From positions 124,001 through 188,000 of the forward strand of contig NZ_QVNU01000005.1 of assembly GCF_003545715.1 (NCBI RefSeq): DNA of 64,000 bases, in the 5' to 3' direction. The position numbers and the translations under genes are program-made. The notes beneath the pieces were generated by a model that was given only the letters and a program-made list of their open reading frames with translations, had not been told where the DNA came from and did no database searches. This document shows positions 1 to 64,000 of the stretch, piece after piece (within the stretch, counting starts at the first letter, position 1; every line of letters starts with the position of its first letter). Source of the DNA: Taibaiella koreensis (GTDB taxonomy: Bacteria; Bacteroidota; Bacteroidia; Chitinophagales; Chitinophagaceae).

Positions 1-24
1 CCCGGTTCTTCATATGATTGTAAC

Positions 25-62
25 GCTGCCCGTGAGTTGCCCGACTTCCGGGCAGCCTTTTA
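25..62 (+). terminator. Rho-independent terminator of a gene left of the window
   Basis: An 8-bp inverted repeat GCTGCCCG / CGGGCAGC (25-32 and 49-56) is followed by a CTTTTATT tail. It sits at the left edge and probably ends a plus-strand gene that lies outside the window. Nothing else is recognisable between it and the first gene. Confidence 0.55.
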
Positions 63-230
63 TTATAGAAACGGCCCTTTTGCGATGCAGCCAGGAAAGA
101 CCGACTGGCCAAAAGTTAATACCTTTATACCGGATTTACATTTTGGCCTGAAATTTGCCGTCATTGGTTTAAACGCAAGATCTTTTTTGCCCTTGCACGC
201 TACTATTTGTTCTCCTTACCGCATTTGTAT

Positions 231-2429
231 ATGAAACGCACTACCCCTATTGTTCTCGCTTCCGGCCTTTTGCTGTTGCTGGGCGCCGATGCCCTGGCCC
301 AACAAAAAGGCAAAACCAACATCGCTGCACCCGCCCCCTGGCAGATCGACACGCTTATTCATCCTATTCCTACCAACAGGGCCATGTTTACCGATAAGGT
401 ATTGCAGCAGGTAAAGAAAGCTGACCTGCGCGACGGGGAATCGGACCATAAGATCGAGCTGGAAGATGCCACCGTATCGGGTATGCTCAGCCAGGCGCTG
501 CTGGTGAAGGCGCCGCGGATCATGATCCATATCGAGAACATGGACATCCCCCACCAGACCAAGATCCAGTACCACAAGGCGCTGGCCAATATGCTGCGGC
601 GTCTCAATGCCCGCAGCTCCGGTCCCGACGATGCTACCTATATCAAGCGGTCGGTAGATAACTTCGAAGAATTAATGCTGGCACGCGAACAGAACCGACT
701 GGCCGACTATGTAAAAGCCAACGACAATATCTATACCCTCGACAACAGTGAGCTGCTCGATGACCATCCCGAGCTGAAAAGCCTGGTCTTCGCCTCGGTA
801 GGTAAGGCAAAACCGGAAATGATGATCCGCCGGCTGCCCGACTTTGCCAAGGAAAGTTATGCTGATCCTGTGATCGCCGCTGCCGCACAAGTAATGCCCG
901 GCACCATACTTACCTATGCCAGCTCGACCAGCGTACTGAGCGCCGCCGTGCGCCGCAACCAGGATCCTTTTGTCAAAGTGATCGTTGCCATTGCCGACAA
1001 GGCTAAAAATCCGCAAAAGGTATTGCCCTTCGTTGCCCAGATCTATGCCGGCAAAACGACCATTGCCGAGATCGACGGCATTGCCAACGATCCCAAGGCT
1101 TATTTCCAGGCCCTGGTCAACCTGAGGATGCAGGGACAATCGGTAGCCGACAAGGCCATTGACGAAGAGATCAATTTCCGCGGGCTGCAGTTTGTACGCG
1201 TGGTCAACGAGCTGCACGACTCGCCTGCCCCTGTACGCTTCAAATCCCTGATGGACTTCAATGCCGAAGACCTTTATTTTATGATGATCGGCAGCCAGGA
1301 CGAGATCTATACCAGCAGCTTCACCTGGATGTTTGACCGGATGATGGAAAAAATGAAGCCGGTGAGCGGCGACGCGTTCCTGGCCAAGGTGCAGAAAAGC
1401 CATTTCCGTACCTTCCTCCGCATGGCCGCCGGCTACAATAAGCTTTCGCCTTTCCTGGCCTCCATGGAAGAGAACGCCAAGAATGAGCTGATGAAAGAAT
1501 TTGTGGCCAACCTGGAACAGGGACCTATGGACGACCTGGAAGATGCTGTGGATGTGGCCGACGCCTTTGGCAGTATCAACGATCCCAAGCTCATTGCCTT
1601 TCTGAAAGAGGAGATCAGGACCAATTATGAGAAAAAGGCGAATGAAAAAGGCGTTATCGTTTATGCCCTGCTTTATACCATCTTCAATAGTGCGGAAAAT
1701 GCAGAACAGCTGAATGCCAAAGTGAGCGACTTGCTTCCCCCTATCACTTATGTACCTTATGCCTCGCTCAAAGATGAGCAGGGCGACATTGTGCAGCAAG
1801 TCTTTTTCTACGGCGACAAAGACGGCATGGGCGCCTATAAAGGCTACCTGAACCTGTTCCGCAGCGCCAAATGGAAGATCGAGCAAAACCAATATTGGGC
1901 TGCCATCACTTCGACAGGGGCCAACCCCATAAAAATATTCGTGAACGTTCCCCTGCCGGAAGAAGCGGAAGAGAATGATGTCTTTGCCCAAACCAAGTTA
2001 CAGCAGTACCTCGACGACAACGGCATCCATCCTTCGATCGTGATCCACCGCGGACACAGCTATTACCTGCCCACAACACTGGAGCACCTGCAGTCTTCGG
2101 TAAAAATCGTAATACTGGGCTCCTGCGGCGGCTACCACAACCTGAGCAAGGTGCTGAACAGTTCGCCCGATGCGCATATCATTTCCTCTAAGCAAGTGGG
2201 CGCCTATGCCGTAAACGTACCGATCATCAGCGCGCTCAACGATGTGCTGGTCGCCGGTAAAGACGTGAACTGGATCAGCATGTGGCAGAATCTTTCCAAA
2301 TACTTTGCCGGCCGGGGCGCCGGGATCAACGACCTGTTCAGCGATTATGTACCACCCAACAAGAACCTCGGCGCTATCTTTATTAAAGCCTACCGTAAGC
2401 AGGCAATGCTGATGGGCAAACAGGATTAA
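231..2429 (+). CDS. Secreted hypothetical protein with possible caspase-like (clan CD) C-terminal domain
   Basis: Encodes 732 aa. I chose the ATG at 231 because it puts a clear signal peptide (MKRTT...ALAQQ) at the N-terminus; an in-frame start at 207 would add eight unlikely residues. The protein is therefore exported to the periplasm or beyond. The central ~550 residues are helix-rich and not recognised. Near the C-terminus (about 595-660) the pattern HRGHS ... VKIVILGSCGG places His609 and Cys632 as in caspase-fold peptidases: His-Gly-His, a helix, a hydrophobic strand, then Gly-Ser-Cys. The 23-residue spacing is short for that fold, so a peptidase role is inference only. No sorting tail is seen. 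It stands alone, with ppk2 87 nt downstream. Confidence 0.8.
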   Translation: MKRTTPIVLASGLLLLLGADALAQQKGKTNIAAPAPWQIDTLIHPIPTNRAMFTDKVLQQVKKADLRDGESDHKIELEDATVSGMLSQALLVKAPRIMIHIENMDIPHQTKIQYHKALANMLRRLNARSSGPDDATYIKRSVDNFEELMLAREQNRLADYVKANDNIYTLDNSELLDDHPELKSLVFASVGKAKPEMMIRRLPDFAKESYADPVIAAAAQVMPGTILTYASSTSVLSAAVRRNQDPFVKVIVAIADKAKNPQKVLPFVAQIYAGKTTIAEIDGIANDPKAYFQALVNLRMQGQSVADKAIDEEINFRGLQFVRVVNELHDSPAPVRFKSLMDFNAEDLYFMMIGSQDEIYTSSFTWMFDRMMEKMKPVSGDAFLAKVQKSHFRTFLRMAAGYNKLSPFLASMEENAKNELMKEFVANLEQGPMDDLEDAVDVADAFGSINDPKLIAFLKEEIRTNYEKKANEKGVIVYALLYTIFNSAENAEQLNAKVSDLLPPITYVPYASLKDEQGDIVQQVFFYGDKDGMGAYKGYLNLFRSAKWKIEQNQYWAAITSTGANPIKIFVNVPLPEEAEENDVFAQTKLQQYLDDNGIHPSIVIHRGHSYYLPTTLEHLQSSVKIVILGSCGGYHNLSKVLNSSPDAHIISSKQVGAYAVNVPIISALNDVLVAGKDVNWISMWQNLSKYFAGRGAGINDLFSDYVPPNKNLGAIFIKAYRKQAMLMGKQD

Positions 2430-2516
2430 GTGAAGAAAGAATAGCTCGCCGGATACCTGGAATACCGGCGGAAAGCCATTTTTAATAAGCATAACCCAAG
2501 ATACCAATCGTAACCT

Positions 2517-3272
2517 ATGGCAAAAGCAAAAGCAGCCTACCGGCTGGATAAGATCAGCACACGGGCCCCGAAAGGCCTTGATAAAGACGCGACCAAGGGC
2601 AAAACCCTGGCACTCCTCCAGGAGCTCGATGAGCTGCAAAACCTGCTCTACGCCGAAAGCAGGCACTCCCTGCTGGTGGTCGTACAAGGTATGGACGCCT
2701 CCGGTAAGGACGGTCTTGTGCGGGATGTGTTCAGCAGCATGAACCCGCAGGGTGTACGTGTGGCCTCTTTTAAGGTGCCCACGGCCGAGGAGGCTTCGCA
2801 CGATTTCCTCTGGCGTATTCACCGGCAAACACCGGAAAAAGGTATGATCCAGCTTTTCAACCGCTCACACTACGAAGATGTACTGGTGACCCGTGTACAT
2901 GGCTGGTGCGACGACAAGACCGCAGCAAAACGCATGCGTGCGATCAACGATTTTGAGCGCCTGCTCGAAGAAAACAATACCCATATCCTTAAGGTATACC
3001 TGCACGTATCCCACGAGGAGCAGCGCGCACGGCTGGAAGAGCGGCTGTCTATTCCGCGGAAAATGTGGAAATACAATAAGAGCGACCTGATCGAGTCCAA
3101 TAACTGGGATCGATACCGCAAATACTACGAGGAAGTGTTCAGCGCCTGCAACGAAGTACCCTGGCACATTATCCCTGCCGACCAGAACTGGTACAAATCG
3201 CACCTGGTGGCTCAATTGCTTAAGGACACTTTAAGCGGGCTGAAGATGAAATATCCGGGACTGAAGAAATAA
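2517..3272 (+). CDS. ppk2: PPK2-family polyphosphate:nucleotide phosphotransferase
   Basis: 251 aa, the usual length of a one-domain PPK2. These cytosolic kinases move phosphate between inorganic polyphosphate and nucleotides (AMP, ADP or GDP). The Walker A motif GMDASGKDG is at residues 58-66 and the Walker B region FNRSHYEDV at 114-122; the lid-type segment ARLEERL...KMWKYNKSD follows. The early DATKGKT segment and the NWDRYRKYYEE motif are typical of the family. The window does not settle whether it prefers AMP (class II) or both AMP and ADP (class III). The gene ends at a hairpin shared with the convergent gene downstream. Confidence 0.93.
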   Translation: MAKAKAAYRLDKISTRAPKGLDKDATKGKTLALLQELDELQNLLYAESRHSLLVVVQGMDASGKDGLVRDVFSSMNPQGVRVASFKVPTAEEASHDFLWRIHRQTPEKGMIQLFNRSHYEDVLVTRVHGWCDDKTAAKRMRAINDFERLLEENNTHILKVYLHVSHEEQRARLEERLSIPRKMWKYNKSDLIESNNWDRYRKYYEEVFSACNEVPWHIIPADQNWYKSHLVAQLLKDTLSGLKMKYPGLKK

Positions 3273-3297
3273 ACATGATATCTTTTTTACTCCTATC

Positions 3298-3330
3298 AAA
3301 CGGCTATGCTCCCCGGAAGCATAACCGTTT
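3298..3330. terminator. Bidirectional terminator between convergent genes
   Basis: A 13-bp stem (one C/A mismatch) AAACGGCTATGCT / AGCATAACCGTTT with a short CCCCGGA loop, flanked by A-rich and T-rich ends. It lies between the stops of the polyphosphate kinase (plus) and the T9SS cargo (minus) and can serve both. Confidence 0.7.
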
Positions 3331-3360
3331 GCTCATGGTGGTCTGCCGGCTACCCTGCCC

Positions 3361-4131
3361 TTACCGGACAAGCAGCTTAAAGCGCCCGGCTCCCTCAGGA
3401 CCCTCAAGGCGCAGCAGGTACATACCCGAAGCCAGCTGCGGAACCGCAATCCACTCATTCCCTTTAAGCTCCCGTCGCAATACAACGCTGCCCTGCCCGG
3501 TAACCAGCATCAGGCGATAAGCCGTGGCCGGGTTCAGACCGGAGAACCCAAACGCTTGTTCTTCCCGGATCAGTCGCACACCTTCCAAATTGTTTCTCAG
3601 GGAAATACCAGTGGTATTTGAAGTTTGTCCTGCCTTGATCGGTTGGTTCAACGTTTCATTACAAGCCCAGTCTTTTACGGTACAGGTAAGGGCGCTACCA
3701 TTTGTCACCGTCAACCGTATCCATCCATAACGAGCGCCGCCGGCCGCCGGGATACGGAAGCCGAGGTATTTATCGTTGGCATCCGAAAGCCAATTACCCG
3801 TACCGTCCTGGCTCAGCGGCTTCAGCGCATTTTCGTACCAGCAGCTTAAGGCGCTGCTGATGTCGGCGCCGCTGTTGAGCTTATCCGGCAAGCCGCCGGC
3901 GCCGCAAAGCACCTCAATACCAGGATGTCCCAGCACGCCTATGCCAGGCATATCGCTCCAAAGCAATTGCAGGCTACCGGCGATGGCGCCGTGAAAGGTA
4001 AAGGAAGATACCATGCCTGCTGTTGCGCCAAGTGTGGTGTCGGGTGTAATGTCGTAGTACCGGATCTGAGCGCCGGCACTCAATGGGAACAGGGCCGCCA
4101 GGGCCGCGATGGAAAATAGCTGTCTGATCAT
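3361..4131 (-). CDS. Secreted T9SS cargo protein, C-terminal type A-like sorting domain
   Basis: 256 aa from the ATG at 4131, chosen because MIRQLFSIAALAALFPLSAGAQ is a clean signal peptide; longer in-frame starts only add basic residues. The middle (about 100-145) has the pattern DKYLGFRIP...YGWIRL seen in many Bacteroidota surface proteins. The last ~75 residues (GLNPATAYRLML...ASGMYLLRL...FKLLV) match the beta-rich type A tail that the type IX system recognises and removes, although the usual PNP opening is absent. Function beyond export is unknown. A 240-bp spacer separates it from the upstream type B cargo on the same strand. Confidence 0.8.
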   Translation of the reverse strand: MIRQLFSIAALAALFPLSAGAQIRYYDITPDTTLGATAGMVSSFTFHGAIAGSLQLLWSDMPGIGVLGHPGIEVLCGAGGLPDKLNSGADISSALSCWYENALKPLSQDGTGNWLSDANDKYLGFRIPAAGGARYGWIRLTVTNGSALTCTVKDWACNETLNQPIKAGQTSNTTGISLRNNLEGVRLIREEQAFGFSGLNPATAYRLMLVTGQGSVVLRRELKGNEWIAVPQLASGMYLLRLEGPEGAGRFKLLVR

Positions 4132-4373
4132 TGCTTTAAAGGTTTGTGTTAAGGATCGCGCACGGGACGGCATCATTTGCGATGACGGCCGCATGCATTA
4201 CCAGGATTTGTCCGGGGAAGACCCTTCCTTTTGCAAAGAAGCACACAACAGGTAATGCGCAAAAATAAAGCGCTGCGCTGTCAATACGTTTACCGGGAAG
4301 CCGGTATTTTACTTTTTGAGCAATAAAACACGAAACAGAAAGGGGCGTACACATCCGGCAAGACGTGCCCCTA

Positions 4374-6173
4374 TTACCGCAGCACCGTTACCGTTCCTCT
4401 TGTGCGGGCAGGACCATCGCCGGGATTCAGATAGGCGGCATCAATCACATAAAAGTAATCGCCCTGCTCCACCGGCTGCCCGTTAAAGGTGCCGTCCCAG
4501 GTCTTGTCCAGGCTAAGGCTTGTGAACAGCCGCTGCCCGTAACGATTGAATACTTGCAAGTTGATCGTCCGGAAGGGGCATCCGGCTTTGACCACGAAAC
4601 GGTCGTTCCTGCCATCACCATTGGGTGTAAAGGCATTGGGTACGAACAGGCAATATTTGCAATCGATATAGCCGATATGGATCTTGTCGGCAGCAGTGCC
4701 ACAGTGGTTGGTAGCCCGAAGCTCGTAATCACCCGGCCGGGTAACCACCATATAATTGGTCGTATCGCCCTCGCTCCAGCGATAAGTCGCATCGGCCTGC
4801 AGCGGTGTTTCGATCCGCAGCGGCATACCGGTACACAATGTGGTATCGGCGGGTAGCTGCACTTCGGGCCTTGGCCTGATGTCGATGGTATAAGCCGTGG
4901 TCTGCGTCGCCATCAGAGGGCAGCCATCGTCGCTGTAGGTGAGATTGATGAGGTACCGGCCGGGCCGGGCCTGTGCCGCCGCCCAGCGGAAATGTGCCTT
5001 CGGCGTGGGTGTACCTTCGCCCTCGACGGTAAGACTGGCTTCCTCCGGCAGCACGCCATGGGTGATCGTGATATTATCCAGGTTGCTATCGCTTCCCTTA
5101 ATATCGATCTTCAGCTCCTTATCCCAGCCTTCGCATTGACTGAAAACGAGTGCGCCGCTATCATCGCGGCTCGTGTCCAGTTCTTCAACATCGCCGATTA
5201 TGCCTTGCGGTGCGTCGTTGTTACAATTATCTATCGTGACAAAGGTGACCGCTTTTTGCGTGCTGCCCATTTTCACACCTTTACGGTACTCGTTGACCTG
5301 GTACACCACCAGATTATTGCTTACCTGGTTGGGCAAGAAGCGGATCTCTCCGTTCCGGCTGTTAAGCTTGAAGCTGCCCGGTGCGGCCGCCAGGGGTGTA
5401 TCTGGTGTATAAGGCGAAATGTAACGCAGATTATAAGCTTCCTGCGGCGACTGTATGGTTGGGGAGCTGAACATCTTGCCGGATATCAATTTGAATTCCA
5501 GCTGGTCGTTATCGGGATCCCGGGCGCCGGGACTATATAGGGCAGGCTTATTCTCGCAGAAGAAAGGAGCATAACCATCGTCGTAGTCAACAGAATTATT
5601 GGGGCCCATCGTATTATTCAGGGTAGCATCCAGGTATAGGGGGAATAGTTTTTCCGGATCGGGGGCAAGCGGGGAAGGCATGGCATCTATATTCTGGATA
5701 AAGGCGCCGGCCACGCCGGCATAGGTAAGCGGATCCGGCGATTGGGTAATGCCCGAGGTAAAGGCAATATGCCAATTGTCGTTCTTGCCCTTGATGGTCA
5801 CATTACCGCTATATGTAATTTGGCGCACACCCGGATAAACCTCTAATGGCCCGCTGCAGGTGGTGTGATCTGCTTCATCGGGACAAATGGGCGTAATATT
5901 GAGCTCGCTCCGGCTCGAGTCGTAAGGCAGGAAAGCCATGTCCAGGGACGACTGCATACCTTTATATATCTTGATTTTTGCACGACGGCCGATCATGTAG
6001 AATATTTTATTAGGCGTACCGCAATAAGCATAAAGCTTCACGGTGACCTCATAAGTCTCTTCCTCACCCCTGGCACCCACAAAACGATAGCTGATCGCGC
6101 CGCCCAAAATATGCTCCGCCTTTGCCGGCAAGCCGGCCAGCAGCAACAATACAATAATACACCACTGCTTCAT
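4374..6173 (-). CDS. T9SS type B sorting domain protein (gliding-associated C-terminal domain), copy 1
   Basis: 599 aa with signal peptide MKQWCIIVLLLLAGLPAKA. The C-terminal ~85 residues (FVPNAFTPNGDGRNDRF...FNRYGQRLF...WDGTFNGQPVEQGDYFYVI) are the classic CHU_C / type B signal of the type IX secretion system, so the protein is exported and stays at the surface or is released. The upstream part is built of beta-sandwich-like segments with paired cysteines (CPDE..., DNCNND...). It is a tandem paralogue of the gene at 6328-8124: the C-terminal half is nearly identical and the N-terminal half more diverged. No enzymatic motif is visible; adhesin or surface structural roles are common for such proteins. 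Confidence 0.9.
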   Translation of the reverse strand: MKQWCIIVLLLLAGLPAKAEHILGGAISYRFVGARGEEETYEVTVKLYAYCGTPNKIFYMIGRRAKIKIYKGMQSSLDMAFLPYDSSRSELNITPICPDEADHTTCSGPLEVYPGVRQITYSGNVTIKGKNDNWHIAFTSGITQSPDPLTYAGVAGAFIQNIDAMPSPLAPDPEKLFPLYLDATLNNTMGPNNSVDYDDGYAPFFCENKPALYSPGARDPDNDQLEFKLISGKMFSSPTIQSPQEAYNLRYISPYTPDTPLAAAPGSFKLNSRNGEIRFLPNQVSNNLVVYQVNEYRKGVKMGSTQKAVTFVTIDNCNNDAPQGIIGDVEELDTSRDDSGALVFSQCEGWDKELKIDIKGSDSNLDNITITHGVLPEEASLTVEGEGTPTPKAHFRWAAAQARPGRYLINLTYSDDGCPLMATQTTAYTIDIRPRPEVQLPADTTLCTGMPLRIETPLQADATYRWSEGDTTNYMVVTRPGDYELRATNHCGTAADKIHIGYIDCKYCLFVPNAFTPNGDGRNDRFVVKAGCPFRTINLQVFNRYGQRLFTSLSLDKTWDGTFNGQPVEQGDYFYVIDAAYLNPGDGPARTRGTVTVLR

Positions 6174-6327
6174 TCTTGAATCAATATTATCCTATACAGA
6201 CAATAACACAACAAGGCGAATACTATACTACCGGCGGAAAAGTTGAGATATACGCAACAATTACAGGTTTTCCTTTAGTCACAGACCGTCATTATTTTAC
6301 CTGAAGATAGACAGTAGCCATCCGCGA

Positions 6328-8124
6328 CTACCGCAGCACCGTTACCGTCCCTCTTGTGCGGGCAGGACCATCGCCGGGATTCAGATAGGCGGCATCAATC
6401 ACATAAAAGTAATCGCCCTGCTCCACCGGCTGCCCGTTAAAGGTGCCGTCCCAGGTCTTGTCCAGGCTAAGGCTCGTGAACAGCCGCTGTCCGTAACGAT
6501 TGAACACCTGCAGGTTGATCGTCCGGAAAGGGCAGGCCGCTTTGACCACGAAACGGTCGTTCCTGCCATCACCATTGGGCGTAAAGGCGTTGGGTACGAA
6601 CAGGCAATATTTGCAATCGATGTAGTCTATATGGATCTTGTCGGCAGCAGTGCCGCAGTGGTTGGTAGCCCGAAGCTCGTAGTCGCCCGGCCGGGTAACC
6701 ACCATATAATTGGTCGTATCGCCCTCGCTCCAGCGATAAGTCGCATCGGACTGAAGCGGCGTTTCGATCCGCAGCGGCATACCGGTACACAATGTGGTAT
6801 CGGCGGGCAGCTGCACTTCGGGCCTCGGCCTGATGTCGATGGTATAAGCCGTGGTCTGCGTCGCCATAAGAGGGCAGCCATCGTCGCTGTAGGTGAGGTT
6901 AATGAGGTAACGGCCGGGCCGGGCCTGCGCCGCCGCCCAGCGGAAATGTGCCTTCGGTGTGGGCGTTCCTTCGTCTTCGACGGTAAGGCTGGCTCCCTCC
7001 GGCAGCGCGCCATGGGTGATCGTGATATTATCCAGGTTGCTATCGCTTCCCTTAATATCGATCTTCAGCTCCTTGTCCCAGCCCTCGCATTGACTGAAGA
7101 TGAGTGTTCTGTTGTCGTCGCGGCTCGTGTCCAGTTCTTCGACATCGCCTGTTATGCCTTGCGGTGCGTCGTTGTTACAATTATCTATCGTGACAAACGT
7201 GACCGCCTTTTGCGTACTGCCCATTTTCACACCCTTGCGGTACTCATTGACCTGGTACACCAATATGTTGTTGCTCACCTGGTTGGGCAGAAAGCGGATT
7301 TCCCCGGTGCCGCCGTTGAGCTTGAAGCTGCCCGGTGCGGCCGCCAGGGGTTGTTCGGGTGTAAAAGGCGAAATGTAGCGCATATCATAAGCCTCCCGTG
7401 GCGATTGTATTGCCGGGGACCCCAGCTTTCTGCAGGGTATCAATTTGAATTCCAGCCGGTCATTATCGGGATCCCGGGCGCCGGGACTATACAGCGCGGG
7501 CTTGTTGATGCAGAAAAAAGGAGCATAGCCATCGTCGTAGTCAACAGAATTATTGGGTCCCATCGTATTGTTCAGGGTAGCGTCGAGGTAGAGGGGAAAT
7601 GGCTTTTCCTGATCTTCGGGAAAAGGCGGAAGCACGGCATCTAAGTTCTTGATAACGCCGGCAGCCAAACCGGCGCGGGTTAGCGGATCAGGCGTTTGCG
7701 TGATATCCGAATTAAAGGCAAAATGCCAGCTCGGGTCCTTTCCCTTAATCGTAACATTACCGCTATAGGCAAATTGAAGTACACCAGGATAAACGCCCAT
7801 AGGATCGGCGCAGGTATTCTGATCCATTTCATCGGGACACACGGGCGAAATATTGATCCGGCTATGGCCGGCATCGTAGTCCAGGAACACCATATTCAGA
7901 GACGACTGGCTGCCCTTATAGATCTTGATCTTTGCACGCTGATTGATGATATCACCGCTTCTGTTGGGTGCGCCACAGTAGGCATAAAGCCGCAGCGTTA
8001 CCTGGTAGGTCTCCTCCTCACCCCTGGCCTCGACAAAATGATAGCTGATAGCGACGCCGAAAATATGCGATGCCTTAGCCGGCAAACCGGCCGCTATCAG
8101 CAGCAGCAAAAATATTATCTTCAC
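6328..8124 (-). CDS. T9SS type B sorting domain protein, copy 2 (tandem duplicate)
   Basis: 598 aa, starting at a GTG (minus strand 8124-8122) that opens directly into the signal peptide VKIIFLLLLIAAGLPAKA. Architecture is the same as the neighbour at 4374-6173: DYDDGYAPFFC, SPGARDPDND and NEYRKGVKMGSTQKAVTF blocks, then the type B tail FVPNAFTPNGDGRNDRF. The last ~280 residues differ from the paralogue at only a handful of positions, while the first ~270 differ often. This pattern suggests gene conversion at the 3' ends. The two genes are 154 bp apart and may be cotranscribed. Confidence 0.88.
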   Translation of the reverse strand: MKIIFLLLLIAAGLPAKASHIFGVAISYHFVEARGEEETYQVTLRLYAYCGAPNRSGDIINQRAKIKIYKGSQSSLNMVFLDYDAGHSRINISPVCPDEMDQNTCADPMGVYPGVLQFAYSGNVTIKGKDPSWHFAFNSDITQTPDPLTRAGLAAGVIKNLDAVLPPFPEDQEKPFPLYLDATLNNTMGPNNSVDYDDGYAPFFCINKPALYSPGARDPDNDRLEFKLIPCRKLGSPAIQSPREAYDMRYISPFTPEQPLAAAPGSFKLNGGTGEIRFLPNQVSNNILVYQVNEYRKGVKMGSTQKAVTFVTIDNCNNDAPQGITGDVEELDTSRDDNRTLIFSQCEGWDKELKIDIKGSDSNLDNITITHGALPEGASLTVEDEGTPTPKAHFRWAAAQARPGRYLINLTYSDDGCPLMATQTTAYTIDIRPRPEVQLPADTTLCTGMPLRIETPLQSDATYRWSEGDTTNYMVVTRPGDYELRATNHCGTAADKIHIDYIDCKYCLFVPNAFTPNGDGRNDRFVVKAACPFRTINLQVFNRYGQRLFTSLSLDKTWDGTFNGQPVEQGDYFYVIDAAYLNPGDGPARTRGTVTVLR

Positions 8125-8261
8125 AAGCCGTATCTAATTAGTAAAAATATTATTTTTTTTACTTAAATAAAATGAACCTAAAACAAGACACAACAAATGA
8201 GGTGTCGTACCAGTTTTCTATTTCATGACAGCGAAAGTTTTCGACAGCACAAACAAGAGGT

Positions 8262-9110
8262 TCAACGCGACGGCAGGAACGCCAGCTCGGCATATACGGG
8301 CAGATGGTCGGAGATTTTACGGGCAATGGTCATATTCCACTGATAAGTACTTGGAAAGGAAACAATGCCGGCTTTTACTAATGCAAACATCGCAGTAGAA
8401 TAAAATATATTATCATATTCCGAGGCCAGGCAATTGCCGTTGCGGCACGCCTGCTTTAAAGTGGTGGGCTGACCACTAAGCGCAGGCAGAAAATGTTGCT
8501 TCCGGAGCGGGTTGAAAACGGTATGGGATTGCGGGCAGTTAAAATCGCCCAGAAATACAGGCATTGGCAGCCGCAGGGAGTCGGGAAAGTATTTCAGGTA
8601 TTTGATCTCCCGTTCGGGCTGCTTCTTTTTGGGCAACGCATGAAAGTTAACCAGGCTAAATACCTTCCCTTCTGCGCGGAAAATAGCAATAAATGGCTCC
8701 CGGCTCATCTCCGTAGCAAAAGTAGCCGCCAGGAATGGCCGTCCCATGCAAGCGACCCGGGCAGACTTCCAGATAAAGGCATACCGCTCCGATTCGCCCG
8801 GCTGCAGCGCGGTGGTCGGCTGACTGATGCGGTAATCCCATTGCTGCCCGGTCTGGTTGAGGAAAGCAACGAGCCGGGAAAGCGCATTGGCGCCGTCGCC
8901 GGTATTGATCTCCTGCAGGGCCACCAGGTCGAAATCTTTCAAATAGCCCGCCATAAGCCGTAATGTACTATCAGACTTATGCCTTCCCAGGTGCTGCAGG
9001 TTCCAGCTGGCAATCCTGATCGCGGCATTTGCCGGTAACAGGCCCCACAATAGGAGCAAGAGGACCCCAAAATATATTTTTACCTCAAAAAACCTTCTTA
9101 TAAACAACAC
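8262..9110 (-). CDS. Endonuclease/exonuclease/phosphatase (DNase I-like) family protein, exported
   Basis: About 282 aa. No ATG fits; the frame opens with GTG TTG at 9110-9105 just before a hydrophobic signal segment (IYFGVLLLLLWGLLPANA), so the exact start is uncertain. The mature part has the hallmark motifs of the fold in order: ASWNLQHLG, VALQEI (metal-binding Glu), VNFHALP, FLGDFNCP (Asp/Asn), and SDHLPV (catalytic Asp-His) at the end. Such proteins cleave phosphodiesters or phosphomonoesters with Mg2+; the substrate here is unknown. It lies 21 nt downstream of the symporter gene on the same strand, so the two probably share a transcript. Confidence 0.85.
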   Translation of the reverse strand: MLFIRRFFEVKIYFGVLLLLLWGLLPANAAIRIASWNLQHLGRHKSDSTLRLMAGYLKDFDLVALQEINTGDGANALSRLVAFLNQTGQQWDYRISQPTTALQPGESERYAFIWKSARVACMGRPFLAATFATEMSREPFIAIFRAEGKVFSLVNFHALPKKKQPEREIKYLKYFPDSLRLPMPVFLGDFNCPQSHTVFNPLRKQHFLPALSGQPTTLKQACRNGNCLASEYDNIFYSTAMFALVKAGIVSFPSTYQWNMTIARKISDHLPVYAELAFLPSR

Positions 9111-9131
9111 AAAAATTTCAAAATCAAATAA

Positions 9132-10601
9132 TTAATCAACAATAAACTCGGCATGAAGCTTTTCTTCATCCAATTCCTTTTCCCAGCGGGCTACCACACA
9201 GCTAGCCAGGCAATTGCCCATAACATTAACTGAAGTACGGGCCATATCCATGAGCTCGTCGATACCGAAAATGGCCATAATGGGCCATAAAGGTAAATGA
9301 AAGGTGGCTGCAGCGCCAATGAGGATCACCAGCGAAGCCCGGGGCACCCCTGCTACACCCTTGCTGGTCAACATGAGCGTAAGCCCGATGAGCAGCTGCG
9401 AACCTATACTAAGCTCTATACCTGCCGCCTGGGCTACAAATATAGATGCAAGGGAAAGATAAAGTGTAGTGCCATCAAGATTAAAAGTGTATCCGGTCGG
9501 TATCACAAAAGAAACGATCTTCCGGGGCACGCCTATCTTTTCCATATTCTCCATGGCCTTGGGCAGGGCGCTCTCGGAACTGGTGGTGGCAAAGGCGATC
9601 GATACGGGCTCCTTGACCGCACGGTAGAAGGTACGGACCGGGATGCGACAGATCAGCAATACGGAGCCGAAGACCAGGACAACAAAAATAGCCAAAGCAC
9701 AATAGAGCGTAAGCAGGAGCTTGGCGAGGGCAAAAAGGATATCGGTACCCAACTCGGCGGTCGCATGCGCTATAGCTGCTCCCACGCCAAAGGGGGCAAA
9801 ATACATAATGATATTTGTGAATTTGAACATGGTTTCGGCCAGGCTTTCGGCAAAGGCCAGCATGGGCTTTTTACGCTCTTCCGGGATCATTGCCAGGGCG
9901 ATACCAAATAATATACTGAAAATTACTATGGGTAATACTTGTCCCTCCGCTACGGCTTTTGCTATATTCTCCGGGAAAATGTCCAGGATATGATCTTTCC
10001 AGCTCTTGCCCGGTGCGTCGGGTAGCCGGTTGATCAGGCCCGGAGGGACACTCACATCGGCACTGTCCAGGATGGCAATCACCTTCTCCTGCATTTGTCT
10101 TTCCGACGACCTGGGCAGTTCGTGAATAATGCTGTGCGGAATATCGATATGCTTCCCCGCCTGCGATATATTGATCGCCAGCAAACCGATCACGAGCGCC
10201 AATGTCGTTACGATCTCAAAATACAATAGCGACTTCCAGCCCATCCGCCCCAATTGCTTCAGGTTGGCATGGCCCGCAATTCCGACCACCAGGGTAGCGA
10301 ATAAAATAGGTCCTATTACTGTCTTAATTAATTTCAAAAAAATCTTACTTAATACCTGGAGGTCAAGGGCAAACTCTCTGAAAGTAAATCCCACCAGCAC
10401 CCCGATCATCATAGCAACCAGGATCCAGGTAGTGAGCGATTTCCGGTAAATGGCATAGCCCGATACGGCAACGGCAAAAAGCCACCAGGAACCTTTAACT
10501 AATGCCAAATTGACATCAATCCATTTATTAAGATACAACAGGGAAAAAACGGCTGCTATACTCAGCGTTAGAATGGAAATTAAAGTAAATATTTTTTTCA
10601 T
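9132..10601 (-). CDS. Dicarboxylate/amino acid:cation symporter (DAACS family)
   Basis: 489 aa, inner-membrane secondary transporter. It has many hydrophobic segments plus the family signatures: the serine-rich hairpin ATTSSESALP, the segment GYTFNLDGTTLYLSLA (unwound helix 7 that binds substrate and cation), and the final MARTSVNVMGNCLASCVVA. The family (GltP, DctA, human EAAT relatives) imports glutamate, aspartate or C4-dicarboxylates with H+ or Na+. The extracytoplasmic loop around residues 160-210 is longer than in GltP. A TATTTTTG box lies only one base upstream of the ATG (minus 10610-10603), which would give an almost leaderless transcript if used. Confidence 0.93.
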   Translation of the reverse strand: MKKIFTLISILTLSIAAVFSLLYLNKWIDVNLALVKGSWWLFAVAVSGYAIYRKSLTTWILVAMMIGVLVGFTFREFALDLQVLSKIFLKLIKTVIGPILFATLVVGIAGHANLKQLGRMGWKSLLYFEIVTTLALVIGLLAINISQAGKHIDIPHSIIHELPRSSERQMQEKVIAILDSADVSVPPGLINRLPDAPGKSWKDHILDIFPENIAKAVAEGQVLPIVIFSILFGIALAMIPEERKKPMLAFAESLAETMFKFTNIIMYFAPFGVGAAIAHATAELGTDILFALAKLLLTLYCALAIFVVLVFGSVLLICRIPVRTFYRAVKEPVSIAFATTSSESALPKAMENMEKIGVPRKIVSFVIPTGYTFNLDGTTLYLSLASIFVAQAAGIELSIGSQLLIGLTLMLTSKGVAGVPRASLVILIGAAATFHLPLWPIMAIFGIDELMDMARTSVNVMGNCLASCVVARWEKELDEEKLHAEFIVD

Positions 10602-10610
10602 TCAAAAATA

Positions 10611-11809
10611 GTATAAATCGATTAGGTGCCTACCATGGCAAGACTGTAAAAATATAAAAAATAAGCACATTTTAGCCTAAATTTTGACACTTTTCATTAC
10701 ACATAATTATAGATATTAATGTAATTACAGTTTTTTCAAATTGATGACTCTTTAATAGATATTTTAGTACTGGTAACCGATATAATAAATTTTATTTGAG
10801 TTTTTTAATTGAAAATTTCCGTTCAAAAATTTGTCATTGTGCCACAATGTCAGCATTCCATGTAATAATATTTGATAATAATCTGGTTATTAATTATTTA
10901 ATAGATATTTTCTAAACTAAAAAATAGAAACAATAATCACAAACTACTTTTGGAAATGTATTTTTATTTTTGAACTTATAGTATAATATTAAATACAATT
11001 TTATGGCAGGTGTTTTTCGTGCGAAAAAATGAGGCGTGAATAGCAGTTCTACCCTACCCTGGTTTCTGGTTATGTTTTCCTATAGATAGTATTACAATTT
11101 TACATTTTAATAAATTATACTCTTAAATAACGGAAATCAAAACTGAATTTCTTATGAAATCAAGAATTAAGCCAAAAAGGCACACATTAAAACAATAAAT
11201 AACTTAAAAATTAAAATAACATGATATATTTTTATATACTAAAAATCGCTAATAAAAATCGTACCCTCCCCTACCCGCACTAACTCTTCTATGAAGGGCT
11301 AACCGGGAGACGTAAGCCGGCAACCAGGAGGTAACAAAAACACATCATAAAATAATATAAGTTTATTTATTTAATTTGAAAAAAATTTCGTCTTTCGTGC
11401 CAGGCAATGCAAAAGAAGCGTATCAGGTAATTAGCCTCCGACTTTCAGAATAATGATATCGATTTAAAATATAAATCTGCCATTATGTATCGATCCTGAT
11501 TCGAATAACCCAGGCATTAAAAAGTTATTTTTTAGCATATATTTCATCTGGTATATTTCGTAGAACGAAGAAGCGGTTCTCTATCCCGGAGTGCAAAAGA
11601 TATACCCGCTTATTAAAATGTAAAATCATTCTATACTAAAGAGGGGCAAGATTATTTTTCCCGTAAAATGGCTGCATGAATACATCCAGCATTTTACGCC
11701 ACTATACATAGGAAATAGATCACTTTATTATTTTGCTTGCTATCATGCTCTGGAGATAACCGGCATGTTCCGGCCGATAAATTTGTAAGAAAACCTTTTT
11801 CCCCTGGTT
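10611..11809. other. AT-rich gene-free island
   Basis: About 1.2 kb that is far richer in A and T than the flanking genes, with no convincing open frame on either strand. It contains a 15-bp palindrome CATTGTG-C-CACAATG (10835-10849), a TTTTTCG/CGAAAAA hairpin near 11013-11027, and a hairpin CGTAAAATG / CATTTTACG (11662-11698). It could hold the symporter control region, a decayed gene or an unrecognised RNA. I cannot identify any known element in it. Confidence 0.5.
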
Positions 11810-12100
11810 AGGCCGATGACATGCCCCGACCGGGCATATTTGTGGAAAACCTGCTTCTCCATTCAGGACGCTGACGTGTTCCGACCAGGCATGTTTGTGG
11901 GGAAACCAGCCTCGCCGTTCAGGTCGCTGGCGCGTCCCGACCGGTATCTCCGGCGTGCCTCTGCGGGAGAGCCTACTTTTCCGTTCAGGTCGCTGACGTG
12001 TTCCGAGCGGGCGTGTTTGTGGGAAAACCAGCCTCTTCGTTCAGGCCGCTGGCGCGTCCCGACCGGCACGTCGAAGTCGCTGACGCGTACCTACCAGTAT
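11810..12100. repeat. GC-rich tandem repeat array, unit about 56 bp
   Basis: Five to six degenerate units begin at about 11810, 11865, 11921, 11987, 12043 and 12075. Each starts AGGTCGCTGACGTGTTCCGA or a close variant, then runs ...GGCATGTTTGTGG...CCAGCCTC..CGTTC. Units at 11865 and 11987 are most alike (56 bp each); the one at 11921 is 66 bp. Similar sequence occurs once more at 57351-57395. Short open frames across it on both strands are by-products of the composition. Confidence 0.75.
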
Positions 12101-12102
12101 AC

Positions 12103-12134
12103 AAAAAAACCTCCTTCGGGTGGGAAGGAGGTTT
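12103..12134 (-). terminator. Terminator of the rhomboid gene
   Basis: A perfect 11-bp stem AAACCTCCTTC / GAAGGAGGTTT with a six-base loop. On the minus strand it is followed by a T-run (the A-run at 12103-12109 on plus). It lies 22 nt beyond the stop of the rhomboid gene. Confidence 0.8.
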
Positions 12135-12156
12135 GTCGTCTGAATCAGGATATGGC

Positions 12157-12756
12157 TTAACCCCAATGCGGATGCATCAGTTGATCCAGGAAGTATCGTC
12201 CATGAGAAGGGTCGATCACCAGCATACACAGCAGGCCATACAGGGAACCCCAAAGGTGCGCGTCGTGGTTGACTACTCCCGATCCCCGGCGCGCCAGGTA
12301 AGCCGTATAGGCCAGGTAAAGGACTGCAAAAATGATGCTGGGCAGCTGGATAATAAAGAAGATACCGATCTGTTGCCAGGGATTGAGATAAATTGTGGCA
12401 AAGAGTATGGCTGCTACGCCGCCGGAAGCTCCTAGTGAAGCGTAGCCGGGTATATGACGTTTTTTGAAATAGGAAGGAATGCCGGCAACGATAATTCCCG
12501 TTAGATAAACTATTGTAAATCTTTCTGGACCAATATTTTGCTCCAATAATTCACCAAAAAAATAAAAAGTGATCATATTAAAGGCCAGGTGCATATAGTC
12601 GACATGCACAAAACCCGATGTGAGGAAGCGGTAATACTGTTCGGGGCTATGCATCCGTGCGGGCCACAAGAGCAGGTTGTTCAACAGCCTTTCATTGTTA
12701 AAGGCCAGTACCGATACCACTACAGTAACGATAATGAAGATAAGGGTGACTGTCAT
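12157..12756 (-). CDS. Rhomboid family intramembrane serine protease
   Basis: 199 aa from the ATG at 12756; an upstream in-frame start would add a short hydrophilic stretch ahead of the first membrane helix. Six hydrophobic helices are visible. The catalytic dyad is Ser111 in GASGG and His167 in AHLWG, and the oxyanion-region HLAFNM (56-61) and the TSGFVHVDYMH entry are typical. The enzyme cuts membrane-spanning substrates inside the inner membrane; its targets are unknown. It is divergent from the LolE-like permease, with ~100 bp between the starts, and ends at a strong terminator. Confidence 0.9.
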   Translation of the reverse strand: MTVTLIFIIVTVVVSVLAFNNERLLNNLLLWPARMHSPEQYYRFLTSGFVHVDYMHLAFNMITFYFFGELLEQNIGPERFTIVYLTGIIVAGIPSYFKKRHIPGYASLGASGGVAAILFATIYLNPWQQIGIFFIIQLPSIIFAVLYLAYTAYLARRGSGVVNHDAHLWGSLYGLLCMLVIDPSHGRYFLDQLMHPHWG

Positions 12757-12822
12757 GCTGCGAAGATAATGATTGCAGGGACAGGGCAAATGCGGGCATG
12801 CGAGATTTTGGCAGGATAACTT

Positions 12823-12830
12823 TACATTTG
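12823..12830 (+). promoter_or_regulatory. Candidate -7 box TACATTTG of the LolE-like permease gene
   Basis: Exact match to the Bacteroidota -7 consensus TAnnTTTG, 27 nt before the TTG at 12858. It makes the upstream ATG at 12798 an unlikely start, since that ATG would precede transcription. No good -33 TTTG is at the standard distance. Confidence 0.5.
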
Positions 12831-12857
12831 CTGCTGATTGAGCAAACTATATCCTGT

Positions 12858-14093
12858 TTGAACCTCCCTTTTTTTATCGCCCGCCGTATTGCGGCCAACC
12901 GGAAGGCCTCGTTTTCCCGGTTCATTATACGACTGGCCACGGTGGCCACAACCCTTAGCGTGGCGGTCATGATCGTGGCCGTAGCGGTAGTGTTTGGCTT
13001 CAAGGAAACGATAAAGGATAAGATGTTTGTGTTTTGGGGGCATATCCAGATCGCGCCATTCAACCCCAACCCAAGCTCTATCCTGTCGCCCTCCCCCTTT
13101 GACGGCAATCCGGTACTGCTGCAACATATAAGGCAGGAGCCGGGTGTACGTTCGGTCCATCCTTTTGCCGTAAAGGCCGGTATCCTCAATGCCGGACCCG
13201 TTATGGAAGGGATCAGGCTCAAGGGCGTAGACCGGGATTACGATTGGAACAGCAACGCCGAGATCCGTTTTTCGGGCAAGCCTCCCGATTTCGCAACCTC
13301 CGGCTATGCACAGCAGATCGTGTTGTCGCAATCTACCCTGGACAAGATTAACCGGAAGACAGGTGATACGGTGCTCGTGTATTTTATCGATCCGGAACAA
13401 AGCACGCCCCGCTACCGCAAGCTGGAGATATGTGGCGCCTTCCATACAGGAATGGAGGAAGTGGATAATAATTTCTGTTTTTGCGACATCAGGCTGCTGC
13501 GCCGCATCAGCAACTGGGATAGCAATGCGATCAACGGCTACCAGGTTAGTCTCAACGATTACCGCCTTTCCGATACCATTGCCAACCGTATCTATCACAA
13601 GTACCTGGAGCCGCCCATGACCCGCACCACCATGAAGGAATTGTATCCCAATATCTTTAACTGGCTGGAGCTGATGAATACCAATGCGTATATCATCCTG
13701 GTCATTATGGCCGTGGTAGCCGTGATCAATATGGCCACCGCCTTGCTGATCTTCATTATGGAACGTACCAATATGATTGGCACACTGAAAGCGCTGGGCA
13801 TGCAACCGGGCAGGATGCAACTGATCTTCCTGTACCATGCCGCCAATGTAGCCGTAAAGGGTATCCTGGCCGGCACCTTGCTGGGCGTTGCTTTTTGCCT
13901 GCTGCAGTATTACACCCATTTTATCAAAATGGATGAAAGCGCCTATTATATGACTTATGCACCGGTGAAGCTGGTGGCCTGGCAGGTACTGCTGATCGAT
14001 GCCGGCACTTTTCTCTTTTGCCTGCTGGTGATGCTGCTACCGGTATTGATGGTACGAAGCATCAATATTGTAAAGGCTTTGCGGTTCAAATAG
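12858..14093 (+). CDS. ABC transporter permease, FtsX/LolC-LolE family
   Basis: 411 aa if it starts at the TTG at 12858. That start gives the family-typical opening LNLPFFIARRI and sits behind a TACATTTG promoter box; the ATG at 12798 would add 20 residues not expected in the family. The layout is one N-terminal membrane helix (about 25-50, ATVATTLSVAVMIVAVAVVFG), a ~200-residue periplasmic domain, then three C-terminal helices with the conserved GTLKALGM segment. LolCDE-type exporters pull lipoproteins out of the inner membrane for delivery to the outer membrane. No ATPase gene (lolD) is adjacent, so the partner lies elsewhere. Confidence 0.85.
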   Translation: MNLPFFIARRIAANRKASFSRFIIRLATVATTLSVAVMIVAVAVVFGFKETIKDKMFVFWGHIQIAPFNPNPSSILSPSPFDGNPVLLQHIRQEPGVRSVHPFAVKAGILNAGPVMEGIRLKGVDRDYDWNSNAEIRFSGKPPDFATSGYAQQIVLSQSTLDKINRKTGDTVLVYFIDPEQSTPRYRKLEICGAFHTGMEEVDNNFCFCDIRLLRRISNWDSNAINGYQVSLNDYRLSDTIANRIYHKYLEPPMTRTTMKELYPNIFNWLELMNTNAYIILVIMAVVAVINMATALLIFIMERTNMIGTLKALGMQPGRMQLIFLYHAANVAVKGILAGTLLGVAFCLLQYYTHFIKMDESAYYMTYAPVKLVAWQVLLIDAGTFLFCLLVMLLPVLMVRSINIVKALRFK

Positions 14094-14291
14094 GTTAATT
14101 AAGGTTAAACTTCAGGAGGCCTTGCGTGTTTCCCGTTTATTTTGCTGCATCGATGGAAATAATTGTCCTGCTTTTGAATCAAATTTTTATTTTTGCTAGC
14201 CTTTGAAACAAAAGAAAGGTTTGCCGGGAATGGGTTTGTTGACCGATGCCAGAGCGAAGCGGCCGGGCCAAGGGCACTTAAAAGATACAAG

Positions 14292-15137
14292 ATGAAAAAA
14301 GCACCTTCTTATATATATTCGATCATAGGCATTTCACTCGTCCTGTTCCTGCTGGGCACTATAGGCTGGATGGCCATTAACGGCAGGGCATTATCCCGTT
14401 ATTTTAAAGAGCAGGTAGAATTACAGGTGATCCTGCACGACAATACCAGGGAGGAAAAGACAAAAGCGCTGGAGACGATGCTGCAGCAACAGCCGTTTGT
14501 AAGCAAAGCAACGGTGGTGACCAAGGAGGAAGCTGCGCAGCAAATGACGAAGGAAATGGGTGAAGACTTTATGCAGCTGCTTGATGCCAATCCACTATAT
14601 ACTTCGGTTAAGATAAATCTTCATTCGGAATATGTGAATACAGACAGCATAGACAAGATCAAGCAATTCCTGCTACAGAGCAATATTGTAAGGGAAGTAT
14701 CGTATGAGCGCACCGTGGTAGACAAAATGAATGCCAACCTGCGCAAAGTCGGTATCGTGCTGGGAGTGATCGCGCTGATCCTGTTCATTGCCGTGATCAT
14801 TATTATCGACAATACGGTACGCCTGGCTATGTTCAGCAACCGGCTATTGATCAAGACCATGCAGATGGTGGGCGCCACACGCTGGTTTATTGCCCGTCCC
14901 TTTGACAAGCGGGCCATTATTACCGGCCTGCTGAGCGGCCTGATCGCTGTGGCCGGCCTGTTACTCCTCATGTATTTTGCCGGTTCGGTGCTGAGCGAGC
15001 TCAATGCGATCCGCGACTACACCTCGCTTGCGGTGCTCATGGCCGCTATATTGATGCTGGGTGTGCTCATCTCGCTGCTGAGCACGCATCGTTCGGTGGT
15101 TAAATACCTGAAGCTAAAGCTTGATGATCTTTACTAA
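14292..15137 (+). CDS. ftsX: Cell division protein FtsX (permease-like)
   Basis: 281 aa from the ATG at 14292, which starts directly with MKKAPSYIYSIIGISLVLFL, the first membrane helix. The periplasmic domain follows (about 40-165; VELQVILHDN..., FVSKATVVTKEEA), then three helices around 165-275 ending in SLLSTHRSVVKYLKLK. FtsX with FtsE forms an ABC-like complex at the divisome that turns on peptidoglycan hydrolases. ftsE is not adjacent. The DUF3098 gene follows 55 nt downstream, the usual neighbour in Bacteroidota, which supports the assignment. Confidence 0.9.
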   Translation: MKKAPSYIYSIIGISLVLFLLGTIGWMAINGRALSRYFKEQVELQVILHDNTREEKTKALETMLQQQPFVSKATVVTKEEAAQQMTKEMGEDFMQLLDANPLYTSVKINLHSEYVNTDSIDKIKQFLLQSNIVREVSYERTVVDKMNANLRKVGIVLGVIALILFIAVIIIIDNTVRLAMFSNRLLIKTMQMVGATRWFIARPFDKRAIITGLLSGLIAVAGLLLLMYFAGSVLSELNAIRDYTSLAVLMAAILMLGVLISLLSTHRSVVKYLKLKLDDLY

Positions 15138-15163
15138 ACGATCCGTTTATCATTTTAATACCC

Positions 15164-15171
15164 TATTTTTG
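15164..15171 (+). promoter_or_regulatory. Candidate -7 box TATTTTTG of the DUF3098 gene
   Basis: Exact TAnnTTTG match 21 nt before the ATG at 15193, the spacing seen for several genes in this window. It suggests the small gene has its own promoter besides readthrough from ftsX. Confidence 0.45.
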
Positions 15172-15192
15172 GCCACATAAATTTTTGAAACC

Positions 15193-15465
15193 ATGGCAGT
15201 AACCACTTCCACAAAAGATAAAGGAAAAAAAGACAGCCGCTTATTCCTGTTTGACAAGACCAATTATTATATCATGTTTGCTGGTCTCGCCCTTATCCTG
15301 CTGGGCTTTGTGCTGATGGCGGGGGGAAAAAGCAATGATCCGCACGTTTTCAACAAAGAGGAGATCTATAGCTTCAGGCGGATCACGCTGGCGCCGTTCC
15401 TTATTATTGCCGGCTTTGTTGTGGAAGTGATCGCGATCATGCGCAAGCCCAAATCCGTCGAATAA
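15193..15465 (+). CDS. DUF3098 domain small membrane protein
   Basis: 90 aa with a charged N-terminus (TKDKGKKDSRLFLF) and two membrane helices (about 28-47 and 66-85) joined by the hydrophilic GGKSNDPHVFNKEEIYSFRR loop. The loop and the final FVVEVIAIMRKP are typical of DUF3098, a family almost restricted to Bacteroidota and usually encoded right after ftsX. A role beside FtsX in the envelope is inferred from this conserved neighbourhood only. The gene ends at a strong hairpin terminator. Confidence 0.88.
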   Translation: MAVTTSTKDKGKKDSRLFLFDKTNYYIMFAGLALILLGFVLMAGGKSNDPHVFNKEEIYSFRRITLAPFLIIAGFVVEVIAIMRKPKSVE

Positions 15466-15496
15466 CGCTTTAGTAAAGATATTTTTAAATCATTGT

Positions 15497-15527
15497 AAGC
15501 CTTGAAACCCGGTTTCAGGGCTTTTTC
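15497..15527 (+). terminator. Terminator after the DUF3098 gene
   Basis: Stem AAGCCTTGAAACC / GGTTTCAGGGCTT (one T-G wobble) followed by TTTTT. It begins 31 nt after the stop codon and ends the ftsX-DUF3098 transcript. Confidence 0.85.
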
Positions 15528-16170
15528 TATGTCTCCTCTCCGCTAATCACCCACCCTATATCTTCCGTTCCATTGAGCATTTCCCCAATTACGAACAGTT
15601 GAGGAAGCTAAGCCCTATGCAAAGGAAACTTAAGAACGGTATGAAATTTATCATTAGGAATATTTTCCGCCAGGAAATATACTTGCAGCTACCAGCAGAT
15701 CCGGCCCTTCTCATTTGCCAGGGACAAAATCAAAGTGTTACAAATATTGTTTTGAGCTGCATTTGTCTTCCTATCCGGAACTGCTTCTTCATAATAAGAT
15801 TATCTGACTATCCGGATATAGGAAACAGGATACAATTTGCTTCCCATTAAACGGTTGCTGAGCTTGTCGAAGCATCATCTTTGTCCTTTCGACAAGCTCA
15901 AGGACCGGCTTTGTTTCCTATATCCGTATAGTCACTTAAGATTATAGTACCGGACAACATTTCACAGTTACATATACTTTAGCTGCTGATTACAATCCGG
16001 TTTTCCATATACAATAGTTCATCTGTTTTTCTAACCCACTTATTTCCTCCTCTTATCTACCCGATTCGGGTACCTACATTTATGTGCAGGATGCACATTA
16101 CAAATCATCTAGATATTTATCTATAATAATTATGTCTATAAGTTTCCTTTTACAGAAATTTTATACAAAC
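15528..16170. other. Intergenic region with no gene except the palindromic element
   Basis: Over 600 bp between the DUF3098 terminator and the promoter region of the 1337-aa cargo gene. An 83-codon open frame at 15599-15850 has no recognisable features and runs into the palindromic repeat; I regard it as noncoding. The only clear structure is the nested inverted repeat at 15805-15934. Confidence 0.5.
15805..15934. repeat. Nested palindromic element, copy 1 (REP/MITE-like, 130 bp)
   Basis: The outer arms (15805-15827 and 15912-15934) are 23-bp inverted repeats with one mismatch: TGACTATCCGGATATAGG... Inside them lies a second, perfect 13-bp inverted repeat TGAGCTTGTCGAA / TTCGACAAGCTCA (15859-15871 and 15888-15900). 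A related, more decayed element of the same build is at 52713-52838. No open frame is inside. It looks like a miniature, non-autonomous mobile repeat. Confidence 0.75.
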
Positions 16171-16201
16171 TTGACATTTGCTTAACACAACATTAAGTTT
16201 A
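16171..16201 (+). promoter_or_regulatory. Candidate promoter of the 1337-aa cargo gene
   Basis: TTG (16171-16173), a 20-nt spacer, then TAAGTTTA (16194-16201), seven of eight positions of TAnnTTTG. Transcription would start near 16207 and give a ~90-nt leader holding the hairpin at 16219-16247. Confidence 0.4.
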
Positions 16202-16218
16202 ACATACTTAAAGAGCGC

Positions 16219-16284
16219 GTCAGGGGGCAATGCCGAAAACCCCTGACCTAAAAACACCAAGCTAAAACAGAGTAGGCATTACCC
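16219..16284 (+). promoter_or_regulatory. Structured 5' leader with hairpin and competing long-range pairing
   Basis: A perfect 8-bp hairpin GTCAGGGG / CCCCTGAC (16219-16226 and 16240-16247) encloses the loop GCAATGCCGAAAA. The loop bases AATGCC (16229-16234) are complementary to GGCATT at 16275-16280, and the pairing can extend to GGGGCAATGCC against GGCATTACCC (9 of 10), which would break the hairpin. The downstream strand ends 15 nt before the start codon. This could be a pseudoknot or a two-state switch; it matches no riboswitch that I recognise. Confidence 0.45.
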
Positions 16285-16299
16285 AAAAACACCATCCTG

Positions 16300-19200
16300 A
16301 TGATGAGAACAATTACACGGCTGTTCCCGGCATGGCGACAGCACACCAAAACCCTGCTGCTAACGACACTATTAAGCGCTGCCGGCACCAGCGCCATAGC
16401 GCAATTCCCCGCGCCTTACTGCAGCGTTACCTTCGCCAACGGCGTGGAACCGATCACGCTGGTCCAGTTTGCCGGCATTAACAACACGACACCAGCACCC
16501 ATAGGCGGCACGGCCCATGAAGACTTTACGGCCATTCAGGGAACGGTATACCAGGGCTTCAGCATGCCTATCAAGCTGAAAGGCAATACCGATGGGAGCT
16601 TTACCAGTTATTTCAGGGTATATATCGACTGGAACCAAAACGGCTCTTTTACCGATGCCGGCGAATCGTATGATATAGGAACCATTGCCAGTTCAAACGG
16701 CACAGACGCCAAGGAATTGAACGGCAATATTGCTACGCCGGCAGGCGCCACATTGGGCGCTACCCGCATGCGGGTGATCAAAAAGTTCAATGCTTATCCT
16801 ACCGATGCCTGTACCATAGGGGGCGGCACCACACAGTACGGACAAGCGGAGGATTATACGCTCAATGTGATGGCGGCGCCCTGCACCGCGCCGGTGGCCA
16901 CATATGCCATCGTACCCGACTGCAGCAACGGCCAGTTTTCTATCAGCGTCAACATCAGCAATATGGGCAGCGCAACGAGCATTGCCATCAACGATGGCGC
17001 CACAACCCTGGGCACGGCTTCCGCGACAGGTAGTACTGTGGTAGGTCCTTTTGCCTCGGGTAGCTCCAAGACACTGACATTGGTACATAATGTCAATACG
17101 CTGTGCAACGTTACATCGGCAGCGCAAGCCTATATATGCCCGGCTCCAAATGACGATGTGGCCAATGCTATTACAGTCCCGGTAAACGCAGATTTTAATT
17201 GCACTTCCGTTATAGCCGGAAGCACGGCAGGCGCCAGCGCCAGTTTACCGGCTCCCTCCTGCCGCCCCACCGGCGCCAATGATGACGTATGGTTTAAGTT
17301 CCAGGCTACCGGGGCAATACACCGGGTATCGTTGATTAATACAGCGGGTGAGTCTGATATGAATATGGTCGTGTACAGCGACCTGGGCATAACGGAAGTT
17401 CCCGGCGGCGGAACCTGTGCCAATGTAAGCGCTCAATATCTGACAGGGCTTACCGCAGGACAGACCTACTACGTAAGAGTATTTACCTTCGTAGCAACTG
17501 CTGCAACCTCAAACTTTAATATCTGTGTCGGCACACCGCCTCCACCACCAGCCAACGACGAATGTGCCAATGCCATTAATGTGCCTGTCAATACCGGTAC
17601 AACCTGTACATCGGTTATTTCAGGGACGCTGGCCGGTGCTACGGCATCGGCGGGTCCTGCTTCCTCCTGCGGCACTTACGACGACGATGTATGGTTTTCC
17701 TTTACAGCATTGGCCAACGCTCATACGATCACGTTGCAAAATCTTGCCGGCAGCACGAGTGACCTTACGTTCCAGGTACTGAGCGCCTGCGGCGCATCCA
17801 CGGCAATGGTATGTAGCGATCCGCAAACAGCGCTGGTAAGCGGTCTCGTTCCGGGCAACACTTATTACCTGCGCGTAGCCAGCTATACGAGCGCCGGCGG
17901 GCAAACCAGCACCTTTGATGTCTGTATCACCACTCAAGTGATGAATTTTGTGTCTACCACTACCATACAGGCTTCTTCTTCATCGTTAACCGCCGGTACC
18001 GTTGACCAGCAGATCCTGCGTGTAGCGGTAGTAGTAAGCGGCACCGCCAATCCCCTGTCTGTAACCCAGTTGGATTTTAATACCACGGGATCTACCAATG
18101 CAGCAAATATCGCAGCGGCTAAAGTATATTATACCGGCACAAGCAACACCTTTGCCGCTACTACTCCCTTCGGAACGCCGGTAAACAGCCCGAGTGGTTC
18201 CTTCAGCGTGACCGGTAACCAGGCACTGACCGGAGGGGCCAGCAACACGACCAATTATTTCTGGCTGGTATACGATGTCAATTGCGCGGCAACCAGCCCC
18301 AATGTACTCGATGCCCAATACACATCGGCAACTATAGGCACGCCACGTACGCCCACTGCTACCAATCCCAGCGGCACCCGGGCGATTACCAACGCATCTT
18401 TTACGGCCAGCACCAACCAGCCCATGACCTCGACGGTGTTTACAGGCAGCACCGATCAACAGGTGCTTAGGGTGGCGCTGACCGGCTGCGCCAATACCGC
18501 GGTCACATCCATAGCCTTTTCCACTACGGGCAGCACAGCCCCTGCAGACATTACTGCAGCCAGGGTTTACTATACAACGACGACGACCTTTGCTACAGCA
18601 ACACCGTTTGGCAGCACAATACCCAATCCCAACGGCGCCTTTACCGTAAACGGCTCGCAAACGCTTGCGACCGGTACCGGCTACTTCTGGCTGGTGTATG
18701 ATATCTCGGCTACCGCTACGGCGGGAAATGTTGTCGACGCGTCCTGCTCTTCGGCAATGATCAATGGCAATACAGCAACACCTACAACTCCCAATCCTAC
18801 CGGCACCCGCACTATCTTGCAGGCACTGGTTAATGACAACGCTTCCGGTGCGATGACGCTTACCCTGGGCTCTGGCTGTACCGGTGCGCCTTATACCAAT
18901 GTCAATGCATCGCAATCGGCAGGCGAGCCTGTAAGCAATTGCAGCAGTTCCTCCGGTTTTCATACGGTATGGTTCAAGTTCACTGCTCCTGCCAGCGGCG
19001 CTGTAAGGGTAAGCACAGATATGGGTTCGGGAGGAACGATGACCGATACACGGTTAGGGCTGTTTACCGCGGCCGATCCCTCAGTATATTCCGGGTTTAG
19101 CATTATTGCTTGTGATGATGACGGCGGCAGCTTTATTCTGGATCCCGATGATGAAGAAGGGTATATGTCGGTGGTGTACGCTACTGGCCTTGTGCCCAAC

Positions 19201-20313
19201 CAAACCTATTATGTAGAGGTTGATGGCTTTTCCAGTTCAACCACAGGCACCTTCTGTATTGCGGTTGATGAGCTTTCAAGCAGCATGCTGGCCACCAGCG
19301 CAGACTGCAATTCCGATGTTCAGATCCCGGAGCCCAGCACCTTACCGCCCATGTATACCGGTTGGGTTCCGTTGATGGATGCCAGCAGCAGGCTGATCGC
19401 ATTGGTGAGAAATAATGCAGGAGGATCGGTAGGCAATTTTACGCCGGCTCAGAATATCAATACCGGCGCCATTCGCCAGGATGCAGGCGGGCGGCCTTAT
19501 CTCGACCGCAATTTCAGGATCAGCAACAGCACTACGGGCAGCTACGAAGTACAGCTGTTCCTGCTCAACAGCGAACAGGCTGCGCTACAGGCAGCCGATC
19601 CCTCGGCGTCGCTCGGCAATCTGAATGTTACCAGGGTTACGGGCGAATCTTCCTGCAATAATAATGGCAGCGGCACTTATTCACTGCTGACACAGACAGA
19701 AAGTAACACGGCCAACGGCGTCAGCTGGATAAAGTTTGCAACGCCCGGCTTCTCGAATTTCTTTATCAGCAGCGGCACAACGCCCCTTCCTGTGAAGCTC
19801 CTCAGCTTTACCGGCAAAAAGGTTGGAGCAAGCCATATCCTGACCTGGGAAACCGCCGAGGAACGCAACTTCAGCCACTTCGAGCTGCAGCGCTCGGCCG
19901 ACGGGCGCCAGTTCAGTAAGCTGGCAACCCTGCCCGGTAACAAAAAGGGTAACTATAGCTTTATCGACGAGCGGCCGCTGAACGGTATGAACCTGTACCG
20001 CCTGAACATGGCCGATGCCGATGGTAAGGTGGTGCTTTCTGACGTGGTAACACTGATTAGAACCCAAGCCGGCCAAATGGCCGTAGTGGTGTCGCCCAAC
20101 CCGGTACAGCAACAGCTACAGGTACTGCTCGATGGCCATGCCGACGGCAAGCCTGAGCTGCAGCTGATGGACATTACCGGCAGGGTGCTGCAGACTGTAA
20201 CCGTTACCGGTGCGCAGGCAACGATCGATATGAGCCGTTTGGCAACGGGCAGCTATTTGCTCCGTTATGCCGATAACAGCCAGCAATCCGTGATCAGGAT
20301 CAGCAAGCAATAA
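16300..20313 (+). CDS. Large T9SS type A cargo with GEVED and BNR-N-terminal-like repeats
   Basis: 1337 aa. The signal peptide ends near residue 35 (AGTSAIAQ). Next comes a GEVED-type domain (about 70-195, YIDWNQNGSFTDAGE...YGQAEDYTL). Two ~130-residue beta modules open with NDDVANAITVPVN and NDECANAINVPVN; a related third is near 845-985. Between these lie two repeats (DQQILRVAVV..., DQQVLRVALT...) like the domain preceding BNR repeats in some sialidase-annotated proteins. The tail (VVSPNPVQQQLQVLL...GSYLLRY) is a type A sorting signal. It is a surface or secreted, probably adhesive or glycan-binding protein; no catalytic motif is seen. Two start codons (ATGATG) are adjacent. Confidence 0.88.
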   Translation: MMRTITRLFPAWRQHTKTLLLTTLLSAAGTSAIAQFPAPYCSVTFANGVEPITLVQFAGINNTTPAPIGGTAHEDFTAIQGTVYQGFSMPIKLKGNTDGSFTSYFRVYIDWNQNGSFTDAGESYDIGTIASSNGTDAKELNGNIATPAGATLGATRMRVIKKFNAYPTDACTIGGGTTQYGQAEDYTLNVMAAPCTAPVATYAIVPDCSNGQFSISVNISNMGSATSIAINDGATTLGTASATGSTVVGPFASGSSKTLTLVHNVNTLCNVTSAAQAYICPAPNDDVANAITVPVNADFNCTSVIAGSTAGASASLPAPSCRPTGANDDVWFKFQATGAIHRVSLINTAGESDMNMVVYSDLGITEVPGGGTCANVSAQYLTGLTAGQTYYVRVFTFVATAATSNFNICVGTPPPPPANDECANAINVPVNTGTTCTSVISGTLAGATASAGPASSCGTYDDDVWFSFTALANAHTITLQNLAGSTSDLTFQVLSACGASTAMVCSDPQTALVSGLVPGNTYYLRVASYTSAGGQTSTFDVCITTQVMNFVSTTTIQASSSSLTAGTVDQQILRVAVVVSGTANPLSVTQLDFNTTGSTNAANIAAAKVYYTGTSNTFAATTPFGTPVNSPSGSFSVTGNQALTGGASNTTNYFWLVYDVNCAATSPNVLDAQYTSATIGTPRTPTATNPSGTRAITNASFTASTNQPMTSTVFTGSTDQQVLRVALTGCANTAVTSIAFSTTGSTAPADITAARVYYTTTTTFATATPFGSTIPNPNGAFTVNGSQTLATGTGYFWLVYDISATATAGNVVDASCSSAMINGNTATPTTPNPTGTRTILQALVNDNASGAMTLTLGSGCTGAPYTNVNASQSAGEPVSNCSSSSGFHTVWFKFTAPASGAVRVSTDMGSGGTMTDTRLGLFTAADPSVYSGFSIIACDDDGGSFILDPDDEEGYMSVVYATGLVPNQTYYVEVDGFSSSTTGTFCIAVDELSSSMLATSADCNSDVQIPEPSTLPPMYTGWVPLMDASSRLIALVRNNAGGSVGNFTPAQNINTGAIRQDAGGRPYLDRNFRISNSTTGSYEVQLFLLNSEQAALQAADPSASLGNLNVTRVTGESSCNNNGSGTYSLLTQTESNTANGVSWIKFATPGFSNFFISSGTTPLPVKLLSFTGKKVGASHILTWETAEERNFSHFELQRSADGRQFSKLATLPGNKKGNYSFIDERPLNGMNLYRLNMADADGKVVLSDVVTLIRTQAGQMAVVVSPNPVQQQLQVLLDGHADGKPELQLMDITGRVLQTVTVTGAQATIDMSRLATGSYLLRYADNSQQSVIRISKQ

Positions 20314-20336
20314 ATAAGCCCGGCACCATTTTAAGC

Positions 20337-20372
20337 AAAAGCCTCCGTATACGTGATTACGGGGGCTTTTGT
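20337..20372 (+). terminator. Terminator of the 1337-aa cargo gene
   Basis: Stem AAAAGCCTCCGTA / TACGGGGGCTTTT (one wobble) with an 8-nt loop and a T-rich tail, 24 nt after the stop codon. Confidence 0.85.
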
Positions 20373-20530
20373 TGTCAACAAACGTTAAAAGCAGGAAATC
20401 TAAACAGCTCATTTTCAAGGTTAAAACCGTTTCGCATTACCGGCAAATATCTGTTTACCATACTCATAACCAGGATATAATCCAGTAAAAGCGGGCAATA
20501 TGGTCGTTTTTTAAAATGAGTTACAAAAAG

Positions 20531-20562
20531 TTTGCAAAGTGTTAAAAAAAAGTTTACATTTG
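20531..20562 (+). promoter_or_regulatory. Consensus Bacteroidota promoter of the 1816-aa cargo gene
   Basis: TTTG (20531-20534), a 20-nt spacer and TACATTTG (20555-20562) match the known Bacteroidota pattern TTTG-N19/20-TAnnTTTG at every fixed position. It is the best promoter in the window. Transcription near 20568 gives a ~190-nt leader. Confidence 0.75.
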
Positions 20563-20584
20563 ACTCAACTTAGCACTTCAGACT

Positions 20585-20687
20585 GACCGGCTGCGGCCCG
20601 GTCCTGTTTATACAAAGGGCCTTGCCCTTAACCAAGAACCACACATAACCAAATATGGATGACCAAGCAGCCCTTCGGGCTTGCCTT
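20585..20687 (+). promoter_or_regulatory. Structured long 5' leader with three hairpins
   Basis: Three short hairpins follow each other in the leader of the 1816-aa gene: GACCGG/CCGGTC (20585-20603), AAGGGC/GCCCTT with a three-base loop (20615-20629) and AGCCC/GGGCT (20669-20681). The leader is ~190 nt, while most genes here have leaders near 20 nt. No known riboswitch class is recognised. Confidence 0.4.
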
Positions 20688-20760
20688 GAATTCTTTTGCA
20701 GTGACCAAAGGCCGGAAAATCCTGTGTTAAACCTGTCCAGGAGGGCCGCAATTTAAACTT

Positions 20761-23700
20761 ATGTCTATGAGAAAAATCGACACTTTCTTCAAAAGTATCT
20801 CGAAAGGAAAAATGGCAACGCTCTTTGGCGCGCTGGCCATGGCAGCTTCGGTATCGCTGCAGGCGCAGACAAATATTGCCAATTACACCTTTACACAAAG
20901 TACAAGTACCTACACCCCGATCACCGGGGGGACCGTAGTGGTAGCGGCCAATACCAATTATGACGATCTGAACTCTTCAGCCATTACAATTCCTGCTTTT
21001 CCTTTTGGAGGCGCTTCGATTACGACAGTGTATGTAAACAGCAATGGCTACATTACCATGGGCGGCTCACACAATGTCGGCGAATATACGCCACTATCAA
21101 CGACCGGAACCGGAGTGAGCGGCGTGGTCTCGGGCTTAGGCTGCGACAACGGTTACAGTTCTGGAAACGGTACTACGGGGGCGACTTCAGAGATCAGATG
21201 CCAACAAATAGGCGACGAATTCGTCGCCCAATTCCAGGATGTAAAAAGGTGGAATTCGACCAACGAGCGGATCACCTTTCAAATCCGGCTGAATTCAACC
21301 ACCGGAACGATTAAAATTATTTACGGTGGTACTATTGTGATAGGCAACAGTACTACAGCGCCGCAGGTGGGCATCAGAGGTAACAGTACCACATGGAGCA
21401 GCAACGTCAATAACCTCCGCTTACTGGATATACCAGCAGGTACGACCTGCAACTGGAGCAATATGGTTACGGGCAATAATAACAGCGCTACCATGACATT
21501 ATCCAGTAGCAATACGGCACAAGCCCCCAGCAATGGTCTTACTTATACGTGGACATCAGCTACAGCGCCTGCCCCTGTGCGGACGTTCAGTGCGGTGACC
21601 AATATTACAGGCAATTCCGCTACCGTCGCCTGGACTGCTCCTACAGGTGCTACCCAGTATAATATCCAGTACCGCATACCGGGCACCTGTGCCTGGACCA
21701 ACTTTACAGGCAACCCTGTAAGCACGGCAACCGCCAACATAACAGGCCTCGCACCTTTGACCTCCTACCAGGTAAGGGTTCAAAGCGTTTCCGGTACCAA
21801 TACCTCTATCTGGTCGCATATTCCTAGTTCGAGCGGCACCGGAGATGGTTACAGCGCCACAGGCACTTTTACTACATTACCAACTTGCGGACAGCCAACA
21901 GCGGTTACCGTACCCGCTGCATCGATTAATTCCACACAGGCTGTAGTCAACTGGACCGCCCCCACCATAGGTCCGCCTACGGGCTATAAATGGGAAGTAA
22001 GAACCTCGGGCGCCGCCGGCAGTGGCCCCACTGGTCTTGCAGCCACTGGTAACAGTACAACTGCAACCGCGACACCGAATACACTCACCAGTGCAACAAC
22101 TTATTCGGTGTATGTAAGAACCCTCTGTGGTGCATCAGACAGCAGCATCTGGACCTCGGCTGTAAACTTTACAACGTTGTGCACTACGCCCGCCCCCGGT
22201 GCAACGATTGCTTCAATATCGACCGGTCTTTGTGCCGGCACTACAGTTGCGTTTTCGCTTACTACCGCCACGCCCGGGCCTGGCGTTACCTATCAATGGC
22301 AGTCTTCTGTGGATAATCTGACTTTTACAAATATATCGGGAGCGACTTCAGCGACATATACCGGCCCTGCAGTTGCCAAATATTACCGCTGCATGGTCAA
22401 ATGTGCCGCGGGACCCGATAGCACGGCGTCAGGACCCGTGCAATTGACTTATAACAATAACATTGCTTCCACTACCAATGTCCAGCGCTGTGGTGTGGGT
22501 ACGGTCGACCTGATGGCATCCGGCCCCGCAAGTGCTACCTTAAAGTGGTTTGCTGCCGCAACCGGTGGCACGGCTATCGGAACCGGCAGTCCGTTCACTA
22601 CGCCTTCGATCAATACCACGACCACCTATTATGTAGCGGCCGAAACAGGCGCTCCGTCAACTGCTACTATAGGTACCGCTACTACGCTTACCGGTGCTAC
22701 CAACCAACCAACAGCATTTTGCAACCGCTGGAAACAATACTGGTGTCAAATGGTGTTTACAGCTGCAGAACTGACCAGCGCCGGACTCACCGCCGGCAAT
22801 ATCAGCGGTATCACCTTTAACATTAATACCCTTGGCGACGGAACCAATGTTACCAATTTCAGGATAGCGCTTGGCACGGCCCCTTCCACATTGACCGGCT
22901 TTACGACAAACGGGCTAACAAACGTCTATGGCCCCGCCACCTATACCCATGCCATTGGTGTCAATACAATTGATTTTGACGGCTATTACAATTGGGATGG
23001 CACATCCAACATATTGGTTGATATCCGGCAAACAGGAAATGATCAAACCAATAACGCGCAGACCTATTTTACAGCTACAACCAATAACACCTGCGCCTCT
23101 GCTACCACCAGCTCTACCTCGCCTGACCTGTCAACTACCAGTCCAACTGCGAGCCTGAGTATGCAAAGGCTGAATATCGTGTTTAAGCAACCGGCCTGTA
23201 GCAGTCCCCGTATACCGGTTACTGCCACAGTCAATGCCCCGCCCACCTTTACAGTCACTGCTAATAAAACCGTTTGTAACAATGCGATAACCCAACTCAC
23301 AGTAACCTCTAATCAAAGCAGCTTTAATACCTACATCTGGAGTCCGGCAACCAACCTTTATACCGACGCAGGCGCAACTGTAGCCTATGTTGCAGGAGCC
23401 AGTGCGGCTACGGTGTATCACAAATCTGCAACAGCAGCCGCTACTACTTATACTGCTACCGCCAACAACAGCACCACCCAGTGTGCTGCTACTGCTACAG
23501 TGGCCGTTACCGTACTTCCCGCGTCTGCAGTAGCCATAGCCACACCGGCATCAATCTGTGTTTCCGGCACTACCTCCCTGGCATTAACACCCGCTACCGG
23601 TTATGGCGCAGCGACCTTACAATGGCAGTCTTCAATGAATAACAGCACTTTTGTAGACACTAACGGTACCGGCGTCACCTATACCACGCCGGTGTTGAAT

Positions 23701-26211
23701 AGTACCCGGTATTACAGGGCTGTGATCAAAAACAGCGATGGTACTGTTTGCTTCAATTCGGTATCTGATACTGCCAAAGTGTATAATCCTTTGATCTCCG
23801 GCACAACGCCTGCTACTCGTTGCGGCCCGGGTACAGTAGTACTGGGTGCTACGACCACGGAAGGTACTCCTAAATGGTATGCTGCTTCTACCGGCGGTGC
23901 TCCTTTATTTACCGGCTCATCCTTTACCACACCTACTATAGCCGCGAGCACTACTTTTTATGTCTCCGGTGCGGCTGGCGGTGCGGCTGGCGTCGCCACT
24001 ATTGGCGCCGGCGCGTCAACCAGCCTTTCCGGCAGTCCGGATTTTAGCGGCATCAGTCCCTATGCTTATCACTACGGCAATTATAAACACCAAATGCTAC
24101 TTACTGTAGCCGAACTCAACAGTGCGGGTATCGCGGCCGGACAAATAACCTCTCTTGCTTTTGATGTTGCTACCGCAGGATCACCGGTTGCTGCTTTTAA
24201 TAATTTCAAGATTACCCTCATACCCACTTCACAAAATGCGATGACGGCGACCTTTGTAACGGGTGGTACTCCAGTATACTCCGCGGCCAGCGTAACACCG
24301 ACTGTAGGTATCAATACTTATACATTTAGTACACCTTTCATCTGGGATGGCGTTACCAATATCGTCGTACAGACTTGCTATAATAATGATAATAGCGGTG
24401 TTGTAGCCAGTAGCGCAGAGGTTAAATACGACAACACCAGCTTCGTTTCCCAGGCCATTTACAGGGTGGACGGTATACAAACCGGCGGTGTATGTGACTT
24501 TGCGACTGCTAATACCAGTAACGATGGCCCCATCATATCTAAAAGGCCTAAGATGCTGCTTGGATATAATGGGTCCTGCGAAAGCCCCAGAATACCTGTG
24601 ATCGCTACCGTCAATCCCCTGCCCACCATCGCCGTGACCCCTAACGGTACGGTTCAGGTATGCACAGGCAGCACCACTACGCTCACGGCTACCGGCGGCG
24701 GTACTTACCAATGGAAAAATGCTTCCGGCAATATCGGCGGCCAGACCAACGCTGCCTTCACTACCGGTAATGCCGGCACTTACAAGGTAGTCGTGACTAC
24801 ACCAGCCACCGGCTGCTTCGACAGCTCTGCAGCCATCACCGTAAATGTAAACCCCATACCCGTAGTAAACCTCGGCAACGATACCACGTTCTGCTCAGGC
24901 AATACGCTGACGCTGAATGCCGCCAACGCCGGCGCTACTTACCTGTGGAACGACAACAGCACCAACCAGACCAGGGCGGTGACCAGCACCGGTACTTATT
25001 CGGTGAAAGTGACCAACAGCAGCAACTGTTCCAAGTCAGACACCATTAATGTGACCGTTAATCCCTCGCCCGTTCTCGACCTGGGCAACGATACCAATAT
25101 CTGCCTCGGCGTGAACTATGTGCTGAATGCCGGCAACCCGGGCGCCACTTACCTGTGGGATAACGCGACTACGGCGCAAACCCGCGCGGTAACCAATACC
25201 GGCACTTATTATGTACGGGTACGCAACAGCTTCAACTGTATCGCACGCGATACCGTAACAGCAACCTTCCTACCCACCCCGATCGTGAACCTTGGCGCTA
25301 ACCGCGACATCTGCGCCGGCGCCAGCGTGACCCTTGATGCCGGCAACCCCGGTGAGAGCTACCTCTGGGACGATAACTCCACCAGCCAGACCCGCACGGT
25401 GAATACCACCGGCACTTATCATGTAACGGTGAGCAATATCGCCAATTGCCGCGGACGGGATACGGTAAATGTAACCGTGCATCCGCTGCCGGTAGTCAAC
25501 CTTGGTAATGACACTGTGTTCTGCCATGGCAATACCCTTACCCTGAATGCCCGTAACCCGGGCGCCAGCTACCACTGGAACGACAACTCTACCAACCAAA
25601 CCCTGATTGCCGGCAGCACCGGTAATTACAATGTGGTGGTAACCGACGGCTATGGCTGTGTGGGCACCGACGATATCAATATCCTGGTTAAAGATCCGCC
25701 CAGCGGCAATATCAATGCGGTGTACAGCAACGATGCGATTTATGTGTTCAATGTGCTGAACGCGCGTTATGTATCGGGCTATACCTGGGACTTCGGCGAT
25801 GGCAGCCCCAGGGTAACCGGAGCCGTGGTACAACACCAATATGCTAAGAACGGCATCTATAATGTTACCGTAATGCTGGCAGGCGAGTGTAGCGATAGCC
25901 TGGGCCGAAGCCGTACCGTCGACGTATTCGACGCCACCGGCGGCACTGGTATCCCGCAGGTGAATGATAGCAAAGACCTTCTGCTGTACCCCAATCCTGC
26001 CAGGGACATCGTTACACTGGAGAACAAGCTTAACCTGAAGATGAAGCATATCACGGTGTACAATGTAGTAGGACAGGTGATCATCGACAGCAAAGCTGAC
26101 AGTGGCGACAAGCATATCCTGCATACCGGCACCTATGCTCCCGGTGTATATACCATCCGCATCGAAACGGAAAGAGGCATGGTGACCCGCAAGTTTGAGA
26201 TCATGAAATAA
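20761..26211 (+). CDS. Giant T9SS type A cargo with FN3, Ig-like/PKD repeats
   Basis: 1816 aa; signal peptide up to about residue 37 (SVSLQAQ), with a possible second start at Met3. Domains in order: an unassigned N-terminal beta domain with an NSNGYITMGG motif, two fibronectin type III domains (about 270-470, TVAWTAPTGATQYNIQYR and VVNWTAPTIGPPTGYKWE), Ig-like segments (TYQWQSSVDN...), repeated PKWYAASTGG-type modules, then four ~70-residue repeats (about 1369-1650, each VNLGNDT..C...YLWND), one PKD domain (YTWDFGDGSP, about 1665-1710), and the sorting tail LLLYPNPARD...GVYTIRI. This is a surface adhesin-like protein. It has its own consensus promoter, a long leader and a terminator. Confidence 0.9.
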   Translation: MSMRKIDTFFKSISKGKMATLFGALAMAASVSLQAQTNIANYTFTQSTSTYTPITGGTVVVAANTNYDDLNSSAITIPAFPFGGASITTVYVNSNGYITMGGSHNVGEYTPLSTTGTGVSGVVSGLGCDNGYSSGNGTTGATSEIRCQQIGDEFVAQFQDVKRWNSTNERITFQIRLNSTTGTIKIIYGGTIVIGNSTTAPQVGIRGNSTTWSSNVNNLRLLDIPAGTTCNWSNMVTGNNNSATMTLSSSNTAQAPSNGLTYTWTSATAPAPVRTFSAVTNITGNSATVAWTAPTGATQYNIQYRIPGTCAWTNFTGNPVSTATANITGLAPLTSYQVRVQSVSGTNTSIWSHIPSSSGTGDGYSATGTFTTLPTCGQPTAVTVPAASINSTQAVVNWTAPTIGPPTGYKWEVRTSGAAGSGPTGLAATGNSTTATATPNTLTSATTYSVYVRTLCGASDSSIWTSAVNFTTLCTTPAPGATIASISTGLCAGTTVAFSLTTATPGPGVTYQWQSSVDNLTFTNISGATSATYTGPAVAKYYRCMVKCAAGPDSTASGPVQLTYNNNIASTTNVQRCGVGTVDLMASGPASATLKWFAAATGGTAIGTGSPFTTPSINTTTTYYVAAETGAPSTATIGTATTLTGATNQPTAFCNRWKQYWCQMVFTAAELTSAGLTAGNISGITFNINTLGDGTNVTNFRIALGTAPSTLTGFTTNGLTNVYGPATYTHAIGVNTIDFDGYYNWDGTSNILVDIRQTGNDQTNNAQTYFTATTNNTCASATTSSTSPDLSTTSPTASLSMQRLNIVFKQPACSSPRIPVTATVNAPPTFTVTANKTVCNNAITQLTVTSNQSSFNTYIWSPATNLYTDAGATVAYVAGASAATVYHKSATAAATTYTATANNSTTQCAATATVAVTVLPASAVAIATPASICVSGTTSLALTPATGYGAATLQWQSSMNNSTFVDTNGTGVTYTTPVLNSTRYYRAVIKNSDGTVCFNSVSDTAKVYNPLISGTTPATRCGPGTVVLGATTTEGTPKWYAASTGGAPLFTGSSFTTPTIAASTTFYVSGAAGGAAGVATIGAGASTSLSGSPDFSGISPYAYHYGNYKHQMLLTVAELNSAGIAAGQITSLAFDVATAGSPVAAFNNFKITLIPTSQNAMTATFVTGGTPVYSAASVTPTVGINTYTFSTPFIWDGVTNIVVQTCYNNDNSGVVASSAEVKYDNTSFVSQAIYRVDGIQTGGVCDFATANTSNDGPIISKRPKMLLGYNGSCESPRIPVIATVNPLPTIAVTPNGTVQVCTGSTTTLTATGGGTYQWKNASGNIGGQTNAAFTTGNAGTYKVVVTTPATGCFDSSAAITVNVNPIPVVNLGNDTTFCSGNTLTLNAANAGATYLWNDNSTNQTRAVTSTGTYSVKVTNSSNCSKSDTINVTVNPSPVLDLGNDTNICLGVNYVLNAGNPGATYLWDNATTAQTRAVTNTGTYYVRVRNSFNCIARDTVTATFLPTPIVNLGANRDICAGASVTLDAGNPGESYLWDDNSTSQTRTVNTTGTYHVTVSNIANCRGRDTVNVTVHPLPVVNLGNDTVFCHGNTLTLNARNPGASYHWNDNSTNQTLIAGSTGNYNVVVTDGYGCVGTDDINILVKDPPSGNINAVYSNDAIYVFNVLNARYVSGYTWDFGDGSPRVTGAVVQHQYAKNGIYNVTVMLAGECSDSLGRSRTVDVFDATGGTGIPQVNDSKDLLLYPNPARDIVTLENKLNLKMKHITVYNVVGQVIIDSKADSGDKHILHTGTYAPGVYTIRIETERGMVTRKFEIMK

Positions 26212-26230
26212 ACGGGTCAAAAAATGAATC

Positions 26231-26263
26231 AAAAAGGGCTGCTCCGACCAGGGCAGCCTTTTT
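26231..26263 (+). terminator. Terminator of the 1816-aa cargo gene
   Basis: Stem GGCTGC/GCAGCC extended by A-run/T-run pairs, with a TTTTTCTG tail, 20 nt after the stop codon. Confidence 0.8.
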
Positions 26264-26408
26264 CTGTAATGCAAAGCCCGAACGGGCGATTTGCAAATCT
26301 TTTACTTAATAAAAATCAAATAATCCGGCGGCGGTGGCTCTTTATCCTGGCCCAGACCCGATCATCCTGCTAATTCCGTTAACTTTAAGGTATAAAAGCA
26401 TTGAGCGT

Positions 26409-27743
26409 ATGCCCTTTTTCAATCAGGAAGCGGAGACCATGAACCTGGACCAGCTGCGGCGCCTCCAGGACGAACGCTTGCGCGATAAAGTCCATCTTCT
26501 TTACAACCGGGTGGCCTTCTACAGGGAGCTGCTGACGGCGCAAGGTATTACTCCCGATGATATTCGCACCGTTGCCGACCTGCACAAGCTGCCTTTTACC
26601 AAAAAGGATGCCTTGCGGCAGCAATACCCTTTCGGCCTGTTCACGCTATCACGTAGCGAAGTAGCCCGCTTGCATTGCAGCAGCGGGACCACCGGCAAAC
26701 CCATCGTAGTAGGCTATACCCGCAACGATATCGATCTTTTTGCCGAGGTGGTCGCCCGTTCTTTATCGGCAGCGGGCTGCCAGCCAGGAATGCTGCTACA
26801 GAATGCTTACGGCTATGGGCTCTTTACCGGCGGGCTGGGCCTTCATTACGGCGCTGAAAAACTGGGGATGACCGTGCTGCCGATATCGGGCGGCGGTACG
26901 GAGAAACAGCTGATGCTGATGCAGGACTTCCAGAGCGAAGTGATCTGCTGCACCCCATCCTATGCGCTGACACTGGCCGAAGAGATCAAAAAAAGGAATA
27001 TCGATCGCCGCCGCATTAACTTGAAATATGCTGTTCTGGGCGCCGAGCCATGGACCGAAAGCATACGGTCGGCCGTGGAAGAGGGCCTGGGCGTTACCGC
27101 TACCAATATCTACGGGCTCAGCGAGATCATGGGGCCTGGCGTGTCGCAGGAGGACTATGAGGAAAAAGGCAGCGGCAGCTATATCTGGGAAGATCATTTT
27201 TATCCCGAGGTCGTTGACAAAGACACCGGAGAGCCCCTGCCCTACGGTCAGCAAGGCGTGCTGGTATTCACCACCCTGACCAAGGAAGCCATGCCCCTGC
27301 TCCGCTACTGGACCAATGATATCACGAGCATTTATTACGATAAAAGCGTGAAGCGCACACATATTAAAATGGCGCCCATTGCCGGCCGGGCCGACGATAT
27401 GCTGATCATAAGAGGCGTCAACCTCTTTCATACCCAGGTAGAAGCCATACTGGAGCATATTCCCACGCTGAGCGCCAATTACCAGCTGGTGGTAACGCAC
27501 AATGGCACAATGGATGAAGTAGAGGTAAGGGTGGAGGCTGAGGCCGCGTTGTTTGAAGCGCTGTCGCGCGAGCACAGCACGCCGCTGGAATGCGACAGGC
27601 TTAGCTATGCCGCCGACCACCTGCGTAAAAAGATAAAAGACGATATAGGGCTTTCTATGAAGGTAAGCCTCACCGAACCCGGAGCGATTCCCCGTAGCGA
27701 AGGTGGTAAGCTCAACCGCATCGCCGATCTTAGAAAAGGATAG
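26409..27743 (+). CDS. paaK: Phenylacetate-CoA ligase
   Basis: 444 aa from the ATG at 26409; the more upstream frame adds a proline-rich stretch foreign to the family. It joins phenylacetate (or a related aryl acid) to CoA using ATP, in the cytosol. The AMP-binding P-loop is HCSSGTTGKPIVVGYT (near residue 95), followed by NAYGYGLFTGGLGLHYG, the YGLSEIMGPGV motif, and the C-terminal RADDMLIIRGVNLFHTQVE. Length matches PaaK. It is the first gene of a tight operon with a PaaI-like thioesterase. No ring-epoxidase (paaABCDE) genes are present here, so the true substrate is not fixed by context. Confidence 0.92.
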   Translation: MPFFNQEAETMNLDQLRRLQDERLRDKVHLLYNRVAFYRELLTAQGITPDDIRTVADLHKLPFTKKDALRQQYPFGLFTLSRSEVARLHCSSGTTGKPIVVGYTRNDIDLFAEVVARSLSAAGCQPGMLLQNAYGYGLFTGGLGLHYGAEKLGMTVLPISGGGTEKQLMLMQDFQSEVICCTPSYALTLAEEIKKRNIDRRRINLKYAVLGAEPWTESIRSAVEEGLGVTATNIYGLSEIMGPGVSQEDYEEKGSGSYIWEDHFYPEVVDKDTGEPLPYGQQGVLVFTTLTKEAMPLLRYWTNDITSIYYDKSVKRTHIKMAPIAGRADDMLIIRGVNLFHTQVEAILEHIPTLSANYQLVVTHNGTMDEVEVRVEAEAALFEALSREHSTPLECDRLSYAADHLRKKIKDDIGLSMKVSLTEPGAIPRSEGGKLNRIADLRKG

Positions 27744-27746
27744 CAT

Positions 27747-28106
27747 ATGGACTTCGACAAACAGGACATTTTACGACCTCTGGCGGCCGACACCAGGCCT
27801 TTCGGGCTTATTCTTGCTACCGCCGTCGCGGAGAAGCAGCGTTCCGGCGCTTCCCTGGGCTATAGCCATCGCGACTATTGCGGTATGGGCATGGAATACA
27901 ATGAAGGTGTGTACTGTTACGGCGAGCTTTGGGATGGCGGATTGGACCGTCCTATGACCTTTGACAAAGTAGAGGCCTTCATAGCATGGCTTACCGCACA
28001 ATCGACCGCATCCCTGGCCCGGCTGGAAGATGACGCATTTTACCAGGGCAACCAGGTCATCACCAGGGAAAGACTGGAAGATTTCCTGTTACAACAATCT
28101 TTTTAG
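27747..28106 (+). CDS. Hypothetical protein in the paaK-paaI operon
   Basis: 119 aa, soluble, starting 3 nt after paaK. Not recognised. It has a central motif LGYSHRDYCGMGMEYNEG with a Cys and several Tyr/Gly residues, then an acidic C-terminal part. No signal peptide or membrane helix. Its tight fit between paaK and the thioesterase gene suggests a linked function in acyl-CoA metabolism, but nothing in the sequence shows what it does. Confidence 0.75.
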   Translation: MDFDKQDILRPLAADTRPFGLILATAVAEKQRSGASLGYSHRDYCGMGMEYNEGVYCYGELWDGGLDRPMTFDKVEAFIAWLTAQSTASLARLEDDAFYQGNQVITRERLEDFLLQQSF

Positions 28107-28115
28107 CATTACAAA

Positions 28116-28553
28116 ATGGAATCACATCTCACACCACAGGAAGTACTGGATATTATGATCGCCCGCGACCGGTTTACGGCATGGCTGGGCCTGAATATAG
28201 ACGAGGTGGGCGAAGGTTATTGCCGCCTGCATTACCAGGTAAAGGAAGACATGCTCAACGGATTCGAACGTATCCATGGCGGCGTCTTGTTCTCCGCATC
28301 CGATTCCGCATTCGCCTTCGCCTGCAATTCCCACGGCCTCATTACGGTAGCCCTGGACGTATCCATTACCTTTACGCGTCCGGCGGTAGCAGGAGATAAG
28401 CTGTTTGTCGAAGCCCGCGAAGTGCACCTGGGCAATAAGACCGGCCTCTACGATATTCGCACCACCAATGAAAAGGGCGAGCTCGTATGCCTGTTCAAAG
28501 GTACCGCCTACCGCACTTCCGTGAAAGTAACACCCGGGCCAATAAACAGATGA
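28116..28553 (+). CDS. paaI: PaaI family hotdog-fold thioesterase
   Basis: 145 aa, 9 nt after the previous gene. Hotdog-fold acyl-CoA thioesterase of the PaaI type, which frees CoA from stalled ring-hydroxylated phenylacetyl-CoA or similar esters. The signature is NGFERIHGGVLFSASDSAFA (about 48-66), with the HGG motif and the catalytic-type Asp63, then SITFTRPAVAGDKL and a KGTAYRTS end. Together with paaK it points to aryl-acyl-CoA handling: ligase makes the thioester, thioesterase removes dead ends. Confidence 0.9.
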   Translation: MESHLTPQEVLDIMIARDRFTAWLGLNIDEVGEGYCRLHYQVKEDMLNGFERIHGGVLFSASDSAFAFACNSHGLITVALDVSITFTRPAVAGDKLFVEAREVHLGNKTGLYDIRTTNEKGELVCLFKGTAYRTSVKVTPGPINR

Positions 28554-28557
28554 ATTA

Positions 28558-29154
28558 ATGAAGCACCTGCTGCCATTACTTATATTACCTTCCCTGCAGT
28601 TACACGCGCAGCAGGCCTACGATCATTTGCGTAAAACAGGCACACTGTTTTCGGTAATGATCGATGATAGCGCGCGTCTTATTGTTACCCGGAATGCCGA
28701 CGGAAAGCGGATCCTGGACGAATCGCTTTCGGAGTATGATGCCGGCGTGCATCTCGACGACACCAGCTATGGCTTGCCCTACCGCATATGGGATATCAAT
28801 TTCGATGGTTACGACGATCTTTCCTTTTCCTCTTCCAGCGGCAATGTACAGCGCTTTGAGGCCGTATATCTGTACGATCCCAGCCGGAAAACATTGGCAT
28901 ACCAACAGGAACTGAGCGAGATCGCCTGTCTCGATGTCGACAGGAAGCGGCGCCTGATCACCGGCAACTGCTTTCATTCAAGCGCTGCAGAGAACTGGAC
29001 CGAGACCTACCGCTGGCAGAAGGGGAAACTAATCCTGGTAGAAAAAGAAGGCACAATGCCCTGCCCCGCCGATCAGGATTGCTATTATACCTACAAACAA
29101 AAAAGGATCAAGGGCAAAATGGTATACGTGTACAAAGACAAAAACAAATTATAA
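28558..29154 (+). CDS. Exported protein with XAC2610-like/FG-GAP-like segment
   Basis: 198 aa, starting 4 nt after paaI. A short signal peptide (MKHLLPLLILPSLQLHAQQ) directs it to the periplasm. The segment YRIWDINFDGYDDLSF (about 80-95) resembles the Asp-rich calcium-binding loops of FG-GAP/XAC2610-like proteins; two or three Cys later (CLDVD, NCFHSS, CPADQDCYY) may form disulfides. Function unknown. Why an exported protein sits in this metabolic operon is unclear. Confidence 0.75.
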   Translation: MKHLLPLLILPSLQLHAQQAYDHLRKTGTLFSVMIDDSARLIVTRNADGKRILDESLSEYDAGVHLDDTSYGLPYRIWDINFDGYDDLSFSSSSGNVQRFEAVYLYDPSRKTLAYQQELSEIACLDVDRKRRLITGNCFHSSAAENWTETYRWQKGKLILVEKEGTMPCPADQDCYYTYKQKRIKGKMVYVYKDKNKL

Positions 29155-29169
29155 GCTTCTGGCGTATTC

Positions 29170-29979
29170 ATGGATACAGCATACGAAAACAGGAAAGTGG
29201 GTCTTCGCGGCTTTGATGTCAATGTGACTTACAGGCCTGCGGATAACAGCCGCGGCACGATCGTGTTCCTGCACGATTCGCTGGGTAGTGCAGGTCTCTG
29301 GCGCAACTTTCCCTACCAGATGGGAATGGCTACAGAATGCGCTGTATTGCTCTATGACCGGCGGGGTTACGGGTTGGCCGATCCCTTTGCTACCGGCTAC
29401 CGGCGGCAAACAGACTATATGGAAACGGAAGCGGAACTGTTGGTTGAGTTGCTGGAAGCCTGTGCGATAAAGCAACCCATACTCTTCGGTCACAGCGATG
29501 GCGGAACCATTGCGCTTCTGGCGGCAGCAAAGTATCCGCAGGTATTTAAAGCTGTCATTACCGAAGGCGCACACATTTTCGTCGAAGACCTGACGCTCGA
29601 CGGTATCGAAAGAGCCCGGGAACAGTTTGACACGACATCGCTGAAAGAAAGGTTGGAAAAGTACCATGGCGATAAGACGGCTACGCTTTTTGAGGCCTGG
29701 GCCGGAACCTGGCTGAGCCCCGAATACCGCGACTGGAACATTGAGCCATGCTTACCTCAGGTCAGCTGTCCGGTATTGGTGATACAAGGCGCCGAAGACG
29801 AGTATGGCACACTGGCACAGGTGGAGGGAATTGTACAACAGGTATCCGGGCCTGCGGAACGCTGCGTTGTGGTCAATGCAGGACATTCGCCACACAAGCA
29901 AAGCGAGCCATGGCTGATCGAACGTTGCTATACCTTCCTGGAGCAGCACGGCTGCCTTGATGTTTTATCAGAATCATAA
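29170..29979 (+). CDS. Alpha/beta hydrolase
   Basis: 269 aa, cytosolic (no signal peptide). Alpha/beta hydrolase fold with the oxyanion region FLHDSLGSAGLW, the nucleophile elbow GHSDGG (Ser109), an acid candidate in GAEDEYG (late domain) and the catalytic His in NAGHSPHKQ. The family includes esterases and C-C hydrolases of aromatic pathways, which would suit the paaK-paaI neighbours; the substrate is not shown. It starts 15 nt after the previous gene and 13 nt before the acyl-CoA synthetase. Confidence 0.88.
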   Translation: MDTAYENRKVGLRGFDVNVTYRPADNSRGTIVFLHDSLGSAGLWRNFPYQMGMATECAVLLYDRRGYGLADPFATGYRRQTDYMETEAELLVELLEACAIKQPILFGHSDGGTIALLAAAKYPQVFKAVITEGAHIFVEDLTLDGIERAREQFDTTSLKERLEKYHGDKTATLFEAWAGTWLSPEYRDWNIEPCLPQVSCPVLVIQGAEDEYGTLAQVEGIVQQVSGPAERCVVVNAGHSPHKQSEPWLIERCYTFLEQHGCLDVLSES

Positions 29980-29992
29980 AATCACTGTATGC

Positions 29993-31683
29993 ATGGAAGC
30001 CTTATTCAGGGAAATACGCCGGCTGATCGCCGCAAAAGATTTTGAAGCCCTTGCCCGGCTGGATATAAAGGCCCCCGCTCGGTTCAACTGGGTACAGGAA
30101 GTCTTTGAGCAGATCCACGTGAACGATACACCCGATGCCACAGCACTGCTGTGGACCGACGGCAGGCAAACGCACCGCTATTCTTTCCGCGACATCAGCG
30201 AGCGCAGTAACCAATTGCTGAATTTTCTAAGGAACAAAGGCGTCGGGCAACACGATGTCTTGCTAACCCAGATGGGGCTTCAGCAAAGCAATTGGCTGGC
30301 CATACTGGCGGCCATCAAGGGTGGTCTGCGTATGGTACCTGCAGCCACAATACTGGGCGTACAGGACATTGTATACCGTTTCGGCAAGCTGATGCCGCGG
30401 ATCGTGATCGCCGATGCCGGCAATGCTCCCAAGATCGATGAGGCCGAAGCCTTGTCGGGACGGCAGGTAGCAGTTAAGCTAATAGCCGAAGGCACACGTC
30501 CCGGTTGGTATTCGCTGGACGATGTGGCTGCGGAAAGCATGGTAGCAACAGCAGCACCCACACTGGCCGACGATCCCCTGTTCCTGTTCTTCACCTCGGG
30601 TACTACCGGTATGCCCAAAGTGGTGACGCACACACACCTCAGCTATCCCTTCGGCCACCTTACCACTGCTGCCTGGATAGGGCTACGGCAGGAAGACATC
30701 CACTACAATATTTCACAGCCGGGTTGGGCCAAGTTTGCCTGGAGCAGCGTGTTTGCTCCCTGGAGCATCGGCGCAACGATATTTGCGTACCACCAGGAAG
30801 GCCGCTTTAATGCCAAGGATACGCTTGCCATGATCGAAGCGCATGGCATTACCACCTTTTGCGCACCGCCCACGGTATTGCGCATGCTGATATTGGAAGA
30901 CCTCAAGGGTTACCGTTTCCGGTTCAGGGAATGTGTCGCTGCCGGGGAGCCATTGAATCCCGAAGTGATCGAAATATGGAAGGCACGGGCATGCTGATCC
31001 GCGACGGCTTCGGCCAGACAGAAAGCACCTGCATGGTCGCCAATCTTCCGGATAGTCATGTTAAGTTCGGCTCCATGGGCAAGCCTGCTTTCCTGTACGA
31101 CGTAGTGGTCGCCGACGACGAAGGCAATATACTGCCCGATGGGGAAGAAGGCAATATATGCGTGCGTACCGGTACCGGCAAACCCAATGGTATTTTCAAA
31201 GAATATTTCGATGATGCGGAAAAGGGAAAAGAAGTATTCCGGCACGGCCTGTACTACACCGGCGACAAGGCCTACCGCGATGAAGAGGGTTATATCTGGT
31301 TTGTAGGCCGCGACGATGATGTGATCAAATCGTCCGATTATCGCATCGGGCCTTTTGAGGTGGAAAGCATACTGCTGGAGCATGAGGCAGTGCAGGAATC
31401 GGCCGTGGTGGGTAGTCCGCACGCGGTAAAAGGATACGAGGTAAAAGCATTTGTTGTGCTCAACGCCGGCTACAATGCCGGTGAAGACCTGGCCAAAGAC
31501 CTGTTTGCGTATGCCAAAGATAGCCTGGCCCCTTATAAAATGCCGCGGCTGCTGGAGTTTGTAGCGGAGTTGCCCAAGACTATCAGCGGTAAGATCCGGC
31601 GCGTAGAGCTAAGGGCCCGCGAGGCCGAAGCTAAAGCAAAGGGATCGCAGCCGGAGCAGGAGTACAACTATAGGAAAATCTAA
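29993..31683 (+). pseudogene. AMP-dependent acyl-CoA synthetase (MACS-like), interrupted by a frameshift
   Basis: Two overlapping frames together make one full ~563-aa acyl-CoA synthetase. The first (ATG 29993 to TGA 30997) holds the P-loop FFTSGTTGMPKVVTHTH and stops after EVIEIWKA; the second continues as TGMLIRDGFGQTES... from 30985 to 31683, with the YYTGDKAYRDEEGYIWFVGR motif and the C-terminal KTISGKIRR lysine. Adding one base after 30984 restores an unbroken WKATGMLIRDGFGQTES. All motifs on both sides are intact, so this is either a sequencing error or a very recent mutation. It is the last gene of the paaK operon and would activate a medium-chain or aryl acid. Confidence 0.85.
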
Positions 31684-31685
31684 GC

Positions 31686-31703
31686 GGCAATTTGCCTTTT
31701 TTT
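31686..31703 (+). terminator. Weak terminator after the acyl-CoA synthetase
   Basis: A short GGCAA/TTGCC hairpin and a run of seven T directly after the stop at 31683. It may end the paaK operon before the RAYT gene. Confidence 0.5.
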
Positions 31704-31766
31704 AACAATGGTATTTATGAAAATAAGGCGTGCATTAAAAATGCATGTCCTATTTTTGATCTACCT

Positions 31767-32402
31767 ATGGCAGAATTATATCATAATCGCTACAGGATAC
31801 CGTCGTCGCGACTGGCCACGTGGGATTATACCAGCGAAGGCATGTATTTTGTCACAATTTGTACCCATCGCCGGGCACATTATTTTGGTGAAATCGTAGA
31901 GACGCCATGCATGGCGTCTGATCAGGTTGTTGTTCCGGAGACGCCAGGCATGGCGTCTGATCAGGTCGTTGTTCCGGAGACGCCAGGCATGGCGTCTCTA
32001 CGACCGACGGCAATGGGCCTAATTGCCGAACAGGAATGGTACCGTACCATGGCATTACGCACCGATATGCGCCTGCAATCCGGCGAATTTGTGGTGATGC
32101 CCAATCATATCCATGGCATCCTGATCATCGGCGCCAATCCTTTTAATCAAGGCATTCCCGCCAATCAAAACAGGTTTGGCCCTCAATCACATAATTTGGC
32201 CTCCGTTATCAGAGGTTATAAATCAGCAGTAACGATTTACGCCAGGCAGAATGGTATCTGCTTCAACTGGCAAAGCCGTTTTCACGACCACATTATCAGG
32301 TCTTACGAAGAATATGAACGGATCGCCCGCTACATCAGGAACAACCCGCAAAAATGGGCTTCCGATAAATGGTACACACCGCACGAAGCTAATGCCGGTT
32401 AA
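31767..32402 (+). CDS. REP-associated tyrosine transposase (RAYT, Y1 family) with internal REP-like repeats
   Basis: 211 aa from the ATG at 31767. This is a Y1-type (IS200-like) transposase, the kind that moves REP palindromes: WDYTSEGMYFVTICTHRR near the N-terminus, the metal-binding MPNHIHGILII, then SRFHDHIIRSYEEYERIARYIRNNPQKW. The catalytic Tyr is probably in the SYEEYERI segment. Between the FGEI strand and the IAEQEW helix the protein holds three 13-residue repeats (ETPCMASDQVVVP and two ETPGMAS copies) encoded by 39-bp units with a 20-bp palindrome. The frame is kept. Such an insertion is not expected in the family. Confidence 0.88.
   Translation: MAELYHNRYRIPSSRLATWDYTSEGMYFVTICTHRRAHYFGEIVETPCMASDQVVVPETPGMASDQVVVPETPGMASLRPTAMGLIAEQEWYRTMALRTDMRLQSGEFVVMPNHIHGILIIGANPFNQGIPANQNRFGPQSHNLASVIRGYKSAVTIYARQNGICFNWQSRFHDHIIRSYEEYERIARYIRNNPQKWASDKWYTPHEANAG
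31894..32003. repeat. Three 39-bp REP-like palindromic units inside the RAYT gene
   Basis: Units start every 39 bp. The first contains a perfect 20-bp palindrome AGACGCCATGCATGGCGTCT (31900-31919); the next two (31939-31958 and 31978-31997) have AGACGCCAGGCATGGCGTCT. Spacers read GATCAGGTTGTTGTTCCG or the same with one change. The array is bounded by TCGTAGAGACGCC (31894-31906) and its inverse GGCGTCTCTACGA (31991-32003), the form expected of a whole REP-type element. Confidence 0.9.
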
Positions 32403-32408
32403 TCCTAA

Positions 32409-32846
32409 TTATTTATGGCTGTTCATAACAACCCTGGCCCACAGGATCACCAAAACGGTCCACAGCAATATACCCAGGCAATAATAGAGCCAAAAGCTAT
32501 GCCAGTTTTTCTTTTGGTTTTTCGCGCGGTAATGGCTGAGCAATAGCCAATGCGGCGCCAGCACGAACAGCAGTCTATCACGAAATCCCGGCCGCAGCGA
32601 GCCGTATTCCGTGCCTATTACCACAGACCATCCCTCAATCCATAACCACGCAGGGAACAAGAAGGGAAGTGTTACCAGCAACAGCCGATAGCGCAGCGGA
32701 AATTTCTGAAGTTCCGGCGCGCGTGTGGTATTGGGTGCTTCTCTTTTCTCCAATTCCTGTATGACTGCATTTCTTACCATTTTGTTCAGACAATTATTGT
32801 GCTTCAGGATCTGTAATTGCTTTGTGGAAAGAAGATCGGTTTTCAT
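32409..32846 (-). CDS. Hypothetical membrane protein
   Basis: 145 aa. The N-terminal ~50 residues are hydrophilic and basic; three hydrophobic stretches follow (LLLVTLPFLFPAWLWIEGW, RLLFVLAPHWLLLSHY, FWLYYCLGILLWTVLVILW). Not recognised. It converges with the RAYT gene, with 6 bp between the stops, and is divergent from the YdeI-like gene. Base composition is like its neighbours. Confidence 0.65.
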   Translation of the reverse strand: MKTDLLSTKQLQILKHNNCLNKMVRNAVIQELEKREAPNTTRAPELQKFPLRYRLLLVTLPFLFPAWLWIEGWSVVIGTEYGSLRPGFRDRLLFVLAPHWLLLSHYRAKNQKKNWHSFWLYYCLGILLWTVLVILWARVVMNSHK

Positions 32847-32943
32847 GAGGATAGGAGAAAGCGTAAAGATACATTGCCTGCTTGTTCTTTTCCAGGAGCA
32901 ATTTTACATCGGGATATTTGCTAGCTTAGCATTTCGAAAAGCA

Positions 32944-33453
32944 ATGACTACTTTTACCACTACCATACACCAGTTTGAAGAGAACGGCGACAAGACCGGC
33001 TGGACCTATATCGCGATACCTGCCGATATCGCACAGGAAGTTTTCCCGGGTAATAAAAAGGCATTTCGTGTCAAGGGGAAGCTGGATCATTTTGCGATCA
33101 GTAGTGTAGCGGTAATGCCTATGGGCGATGGTAGCTTTATCATGGCCATTAACGCGGCTATGCGCAAAGGGATCGGTAAACGCAAAGGCGCCATGCTCAA
33201 AGTAAACCTTGCAAAGGACGATACGCCACAGGAGATTGTGCCGGAACTGCTCGAATGCCTCGCCGACGATCCCGAGGCGCTGGCGCACTTCCGCAGCCTG
33301 GCGCCGTCGCACCAACGCTACTTCAGCAAATGGGTGGATGAAGCCAAGACCGAACCTACCAAGGTCAAACGCCTGACCTTATGCCTTTCGGCGCTTGCGC
33401 GGAAGATGGATTACGGCGCGATGATCCGCGAGCAGCAAGGGAAGAAGGGTTAG
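32944..33453 (+). CDS. DUF1905 / YdeI-OmpD-associated family protein
   Basis: 169 aa from the ATG at 32944; the frame stays open upstream but that part is poor in protein-like features. Two parts: an N-terminal DUF1905-type beta barrel (about 1-90: TGWTYIAIPADIAQEVF, FRVKGKLDHF, SFIMAINAAMRKGIGK) and a C-terminal YdeI-like helical segment (about 105-160: FRSLAPSHQRYFSKWVDEAKT...KRLTLCLSALARK). Cytosolic. YdeI relatives have been linked to bacteriocin protection and envelope stress, but the molecular function is not known. Confidence 0.85.
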   Translation: MTTFTTTIHQFEENGDKTGWTYIAIPADIAQEVFPGNKKAFRVKGKLDHFAISSVAVMPMGDGSFIMAINAAMRKGIGKRKGAMLKVNLAKDDTPQEIVPELLECLADDPEALAHFRSLAPSHQRYFSKWVDEAKTEPTKVKRLTLCLSALARKMDYGAMIREQQGKKG

Positions 33454-33777
33454 TATTGAGTAGTGAGTAATGAGTATTAGGTATTAAGTATTAAGTATTG
33501 AAACCTGGAGCTTGGAATTTAAGATTTGCCAATTACCAACTGCCAATTGTCCACCTGGTAGGTAAAAGCAAAGGGCGCAAAAGATGAGTGAGACTATTGG
33601 GATTTGGAACGTGGAATTTAAGATTTGAAAATTGCCAACTGCCAATTGTCCACCTGGTCAGTAACCGCAAAGATCGCTAAGCTGTACGCAAAGGGCGCAA
33701 AAGATGAATGTGAATATTGAGTATTGCCAACTGCAAATTGCTAACTCTGAATTTGCCCATTACCAGCTTATAGCGAT
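33454..33777. repeat. Repeat-rich intergenic spacer
   Basis: About 320 bp without a gene. It starts with a GTATTAAGTATTAAGTATT run of short direct repeats. A block GGAATTTAAGATTTG...AACTGCCAATTGTCCACCT occurs twice, 99 bp apart (33514-33559 and 33613-33658). GCAAAGGGCGCAAAAGATGA also occurs twice (33568-33587 and 33688-33707), the second copy pushed back by a 21-bp insertion rich in CGCAAAG words. No hairpin or open frame is evident. Confidence 0.7.
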
Positions 33778-35259
33778 TCAGACCCTGATACTTTGCGGAT
33801 AATGAAACAGGTCGTCCTTATCATACTTCCGCTTCACTTCCTGTAAACGGCCGTAGTTGTCGCCATAATAAGCCTTCTCCCAGTCTTTAAAATTAATATC
33901 GGGATAATTGCGGTAATGCGCCTCAATGCCTCCGTTGCGGAATAAAGTCTGTATGTCTTCGAAAGCCTTGACCAGTCCCGCTTCCTTGCTTTCCAGCTCC
34001 CAGTAAGCCTGAAGTTCACCCAGGTAAGCCAACTGGCGATGAGGATAGCAGGACGTGCCTTCAAAAGTGCCGTCGGCGATTTTCCCGCCCAGGGTATTTA
34101 CCTGGAACACGATACCGGGATTGCCCGCTACGAGGCCAAACAGGGCTTCCTTCACCTGCAAAATATCTGCTTTGCCCCGGTACAGGCCGGCCGAAGCATT
34201 CTTAAAATAGAGGGGGCCTTTTCGTCCGTAATAACGCTTCATCGCTTTAGGCAGATCGGCGTTAAGCGTAGGGCTGGTGCTATCGGCCAACACCGTCAAT
34301 GGAGCGATCAGCTGGTCGAATCCCGGAATACTTTTATAGGTTGTGATCAATATGGTCAGTGTTTTTCCATTCAGCACATACGCCGCAAAGGCCTCCTCGG
34401 GTATTTTTTCGCTCACGTCAAACCAGGTGCTTAGTGAGCTTTCGAAACGTTCCACGTTCATGTTGCGGAACTTGAGCACATAGCTGTCGAAGGTAGGCGG
34501 CATGTCGTATGTTTTGAACCGGAAAGAAGTAACCACGCCGAAATTACCGTTGCCGCCTCCTTTGCAGGCCCAGAGCAGCTCCTTGTCATCCTTAGTCGTG
34601 TAAACCCTCCCATCGGCGCCTACCATCGTGAGCTCCAGCAGGCTATCGCAGGTGAGGCCATACTTGCGGCTGAAAAAACCATAACCGCCGCCCAGGGTCA
34701 GTCCTGCAATACCCACGGTACCGCAGGAGCCGGAAGGCAGCAGACGCTTCCGGGGAAAGAGCCCGGCCTGGACCTCCTGAAGCAGGCAGCCAGGCCCCAT
34801 CAGCACCTCATCGTTTTCCAGCCAGCTGATCTTTTTCATCAGGGAAACATTGATCACCATGCCGCCATCGTTGGAGGAGAAGCCTTCAAAGCTGTGACCA
34901 CCGCTTTTTACAGCGACCTTAAGCTTCTCTGCCTTTGCCTTTTGTATGGCATATTGCACGCCCTTTTCGGTACGGCATACGGCGATGTATTTGGGCAAAT
35001 GCTTTATTCTTTTATTGAAAGCCATATTAAAGTCGGCATAGCGCTGGTCGTCGCGGGTCAGCAGCAGTATATCCTCGTCGCTTACTTTCAACTCATCTCC
35101 GCTGTTGTCTTCCGCCCGTTGATCCTTTTTCTGCTGACCGCCATCAGCCTCCTGCTCTGTGTTGCTGCTGCTATGATTGAAGCAGCTCATAAACGGCAGG
35201 AAAGCCAGGCCCAGGCCCATCATCTTCAGGAATTCTCTTTTGGTATAGGTTTTGGACAT
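33778..35259 (-). CDS. FAD-linked oxidase lipoprotein, berberine-bridge-enzyme type
   Basis: 493 aa. The N-terminus KREFLKMMGLGLAFLPFMSC looks like a Tat-type signal (KR in place of RR) ending in a lipobox, so the protein is probably exported folded and lipid-anchored at Cys26. The FAD domain has VKSGGHSFEG with His122 and LLPSGSCGTVGIAGLTLGGG with Cys179: the two residues that bind FAD covalently in berberine-bridge enzymes. The C-terminal BBE segment is NYPD...WEKAYYGDNYGRLQEVKRKYDKDDLFHY. It oxidises an alcohol or sugar-like substrate and makes H2O2. It is the last gene of the mltG operon. Confidence 0.9.
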   Translation of the reverse strand: MSKTYTKREFLKMMGLGLAFLPFMSCFNHSSSNTEQEADGGQQKKDQRAEDNSGDELKVSDEDILLLTRDDQRYADFNMAFNKRIKHLPKYIAVCRTEKGVQYAIQKAKAEKLKVAVKSGGHSFEGFSSNDGGMVINVSLMKKISWLENDEVLMGPGCLLQEVQAGLFPRKRLLPSGSCGTVGIAGLTLGGGYGFFSRKYGLTCDSLLELTMVGADGRVYTTKDDKELLWACKGGGNGNFGVVTSFRFKTYDMPPTFDSYVLKFRNMNVERFESSLSTWFDVSEKIPEEAFAAYVLNGKTLTILITTYKSIPGFDQLIAPLTVLADSTSPTLNADLPKAMKRYYGRKGPLYFKNASAGLYRGKADILQVKEALFGLVAGNPGIVFQVNTLGGKIADGTFEGTSCYPHRQLAYLGELQAYWELESKEAGLVKAFEDIQTLFRNGGIEAHYRNYPDINFKDWEKAYYGDNYGRLQEVKRKYDKDDLFHYPQSIRV

Positions 35260-35286
35260 ATCGGTTTTGTTTTCGTCAGGGAATGA

Positions 35287-35778
35287 TCAGGTAAACGAAA
35301 ATAAGGTTTTCAGGTAAGCAATCACCGGAGCAAAGCAAGCGATCTTATCCGGACCGGTATTCCACCAGTACTCATGTTGCTTATCATTGTTATGAATGAA
35401 CAGAACACTATCGATCCCGTCAATGACCATTGCATTTTGCAAGACGTCGGGCAATGCTATAGCCACAATCAGCTTATCCAGTGACAACCGCTGCACAGGA
35501 GAAAGGTGTAGGTTATCTTCATGGATAGCAATACGGTCCAGGTTGAAGATACCCATCAGCGATCGTTGCCTGTCATACTCCCGGTCCCATCGCCGGTGGA
35601 TTATCCGGTACAGCCCCTTTTCATCAGCCAGTACGACAAAAGACACCCAGTCGCCCCTGATCCAGGGCATCTCCAGGTAGCGCAGCACCACCCGGACACC
35701 ATCGTCCGGTGAAAAGGCCGACAGCTCCCGCTTTACTTCGTTTACCAACCGGCTGTATTCGTTGGTGAAGCGCTCCAT
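35287..35778 (-). CDS. Hypothetical protein
   Basis: 163 aa from the ATG at 35778, 11 nt after the mltG stop. Soluble, no signal peptide. Not recognised. Patterns such as VVLRYLEMPWIRGDWVSFVVL and SLDKLIVAIALP suggest an alpha/beta fold. Its place between mltG and the FAD oxidase (27 nt to the next gene) suggests cotranscription; no function can be read from the sequence. Confidence 0.65.
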   Translation of the reverse strand: MERFTNEYSRLVNEVKRELSAFSPDDGVRVVLRYLEMPWIRGDWVSFVVLADEKGLYRIIHRRWDREYDRQRSLMGIFNLDRIAIHEDNLHLSPVQRLSLDKLIVAIALPDVLQNAMVIDGIDSVLFIHNNDKQHEYWWNTGPDKIACFAPVIAYLKTLFSFT

Positions 35779-35789
35779 AGCACAGATGT

Positions 35790-36836
35790 TTATTGCACAT
35801 TGTTCCGGTTGAGCCATTCCCGGTATTGCTCCGCGTTCTTCTCCTGCTCTTTCAGCGTAGCAGCATAAATATGGTAGCCCGGACGTTGCGGATCGGCCAC
35901 AAAGTACAGGAAGTGATGCACTGCCGGATGCAGCACAGCTTCCAGCGCCGAACGGTTGGGCATGCAGATCGGGCTGGGTGGCAACCCCTTGTATTTATAG
36001 GTATTGTAGGGCGACTCAATCGCCAGGTTCTTATAGTAAACACGATGGATCTTCCGCTGAAAGCCGTCGGCCTTCTTCATGGCAAAGATCACAGTAGGAT
36101 CGGCGTCCAGCTTCATGCCTATCTTCAGGCGATTGAGGTAGAGGCCTGCCACCCGCGGTTGTTCATCGACCTTGGCCGATTCCAGTTGCACGATAGATGC
36201 CAGCGTGGTTACTTCCAGCGGTGTCATGCTATGCTCACGGGCCTCTTGTTTGCGCCCTTCTGTCCAGTACTGGTCAAATTGCTGCTTCATACGGTCCACG
36301 AAGGCCTGCCCGGAGGTGTTCCAGTGAAAATGATACGTATCGGGAAAATAAAAGAAGATAAGCGCCGCTGTATCGTAGCCTTTGGCAAAAGCGGCTTCTG
36401 TCATCGCCCTGACCAGGCCCGCCGAGTCCGTTTCAAGAAAGGGACCTACTTTGCCGGCCAACTCGAAAATACTGGCATAGTTGCCGATGCGGATGCTGAT
36501 CTCATCCTGCGCGCCTATGCGCAGCCGGTTGATCACCGAGCTGTTGCTCTCGCCAAGGCCAAGCGTATAGCGGCCGGGTTTCACGCGGGCGCCATACTTC
36601 TTTTGCCGGGCCAGCCATTCGAAACTTTCCCGGTTCTTCAGAAAAGGTTTCAGCGAATCCAGCACCTGGTTATAGGTAGCGCCGGTAGGGATATACAGCT
36701 TGCCGGCGCGACTGATATTGGGCGCCAGCCATCTGCTGTAATAAAAATAGCCGCCATAGCCTGCTGCCAGCAGCAAAAGGATGAGCAAAACGGACCAGTA
36801 CTTTTTCTTTGGGTTATTTTTTTTCCTGCGGGGCAT
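35790..36836 (-). CDS. mltG: Endolytic murein transglycosylase MltG
   Basis: 348 aa. A basic start (MPRRKKNNPKKKYW) and one membrane helix (about 15-32) anchor it in the inner membrane; the rest faces the periplasm. A LysM-like part (about 40-100) is followed by the YceG catalytic domain with TTLASIVQLESAKVDEQPRVAGLYLNRL (the conserved Glu is in QLES) and the SPYNTYKYKGLPPSPICMPN motif. MltG cuts newly made glycan strands and so sets their length. It heads the operon mltG - hypothetical - FAD oxidase, and is divergent from miaB. Confidence 0.93.
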   Translation of the reverse strand: MPRRKKNNPKKKYWSVLLILLLLAAGYGGYFYYSRWLAPNISRAGKLYIPTGATYNQVLDSLKPFLKNRESFEWLARQKKYGARVKPGRYTLGLGESNSSVINRLRIGAQDEISIRIGNYASIFELAGKVGPFLETDSAGLVRAMTEAAFAKGYDTAALIFFYFPDTYHFHWNTSGQAFVDRMKQQFDQYWTEGRKQEAREHSMTPLEVTTLASIVQLESAKVDEQPRVAGLYLNRLKIGMKLDADPTVIFAMKKADGFQRKIHRVYYKNLAIESPYNTYKYKGLPPSPICMPNRSALEAVLHPAVHHFLYFVADPQRPGYHIYAATLKEQEKNAEQYREWLNRNNVQ

Positions 36837-36915
36837 GCCAAAATGCTTTTACGGCTATATTTACGATACTGCGGCCACCCTACAAGGCATAGCAGCGTTG
36901 CAAAACAGCTAACGA

Positions 36916-36923
36916 CAAATATA
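36916..36923 (-). promoter_or_regulatory. Candidate -7 box TATATTTG of mltG
   Basis: Exact TAnnTTTG on the minus strand, 79 nt before the mltG ATG. No matching -33 box. The distance is longer than for most genes here. Confidence 0.35.
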
Positions 36924-37021
36924 AAGCCTTGACCGGAAATTTGGCTTTGAACAGACGTATATAATAAAGATCGGGATATCTTATTGAGGTATAAACCTGC
37001 TATTTTGACAGTTCAATTTCG

Positions 37022-37029
37022 TAACTTTG
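37022..37029 (+). promoter_or_regulatory. Candidate -7 box TAACTTTG of miaB
   Basis: Exact TAnnTTTG 18 nt before the ATG at 37048. A TTTG at 37004-37007 is 14 nt upstream, shorter than the 19-20 nt optimum. Confidence 0.5.
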
Positions 37030-37047
37030 CAACCTTAAATATTGACC

Positions 37048-38478
37048 ATGCTTGACTTGCAGGAAAAAGTGATCCATGAAGCGCGCCAGGGAGAGGCTTA
37101 TGCCCCTTTTGAAGGCGACCCGAACCCATACCGGAAAAAATTCTATATCGAGAGCTATGGCTGTGCCATGAACTTTAATGACAGCGAGATCGTGGCCTCT
37201 ATTCTGAATGCAGAAGGATTTGGTGCGACCCGCAATATGGAAGAAGCCAACCTGATTCTGGTCAATACCTGCTCCATCAGGGAAAAAGCGGAACAAACGG
37301 TCCGCAACCGCCTGAATATATTCCGGTCGCTGAAGAAGGACCGCCCCGATATGCTGGTCGGTGTGCTGGGCTGCATGGCCGAACGCCTGAAAGCCAAGCT
37401 GCTGGATGAAGAGAAGCTGGTCGATATGGTGGTAGGTCCCGATGCTTACCGGAGCCTGCCCGGCCTCATCAGCGAGGCAGAAGGCGGCCAGAAGGCCGTG
37501 AATGTGCTGCTGAGCCGTGAAGAGACCTATGCTGATATTGCCCCGGTACGTCTCGATACCAACGGCGTCAGCGCTTTTATCAGCATCATGAGAGGCTGCA
37601 ACAATATGTGTACCTTCTGTGTAGTGCCCTTCACCCGCGGACGGGAGCGCAGCCGCGACCCCCACTCTATCCTGGCCGAAGCACAGGACCTGTTTGCCAG
37701 GGGATACAAAGAGGTGACGCTGCTGGGACAAAATGTTGACAGCTATTATTATACCACACCGGGCAATGAAGATGAAGTCACCTTTGCCCAGCTGCTGGAA
37801 TTGGTAGCTAAGGTAAGCCCGCAGCTACGCGTACGGTTCAGCACCTCGCATCCTAAGGACATTACCGACGAGGTGCTCCATACCATGGCGCAATATGAGA
37901 ACATATGCAAATGCATCCACCTGCCGCTGCAAAGTGGCTCTACACGCGTTTTGCAGCTCATGAACCGTACTTATACCAAGGAGTGGTACCTCAGGAAGGT
38001 AGACCGCATCCGGGAGATTATGCCCGATTGCGCCATTACCTGCGACGTTATCAGCGGCTTTTGCACCGAAACGGAAGAAGATCATAAAGAAACTCTTTCG
38101 GTAATGGCCTATGGCAAATTTGACCTTTCTTATATGTATGCCTATAGCGAACGGCCGGGAACGCTTGCCCAGCGCCGCTATGCCGATGATGTTCCGGAAG
38201 AGGTAAAAAAGCGCCGCCTGATCGAGGTAGTAGACCTGCAGCGGCAGCTGTCGCAAAAGAACTTTGAGCAGGAAATCGGCAAGACCTTTACCGTGCTGAT
38301 CGAAGCCGAAAGCCGCCGTAGCGACCAGGACTGGAGCGGCAGGAACAGCCAGGGCAAGGTGGTCGTTTTTCCCAAGGAAAACTATGGCCTGAAGAAAGGC
38401 GATTATGTGATGGTAGCAGTGCACAGCGCTACCTCGGGCACCCTGATGGGCAAGATCGAACGCATCGTAACCTGGTAA
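37048..38478 (+). CDS. miaB: tRNA-2-methylthio-N6-dimethylallyladenosine synthase MiaB
   Basis: 476 aa from the ATG at 37048. Radical SAM methylthiotransferase that adds a methylthio group to i6A37 of tRNAs reading UNN codons. The N-terminal MTTase domain binds its own cluster through the cysteines in [13 protein letters not shown] and LGCMAE; the radical SAM cluster motif is [17 protein letters not shown]; the C-terminal TRAM domain ends near [12 protein letters not shown]. All six cluster cysteines are present. Gene order miaB then a sigma-54-type activator is common in this family of bacteria. Confidence 0.96.
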
Positions 38479-38555
38479 TACCGTTTTCCCTGCAAGCATA
38501 AAAAAATGGCGGTGCTCCTGCGGCACGCCGTTATTGCTAACCTTATAATCATTCA

Positions 38556-39863
38556 ATGGATATTCAAAGCATCAAGAACAGGTTTGGTATTATAGGCAAC
38601 GATCCGCAGCTCAACTATGCCTTACAGGTAGCCGAGCAGGTAGCCAATACCGACCTGAGCGTATTGATATTCGGAGAAAGCGGTGTGGGTAAGGAAGTCT
38701 TTTCCCAGATCATTCACAACCTTTCTTCGAGAAGACATAATCCTTTTATAGCCGTTAACTGCGGCGCTATACCCGAAGGCACTATCGATTCTGAACTCTT
38801 CGGCCATGAAAAAGGCTCCTTTACCAGCGCCAGCGATCAGCGCAAAGGCTATTTTGAAACGGTGAGCGGCGGCACCATTTTCCTGGACGAGATAGGCGAA
38901 ATGCCTATCGGCACCCAGGCCCGTTTGCTACGTGTGCTGGAGACCGGCGAGTTCATCCGCGTAGGCTCATCCAAGGTATTAAAGACCAATGTGCGCGTGA
39001 TCGCTGCTACCAATAAGGACCTGCTCACACTCACGCAGCAGGGCAAGTTTAGAGAAGATCTGTATTACCGCCTGAACACAGTGCCCATAAGGGTCCCGGC
39101 ACTACGCGAGCGCCGCGACGACATTCCTATGCTGTTCCGCAAATTTGTCGGCGACTTCGCCGAGCGCTACAAGACCCAGCCGGTACAGCTGGACGAGGGC
39201 GGCCGGCAGCTGCTGATGAGCTACGGATGGCCGGGCAATGTACGTGAGCTGAAAAATATAGCAGAGCAAATATCGGTTTTGTCAAAAGATAAAACGGTAA
39301 CCGCCGAACAGCTTAGCGCTTTCCTGCCCAACCGGGAGAATGGCACGCGTATGCCGGCGCTGACGCCGCATACCAACAGTCTGCCGGTGCAGAGCTTCAG
39401 CAGCAGCCAGGAGCAGAGCAATGGCAGCAGCACCACCGAGCGCGAGATCCTGTACAAGCTCTTTTTCGACCTGAAAAAGGACATGAACGACCTGAAGAAA
39501 ATGATATTTGAGCTGGCACACCAGCAGGGCTATAATCCGGGGCCGGTAAGCATGCCATCGGAACACCTGGTGCCGGCTTATGAAGGCGGTATGCCCGACA
39601 ACACGTTCAGCACCCCGGCGATCACCAATTACCAGGGCGGCGAGAAGAAAAGCAATCCTTCCTTTGTGATCCATCATCCCGGAGAGGAAGTGAATCATCA
39701 CGAAGAAGTGGAAGAATCGCTATCGCTCATCGACCGGGAAAAAGAGTTTATCATCAAAGCGCTCCAGAAGCATAAAGGCAAACGCAAAGACGCCGCACAC
39801 GAACTAGGCATCTCCGAAAGGACCTTGTACCGCAAGATCAAGGAATACGATATCGAAGAATAA
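38556..39863 (+). CDS. Sigma-54-interacting transcriptional activator (AAA+, Fis-type HTH)
   Basis: 435 aa. It begins directly with the AAA+ domain: Walker A GESGVGKE at 40-47, Walker B FLDEIGE at 109-115, the second region of homology near LREDLYYRLNTVPIRVP, then a ~100-residue low-complexity linker rich in Ser, Gln and Pro, and a Fis-type helix-turn-helix at the end (KDAAHELGISERTLYRKIK). There is no receiver or sensor domain. The sigma-54-contacting loop reads GSFTSA (87-92) instead of GAFTGA, keeping Phe-Thr but losing the second Gly. It lies 77 nt after miaB and ends at a strong bidirectional terminator. Confidence 0.9.
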   Translation: MDIQSIKNRFGIIGNDPQLNYALQVAEQVANTDLSVLIFGESGVGKEVFSQIIHNLSSRRHNPFIAVNCGAIPEGTIDSELFGHEKGSFTSASDQRKGYFETVSGGTIFLDEIGEMPIGTQARLLRVLETGEFIRVGSSKVLKTNVRVIAATNKDLLTLTQQGKFREDLYYRLNTVPIRVPALRERRDDIPMLFRKFVGDFAERYKTQPVQLDEGGRQLLMSYGWPGNVRELKNIAEQISVLSKDKTVTAEQLSAFLPNRENGTRMPALTPHTNSLPVQSFSSSQEQSNGSSTTEREILYKLFFDLKKDMNDLKKMIFELAHQQGYNPGPVSMPSEHLVPAYEGGMPDNTFSTPAITNYQGGEKKSNPSFVIHHPGEEVNHHEEVEESLSLIDREKEFIIKALQKHKGKRKDAAHELGISERTLYRKIKEYDIEE

Positions 39864-39868
39864 CAAGA

Positions 39869-39900
39869 AAAAAGCGCGACCCATCCGGATCGCGCTTTTT
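39869..39900. terminator. Bidirectional terminator
   Basis: Perfect 11-bp stem AAAAAGCGCGA / TCGCGCTTTTT with a 10-nt loop, between the convergent activator (plus) and T9SS cargo (minus). Confidence 0.9.
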
Positions 39901-39930
39901 CGATTATTTTTTCGCTGTAATAAGCTTGCC

Positions 39931-41052
39931 TTATTGCTTTACAAATTTGAAGGTCTCTTTACCATTGGCGCCGGCAACCTGAAGCAGGTAGAAGCCGGGA
40001 GCCAGTGAAGCGATGTCCAACTGAACAGAAGCCACACCATTTACAGACTGGTGTTGCAATACCGTACCGGCCAGGTTAACCACTTGCAGCTGGTAAGCGC
40101 CTTGTTCGCCTTTGAAGGTAACCGGCAGCACATTGCGTACCAGGTTGGCCGTTAAGGCTACATTTCCTTTTACGCCTTTTCCTTCTACTACCACAACCTT
40201 GCTGTATTCGGCGCTACCATCGCGGTCTACATTCTTCAGGCGATAATATACGGTAGCTGCGCCGGCAGTATTGTCGGTATAGCTATAGCTGGCGCCTGTA
40301 GCAATATTGCGGGCAGCTACTTTACCTACAGCAGCAAACTGGCTGCCATCCTGGCTGCGCTCGATCTCGAAGTGGCTGGCATTTTTCTCTGTAGCCGTAG
40401 CCCAGCTCAGCTGTACACTATTCTCTTTACGGGCAGCGGTGAAGTCCGTCAGGCTTACCGGCAATGGTGTCGAAGAAGTTATCAAAATATCATCTATACG
40501 GAAAGTGGCACTGCCACCGGCCTTAGTAAACGTAAGCGTGAGCGAATTACCGGTAGGGATGGTAGCCGTCGGCGTTGTAAGCACCCAGTTAGAAGTACCC
40601 GTACCAGTGCTCAGCACTACAGGCAAGTCTACAGGCGCACCTCCGTCAACGATCGCCTGTACTGACACGCCCGAGCCGTTTTCGGCATTTGTCGACTTCG
40701 CTATACCAAAGGAAACAGCGATATTTGTAGCGCCGGTAATTGGAATATTGCTGATCGAAAAATTGGTACCCGCAGCTGTCGTAAGGAAAACATTATTGCC
40801 GGCTGACGCGCTCGCATATCTTGAAGTAGAAGAAGGCGTCGTTATACGGACATCAGCAGAACCGGAGTAAACTATACTTCCTCCAGAATTCTGAAACCCG
40901 TTGTAGGCGATCACGGGCGTATTGTTTGAAACGGGCACTCCGCCCATATTTTCGGAAAAAATAGTAATCTGCGCTTGAGCGCTCATCCCCAACGCAACAG
41001 CTAAAACGGTAGCAACAAAACCTTTGCGGGTCGCTGTGTACAATAACTTCAT
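39931..41052 (-). CDS. T9SS type A cargo protein
   Basis: 373 aa from the ATG at 41052, which opens the signal peptide MKLLYTATRKGFVATVLAVA...AQAQ and sits 21 nt after a TACTTTTG box; a longer frame would start before that promoter. The N-terminal ~190 residues form a jelly-roll-like beta domain (YNGFQNSGGSIVYSGSADVR...FRIDDILI), similar in pattern to carbohydrate-binding domains of surface proteins. Then LPVSLTDFTAARKENSVQLSW, the common linker before type A tails, and the sorting signal (YQLQVVNLAGTVLQ...PGFYLLQVAG...FKFVKQ). The binding target is unknown. Confidence 0.88.
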   Translation of the reverse strand: MKLLYTATRKGFVATVLAVALGMSAQAQITIFSENMGGVPVSNNTPVIAYNGFQNSGGSIVYSGSADVRITTPSSTSRYASASAGNNVFLTTAAGTNFSISNIPITGATNIAVSFGIAKSTNAENGSGVSVQAIVDGGAPVDLPVVLSTGTGTSNWVLTTPTATIPTGNSLTLTFTKAGGSATFRIDDILITSSTPLPVSLTDFTAARKENSVQLSWATATEKNASHFEIERSQDGSQFAAVGKVAARNIATGASYSYTDNTAGAATVYYRLKNVDRDGSAEYSKVVVVEGKGVKGNVALTANLVRNVLPVTFKGEQGAYQLQVVNLAGTVLQHQSVNGVASVQLDIASLAPGFYLLQVAGANGKETFKFVKQ

Positions 41053-41073
41053 ATTTATTATATTTTTGAACCA

Positions 41074-41081
41074 CAAAAGTA
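41074..41081 (-). promoter_or_regulatory. Candidate -7 box TACTTTTG of the 373-aa cargo gene
   Basis: Exact TAnnTTTG on the minus strand, 21 nt before the ATG at 41052. No clear -33 partner. Confidence 0.5.
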
Positions 41082-41192
41082 CCCCCCTGGTATTACCTAA
41101 TTGTTTCCCATTTTTTATGTAATTGTGTCCCATCTTTCATGTGATGCTTTTTTATGAACGCGAGGTGTTAATTTCGCAGCAAATTCCATTTT

Positions 41193-42098
41193 ATGAAACG
41201 CATCTTTATCACGATACTGACCAGCGGCTGCCTGGTGTTCAGCACTTATGCACAAGACCTTAAACTGCCTGCGCCCAGTCCTACGGCTACTATAAAGCAG
41301 GACTTCTCCACCTCTTCTATTGAGATCAATTACAGCCGTCCGGCTATGCGTGGCCGTAAAATATTCGGCGATCTGGTACCTTATGGCCAGGTATGGCGCA
41401 CCGGTGCCAATACAGCTACGAAGGTGACGTTTAACGAAGATGTGATGCTGGAGGGTGTGCCCGCGCAAAAAGGCGCCGAAATGCCTGATTTTGCTCCCGG
41501 CAAACAATATGAAGTCAACCGTTTCGCCATCCCCAAAGGCACTTATGCCCTGTACACCGTACCCGGACGCAATGCCTGGAAGATCATCCTCAACAAAGGT
41601 ATCGGCAACTGGGGCGTGAGTGGCTTCGATCCCAAAGACGATGTTGCAGAGTTCGTGGTACATACCGATAAACTGGCCGATGCGGTACAATCTTTTACCA
41701 TTTCGCTGGATAACCTCACCGGCAATCAATGCGCCCTGGTACTGAGCTGGGAAAATACCAAGGTAACCATCCCCGTTGTTGCCGAAAACGACCAACGCAT
41801 TACCGAGTACCTGGAAAAATCCATCAATGAACCCAAACGTCCTTACCAGCAGGCAGCCAACTATTACCTCGAAACCGGTAAGAACCTGGATAAGGCTTTG
41901 ACTTACGCCAACAAAGCCATCGAAGAGAATAAAGAAGCGTTCTGGCTGTACTGGCTCAAAGCCCGCATCTACCAAAAGATGGGCAACAAGAAGGAAGCCG
42001 TAACTGCTGCACAGAAATCAGCTACGCTGGCTGCCGCAACGCCTTACGCTGCTGAGTACAAACGTAACGCCGATACAATTGAAAAAGAGATGAAGTAA
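41193..42098 (+). CDS. DUF2911 domain protein with TPR-like C-terminus, exported
   Basis: 301 aa with signal peptide MKRIFITILTSGCLVFSTYAQ. The DUF2911 domain (about 25-185) shows its usual landmarks: PSPTATIKQDFSTSSIEINYSRPAMRGR, GQVWRTGAN, FAIPKGTYALYTVPG, NKGIGNWGVSGFD. The C-terminal ~100 residues read as tetratricopeptide-like helices (YYLETGKNLDKALTYANKAI, YWLKARIYQKMGNKKEAV). A periplasmic or outer-membrane location is likely. The function of DUF2911 is not established. It is divergent from the T9SS cargo and ends at a perfect bidirectional terminator. Confidence 0.88.
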   Translation: MKRIFITILTSGCLVFSTYAQDLKLPAPSPTATIKQDFSTSSIEINYSRPAMRGRKIFGDLVPYGQVWRTGANTATKVTFNEDVMLEGVPAQKGAEMPDFAPGKQYEVNRFAIPKGTYALYTVPGRNAWKIILNKGIGNWGVSGFDPKDDVAEFVVHTDKLADAVQSFTISLDNLTGNQCALVLSWENTKVTIPVVAENDQRITEYLEKSINEPKRPYQQAANYYLETGKNLDKALTYANKAIEENKEAFWLYWLKARIYQKMGNKKEAVTAAQKSATLAAATPYAAEYKRNADTIEKEMK

Positions 42099-42138
42099 GG
42101 GCAACACCTCCGGGAACAAGAGGTTGAAGCGCTTAGTA

Positions 42139-42170
42139 AAAATGTCCCGGTCAGGCGACCGGGACATTTT
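42139..42170. terminator. Bidirectional terminator with perfect 14-bp stem
   Basis: AAAATGTCCCGGTC / GACCGGGACATTTT with the four-base loop AGGC. It separates the convergent DUF2911 gene (plus) and the RiPP operon (minus). Confidence 0.92.
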
Positions 42171-42183
42171 ACGTAAAGTATAT

Positions 42184-43293
42184 TCATTCGTTGTTCCTGA
42201 CCAGCTCTTCCAGGCCATAATAGCGGATGGCCTCCTGCCTGAGCGGGTGCACGCTCCACTCTGCCCATTCATTGGTATAAGGATCGTAGCCGCATTTCAA
42301 AGGCTTGGAAGTATCCAGGCCACCGGTGTCGATATGTGTACGGCCGGTATAGGCACGGCAATCGGTACAAATGTAGCGGTACTCACAGTCCCTGCAAACA
42401 GCGATATCATCCTTGGTAAGCCCCCAGTATTGCTTAAAGCCCGGATGTTCCAAAGCCTCTGCCAGCTTGGTTTCCCTTATGTTGCCAAAGGATGTCTCCA
42501 TTGCCGGACAGTTTTTGATATTGCCATGTATGTCTATTCCTATTTTCTTATGAAGACAAGAGTTATGGTTCATGGCTTCAAGCACTTTAGGGAAATTCGT
42601 ATCGAAGTAGGCTGCACTCACGATGCCACAATGCTTAAACGAATGGATATTGCTTCTGGAAAACCGGACGTCGAAATAAATATTGCGGTCCCAGGGATCG
42701 GTCCGGTCGAAGGGAGCATTGTAAAAAAGGATGCTTGTCAGAGGAGTGAGCCTGGCATTTAAGTTTTTCAGAAAATCGGCTCCAACCGCCTCATGATATG
42801 CGGTGACGATCTCCACAGAGCTTATTTCTGTGCCGTCGAAGCGCTCCAGAACGCTTTGCAGCCCATCGATGTCCATCGGCCTGTAAAACATCAGGACAAG
42901 GGAAGTGCACCGCAGCCCGTTCAGCTGTTCCAGGATCGTCCCCAGGTTCCTTTCCATATCTTCCGACACTTCGATAACCGCATTGGTTATTTTCCCCGAT
43001 CCGGAAAACGCTGTGCTCATTGGCGGAAAACGGTTGAACTCTTCCAGGGATTCACAGTAAAAGCCGTATTCGTTTTCGGTAAGGTACGCCAGGTATTCGC
43101 TGATCGTTTCGCGGTTCTCTGCGCCATACTGACGGAAAAGATCTTCCACACTCGTTGCACTATCCAATTCCGTAATAATAGCGACGAGATCGTTGGGTAT
43201 AAGGGTGCTGCTTTGTCTTTGCAGGTCACAGATCAGCGAACGGGCAATGCCCTTGCTGACGATGCAATTGGTGAATAGCTTGAAATAAGTCAC
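42184..43293 (-). CDS. gwsS: Grasp-with-spasm system SPASM domain peptide maturase
   Basis: 369 aa. It starts with GTG at 43293, overlapping the TGA of the 66-aa gene as GTGA, which indicates translational coupling. The C-terminal SPASM domain has seven cysteines (246, 262, 300, 303, 309, 312, 334; CPAMETSFGNI, CRDCEYRYICTDCRAY, CGYDPYTNEW) able to bind auxiliary Fe-S clusters. Where radical SAM proteins carry CxxxCxxC after the NAVIEVSE strand (about 104-111), this protein reads EDMERNLGTIL without cysteine, so no SAM-cleaving cluster is visible. With the ATP-grasp gene it forms the grasp-with-spasm pair that modifies a ribosomal peptide. Confidence 0.9.
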   Translation of the reverse strand: MTYFKLFTNCIVSKGIARSLICDLQRQSSTLIPNDLVAIITELDSATSVEDLFRQYGAENRETISEYLAYLTENEYGFYCESLEEFNRFPPMSTAFSGSGKITNAVIEVSEDMERNLGTILEQLNGLRCTSLVLMFYRPMDIDGLQSVLERFDGTEISSVEIVTAYHEAVGADFLKNLNARLTPLTSILFYNAPFDRTDPWDRNIYFDVRFSRSNIHSFKHCGIVSAAYFDTNFPKVLEAMNHNSCLHKKIGIDIHGNIKNCPAMETSFGNIRETKLAEALEHPGFKQYWGLTKDDIAVCRDCEYRYICTDCRAYTGRTHIDTGGLDTSKPLKCGYDPYTNEWAEWSVHPLRQEAIRYYGLEELVRNNE

Positions 43294-43490
43294 AGTATCC
43301 GGATTAGTGCTTTACAGGGTTTCTTTACCTGGATATGAAATGGGTGCCGGGCGCTGAGCAGTGATTTGCCGGTATACGTCAATTTCTTTCGCTCGGCTTC
43401 CAGTTCGATGATCTCCATGAACTGGAAATTTAAAGGCAACTGGTCTTTATGGAGCCGGGCCAGCTCCCGTATCTGCTCTGCTTTATTCAT
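43290..43490 (-). CDS. Small protein encoded within the grasp-with-spasm operon
   Basis: 66 aa, starting 3 nt after the gwsG stop and overlapping the gwsS start by 4 nt, so it is very likely translated. It is basic and helical at the N-terminus (MNKAEQIRELARLHKDQLPL), then NFQFMEIIELEAERKKLTY and a basic tail HIQVKKPCKALIRIL. I do not recognise the family. It could be an adaptor that brings the precursor to the enzymes, like a minimal recognition protein, or a second small substrate; neither is shown by sequence. Confidence 0.65.
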   Translation of the reverse strand: MNKAEQIRELARLHKDQLPLNFQFMEIIELEAERKKLTYTGKSLLSARHPFHIQVKKPCKALIRIL

Positions 43491-43493
43491 AGT

Positions 43494-44387
43494 TTAGCTT
43501 TTTAAAAAATCAGCGATCTCTTTTTCCAGGTTATAGTTGCAGGGAAGCGACACCATCCCGAACTGCCCTACAGGATTGACTTCCAGGAACACATGCTCCA
43601 ATGAGGGGGTGACGATCATATCGATGGAACCGGTGTTTAAGGACAATGATTCCATCAGGCAGGTCAGCTTTGCTTCTATGGCTGTGGGTAGCGTATAAGG
43701 TATATTCCGGTTGGGTCGTTCCTTGTTATACTTCCTGAAATCTGTAGTGGTCTGCGGATCGTTCTGGGAAAAGATGGCCATGCTCCAAAACCTGCCATGC
43801 AGGTAAAATATCCGCAACTCATATTTCTTCTCTGTGTACCGCTGAAAAAAAGACAAGCCGGATGAATGGCTGTCATTGAGCTTTACAACGGGCAGGATTA
43901 TCCTCAGCTGATCGCTGTTAAAATGAGTATTGCCATTCACCCCTTTTACGATGTAGGTCGCATCCTGCTGCTGAAAGTCATGCTCCAGGCAATAGTCGGG
44001 CACAGTGAGCCCGCATGCCTTTGCTTTTTCAAGCACAATAAGTTTATTGACATGCAAGCCGGCCGCACTACCGATCGACTTTACCTGTTCCAGTTTGTAA
44101 TTGACATAATCTTCGATGATCACATTATTCTCGTACAGGTACAGGTCCAGTTCCCTGTCCTTAAATGCATTACTCCGAATGAAGAACTTACCGCGGCGGA
44201 ACCAGACAGCATGAATGTCTTTCAGGCAAATCTTGTTCTCACCTATATAAAGGGTCCCCTTATCCGCATCGGTATAACGCAGGGTATCGGTTTTAAGAAC
44301 GACTGTATACGGCACGCCGTAATCGTCCAGGTAGCCGGCAACTGCCAGGGTGCTCAGGTCATTTACTTCTGAAAAGATCAATATCAT
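43494..44387 (-). CDS. gwsG: Grasp-with-spasm system ATP-grasp peptide maturase
   Basis: 297 aa, cytosolic ATP-grasp ligase of the MvdC/MvdD-like (graspetide) class, which uses ATP to link Asp/Glu side chains of a precursor peptide to Ser, Thr or Lys side chains. Visible marks: VWFRRGKFF in the N-terminal domain, ATP-binding YIVKGVNGNT (Lys148), YELRIFYL (189-196), DFRKYN (216-221), and the metal-binding VFLEVNPVGQFGMVS (266-280, Glu269 and Asn271). It follows the precursor gene after a hairpin and precedes the 66-aa gene by 3 nt. Confidence 0.92.
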   Translation of the reverse strand: MILIFSEVNDLSTLAVAGYLDDYGVPYTVVLKTDTLRYTDADKGTLYIGENKICLKDIHAVWFRRGKFFIRSNAFKDRELDLYLYENNVIIEDYVNYKLEQVKSIGSAAGLHVNKLIVLEKAKACGLTVPDYCLEHDFQQQDATYIVKGVNGNTHFNSDQLRIILPVVKLNDSHSSGLSFFQRYTEKKYELRIFYLHGRFWSMAIFSQNDPQTTTDFRKYNKERPNRNIPYTLPTAIEAKLTCLMESLSLNTGSIDMIVTPSLEHVFLEVNPVGQFGMVSLPCNYNLEKEIADFLKS

Positions 44388-44399
44388 TTTGGAAATATG

Positions 44400-44434
44400 A
44401 AGGGCCGCTCCTGCGATAGCTGCGAGCGGCCCTT
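44400..44434 (-). terminator. Attenuator hairpin between precursor and maturase genes
   Basis: Perfect 11-bp stem AAGGGCCGCTC / GAGCGGCCCTT between gwsA and gwsG. On the minus strand the 3' side is followed by CATATTTCC, not a true T-run. Partial termination or transcript protection here would give more precursor mRNA than enzyme mRNA, a frequent design in peptide clusters. Confidence 0.65.
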
Positions 44435-44456
44435 ATTCAATGGTGATGTACGGCGG

Positions 44457-44693
44457 TTAGGGGCATTGAACCTGGCCGGATCCAAGGCCACCCCATATAT
44501 CGCCATCCCTTAAATCGACACAGTCGCAGGTGCCGTCGAGCGGGTAAGGACCAGTGGGGTTGCCCAGGCTGTAGTCGTCGGTCATCATAGACAATCCGAT
44601 AGTAATTGGTTTGCCTCCGACTGTTACATTGATCAGCTGATCATCGGCTAAATGTGCGCCTTTGAAGGCTTTAATAGATTGTAGCTTTTTCAT
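44457..44693 (-). CDS. gwsA: Grasp-with-spasm RiPP precursor peptide
   Basis: 78 aa from the ATG at 44693. The leader MKKLQSIKAFKGAHLADDQL resembles Bacteroidota peptide precursors and reaches a Gly-Gly at 26-27 (NVTVGG), a possible cleavage site. The remaining 51 residues form the presumed core: rich in Thr/Ser (31, 35, 38, 42, 47, 55, 72) and Asp (39, 40, 53, 57, 60, 63, 65), the acceptor and donor types used by ATP-grasp enzymes, plus Cys56, Cys58 and Cys77. It is the first gene of the operon gwsA - gwsG - 66-aa gene - gwsS. No peptidase or exporter gene is adjacent. Confidence 0.85.
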   Translation of the reverse strand: MKKLQSIKAFKGAHLADDQLINVTVGGKPITIGLSMMTDDYSLGNPTGPYPLDGTCDCVDLRDGDIWGGLGSGQVQCP

Positions 44694-45013
44694 GTTTTTA
44701 AAAATTAATTGAATCCGTAATAGCGACAGCAAATCGCTTGCAGCCAAAGATGCCAACATTCGGCCAGCCCGATCGCAGGTAATTCACAAGAGCGGCCTTT
44801 TTCTTTATGTGCCGGGTTGTATATTTTTTTATGCACTGCTTCCTTTACGCTACCGGTTGGTGTTCAGGATACGTTACGGACGGCCAGGATACGCGATCAG
44901 CCACGATCATACCGCTTCGCGCCCCGACCGGGCTGCCCTATACAAAAGCGGCCGTCCCAGATCAGGGACGGCCGCTTACGCTTTAACAACGGTTCAGCAG
45001 AAGATCATTTTCA
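44694..45013. other. Intergenic region upstream of the RiPP operon
   Basis: About 320 bp between the TonB receptor stop and the precursor start, both on the minus strand. It contains the receptor terminator (44946-44977). The gwsA promoter must lie here, but I find no exact TAnnTTTG box on the minus strand. Confidence 0.5.
44946..44977 (-). terminator. Terminator of the TonB receptor gene
   Basis: Perfect 13-bp stem AAGCGGCCGTCCC / GGGACGGCCGCTT with a six-base loop; on the minus strand it continues into TTTTGTA. It lies 37 nt past the receptor stop and isolates the RiPP operon. Confidence 0.85.
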
Positions 45014-47800
45014 TCAGAACTTCAGGCTCACGTTCACAAAATAGTTGGCGCCGAAACCGTAGAAGTATTTGCTCGGGAAACGGTCCGGGTTGGTGTTATC
45101 AAAACGCAGCTGCTCAAAGCCGCCGGTCTGAATGCTCTTGTTATTCAGGATATTGTTTACACCGGCATTGATGTACAGGTAGGTGCCGCGGGGCAACCAA
45201 CGCATCGCTTTGCTCAGCAGGAAGGATTTGCCGGCAAATACGTCGACCGTAAAGGCTGAAGGCAGCTTTTCCTGGTCCAGCACTGTATGCCAGGGATCGC
45301 TTCCGGGTGTCAGCAGATCGACGTTCTCAACCGTACGGCGGCTGGGATTAATGTCGACGTAGTTACGATCAAGCAGGTTAAAATTCACATTGGCATACCA
45401 GTAGTGGGGCGAACGGTAATTCAGGCCCAATGTATACGCCGATTGAGGACCAGCAGCCACGTAGTGGTTCTTCAGATAAGCCGTGCTTTTGCCAACGACT
45501 TTGCTGGTATCATTATCCAGGAAAATGCTGATATTGGGATTGTCTTTATAGAACACCTGAGCCCAGGTCGCTACGGCGCTGGCGGTAAAGCTCGGCGATA
45601 TTTTGGCTTGCAGCGCCAGCTCACCACCGATATGACGGACATTCACATTCTGCATAACATAGTTCACGAACGTGCGGTAATCTTCATGATAGAAACGCAT
45701 GATCTCGGTGCTGTTGTCGATATCGGTAGCAAAGGCTGTAAGCCGGCCATTGAACCTTGGCGAACGCAGCAGGTAACCACCCTCGACACTCCTGATCTGC
45801 TCCACCTTGGGATTGTCGATCATGGAATTCCTTGTCCTGGGTGAGAAGAAGGTATTGTCGAAAGTAGGCGCGTTGGTCATCAATGCGCCATTCACGAACA
45901 GGTAGTTACGGCCGTTGATCTTATAGGTAACACCACCTTTAACCTGGTAGTTGAAAAAGTTTTGGGTCTCAGACTTACCGTAAGAATTTTCGGGGAACAG
46001 ACCATTTTTGTACAGACCTTCCCTGCTGAAACCATCGGAGCCAAGCCGGCCTGCCACGAAGAAGTCGACCTTGTTAAAGGTAAACATGGCCTGAGCCCAG
46101 GCAAAGCCTTTCGTAAAACGGCTGTAATAGTCGTAATTATATTTATCGCCTACATGCACGATTGCGTTAGGATTATTCAGATCGACCTGGTTAAAAGTAC
46201 TGTTGCCGATATAGGTACGTTCGGCAAACTGGTTCAGGTTGACATAGTAATCGCCGCCCAGAAGGTCAAGCAGCTTGCGGTAGCTTTCTGTTTGCTGATA
46301 GATGAAGCTTACACCGGCATAAATGCTGATATGCTCGTTCACGGCTTTCTGCAGGTTGGCAGCAAAGCTGTACTTATTGATATCGTCGCGGTCTTCGCCC
46401 ACCACATACACAGAGCGGTGTCCGCTAACGCCGGGCATTCCGTCGGTATTCATACGGTTGGCAGCGTACAGCCGGTTCCAATCGATCTGGCGGGTATTTT
46501 CATCATTCAGCCATTTATCGCGGGTCTCATCGGCCAGGGTGTAGTTGGCGCCTTTGGGCGAATTGATATAGGCGCTGGGCAGGTAGCCATAATAATCGGG
46601 ACGCGGATCGCGCGCGTTGTACCAGTCAAGGGCCGAGTTGCCGTTATAACCGTTCTGGTAAGCAGCTACGATATTCAGGTGTGTGGTGCTGTTGGGGTTA
46701 TACTCGTAGTTCAGCATGTATATGGGCTGAAACGAATTGCTGACCCTGGCATTACGCTTTTCGCCATCCTGGTAACCCCAGTTGGGGTTGTAGAAATTGG
46801 TGCCGGCCAGGTCCATAGCTTCCTGAGTAGAAGGCATGGCCTTACCCCGCTTGGTAGGCGCACCGAAAGTGGTAAAATGCAGCAGGCTTTTCTTGCCCAG
46901 CTTGCGGCTGATGCCTAAGTAGTAAGAATAGCCATCGTAAAAAGTACCAGGGATATAGCCTTCGTTGGCCCAGCGCTTGGAAGCCGAAACGGAGATCGCC
47001 CAACCGTTCTGCATCATACCGGTGCTGTGGGTCAGCATCACACGATGACGGTACGTACGATTGGAATTTGAATAGGAAATGCGGGTCTGCTTACGTTGTG
47101 CGGCAGCAGTGGCGTTGATCGAGGAAGAGCCTGTAAGACCGCCGAAGCCATCTTCACCGGGCTGCAGGCCGAACACTACAGATTGGTTGCGGAACACGTC
47201 GTTGAGACCGCCCCACTGCCCGAAGAAAGCAGAGCCCATTTCAACATCGTTCATCTGCAGACCATTCATGTATACTTCCAGCTGATCGCGGTTATAGCCC
47301 CTGAGCTGGTAGCGCAGCGGGCCGAAGGTAAAGGCGGCAGCGCTCATGAACGGATCGCGGGAGGCCGTCAATACGCCCGAAATGCTCTGGTCGGCGATCC
47401 CGTCATCGTCGGCGCTGGAAGAGCTTTCCTCCAGGGCAATGGTGGGCAGCTGACCGGCCACGGGATTAGCAGCGGCATCGTCAACCTGGGCTGTAAGCTC
47501 GCCGAGCTCAACCAGGTCTTTATCCACCGCTATCTTAAAAGTATCATTAATACTGTAACCATTGCTGACCACCATCATATAGTTCCCCAAAGCCACCTGG
47601 CTAAAGATAAACTCGCCATTACCATCGGTCGTGGTAAGCAATTTAAGGTCGGGGATCAGGACTTCCAGCTCACCAATAGCATTTTTGGTATTGGCCGAAA
47701 GCACCTTGCCTTTAACAATTGCTGTAGCTTTTGCGGCATCCTGTGCAAACAACTGCGCATGGAACAACAACGCGAAGACACTGAGTAAAACAACTCTCAT
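45014..47800 (-). CDS. TonB-dependent outer membrane receptor with carboxypeptidase-like N-terminal domain
   Basis: 928 aa from the ATG at 47800, chosen because it opens the signal peptide MRVVLLSVFALLFHAQLFAQ and lies 21 nt after a TACTTTTG box that overlaps the alternative start. The order is: carboxypeptidase-regulatory-like beta domain (about 28-100, VKGKVLSANTKNAIGELEVLIPD...), plug (about 130-240, YQLRGYNRDQLEVYMNGLQMND), then the barrel ending in NYFVNVSLKF with a terminal Phe. It imports a TonB-driven ligand, or works in surface export; no substrate-binding lipoprotein is adjacent, so the ligand is unknown. Confidence 0.9.
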   Translation of the reverse strand: MRVVLLSVFALLFHAQLFAQDAAKATAIVKGKVLSANTKNAIGELEVLIPDLKLLTTTDGNGEFIFSQVALGNYMMVVSNGYSINDTFKIAVDKDLVELGELTAQVDDAAANPVAGQLPTIALEESSSSADDDGIADQSISGVLTASRDPFMSAAAFTFGPLRYQLRGYNRDQLEVYMNGLQMNDVEMGSAFFGQWGGLNDVFRNQSVVFGLQPGEDGFGGLTGSSSINATAAAQRKQTRISYSNSNRTYRHRVMLTHSTGMMQNGWAISVSASKRWANEGYIPGTFYDGYSYYLGISRKLGKKSLLHFTTFGAPTKRGKAMPSTQEAMDLAGTNFYNPNWGYQDGEKRNARVSNSFQPIYMLNYEYNPNSTTHLNIVAAYQNGYNGNSALDWYNARDPRPDYYGYLPSAYINSPKGANYTLADETRDKWLNDENTRQIDWNRLYAANRMNTDGMPGVSGHRSVYVVGEDRDDINKYSFAANLQKAVNEHISIYAGVSFIYQQTESYRKLLDLLGGDYYVNLNQFAERTYIGNSTFNQVDLNNPNAIVHVGDKYNYDYYSRFTKGFAWAQAMFTFNKVDFFVAGRLGSDGFSREGLYKNGLFPENSYGKSETQNFFNYQVKGGVTYKINGRNYLFVNGALMTNAPTFDNTFFSPRTRNSMIDNPKVEQIRSVEGGYLLRSPRFNGRLTAFATDIDNSTEIMRFYHEDYRTFVNYVMQNVNVRHIGGELALQAKISPSFTASAVATWAQVFYKDNPNISIFLDNDTSKVVGKSTAYLKNHYVAAGPQSAYTLGLNYRSPHYWYANVNFNLLDRNYVDINPSRRTVENVDLLTPGSDPWHTVLDQEKLPSAFTVDVFAGKSFLLSKAMRWLPRGTYLYINAGVNNILNNKSIQTGGFEQLRFDNTNPDRFPSKYFYGFGANYFVNVSLKF

Positions 47801-47821
47801 AATATAATTTATATTGGGGTG

Positions 47822-47829
47822 CAAAAGTA
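47822..47829 (-). promoter_or_regulatory. Candidate -7 box TACTTTTG of the TonB receptor gene
   Basis: Exact TAnnTTTG on the minus strand, 21 nt before the ATG at 47800. It covers the alternative start at 47824 and so argues against it. Confidence 0.5.
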
Positions 47830-47914
47830 AAAATTATCCATCCGGGACACGAGTATCGCAAATTATCTTTCCATTAAGATATGAACAAAATACGAATACA
47901 ATTAATAAGTTCGC

Positions 47915-47941
47915 CCGAAATCACCCGCTCGGGTGTTTCGG
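47915..47941. promoter_or_regulatory. Palindrome between divergent genes
   Basis: A 12-bp inverted repeat CCGAAA(T)CACCCG / CGGGTGTTTCGG with a two-base centre and one extra T. It lies between the divergent TonB receptor and methyltransferase promoters, 11 nt upstream of the TATTTTTG box. It could be an operator or an RNA hairpin. Confidence 0.45.
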
Positions 47942-47951
47942 CGGTAAATCG

Positions 47952-47959
47952 TATTTTTG
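47952..47959 (+). promoter_or_regulatory. Candidate -7 box TATTTTTG of the methyltransferase gene
   Basis: Exact TAnnTTTG 24 nt before the ATG at 47984, the usual distance in this window. Confidence 0.45.
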
Positions 47960-47983
47960 GCCCCTTATCATTGTAAATGACTC

Positions 47984-49078
47984 ATGGAGACGACTAATAT
48001 TCAACTGAAACCCTTGTTTGAAGAAGACAATGTACGTGCGCTGGAGGCCATCGACCGGGCCCAGATGATCGCTTTTGCTCCCTATGTATGGGAGGCCTCC
48101 CGCCTGCTGCGGGACAAAGGTATCCTGCATGCCGTGGAAGCTGCCCGCAGCGAAGGCATCACCATAGCCGAAGTCGCCCGTCAGGTAGATATGCAGATTT
48201 ATGGTGTACGGATATTGCTGGAAGCGGGCCTGGGCATGTCGCTGGTCTTCCGCAAAGAAGACCGCTATTTCCTGGCCAAAACAGGACATATCCTGCTCAA
48301 TCATGAAATGACGCGGGTCAATTTCGACTTCATGCGCGATGTTTGCTACAAAGGTTCCCCTACGTTGGAGGCCTCTATCGATCACAATAGCCCGGAGGGG
48401 CTCAAGACCCTGGGCAACTGGAATACCCTGTATGAGGGCCTTTCGACTTTCCCCTCCCCTGCCAAGGAAAGCTGGCTGGCCTTTGACCATTATTATTCCG
48501 ATAATGCCTTTCCCGAAGCCCTGCCCATCGTTTTCAATACCCCCCCCAACCGTATGCTCGATATTGGCGGCAATACCGGCAAATGGACACTAGCCTGTCT
48601 GGAATACAACAGCCAGGTGCATATGGGCATCGTGGACCTGCCGGGACAACTGAAAATGGCAGAGCAGAACATTGATGCCGCGGGCTTTACCGGAAGGGTA
48701 TCTTACCACGAGCACAACGTGCTTGATGCCGCGCTGGAACTGCCGGCCGGATACGATACCATATGGATGAGCCAGTTCCTCGATTGCTTTGCCGATGAAG
48801 AGATCGTAGCCATCCTGCAAAAATGTTACCGGGTAGCCGATGAGCACACGCGCATCTTTATCAATGAAACCTTCTGGGACCGGCAGCGTTTCGCCACTTC
48901 GGCCTTTGCGCTCCAAATGACCTCCCTGTATTTTACCAATATAGCCAATGGCAACAGCCAGATGTATGACAGCAAGGTATTTTACCAGCTCATCGACAAG
49001 GCAGGCTTCGATATTGTGCAGCAGCACGATCTCATAGGGCTCAGCCATACGATACTTGAATTGAAAAAAAGACCCTGA
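47984..49078 (+). CDS. Class I SAM-dependent methyltransferase (O-methyltransferase-like)
   Basis: 364 aa, cytosolic. The N-terminal ~120 residues look like a winged-helix dimerisation domain (LLRDKGILHAVEAARSEG ITIAEVARQV) as in O-methyltransferases for small molecules. The SAM-binding motif I is RMLDIGGNTGKW (about 190-201), followed by acidic GIVDLPGQL and the YDTIWMSQFLDCF strand. The substrate is probably a phenolic or polyketide-like metabolite. The next gene encodes a halogenase-like flavoprotein 100 nt away. A similar pair occurs in flexirubin-type pigment clusters, but the other pigment genes are not in this window. Confidence 0.85.
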   Translation: METTNIQLKPLFEEDNVRALEAIDRAQMIAFAPYVWEASRLLRDKGILHAVEAARSEGITIAEVARQVDMQIYGVRILLEAGLGMSLVFRKEDRYFLAKTGHILLNHEMTRVNFDFMRDVCYKGSPTLEASIDHNSPEGLKTLGNWNTLYEGLSTFPSPAKESWLAFDHYYSDNAFPEALPIVFNTPPNRMLDIGGNTGKWTLACLEYNSQVHMGIVDLPGQLKMAEQNIDAAGFTGRVSYHEHNVLDAALELPAGYDTIWMSQFLDCFADEEIVAILQKCYRVADEHTRIFINETFWDRQRFATSAFALQMTSLYFTNIANGNSQMYDSKVFYQLIDKAGFDIVQQHDLIGLSHTILELKKRP

Positions 49079-49178
49079 TCGTAGCATCGACATGCGGCGG
49101 AGGTTGCCAACTCCGGCTGTTACCACTGAGGAATGCTACTATTTCACACCCATTAAAATTATCCTTTCGGTTTTTGGT

Positions 49179-50414
49179 ATGATAACAACAGACGTATTGG
49201 TGATCGGGGCAGGCCCTTCGGGCACCGTAGCCGCAGCAATGATCAAGAACGCCGGCTTCGATGTAAGAATCGTGGAAAAACAACAGTTTCCCCGTTTCGT
49301 GATCGGTGAAAGCCTCTTGCCACGCTGTCTCGACGCCTTGAATGAAGCGGGCTTCATGGATGCGCTGAATGCGCAGCATTTCCAGATCAAGGCGGGCGCC
49401 AAATTTGTACGCAACGGTGAGATCTGCGATTTTACTTTTGAAAAACAGCATACTGACGGCTGGCGTTATGCCTGGCAAATGCCCAGGGCCGACTTTGACT
49501 TGACGCTAGCCAACGAGTGTGAGCGCAAAGGCATACCGGTCGCTTACAAACATGAAGTAACTGCAATCGAGATAGCAGAAGACGGGAGCAGCGTTACCAC
49601 CATTCTGCCGGAGGGAGGCGAGCCTTACCAGATCAAGGCCCGTTTTATCGTAGATGGCAGCGGCTATGGCCGGGTGATCCCCAGGCTGTTCAATCTGGAA
49701 AAGCCTTCCAGCCAGCCAGCCCGCAAAACCATGTTTGCCCATATGACCGATCCCCGGCGCCTGGAACAGGAAGAACCCAACCGTATTGTAGTGTACGTGC
49801 ATCGCGACGATTGCTGGATATGGACCATTCCCTTCGCCAACGGCAATACTTCGGTAGGTTATGTATCCAAGCCCGAGTTTTTTGACAAATATACCGGTAC
49901 ACCCGAAGAGCAGTTCCGTGCCATGATCGCCGATGAGCCGGCATTGAAAGAGCGCTTTGCCCATGCAGAGCTGATCTTCGAGCCCCGCGTGCTGCAGGGA
50001 TGGAGCGCCACCACCGATACCTTCTGGGGCAATGGCTTTGTGCTCACCGGCAATGTAACCGAGTTCCTCGATCCCATCTTCTCTTCCGGGGTAACCTTGG
50101 CTACCGTGTCGGCGCAAACAGCCTCCAAGCTGGTGATCCGTCACCTGAACGGTGAAGCGGTAGACTGGCAAAAGGAGTATACGGAACCGACGATGCAGGG
50201 CGTGAATGTATTCCGTACCTATGTCAATGGTTGGTACGACGGGACCCTGTTCAAGATCTTCTTCGCCAGGAATAAGAGCGAGCAGTTCAAAGAGCAGATA
50301 TGTAGCGTGCTCGCCGGCTATGTGTGGGATATGAGCAATCCATTTGTAAAGACACATGAGAAGGCCGTACGGAACCTGGCCAACTACCTGGACAATGTGC
50401 CGGAACACTCATGA
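49179..50414 (+). CDS. FAD-dependent monooxygenase / halogenase-like oxidoreductase
   Basis: 411 aa from the ATG at 49179, which starts right before the dinucleotide-binding motif VLVIGAGPSGTVAAAM. Further marks: FPRFVIGESLLPRC (substrate/FAD region of the halogenase-like group), MPRADFDLTL, and DDCWIWTIPFANGNTSVGYV, close to the GWxWxIP motif of flavin-dependent halogenases with Cys in place of the first Gly. FVLTGNVTEFLDPIFSSGV corresponds to the second FAD motif. It may hydroxylate or halogenate an aromatic product together with the preceding methyltransferase; which reaction cannot be told from sequence. Confidence 0.88.
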   Translation: MITTDVLVIGAGPSGTVAAAMIKNAGFDVRIVEKQQFPRFVIGESLLPRCLDALNEAGFMDALNAQHFQIKAGAKFVRNGEICDFTFEKQHTDGWRYAWQMPRADFDLTLANECERKGIPVAYKHEVTAIEIAEDGSSVTTILPEGGEPYQIKARFIVDGSGYGRVIPRLFNLEKPSSQPARKTMFAHMTDPRRLEQEEPNRIVVYVHRDDCWIWTIPFANGNTSVGYVSKPEFFDKYTGTPEEQFRAMIADEPALKERFAHAELIFEPRVLQGWSATTDTFWGNGFVLTGNVTEFLDPIFSSGVTLATVSAQTASKLVIRHLNGEAVDWQKEYTEPTMQGVNVFRTYVNGWYDGTLFKIFFARNKSEQFKEQICSVLAGYVWDMSNPFVKTHEKAVRNLANYLDNVPEHS

Positions 50415-50429
50415 TAACCGACATTTAGC

Positions 50430-50437
50430 TACCTTTG
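50430..50437 (+). promoter_or_regulatory. Candidate -7 box TACCTTTG of the YHS lipoprotein gene
   Basis: Exact TAnnTTTG 25 nt before the ATG at 50463. No -33 partner is at the standard distance. Confidence 0.5.
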
Positions 50438-50462
50438 CATCATCAATTATAACCGGAACAAT

Positions 50463-50780
50463 ATGAAGAAATATAGCATAGTGATTGCTGCGGCCCTTTT
50501 CCTGGCAGCCTGTGGCAATGCCAATAAAACCGAGGAATCTGCAACGGCTACCGGCAGCAGCAGCACCACGACAACAGAAACCACGACGACGCCCTCCGCT
50601 TCTGCCCCGATCGCAAAAGTGGCCGACCCGGTATGTGGCATGGAACGCGGCGAAGAGCAGTGGACTGAGTTTGTAGCCAATGGCGCCGATACCGCCTGGT
50701 TCTGCAGCCCTCATTGCAAAGAGACCTTTGAGAAGAATCCTGAGAAGTACAAGCACAAAAGCGAAGAAAAGAAAGGCTAA
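50463..50780 (+). CDS. YHS domain lipoprotein
   Basis: 105 aa. Lipoprotein signal MKKYSIVIAAALFLAAC with lipidation at Cys17, then a Thr/Ser-rich linker (TATGSSSTTTTETTTT), then a YHS-type domain: ADPVCGMERGEEQW, TAWFCSPHCKETFEKNPEKY. The YHS domain binds metal (often copper) through its Cys and His residues, so this is probably an envelope metal-binding or metal-sensing protein. It has its own promoter box and terminator and appears to be a single-gene unit. Confidence 0.88.
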   Translation: MKKYSIVIAAALFLAACGNANKTEESATATGSSSTTTTETTTTPSASAPIAKVADPVCGMERGEEQWTEFVANGADTAWFCSPHCKETFEKNPEKYKHKSEEKKG

Positions 50781-50839
50781 GCCGGGATGTCCTGCGGACA
50801 ACGATAGCCTGAAAAAGGCTTCGCCGGATACCTGGATAC

Positions 50840-50877
50840 AAAGGAGCTGCCTGTTCTCCGGGGCAGCTCCTTTTATA
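50840..50877 (+). terminator. Terminator of the YHS lipoprotein gene
   Basis: Perfect 12-bp stem AAAGGAGCTGCC / GGCAGCTCCTTT with a 10-nt loop and a TTATA tail, just 13 nt before the ribD start. Confidence 0.85.
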
Positions 50878-50886
50878 CAAATTGCC

Positions 50887-51939
50887 ATGCCGACACACGA
50901 AGAATACATGCAACGCTGCCTTAAGCTGGCCGCCCTGGGCGCCGGCCGGGTATCGCCCAACCCTATGGTGGGCGCGGTACTGGTATACGGCGACCGCATC
51001 ATAGGCGAAGGCTGGCATCAGGAATACGGTCATGCCCATGCTGAGGTGAATTGCATCGCATCGGTGCTGGCGTCCGACCGCGACCTGATTCCGCTCAGCA
51101 CGATGTACGTGAGCCTGGAGCCCTGTGCCCATTTTGGCCGCACCCCGCCCTGCGCCGACCTCATCGTGCAGCACCGTATACCCCGTGTGGTGATCGGCTG
51201 TACCGATACCTTTAGCCAGGTGAGCGGCAGGGGCATTGCCAAGCTGGAAGTCGCGGGCATCGAGGTAATACAAGGCGTACTGGAAGCGGCCTGCCGCCGG
51301 CTCAACCGCAGGTTCTTCACCCGCCAGGAACAGCAAAGGCCTTATGTGATCCTGAAATGGGCGCAAAGCGAGGATGGCTTCATCGCACCGCCCGAAGGCA
51401 GGCGGGTCATGCTATCCAATCCTTTTTCGCAAAAGATAGTACAACGCATGCGCAGCGAGGAAGACGCGATACTGGTAGGCTACCGTACAGCTTTGCTGGA
51501 CGATCCGCAGCTCAGCAACCGCTATGGACCGGGCAAGCAACCCTTACGTGTGGTAATCGATCCGCAGTTGAGCCTGCCTCCTTCGCTGAAGCTGATGGAC
51601 GGCAGCCAACCCACTATAGTCCTGAACGAGTTGAAAACAGTTGAACAGCATAGCCTGCAATGGAAGCAGGTGGCCACGAATACGCCAGCTGCCTGGCTAC
51701 AGCAGCTGGATACGATCAATTCTATTATTATCGAAGGCGGCGCCCGCACCTTGGAGCAATTCATCGGGACGGATATGTGGGACGAAGCCTTTATTATCAA
51801 AACACCACATCTGCTGGGCGAGGGAGTACCTGCACCGGTGCTGCGCCATGCTATCCGGCAGGAGGTACTGAGCCTGCAGGCAGATGTTATTTATCATTAC
51901 GATCATGAACATACCGCAAGATTATTCCCAAACCAATAA
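50887..51939 (+). CDS. ribD: Bifunctional riboflavin biosynthesis protein RibD
   Basis: 350 aa from the ATG at 50887; the longer frame runs back through the terminator and YHS gene. It carries out two steps of riboflavin synthesis: deamination of diaminohydroxyphosphoribosylaminopyrimidine and NADPH reduction of the ribose. The deaminase domain (1-145) has the zinc motif HAEVNCI (His51, Glu53) and EPCAHFGRTPPC (Cys80, Cys89). The reductase domain (about 150-350) has LKWAQSEDGFIA, RSEEDAILVGYRTALLDDPQL and the IIIEGGARTLEQF loop. Other rib genes are elsewhere. The next methyltransferase gene overlaps its end by 35 nt. Confidence 0.95.
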   Translation: MPTHEEYMQRCLKLAALGAGRVSPNPMVGAVLVYGDRIIGEGWHQEYGHAHAEVNCIASVLASDRDLIPLSTMYVSLEPCAHFGRTPPCADLIVQHRIPRVVIGCTDTFSQVSGRGIAKLEVAGIEVIQGVLEAACRRLNRRFFTRQEQQRPYVILKWAQSEDGFIAPPEGRRVMLSNPFSQKIVQRMRSEEDAILVGYRTALLDDPQLSNRYGPGKQPLRVVIDPQLSLPPSLKLMDGSQPTIVLNELKTVEQHSLQWKQVATNTPAAWLQQLDTINSIIIEGGARTLEQFIGTDMWDEAFIIKTPHLLGEGVPAPVLRHAIRQEVLSLQADVIYHYDHEHTARLFPNQ

Positions 51940-52705
51940 AGATGCCTGGAACAAGAGGACGATGGTACATATCGGTTCCGAGTTCTATGATATGAAACAA
52001 TTCCTGGAAGGCCAATCGTCGCTGAATGAGACCGAGCTGGCGTTGCTGGGCGACATCAGGGGCAAAAGCATTCTGCACCTGCAATGCCATTTCGGACAGG
52101 ACAGCCTGTCGCTGGCACGTATGGGCGCGAAGGTAACTGGCGTCGACCTGTCAGACAAAGCCATAGCCAAGGCACAGGAGCTGAACGATACCCTTGGGCT
52201 CGACGCACACTTTATCTGCTGCGATGTATACGACCTGGAACAGCACATCGACGAGTCATTCGATATGATCTTTACCTCTTACGGCGTCATTGGCTGGCTG
52301 CCCGACCTGCAGCGCTGGGGCAAGTTGCTCCATACTTTCCTCAAGCCCGGCGGACAGTTTATCATGGTTGAATTTCACCCGGTCGTGTGGATGTTCAACA
52401 GGGATTTCAGCAAAATAGAATACGACTATTTCAATACCGAGACCATTGTCGAGCAAAGCACAGGTACCTATACCGACCGCAATGCACCCATCGCATATGA
52501 AGAAGTAAGCTGGAACCATAGCCTGGACGAAGTGTTTGCAGGCCTGCTGCAAAACGGGCTTGCACTTACCGGTTTCAGGGAATACGATTTTTCACATTAC
52601 AATGCTTTTGCCGGTATGATACAGACCGGCGACCGCAAATTCGTTATCGGACACCTGGAACACAAGATCCCGATGATGTACTCGGTAACAGCAATAAAAA
52701 AATAA
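51905..52705 (+). CDS. Class I SAM-dependent methyltransferase
   Basis: 266 aa from the ATG at 51905, overlapping the end of ribD by 35 nt in another frame, so the two are cotranscribed. The SAM-binding site is ILHLQCHFGQDSLSLARMG (about 58-76), then GVDLSDKAI and the CCDVYDLE acidic strand; FDMIFTSYGVIGWLPDL and FLKPGGQFIMVEFHP complete the Rossmann core. The LQCHFGQD form is typical of a conserved bacterial methyltransferase group of unknown substrate. No link to riboflavin synthesis is visible apart from location. Confidence 0.85.
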   Translation: MNIPQDYSQTNKDAWNKRTMVHIGSEFYDMKQFLEGQSSLNETELALLGDIRGKSILHLQCHFGQDSLSLARMGAKVTGVDLSDKAIAKAQELNDTLGLDAHFICCDVYDLEQHIDESFDMIFTSYGVIGWLPDLQRWGKLLHTFLKPGGQFIMVEFHPVVWMFNRDFSKIEYDYFNTETIVEQSTGTYTDRNAPIAYEEVSWNHSLDEVFAGLLQNGLALTGFREYDFSHYNAFAGMIQTGDRKFVIGHLEHKIPMMYSVTAIKK

Positions 52706-52712
52706 GCGATAT

Positions 52713-52838
52713 CCCGGTATAAGAGACAAAGGTTGCTTTCATTGTTGCGCTTATCGAAAGGAGGCTATAGAACCCTGCTTTTGACAAGCTTAGCAACTGT
52801 GATGGAAACAAATAATGACCCATGCCTCTTATACCGGG
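52713..52838. repeat. Nested palindromic element, copy 2 (decayed)
   Basis: Outer perfect 13-bp inverted repeats CCCGGTATAAGAG / CTCTTATACCGGG (52713-52725 and 52826-52838) enclose inner imperfect repeats GTTGCGCTTATCGAAAG (52744-52760) and CTTTTGACAAGCTTAGCAAC (52778-52797). The inner arm is a decayed version of the GTTGCTGAGCTTGTCGAA arm of the element at 15805-15934, and the outer arms share the CCGG...ATA...ACA pattern. It fills the gap between the methyltransferase and yigZ genes. Confidence 0.65.
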
Positions 52839-52855
52839 CCAATCAGAAAAAGTAA

Positions 52856-53449
52856 ATGCAGTTGACTTATAAAACGATTACCGGAAAAGCTTCTGCCGAA
52901 TTCAAAGACCGCGGCAGTAAATTTCATGGCTATGCTTTCCCGGCCCGGAGTGCGGAGGAGATCAGGCAGCACTTGCAGGAACTGAAGAAGGAGCATCCTA
53001 AAGCCGGGCATCATTGCTATGCCTACCGACTGGGCACCGACGGGCTGCAGTTTAGGGCCAACGACGACGGAGAGCCCTCGGGCAGCGCAGGACGACCGAT
53101 ATTGGGGCAGATTGACAGTTCAGGACTTACCGACCTGCTGGTGGTCGTAGTGCGCTATTTCGGCGGTACCCTGCTGGGTGTGCCCGGTCTGATCAATGCT
53201 TATAAGACAACAGCAGCCGATAGCCTCGCGCTGGCAACAGTCGTTGAAAAGAATATAGAACATAAGGTCGTGCTGGAATACGACTATTCGCTGATGAACG
53301 AAGTGATGATGGTACTGAAGCAAAACGACGCCACGATATACCGGCAGGACATGCAGCTGTTCTGCATCCTTGAAGCCGGCATTCCTTTAAGCCATAAGGA
53401 AAGTTGCCTGCAGAAGCTGGCCGATATCAGGGGACTGGAGATCAGGTAA
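52856..53449 (+). CDS. YigZ / IMPACT family protein
   Basis: 197 aa. The N-terminal UPF0029/IMPACT domain has the typical KDRGSKFHGYAFPARSAEE opening, HHCYAYRLG, FRANDDGEPSGSAGRPILGQI and VVVVRYFGGTLLGVPGLINAY. A smaller C-terminal domain (about 130-197) resembles the DUF1949 ferredoxin-like part. Cytosolic. The eukaryotic relative IMPACT modulates translation control; the bacterial role is not settled. It begins 18 nt after the palindromic element at 52713-52838. Confidence 0.9.
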   Translation: MQLTYKTITGKASAEFKDRGSKFHGYAFPARSAEEIRQHLQELKKEHPKAGHHCYAYRLGTDGLQFRANDDGEPSGSAGRPILGQIDSSGLTDLLVVVVRYFGGTLLGVPGLINAYKTTAADSLALATVVEKNIEHKVVLEYDYSLMNEVMMVLKQNDATIYRQDMQLFCILEAGIPLSHKESCLQKLADIRGLEIR

Positions 53450-53515
53450 ACAAAGTATCGACTTCGCCTATTGTGCTATTAACGGACCGCTAACCCCTGT
53501 TTGCCCATTTCCTGC

Positions 53516-53523
53516 TACATTTG
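53516..53523 (+). promoter_or_regulatory. Candidate -7 box TACATTTG of bshC
   Basis: Exact TAnnTTTG, 31 nt before the GTG at 53555. It lies downstream of the alternative TTG at 53501 and therefore supports the GTG start. Confidence 0.5.
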
Positions 53524-53554
53524 CTGCCTGCTTTTTATCCAAAAATATAATTAC

Positions 53555-55168
53555 GTGGAAACAGTCTGTATACCGCACCAGGCCACTACCTTCTTCTCCC
53601 GGCTGAACACCGATTACCTGTCGGGGCACGAAGCGCTGGCGTCGTTTTACCAGTTCAGCCCCGATGATGCCGGCCTCGATCAGGCAATCGCAGCCCGTAA
53701 ACAGTTTCCCGTAAACAGACAGGTTCTCGTAGATACGCTACGCAGGCAATACCGGAACCACACTTTATATGAGGCGGTGAGCAGCAATATAGACGCGCTG
53801 GCCGACCACAATACCTTTACTATATGTACGGCGCATCAGCCCAACCTGATGACCGGCTACCTGTACTTTATTTATAAGATCATCCATGCGGCACGGCTGG
53901 CCCGTCACTTGCAGGAAAGGCGCCCGGAGCACCGGTTTGTACCGGTTTTCTATATCGGTTCCGAAGATGCGGATATTGACGAGCTCAGCGTATTCCGGTT
54001 CAACGGCATCCGCTTCCGCTGGCAAACAGAGCAGGCCGGGGCCGTGGGCCGCATGTCGACCAACGATCTGCAACCTTTGCTGGGACAGCTCACAGCACTT
54101 ATAGGTCCTCCCGGCGACAATGCCGAACGCCTGAAAGACATCATTCACAATGCCTACCGGCAGCACAGCACTATAGCCGAAGCGACCCGTTATATCGTCA
54201 ACGAACTGCTCGGCCAATACGGTGTTGTAGTGATCGACCCCGACGATGCCGCGCTGAAACAGCTTTTCCTTCCCATCCTGCACCAGGAACTTTTTGCCCC
54301 TCGCGCTCATGAGCTGGTACAGCAGACATCGCAGGCCCTGGAACAGGAATACGGCGCACAAGCCTACTCCCGTCCCATCAACCTGTTTTACCTTAAAGAT
54401 GATATCCGGGAGCGTATAGAACAGCACGGTGATGAGTGGCGTGTACTGCGGAGCGATATCCGCTGGAACCGTACAGGACTGGAACAGGAGCTGGCCGCAC
54501 ATCCTGAACGTTTCAGCCCTAATGTGATCCTGCGCGGGCTGTTCCAGGAGAGCATTTTACCCAACGTTGCCTTTATCGGTGGTGGCAGCGAGGTTGCCTA
54601 CTGGCTGCAATTAAAACCGGTATTCGATCACTACAAGGTTTTCTTCCCGGCGCTGGTGCTGCGCCAATCGGTACTCTGGATCGATGCTGCCGCCAGCCGG
54701 CTGCAACGTAAGACCGGCCTCAGCGATGAAGAGTTGTTCCAGTCTTCTGAGAAGCTGGTCCGCGCCTTTGTACATAAGCATACCCATAAAGATCTGGCCC
54801 TCGAAGATACCCGGCAGCAGCTGAACCAGCTCTTCGACCAGATTAAGACAAAAGCAGTTAATGTTGACATTACGCTCAGGGCAAGCGCCGAAGCAGCACT
54901 GACCAAAATGCGTCATCAGCTCGATACCATGGAGAAGAAAATGATGCGCGCGGAGAAGCGGAATATGGCCGAGCAATTGTCGCAGATCTATAAGCTGAAA
55001 AACCGGCTGTTCCCCAACGAGTCGCTGCAAGAACGTTACGATACGTTCATGCCTTATTTCCTGGAGCAAGGCCCTGCTTTCTTCGACATCCTCATGGAGG
55101 CTACGCTGCCCTATGGCAATCAGTTCCTGGTGATCAGGGAGACACAGCCGGAAACCCTTACCGCGTAA
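53555..55168 (+). CDS. bshC: Putative cysteine ligase BshC (bacillithiol biosynthesis)
   Basis: 537 aa from a GTG at 53555, matching the family length of ~540. BshC is the last enzyme of bacillithiol synthesis, adding cysteine to glucosaminyl-malate. Visible: FTICTAHQPNLMTGYLYFIYK (Rossmann-like start, about 85-105), FVPVFYIGSEDADIDEL, NVILRGLFQESILPNVAFIGGGSEVAYW (about 325-352), and a long C-terminal coiled-coil helix pair (about 395-480). bshA and bshB are not in this window. Its presence implies bacillithiol as the low-molecular-weight thiol of this organism. Confidence 0.93.
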   Translation: METVCIPHQATTFFSRLNTDYLSGHEALASFYQFSPDDAGLDQAIAARKQFPVNRQVLVDTLRRQYRNHTLYEAVSSNIDALADHNTFTICTAHQPNLMTGYLYFIYKIIHAARLARHLQERRPEHRFVPVFYIGSEDADIDELSVFRFNGIRFRWQTEQAGAVGRMSTNDLQPLLGQLTALIGPPGDNAERLKDIIHNAYRQHSTIAEATRYIVNELLGQYGVVVIDPDDAALKQLFLPILHQELFAPRAHELVQQTSQALEQEYGAQAYSRPINLFYLKDDIRERIEQHGDEWRVLRSDIRWNRTGLEQELAAHPERFSPNVILRGLFQESILPNVAFIGGGSEVAYWLQLKPVFDHYKVFFPALVLRQSVLWIDAAASRLQRKTGLSDEELFQSSEKLVRAFVHKHTHKDLALEDTRQQLNQLFDQIKTKAVNVDITLRASAEAALTKMRHQLDTMEKKMMRAEKRNMAEQLSQIYKLKNRLFPNESLQERYDTFMPYFLEQGPAFFDILMEATLPYGNQFLVIRETQPETLTA

Positions 55169-55380
55169 CAACAAACCTTCTTCCTTAACAAAATCTTGCC
55201 CCGGCGCTGCCTCTTGGCGGGCTATGCATTTGCCTCCGCATAAGCCCGCACTTTTGGGCTGTTCCCCGACGGATTTCTATTACTCTGGCCTGAATATACA
55301 TTGCCGCCGTTACGGGCGACCGGGATATCGTTAGTTTGTACTGCCAATAAAACATTCACCCATTATTCAGTACAAGCCTT

Positions 55381-56070
55381 ATGACTACCACTATTATCAT
55401 TGTTGCGGTCATGGTAAGCCTTTCGGTTGCTTACATCATTTTTATGAATGCCCGCAGGAAAAAACTGTTGGGCGATTACAATGCCGATAACCAATATCAT
55501 CGCGCCGCCGAGCTGCTCCCCTCTATAATGAGCGATCGCCTGGACCAGATCAGGCACCAGATGAACGGCAATGCTGTCGATGCAATAACCGAATGCGCTC
55601 ATATTACCAATATCGGTCAGCAAGCCGCTTCAGCGGCCATCACCGCAGCCAAAACGGTAGCCTGGGCCGCTGTTGGCGTTAAAGCGAAATACCGCACAGC
55701 CGATCATGCCAGCTACCTGGTGCTCAGCGGCGACGACCTGCACTATATACTGTTCCAGGAAGGCGAGCTGAGCGATCACCAAGTATTTGACCGTTACGAG
55801 CTCAGCACCGCAAAGCTCGATCGTACTTCGGCTTCAGACAAAGTGACCCGTATGGGCTCGGCCATGGGCCGCAAAACGCAGAAGCTCACTCTGGATAAGG
55901 AAGGTAAAAAAATGGAGATCCTGTTCTATGACCGCATTACCCGTCTGCCGGGAGGACCTCTTTCTCCTTTTTCCGGAGATGTATTTAAGACCATGGTCGA
56001 TTTCGAGATCATGGGTAAATACTTTAAAGAGCGGCTGGGTAACAAATACCACCAGCTACAGGCATCCTGA
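55381..56070 (+). CDS. Hypothetical membrane-anchored protein
   Basis: 229 aa. One N-terminal membrane helix (TIIIVAVMVSLSVAYIIFM, about 4-22) followed by a basic patch (NARRKKLLGDYN) places the rest in the cytosol. The middle has an Ala-rich helix (AASAAITAAKTVAWAAVGVKAKY), the C-terminal half looks beta-rich and PH-like (YLVLSGDDLHYILFQEGE, KMEILFYDRITRLPGGP). Not recognised. It stands alone between bshC and a methyltransferase gene and ends at a strong terminator. Confidence 0.7.
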   Translation: MTTTIIIVAVMVSLSVAYIIFMNARRKKLLGDYNADNQYHRAAELLPSIMSDRLDQIRHQMNGNAVDAITECAHITNIGQQAASAAITAAKTVAWAAVGVKAKYRTADHASYLVLSGDDLHYILFQEGELSDHQVFDRYELSTAKLDRTSASDKVTRMGSAMGRKTQKLTLDKEGKKMEILFYDRITRLPGGPLSPFSGDVFKTMVDFEIMGKYFKERLGNKYHQLQAS

Positions 56071-56127
56071 TCCCTATATAACGATACAATATCTATTACA
56101 CTTTTCCCGTAGCGGGTATCACCAAAG

Positions 56128-56165
56128 GAATGGCGACAACACGCGATGTGTCGCCATTCTCTTTT
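56128..56165 (+). terminator. Terminator of the 229-aa protein gene
   Basis: Perfect 11-bp stem GAATGGCGACA / TGTCGCCATTC with a 10-nt loop and a TCTTTTT tail, about 60 nt after the stop. Confidence 0.85.
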
Positions 56166-56194
56166 TACCAGAGGCCTATTGCGTATCTTTGGCT

Positions 56195-56953
56195 ATGGCG
56201 ACTTTCAAAGACTATTTCTCCCGGCAGGCGGCTATTTATGCGCAGCACCGGCCGGCTTATCCCGAAGCGCTTTTTACCTACCTGGCCTCGTTAAGCCCCG
56301 CGCAGGACCTGGCCTGGGATTGCGGCTGCGGCAACGGTCAATCTGCGCTGGGACTGGCAGCGCATTTTAGCTCGGTCTATGCCAGCGACCCCAGCGCCGA
56401 ACAGATAAACCATGCTACGGCACATAGCCGCATCACCTATCGCATAGAGCCTGCAGAGCATTGCAGCTTGCCCGATAGATCGGCCGACCTGGTCACGGTA
56501 GCGCAAGCTTTGCATTGGTTCCGTTTTGAAGACTTCTTCGCAGAAGTGAGGCGGGTGCTTAAGCCCGGAGGCGTGCTGGCCGTATGGATCTATGGCTTAC
56601 CGCAGCTATCCCCCGAGCTCGACCGGCTCATCCGCCACTTTCACGACGATGTGGTAGGCGCTTACTGGCAATATGAGAACCGGCTTATCGAAAACGGCTA
56701 CGCAGATATTGCCTTTCCCTTCGAGCCCTTGCCCACACCGGCATTCAGCGCCAGCCGCAACCTTACGCGCGAGGCGCTTTCGGGGCTGCTGTATAGCTGG
56801 TCTGCCGTGCAGCGGTTCCGGGAGCACGAAGGCTATGATCCGGTCGCCGGTATACAGGAGGAGCTCACCGCCTTATGGCCTCAGGCCGAAGCACAGCGAC
56901 AAGCTGTATGGCCGCTGACTTTGATTGCAGGCATACCAGGTTCCCGGCGATAA
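56195..56953 (+). CDS. Class I SAM-dependent methyltransferase
   Basis: 252 aa from the ATG at 56195; the open frame continues upstream through the terminator and the previous gene but has no family features there. It opens with FKDYFSRQAAIYAQHRPAYPEALFTYL, typical of a conserved methyltransferase group, then the SAM motif AWDCGCGNGQSALGLA (about 40-55), VYASDPSAEQI, LVTVAQALHWFRFEDFFAEV and LKPGGVLAVWIYG. The substrate is unknown. A TATCTTTG box ends only 3 nt before the ATG, so a leaderless transcript is possible. Confidence 0.88.
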   Translation: MATFKDYFSRQAAIYAQHRPAYPEALFTYLASLSPAQDLAWDCGCGNGQSALGLAAHFSSVYASDPSAEQINHATAHSRITYRIEPAEHCSLPDRSADLVTVAQALHWFRFEDFFAEVRRVLKPGGVLAVWIYGLPQLSPELDRLIRHFHDDVVGAYWQYENRLIENGYADIAFPFEPLPTPAFSASRNLTREALSGLLYSWSAVQRFREHEGYDPVAGIQEELTALWPQAEAQRQAVWPLTLIAGIPGSRR

Positions 56954-57059
56954 GGATAGCCGCTGCACAAGCAGGACGTCTTCCCATTCCTGTATGCTGC
57001 TGCACATAAGAGATCCAATAGGCAGCGCAATATTTTTTTGAAAATCAAGGCAAAAAAAG

Positions 57060-57090
57060 TTGGAAAATTAAGAACGGGCATTTACCTTTG
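57060..57090 (+). promoter_or_regulatory. Promoter of the tRNA-Val pair
   Basis: TTG (57060-57062), a 20-nt spacer and TACCTTTG (57083-57090), an exact -7 match at the correct spacing. The first tRNA begins 43 nt after the box. Confidence 0.65.
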
Positions 57091-57133
57091 CACTCCCTTC
57101 AGCAAACGAGTTGAAGCAGTTCTTAAAAATAAT

Positions 57134-57208
57134 GGAAGCATAGCTCAGCTGGTTCAGAGCGTCTGCCTTACAAGCAGAGGGTCCGCGGTTCGAATCCGTG
57201 TGCTTCCA
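57134..57208 (+). tRNA. tRNA-Val (anticodon TAC)
   Basis: 75 nt cloverleaf: acceptor GGAAGCA/TGCTTCC, D arm GCTC...GAGC, anticodon stem TCTGC/GCAGA with loop CTTACAA (anticodon TAC, reads GTA/GTG), and T arm CGCGG-TTCGAAT-CCGTG (one G-U type pair). The CCA end is not fully encoded (A, then CT). It is the first of a tandem pair. Confidence 0.95.
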
Positions 57209-57223
57209 CTACCCCGATTTTCA

Positions 57224-57298
57224 GGAGGCATAGCTCAGCTGGTTCAGAGCATCTGCCTTACAAGCAGAGGGTCCGCGGTTCGAACCCGTGTGCCTCCA
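57224..57298 (+). tRNA. tRNA-Val (anticodon TAC), second copy
   Basis: 75 nt, 15 nt after the first copy and nearly identical. Differences are a compensated change in the acceptor stem (GGAGGCA/TGCCTCC instead of GGAAGCA/TGCTTCC), G to A before the anticodon stem, and T to C in the T loop. The same TAC anticodon. A terminator follows directly. Confidence 0.95.
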
Positions 57299-57303
57299 CC
57301 ACC

Positions 57304-57332
57304 ATCCCCCGTCATAACGGGGGATTTTTTTT
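57304..57332 (+). terminator. Terminator of the tRNA operon
   Basis: Stem ATCCCCCGT / ACGGGGGAT with the loop CATA and a run of eight T, five nt after the second tRNA. Confidence 0.92.
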
Positions 57333-57350
57333 GCCCCATGACAGAGCTGC

Positions 57351-57395
57351 CGTTCAGACCGCTGGCGCGTTCAGACCGGCAGCCGGGCAGGACGG
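57351..57395. repeat. Dispersed copy of the 56-bp array unit
   Basis: CGTTCAGACCGCTGGCGCGT...GACCGGC closely matches the CGTTCAGGTCGCTGGCGCGTCCCGACCGG core of the array at 11810-12100. As there, it lies next to a terminator. A single unit only. Confidence 0.65.
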
Positions 57396-57433
57396 CGTGT
57401 GCTAAACATTACTGCTTTTTCCTCTTAATTTAA

Positions 57434-57595
57434 ATACACTTATTTGCTACAGAACTCCTTTGCCTGAATGGTTTTTATGCAAACGTGCTCCAGGAATGGC
57501 TGAATATTATTGGCCTGACGCATGAGGGGACTTACTTTACGGCAGATTACGCTACACATCAAAACGTTACTTACAAACGCAATAAAAATAATTAA
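57434..57595 (+). pseudogene. Possible C-terminal remnant of a protein gene
   Basis: A 53-codon open frame ending in TAA at 57593 reads ...LNGFYANVLQEWLNIIGL THEGTYFTADYATHQNVTYK..., with a protein-like mix of residues, yet it has no ATG and is preceded at 57431 by an in-frame stop. This looks like the 3' end of a gene whose beginning was lost. I do not recognise the family. The surrounding 240 bp are AT-rich and hold nothing else. Confidence 0.3.
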
Positions 57596-57658
57596 GGAGA
57601 AAGTCTATTTTTGTTTAGATATCCATTCTGTTCTATAAAACCTTAAGATGCCAGCATA

Positions 57659-58540
57659 ATGAATAGGTTCGTTAACGGATGCCCGCTTTCCCTGCTATTA
57701 TTATTACTGGCATGCAATACTCCCAAAAGCAAGACACCAGCCAATGTCATTGAGCTTTTGAAAATAGATAATGAAGGTGTAAATATCAGCTATACAGACA
57801 CTAAAAACGGAGACACCACCCTACTCTTTCTCCATGGCTGGGGTATTAATCAGACTTATTGGCGTGATCAGTTAACTGCCTTTTGTCCCAGGTACCGCGT
57901 GATAACGCTCGATTTGCCGGGCTTTGGACAGTCTGGGAAGAATAGGAGTAATTGGACAGTGCAGGAATATGGCAAAGACGTCTCAGCCCTTCTAGCCGAA
58001 TTGGACCTGCGGAACGTTATCCTCATCGGGCATTCCATGAGTGGCGCCATAGCGGTAGAAGCGGCATTGACTAATCCGGCACGTGTAATAGGTGTTATAG
58101 GCGTAGATAACTTCAAGAACATCTCCTATGTTGAAACAGCAGCGAACAAGGCCGAAGCTGCTACATTCTACAATACTATCAGGGCGCATTACAGAGAAGT
58201 GGTTTCGGAATACAGCAACCAGGCCTTGTTTGTACCATCGACCGACAGCCTTGTACGGCGAAGGGTGATACGAGATATTTGCAATTCCGACTCCCTTATC
58301 GCTGTGGATGTTCTTGAGCATAGCGATAACTACCCGCTTGATGAAAAATTAAAAGCCCTGAAAAAGACCATCTATCTGATCAATAGCGATGCTACGCCAA
58401 CGGATACAGCAGCATTCAGGAAAGACACGATCAGCTATTATCTACTGAATATAGGAGCAACAGGCCATTATCCGATGATAGAAAAGCCGAAGGAGTTTAA
58501 CACATTACTGCAGGAGTCTATAAATAGGATAGGCCATTAG
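57659..58540 (+). CDS. Alpha/beta hydrolase lipoprotein
   Basis: 293 aa. The signal MNRFVNGCPLSLLLLLLAC ends in a lipobox, so it is lipid-anchored at Cys19 in the envelope. The alpha/beta hydrolase core has FLHGWGINQTYWRDQ (oxyanion region), GFGQSGKN, the nucleophile elbow GHSMSG (Ser126), a C-terminal Asp candidate in LINSDATPTD and His in GATGHYPMIEKP. Substrate unknown. Base composition is more AT-rich than most neighbours and the flanks contain a gene remnant, which hints at acquisition by transfer. Confidence 0.88.
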   Translation: MNRFVNGCPLSLLLLLLACNTPKSKTPANVIELLKIDNEGVNISYTDTKNGDTTLLFLHGWGINQTYWRDQLTAFCPRYRVITLDLPGFGQSGKNRSNWTVQEYGKDVSALLAELDLRNVILIGHSMSGAIAVEAALTNPARVIGVIGVDNFKNISYVETAANKAEAATFYNTIRAHYREVVSEYSNQALFVPSTDSLVRRRVIRDICNSDSLIAVDVLEHSDNYPLDEKLKALKKTIYLINSDATPTDTAAFRKDTISYYLLNIGATGHYPMIEKPKEFNTLLQESINRIGH

Positions 58541-58664
58541 TAGTGTTCGTCCGGGCAACCTGCGCAGGATAGCCTGCACACATCCTTAACGTTTACATCA
58601 TATTAAAATCCGTTCTTCGCTGGCTTAGGCCGGTGTGCTTACCGCCGGCAGTATTTGCCGTGGT

Positions 58665-60383
58665 ATGAACAGAACCTGCATCTTCCTTTTTTATTTCCTG
58701 CTTTCCCTGATCCCCCTTTGCCGCCTGCATGCCCAGGAAGAACACGAGCTCCCTGTAGACCGGCTGGAAAACCTGCCTTATAGCGCACCCGACAATGACT
58801 TCCTGAAGCTGAAAGATGCTTACCGCAATGCGCTCGGCAACAGGCAGCCGGTGGCAGCAGCCGACATCCTGCGCCAGATGGGCAATATATGCTATCACCT
58901 CGGCCACTTTGCCCAGGCTCTCGAATATTACCTGCAGGCCGAGAGACTGCTGGAACAAGAACATGAATATGCACGGCTGGCAGCCAACGCCAACGACATG
59001 GGTATCCTTTACTATTATAATAAAGACATGAAGGCCGCCCGCAACGCTTACGACAAGGCTATGAGCCTCTTCCGCAGGCTAAACGATCAGAGAGGCATCG
59101 GAGATACTTATGGTCATCTTGGTCATTTGTTTGAAAAACAACAGCAGTACGACAGCGCCCTACAGTGCCAGCACAGCGCTCTGGCTGCTTATGCCAGGAT
59201 AAGCGACGGCAAAGGCATGGCAAAGATCTATGAGAACCTGGGTAGCATTTACGAAGATCTGGAGCGCTACGATTCGGCCAGTATCTACTTTAACCGCGCC
59301 CTGGGGCTGTATGAACGGGAGGGCGTGCAACTCGAAAAAATCGAAGTGCTCAACAACCTGGGCGATATCAATCGCAAGACAGGCCGGCTAAAAGAAGGCC
59401 TGCATTATTCAGTTGAGGCCTTGCAGCTTGCCCTGCAACAAAAGGAACGCTATCAGGTGAGCTCGGCATACCGCGATATAGGTAAGGCTTACCACCTGCT
59501 GCACCAGGACGACAGCGCCTTTTACTATCTTGAGCTCAGCCGCAGGCACCTGCTCGAGATCTATTCTGAAGAAAGCAACAAGCAAATGGCCTTTTTACAG
59601 GTGCAATACGATATTAATAAGAAGAACCAGGAAATCGAAAGACTACAGGCTGATAAACGGGCCAACCGGATCCTGGCTGTTGCTGTGACCATCGTCATCC
59701 TGCTCCTGGTTGTACTGGGATTGGCCATTATCAGCCGGCAACGGATCAAGATCAGGAGCGAGCAGGACCTTGGGGAAAAGAACAAGCAATTTTTCGAAAC
59801 ACAGCATAAGCTTTCCGAAGCCGAGCTCAAAAGCCGTCTGCTGGAGGAGGATAAGCTGAAGACGGAGATCAGGAACCGGCAGCTCGAAAAAGAGAAAATG
59901 GATGCCGAGCTAAGGGGAAAGGCGCTGGAGGAGTCGCAACTGCGGGGCCAGATAGAGACCAAGACAAAAGAGCTGAGTACCCATACACTCCATATTATAC
60001 AAAAGAACCAATTGCTGGAAGAATTGAAGGCCAGGCTGGAGCTGATGGCCAAAGACGACAAGAGAGACCAGAAGAAACCGATCCGGGAGCTGATCCAGCA
60101 GATCAACCAAAATTTCAACAACGATAAATACTGGGAAGAATTCAGGGCTACTTTCGAGCAGATCCACCAATCCTTTTTCGAAAAGCTAAAGCCTTATTCC
60201 GATGAGCTCACACCTTCTGAGATCCGGCTGATCTCCCTATTGAAAATGAACCTGAGCTCAGCAGACATTGCCACCATTCTGGGTATTTCCCAGGATAGTC
60301 TGAGGGTTTCCCGTTACCGCTTACGCAAAAAGCTGAACCTTGATCAGGGGGAGAACCTCGGGGCTTTCCTTCAGTCCCTGTAG
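58665..60383 (+). CDS. TPR-repeat membrane regulator with C-terminal helix-turn-helix
   Basis: 572 aa from the ATG at 58665, which opens a signal-like segment (MNRTCIFLFYFLLSLIPLCRLHAQ). About seven tetratricopeptide repeats (60-310; e.g. LGHFAQALEYYLQAERLL, LNNLGDINRKTGRLKEGLHY) face the periplasm, one membrane helix (about 335-358, ILAVAVTIVILLLVVLGLAII) crosses the inner membrane, a charged coiled coil follows (365-500), and the cytosolic end holds a LuxR/GerE-like helix-turn-helix (LTPSEIRLISLLKMNLSSADIATILG). Such one-protein signal systems are common in Bacteroidota. It sits just upstream of a TonB receptor operon and may control it. Confidence 0.88.
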   Translation: MNRTCIFLFYFLLSLIPLCRLHAQEEHELPVDRLENLPYSAPDNDFLKLKDAYRNALGNRQPVAAADILRQMGNICYHLGHFAQALEYYLQAERLLEQEHEYARLAANANDMGILYYYNKDMKAARNAYDKAMSLFRRLNDQRGIGDTYGHLGHLFEKQQQYDSALQCQHSALAAYARISDGKGMAKIYENLGSIYEDLERYDSASIYFNRALGLYEREGVQLEKIEVLNNLGDINRKTGRLKEGLHYSVEALQLALQQKERYQVSSAYRDIGKAYHLLHQDDSAFYYLELSRRHLLEIYSEESNKQMAFLQVQYDINKKNQEIERLQADKRANRILAVAVTIVILLLVVLGLAIISRQRIKIRSEQDLGEKNKQFFETQHKLSEAELKSRLLEEDKLKTEIRNRQLEKEKMDAELRGKALEESQLRGQIETKTKELSTHTLHIIQKNQLLEELKARLELMAKDDKRDQKKPIRELIQQINQNFNNDKYWEEFRATFEQIHQSFFEKLKPYSDELTPSEIRLISLLKMNLSSADIATILGISQDSLRVSRYRLRKKLNLDQGENLGAFLQSL

Positions 60384-60543
60384 TGGGTAACATTGTGGTA
60401 ATGTTACGGAAATGATTTGATAATGACGGTTTTGTTACGCAGATAAATGCTGATAATCAAACAAATAGAAATCATTTGTTGCCTTTGTTCACGCCTCGCT
60501 TACGGTTTTGCTAACGCTGTTTCCTTTTTGCTTACCCTCAAAA

Positions 60544-60576
60544 TTTGCATTTCCTTTGACCACAACCGCATCTTTG
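60544..60576 (+). promoter_or_regulatory. Candidate promoter of the TonB receptor at 60600
   Basis: TTTG (60544-60547), a 21-nt spacer and CATCTTTG (60569-60576), which matches TAnnTTTG at all but the first fixed base. It lies 23 nt before the ATG. Confidence 0.45.
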
Positions 60577-60599
60577 CCCTGTTCAAAAAACAGATTGCG

Positions 60600-63359
60600 A
60601 TGACGCGTTCTTTATCTTTTTTCTTCTTCCTGCTTACCCTTCCTACACTGGCTATCGCCGGCGCCATCAAAGGCCGGGTTACTGAGCCAGGCGGTGCCGA
60701 AGCGGCCATTGGCGCCGCCGTATCGCTGCTTGAAGCACAGGACCACAACGCTGTTACCGGCCTCGATGGTAGCTTTCGCATAGGCAAGGTATCCGCTGGT
60801 ACCTATACGCTCTCCATTACTTATATAGGTGCTTCTGCCTATACCCAAACCATAGCGCTTGCCGACGACCAGGAATTGTCGCTGGACATCAACCTGCGAT
60901 CGCCACAAGACAAACAGCTGCAGGAAGTGGTGATCGGCGGTAAAAGGGACGGTGGCAGCGAAAACACGGCCCGCACTATGGAGCAAAAAGCCGACCAGGT
61001 GATGAACATCATCTCGGCAAAGGCCATCCAGGTATCGCCCGACCTTACCGTAGCCAACGTGATCCAACGGGTATCGGGTGTATCGATCGAGCGCAACAGC
61101 AACGGCGACGGACAATTTGCCATTCTCCGCGGCATGGACAAACGTTATAATTATACCCTGGTGAATGGCGTGAAAATACCGAGCCCGGACAATAAATACC
61201 GCTATGTTCCCCTGGATATGTTCCCTTCCGAATTACTGGACCGCCTTGAAGTCTATAAGGCTTTAACGCCCGACATGGAAGGAGATGCCATCGGCGGCGC
61301 TATCAATATGGTAATGAAAGATGCTCCCGATCGCCTTACCTTGTCGGCAAACCTGGCTACCGGCTATAGTGAATTGTTTGCCGGAAGGGATTTTATGAGC
61401 TATAATTCCGGTGGCATCAATAAGCAGTCGCCTTACGAGATCCAGGGAAAAAACTACAGCGCCGTCACAAGCGATTTCCCCTCAGCACCCCTGGATTACC
61501 AGCAAAAGAGGCCCCTCCCCAACCTGCTTGGCGGCCTTTCGTTGGGCAACCGCTTTTTCGGTGGCAAATTGGGCGTCCTCGTTGCCGGCAGCTATCAGAA
61601 TACACATCGCGGCGCCAACAGTACTTTCTTCGACCAGGAAACGGTCGACACCTTTAAAGGCGTGACCCTGACCAATCGTCATGTACGCCGTTTCTCCGAG
61701 CAGCAGATCCGCTCGGGTCTCCATGCTATCGTCGATTACCGCATCAGTAAGAAGCACAAGCTGCGCTGGTACAATGCATACATGAGCCTGACCAATATAC
61801 AGGTACGCGACGAAGTGATCCAGTCGCTGGGCAAGGGTACGTTTGATCCCGTAAACGGCAATGCCGAGCTACAGTACAGTACCCGCTCACGCCTTACCCA
61901 GCAGCGCATCTACAACAGCACGCTCCAGGGCGATCACCAGCTCGGCGATGCGTTGAAGCTACAATGGTCGGCGGTATATTCCAGGGCGACCAGCGAGCAG
62001 CCCGACAATACCAGGATAACGCTCAACGGCGTGGAGAACGGATTTGTACAGCAGATCACCAGCCCCGATGGTATGAGCCGCCGCTGGGAGCACAACAGCG
62101 ACCGCGACCTGAGCGGCTACCTCAATCTGAGTTATGATCACAGGATTGCCGGTATTCCCATAGAATGGAAGCTGGGCGGGCTGTACCGCGATAAGCAAAG
62201 AACCAATTTCTATAACCAATACCAGTTTACCCCACTCAATACCAAAGCGCAATATGGCGTCGACTTTACCGACTACAGCGATATCGATTGGTACCTGGGC
62301 ACGCCGAAAGGCAGCGTGGGCTCAGCGCTTAATTACGATGCTTATGAGAAGATAACTGCCGGCTTCTTGCGCTTTAAGCTACAGGCAGCGATGTTGGAGG
62401 TCACCGGCGGTGTAAGGATCGAGCATACCGATCAGGGCTATGCAATGCTGTCGCAGGCCGGCGAAGACCATCCTACGGGCAACCAGGTATACACCGATGT
62501 ATTGCCCAGCCTGCATTTCCGCTATATGCCGTCGCCCGCGACCAATATACGGGCCTCTTATTACCGGGCCATCAACCGGCCGGGCTTCTTCGAGATCGTT
62601 CCCTATAAGATCGTAGAAGAAGACTACCAGGAACGCGGCAACTATAATCTGCAGCATGCTATTGCCGACAATATCGACCTGCGCTATGAGCTGTTTCCCA
62701 GGGCCGGCGAAATGCTGATGGCCGGTGTATTCTACAAGCATATTCAGAATCCCATCGAATATACTTTGCAGCTCGATCCTGTACGCCAGCAGGACGTATA
62801 CTATGCGCCGGGCAACTATGGCAATGCCAACAACTATGGCCTGGAGCTCGATTTTATCAAGTATTTTCAAAAATTCGGCGTCAAAGGCAATTATACCTAC
62901 ACCCATTCCCGCATTACCACCAATAAATTTGAACGCATCAGGAATGCCCAGGGCGATCTCGCGCCGTCAACGGTCATGCAGAGCCGTCCGCTGTACGGAC
63001 AAGCCGCACACATTGCCAACCTTTCACTATTATACAAGGATGCGCAACATGGCTGGGATGCGCAGCTGGCGGCCAATTACACCGGCGACCGTATCGTCAC
63101 TATATCCCAGTTCCTCGATCGCGACATCTGGCAAAAAGGCTTTGTGCAACTCGATTGCTCTGTCGAAAAGACCTTCAAAAACCACATCGGGATCTTTGCC
63201 AAGGTGAATAATATCCTGAATACGCCCATGCAAACCTATATCAAAGGGCAAACCGCAGTAAATGCAGGCGTTCCCGATCAGGACATGGACGGCAATACCA
63301 TGATCCAGAAAGATCTTTATCAGCGCTCCTACCTGTTGGGACTACGTTACAAGCTATAA
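60600..63359 (+). CDS. TonB-dependent outer membrane receptor
   Basis: 919 aa from the ATG at 60600, which begins the signal peptide MTRSLSFFFFLLTLPTLAIA. A carboxypeptidase-regulatory-like domain (about 22-100, IKGRVTEPGGAEAAIGAAVSL...GLDGSFRIGKVSAGTYTLSI) is followed by the plug (about 115-235, LTVANVIQRVSGVSIERN, FAILRGMDKRYNYTLVNGVKIPSP, DAIGGAINMVMK) and a long barrel with the RPGFFEIVPYK region and a LLGLRYKL end. It takes up an unknown TonB ligand. The lipoprotein gene at 63405 follows 45 nt later and probably encodes its partner. Confidence 0.92.
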   Translation: MTRSLSFFFFLLTLPTLAIAGAIKGRVTEPGGAEAAIGAAVSLLEAQDHNAVTGLDGSFRIGKVSAGTYTLSITYIGASAYTQTIALADDQELSLDINLRSPQDKQLQEVVIGGKRDGGSENTARTMEQKADQVMNIISAKAIQVSPDLTVANVIQRVSGVSIERNSNGDGQFAILRGMDKRYNYTLVNGVKIPSPDNKYRYVPLDMFPSELLDRLEVYKALTPDMEGDAIGGAINMVMKDAPDRLTLSANLATGYSELFAGRDFMSYNSGGINKQSPYEIQGKNYSAVTSDFPSAPLDYQQKRPLPNLLGGLSLGNRFFGGKLGVLVAGSYQNTHRGANSTFFDQETVDTFKGVTLTNRHVRRFSEQQIRSGLHAIVDYRISKKHKLRWYNAYMSLTNIQVRDEVIQSLGKGTFDPVNGNAELQYSTRSRLTQQRIYNSTLQGDHQLGDALKLQWSAVYSRATSEQPDNTRITLNGVENGFVQQITSPDGMSRRWEHNSDRDLSGYLNLSYDHRIAGIPIEWKLGGLYRDKQRTNFYNQYQFTPLNTKAQYGVDFTDYSDIDWYLGTPKGSVGSALNYDAYEKITAGFLRFKLQAAMLEVTGGVRIEHTDQGYAMLSQAGEDHPTGNQVYTDVLPSLHFRYMPSPATNIRASYYRAINRPGFFEIVPYKIVEEDYQERGNYNLQHAIADNIDLRYELFPRAGEMLMAGVFYKHIQNPIEYTLQLDPVRQQDVYYAPGNYGNANNYGLELDFIKYFQKFGVKGNYTYTHSRITTNKFERIRNAQGDLAPSTVMQSRPLYGQAAHIANLSLLYKDAQHGWDAQLAANYTGDRIVTISQFLDRDIWQKGFVQLDCSVEKTFKNHIGIFAKVNNILNTPMQTYIKGQTAVNAGVPDQDMDGNTMIQKDLYQRSYLLGLRYKL

Positions 63360-63404
63360 CTCATTTACATTTTTCAATCCATTTTATTTAAACATTACGA
63401 CAAA

Positions 63405-64000
63405 ATGAAAACGCGTAACCTCCTTTGCTGCACTGCCGCAGCGGTATTACTGATGGCCAGCTGCTCCAAGAAAAGCGATCCCACACCTGATCCGGAGCCT
63501 ACTCCTACCGATTCTACGCTTTCCGGAGAAGTATTCGGTACCTGGACCAAAAACAGCACCTATCATATAACCGGCGATATTATTATTCCGGAAAACAAAA
63601 GCCTGACCATCGAAGAAGGCACCAAGGTGATCTTTGACGCCGGCGCCAAGCCCGAGATGCTGGTAAAGGGTAACCTGTACTGCCTCGGCACCGAGGCGGC
63701 ACCAGTGATCTTTACCGTACCCGACGATAAGAAACAACAATGGGGCGAGCAATGGGGCGGTATCCTGTGCGGACCTACCTGCGCCGAGCTGCTGCTCGAC
63801 CATGTGATCCTGGAACAAGGCGGTAATGTGACCACCGAAGCTTCCGCATCTGTAAAAGCACAATTTTACAAAGCTGAGGCCGGCGAGCATGTGCCTGCCT
63901 TATGGTATGGCGGTTCGGGCAAAGTAGTTGTAACCAACAGCACGATCCGCAACTTCAACGAAGATGCATTCTATATCGAAGGTGGCGACGTGCTGATCGA
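63405..64000 (+). CDS. Lipoprotein with beta-helix-like repeats, partial (runs off the window)
   Basis: 198 codons to the window edge with no stop. The signal MKTRNLLCCTAAAVLLMASC has a lipobox (lipidation near Cys20), followed by a Pro/Asp/Thr linker (DPTPDPEPTPTDST). The visible part (WTKNSTYHITGDIIIPENKSL TIEEGTKVIFDAG, MLVKGNLYCLGTEAAPVIFT, WGGILCGPTCAELLLDHVILEQGG, GSGKVVVTNSTIRNF) shows the strand-turn pattern of a right-handed parallel beta-helix. It is expected at the cell surface, cotranscribed with the TonB receptor 45 nt upstream; it may bind the ligand imported by that receptor. Confidence 0.85.
   Translation, partial: MKTRNLLCCTAAAVLLMASCSKKSDPTPDPEPTPTDSTLSGEVFGTWTKNSTYHITGDIIIPENKSLTIEEGTKVIFDAGAKPEMLVKGNLYCLGTEAAPVIFTVPDDKKQQWGEQWGGILCGPTCAELLLDHVILEQGGNVTTEASASVKAQFYKAEAGEHVPALWYGGSGKVVVTNSTIRNFNEDAFYIEGGDVLI

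Follow-up and report, generated by a model that had tools for sequence, protein, structure and literature searches.

The gene and its product

The window (the whole stretch of 64,000 nucleotides of Taibaiella koreensis DNA that was analysed) contains on its forward strand an intact open reading frame of 211 codons with an ATG start (31767-32402), which encodes a REP-associated tyrosine transposase (RAYT, or TnpA_REP) and holds, within its coding sequence and in frame, an array of REP-type palindromes. The features of the locus are listed below with coordinates, strand and, in brackets, the basis on which each was assigned.

31767..32402, + strand: RAYT / TnpA_REP (HUH, Y1) transposase gene, 211 aa (ORF, NCBIfam profile, invariant residues, predicted fold)
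31887..31904, + strand: codons of a predicted β strand, residues 41-46 (GEIVET), the last codons coming from the left REP foot and arm (predicted strand E41-46)
31894..32003, + strand: in-frame REP array (site a), with left foot TCGTAG, three palindromes and right foot CTACGA (sequence, shuffles, ssDNA fold)
31900..31919, unstranded: palindrome 1, AGACGCCATGCATGGCGTCT, perfect, with GTAG directly before it (sequence)
31939..31958, unstranded: palindrome 2, AGACGCCAGGCATGGCGTCT, its first two bases being the end of the GGAG at 31937-31940 (sequence)
31978..31997, unstranded: palindrome 3, core as palindrome 2, followed by CTAC (GTAG on the opposite strand) (sequence)
31989..32006, + strand: codons of the predicted partner strand, residues 75-80 (MASLRP), from the right REP arm and foot (predicted strand E75-80)
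32103..32114, + strand: HUH motif N113-H114-I115-H116 (invariant alignment columns, translation)
32331..32348, + strand: tyrosine motif YIRNNP with Y189 (invariant alignment columns)

The gene had been named a RAYT in a sequence-only reading of this DNA, and motifs, profile match and predicted fold all agree with that name. The protein matches the NCBIfam model REP_Tyr_transpos (NF047646) with an E value of 1.4e-15 and 57.4 bits, a score under the curated cut-off of 80 bits, which is the threshold of one general model and no feature of the RAYT family. Pfam gave no match to the protein at 0.001, and the Pfam Y1_Tnp profile was rejected as a gene marker, as it picks up one other locus but not the window gene. 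Across 40 aligned sequences H114, H116, W168, Q169 and Y189 are invariant; Y189 is taken here, from knowledge of the family, to be the catalytic tyrosine. The AlphaFold model (pLDDT 84.5) has as its best PDB match 4er8 (E 2.7e-06, TM 0.42/0.53), a RAYT in complex with a REP hairpin and presumably the one from E. coli, with IS200/IS605 transposases next, and a search of the PDB sequences with the alignment profile returned 4er8 at E 4.6e-08, its sole other match being an unrelated Atg17 entry (0.0031). The HUH motif, the single catalytic tyrosine and the TnpA fold that together mark a RAYT are thus all found in the window protein.

The in-frame REP array

The array sits between FGEI and IAEQEW, upstream of the HUH motif, and is bounded, as had been proposed, by a sequence and its inverse: its outer ends are TCGTAGAGACGCC at 31894-31906 and the reverse complement GGCGTCTCTACGA at 31991-32003, with outer feet GTAG (31896-31899) and CTAC (31998-32001). 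The palindromes have the form AGACGCC(ATGCAT or AGGCAT)GGCGTCT and follow one another at a spacing of exactly 39 bp. The earlier description of three exact 39-bp units holds for this period and for units 1 and 2, which are full 39-bp repeats with two differences, and fails for unit 3, which shares only a 21-nt core, identical to that of unit 2, then runs into the right-hand foot and differs from unit 2 at 15 positions over 39 nt.

By a strict rule (arm of at least 9) the window gene has two palindrome centres. When its codons were shuffled synonymously, any arm of at least 9 appeared in 21 of 1000 shuffles and two centres in 0 of 1000. As single-stranded DNA the 117-nt block folds with −42.9 kcal/mol (z = −10.2), a stability reached by 0 of 200 shuffles. 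These results show a genuine array that keeps the frame and is palindromic as DNA, and the sequence together with the shuffles bears out the proposal of three REP-type palindromes of about 20 bp lying inside an open reading frame that has been kept.

The two predicted strands, residues 41-46 and 75-80, bracket residues 47-74, for which neither helix nor strand is predicted, so that parts of the predicted strands are encoded by the REP arms at either end of the array. The strands may form a hairpin whose loop is the array.

Copies elsewhere in the genome and a second RAYT

In the 5.94-Mb genome, the window REP type GACGCC...GGCGTC was not found outside the window gene at up to two mismatches in the 20-mer. 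The proposed genome-wide count thus returned no other copy, which is, to the letter, one of the two outcomes that the sequence-only reading had named as speaking against it. A half-site of the palindrome occurs once elsewhere (C18:421632), and the inner 18-mer has near matches at C16:46675 (two mismatches), at two places on C10 and at one on C18 (three mismatches), a search in which the control found 1. No REPs flank the gene in a scan of ~1.4 kb upstream and 1.5 kb downstream; the same scan found flanking REPs, chance palindromes among them, in 42 of 105 relatives. With neither a flanking REP nor another copy found, the window genome does not show a cognate REP population.

Counting the exact palindrome over the genome was rejected as proof of a REP family, the full own-genome copies being found only inside the gene, and relatives were used instead for that reason. 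In G001, the genome of the nearest relative, whose gene is identical to that at locus L060 described below, one copy outside the gene has the uneven core of window units 2 and 3. In two family members, G265 and G285, AGACGCCATGCATGGCGTCT with up to two mismatches, a tolerance that lets in sister types, was found at 30 and 25 places (control 0). On account of these copies, absence from its own genome does not refute the REP reading. The nine other exact GAGACG...CGTCTC places of G001 are of TTGC type or one-base variants thereof, and two of three other genus genomes drawn (G101 and G174) lacked both a RAYT match at 1e-20 and any exact GAGACG...CGTCTC site.

The window genome has five RAYT-like matches, the window gene included. 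A second RAYT (L186, C10:524481-524930) has no in-gene palindrome and carries GTAGAGACGTTGCATGCAACGTCTCTAC on both flanks; this flanking REP is the dispersed GAGACGTTGCATGCAACGTCTC REP. Exact GAGACG...CGTCTC occurs at 26 places in the genome, 18 of which are the inner 22 bases of the L186 REP.

In-gene REPs among relatives

The comparison covers 105 distinct genes, eight loci with the same gene as another having been skipped and four identical genes dropped (109 to 105); the near-identical pair L072 and L082 was kept, as were six genes with stops inside the match (L062, L063, L075, L105, L121 and L129). The set is biased towards the window gene because the window sequence was used to find it. 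Two scans were applied: the strict rule for perfect palindromes (arm of at least 9, loop of at most 8), and a tolerant scan of 28-mers with REP feet, whose thresholds were set post hoc and which misses odd-length palindromes and, because of a misplaced anchor, L027.

A perfect in-gene palindrome is present in 62 of the 105 genes, where 3.95 are expected from synonymous shuffles. The palindromes concentrate at two sites: site a, after FG and before HUH (11 genes), and site b, between the HUH and WQ motifs (54 genes); five genes received a C-terminal label, one of them (L027) wrongly, through the anchor position. With the tolerant scan, 70/105 genes have an in-gene element, made up of 14 of 29 genes from a search of 394 genomes of the family and 56 of 76 from a contig search (best 80 loci). 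By either scan the element is found in 75/105 genes, 17 at site a and 65 at site b, and is absent from 30. Most of the relatives examined therefore carry a like element in one of two loops, and the window array is not a one-off. Among RAYTs of other subclasses an in-gene palindrome was found in 0 of 20 scored (30 were fetched, 10 of them without an ORF under the motif filter), a control in which some of the scored ORFs, such as the ones with 448 and 977 codons, are perhaps not RAYTs proper.

Reading frame and inheritance

Of the 92 elements of the tolerant scan none lies in the frame in which GTAG is read as a TAG stop. At site a one frame is shared by 17 of 19 elements, and at site b two open frames are used by 31 and 42 elements. 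The tree, built from the insert-free core, is weak, with 52 of its 102 inner branches open. On it the site-b frame switches five times over 61 genes, against 16-25 times in 200 shuffles of the labels, a large contrast despite the weakness of the tree. With the two scans combined, elements appear or disappear no fewer than 12 times at site a and 18 times at site b (13 and 20 on the tolerant scan alone). Since the frame at site b follows clades, we read the elements as old, inherited together with their frame and often lost, rather than as products of endless fresh insertion.

Stem pairing and match to flanking REPs

Change within the elements was followed in 36 greedy nearest pairs with the same site and frame and a core identity of at least 0.50, sisterhood being assumed and a gene with elements at both sites being counted once per site. 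Over all 14 positions, 71 compared pairs broke versus 44 that changed with pairing kept, counts which by themselves give no support for conservation. A split into feet, stem and centre, made after these counts had been seen, gave a different picture for the stem: at positions 5-12 (eight pairs) there were 40 two-sided changes that kept the pair, 18 one-sided changes and two two-sided changes that broke it. The expectation for two-sided changes with independent sides is 3.0, a figure that ignores the choice of the elements for at least 10 of 14 pairs, by which kept stems are favoured. In the feet of the same 36 pairs, one-sided changes number 31 versus three two-sided kept changes.

Because those elements had been picked for pairing, the stem test was repeated with elements chosen by the left foot only. 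In this set of 58 distinct elements, pairing is kept in 199 of the 232 cells of positions 9-12 and is complete over positions 5-12 in 35 elements, with misregistered odd-length elements counted as unpaired. The two arms mostly change together. The counts for stem and feet point to decay of the feet and, for the stem, to either selection or overwriting by other copies.

The in-gene sequence also resembles the REPs that flank the same locus. In 27 genes the in-gene element and an element on its own flank agree at 12.74 of the 16 central bases, versus 8.37 for elements of other loci, and agreement as high was reached in 0 of 5000 permutations, in a test that ignores relatedness. Several flanking elements in this set of 27 resemble palindromes arisen by chance, the own score being 3 in L023, L110, L112 and L117 and 6 in L035.

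Nearest relatives and probable growth of the array

The closest relative found is the gene of Taibaiella helva at locus L060, with 60% amino acid identity. At site a it has one degenerate unit with the window arm, GTAGAGACGCCATGC-TGGCGTCTG (the gap was placed by the analyst), so homologues do not all have unrelated DNA in this segment, the other outcome that had been named as adverse. The L060 gene occupies the same intergenic place as the window gene, with flanks ~80% identical and with its orientation reversed relative to them. The reversal at the shared site (L060/L013 against window 31664-32944) reflects either an inversion in place or two arrivals. An ORF of 145 codons adjoins the RAYT in the window (32409-32846, − strand) and has no DNA match in the L060 locus, where only ~150 bases lie between the gene and the next matching block.

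Comparison of relatives for the number of units, which had been suggested as a check, gives the single degenerate unit of L060 and two-palindrome forms in L017 and L036, each with one foot at each outer end. Inverted REP pairs are known as REPINs or BIMEs, and the window, like L017 and L036, resembles them in having GTAG and CTAC at the outer ends of a palindrome pair; the window pair differs in lying inside a coding sequence and in having a third tandem palindrome.

That the element inserted into its own enzyme gene, as the sequence-only reading had it, stands as an older event only, given the degenerate unit already present at the same site in L060. For its multiplication there, a tandem duplication of 39 bp in frame is the best reading, since the genome search at up to two mismatches turned up this REP type nowhere else. 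With its nearest relative carrying one degenerate unit at the locus, the array probably grew in the window lineage by such duplication. The simplest course would be an inverted REP pair at site a, followed by the 39-bp in-frame duplication.

Relation to described systems

In the passages of Quentin et al. 2018 (PMC6006769) drawn on here, REPs in frame inside the tnpA_REP gene are a unique feature of TnpA_REP subclass 2.4, a subclass with the motifs NH[IFV]H, WQ and YIxNNP, with double-foot REPs (GT[AG]G ... C[TC]AC) and with hosts in Cyanobacteria, Bacteroidetes and other phyla; its in-gene insertions generally lie between HuH and Y, and Bertels's group 4 stands beside it in the table of that paper. 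The window protein has all three motifs, as NHIH, WQ and YIRNNP, and its gene has REPs in frame. The double foot is found on the window array as a whole and not on each unit, and relatives with both feet on one palindrome exist in the tolerant scan. The array lies before the HUH motif, as do the site-a elements of 17/105 relatives (site b, 65), rather than in the usual place; insertion between HuH and Y is a tendency and not a defining feature of the subclass. The gene further departs from subclass 2.4 in lacking flanking REPs (~1.4 kb upstream and 1.5 kb downstream), in its three tandem palindromes and in the absence of any other copy found in the genome. Judged by its motifs and REP features, the window gene would be classed as a TnpA_REP of the kind called subclass 2.4.

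Short palindromes in frame within proteins are likewise described, in the passages of Di Nocera et al. 2013 (PMC3733652) drawn on here, for intragenic GTAG/CGTC REPs, which lie inside a variety of other genes, and for Rickettsia palindromic elements. The REPs of those passages sit in other genes, whereas the window palindromes occupy the gene of the putative mobilising enzyme itself, at a position that is used repeatedly in relatives. The phenomenon is thus already in print, and the window is a well-marked example of it, set apart by the less common location of its array, by three palindromes in tandem and by the failure to find a further copy in its genome. In the passages drawn on here we found no mention of a clade-wise frame, of stem covariation or of matching to the flanks; what is added here is that in-gene REPs are frequent among relatives, inherited and matched to neighbouring copies.

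Among sampled dispersed REP copies, one of 35 is in frame within a real gene: at L191 (G285:C35, ~82915) a REP is read as RRDAMHGVST inside an apparent histidine kinase, judged from its translation. Long ORFs read through REPs by chance, and for this reason only L191 was counted as intragenic; a rate based on ORF length alone was rejected as too crude. The stretches with REP copies at L170, L207 and L208 look like upstream leaders.

Proposed origin and maintenance

The reading that we consider likely is that a RAYT of subclass-2.4 type carries REP hairpins of its own type in its own frame, through ancestral gain, a 39-bp duplication and upkeep by REP recognition. The proposed first step is the arrival, in an ancestral RAYT, of a single REP or of two REPs in inverted orientation at the β-hairpin turn after FGEI, a turn that would tolerate extra residues; the REP arms would now encode parts of both strands, and the middle the loop. 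In-frame duplication of 39 bp in the lineage of the window gene would have added a third palindrome to an inverted pair with outer GTAG/CTAC feet, and slippage between palindromes in the same frame would change the length in multiples of three. The enzyme presumably acts on REP hairpins in single-stranded DNA, its own in-gene hairpin included, the putative substrate of the window enzyme being GTAGAGACGCC...GGCGTCTCTAC. Recognition and processing of such single-stranded hairpins by the enzyme would keep and renew the palindrome: a wrong-type copy in the gene would be replaced or selected against, out-of-frame changes would be lost, and the enzyme gene would travel with its own substrate even where, as in the window genome, no other copy was found.

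The same data may also be read as recurrent fresh insertion, in which REPs repeatedly enter two permissive loops through a preference for targets in cis, each in-gene copy being young and neutral. We regard this account as possible, though rather doubtful. The resemblance between in-gene and flanking REPs of one locus agrees with it, as do the changes of presence (at least 18 at site b and at least 12 at site a), the use of both open frames at site b by 31 and 42 elements and, in L191, the 1/35 dispersed REPs that landed in frame elsewhere; however, new insertions at random should leave both open frames intermingled unless the frame is set by the target, whereas the frame at site b follows clades, with five changes against 16-25 on shuffled labels, and 17/19 site-a elements share one. 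An improbable alternative is regulation in cis, by which the transposase would bind the hairpin in its own gene or mRNA and limit its own synthesis. A kept stem that resembles the REPs of its own locus, and an array that is very stable as a single-stranded fold, would suit such a role, but neither scan finds an in-gene element in 30/105 relatives, and the other RAYT examined in the window genome has its REPs only outside the gene.

Selection on the encoded loop, with the palindrome as a by-product, appears very unlikely. The arms do encode parts of two predicted strands, and the frame at site a is nearly constant; yet synonymous shuffles, which leave the protein as it is, remove nearly all palindromes (3.95 expected versus 62), and the peptides vary among relatives (ETPCMAS, VETQCIASL, VETDNNPSL, VETHNCASL) while pairing is kept. 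A chance tandem repeat of a palindromic run of codons with no connection to REPs would account for the exact palindrome not being found elsewhere in the window genome, but we give this explanation practically no weight, as relatives share the site, the feet and the REP core, and two centres arose in 0/1000 shuffles.

The maintained in-gene REP of the favoured reading might, more speculatively, be no passenger but a cis element of the RAYT gene, a resident master copy, its stem being rewritten as the cognate type changes, so that the gene alone could found or refound a REP family. The window array would then be the last remnant of one family, beside a second RAYT with dispersed REPs. We offer this extension tentatively and consider it less likely than not. 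To our knowledge, how REPs are made and spread is still an open question. An enzyme gene with its own type of substrate in frame, whose stems change on both sides and track the REPs nearby, makes the co-evolution of transposase and REP readable from single genes, and related genes with none, one or several in-gene units form natural test sets. For readers of genomes there is a caution here, as short in-frame palindromes are to be expected in such genes and are not errors.

Among the recurring in-frame arrays that of L022 is striking, with four site-b elements at spacings of 99, 114 and 99 bp. The open frame at this locus (G246:C113:3021-4061) has 350 codons and carries in-frame arrays of NGIDANGRDAMHCVST-like repeats at both sites.
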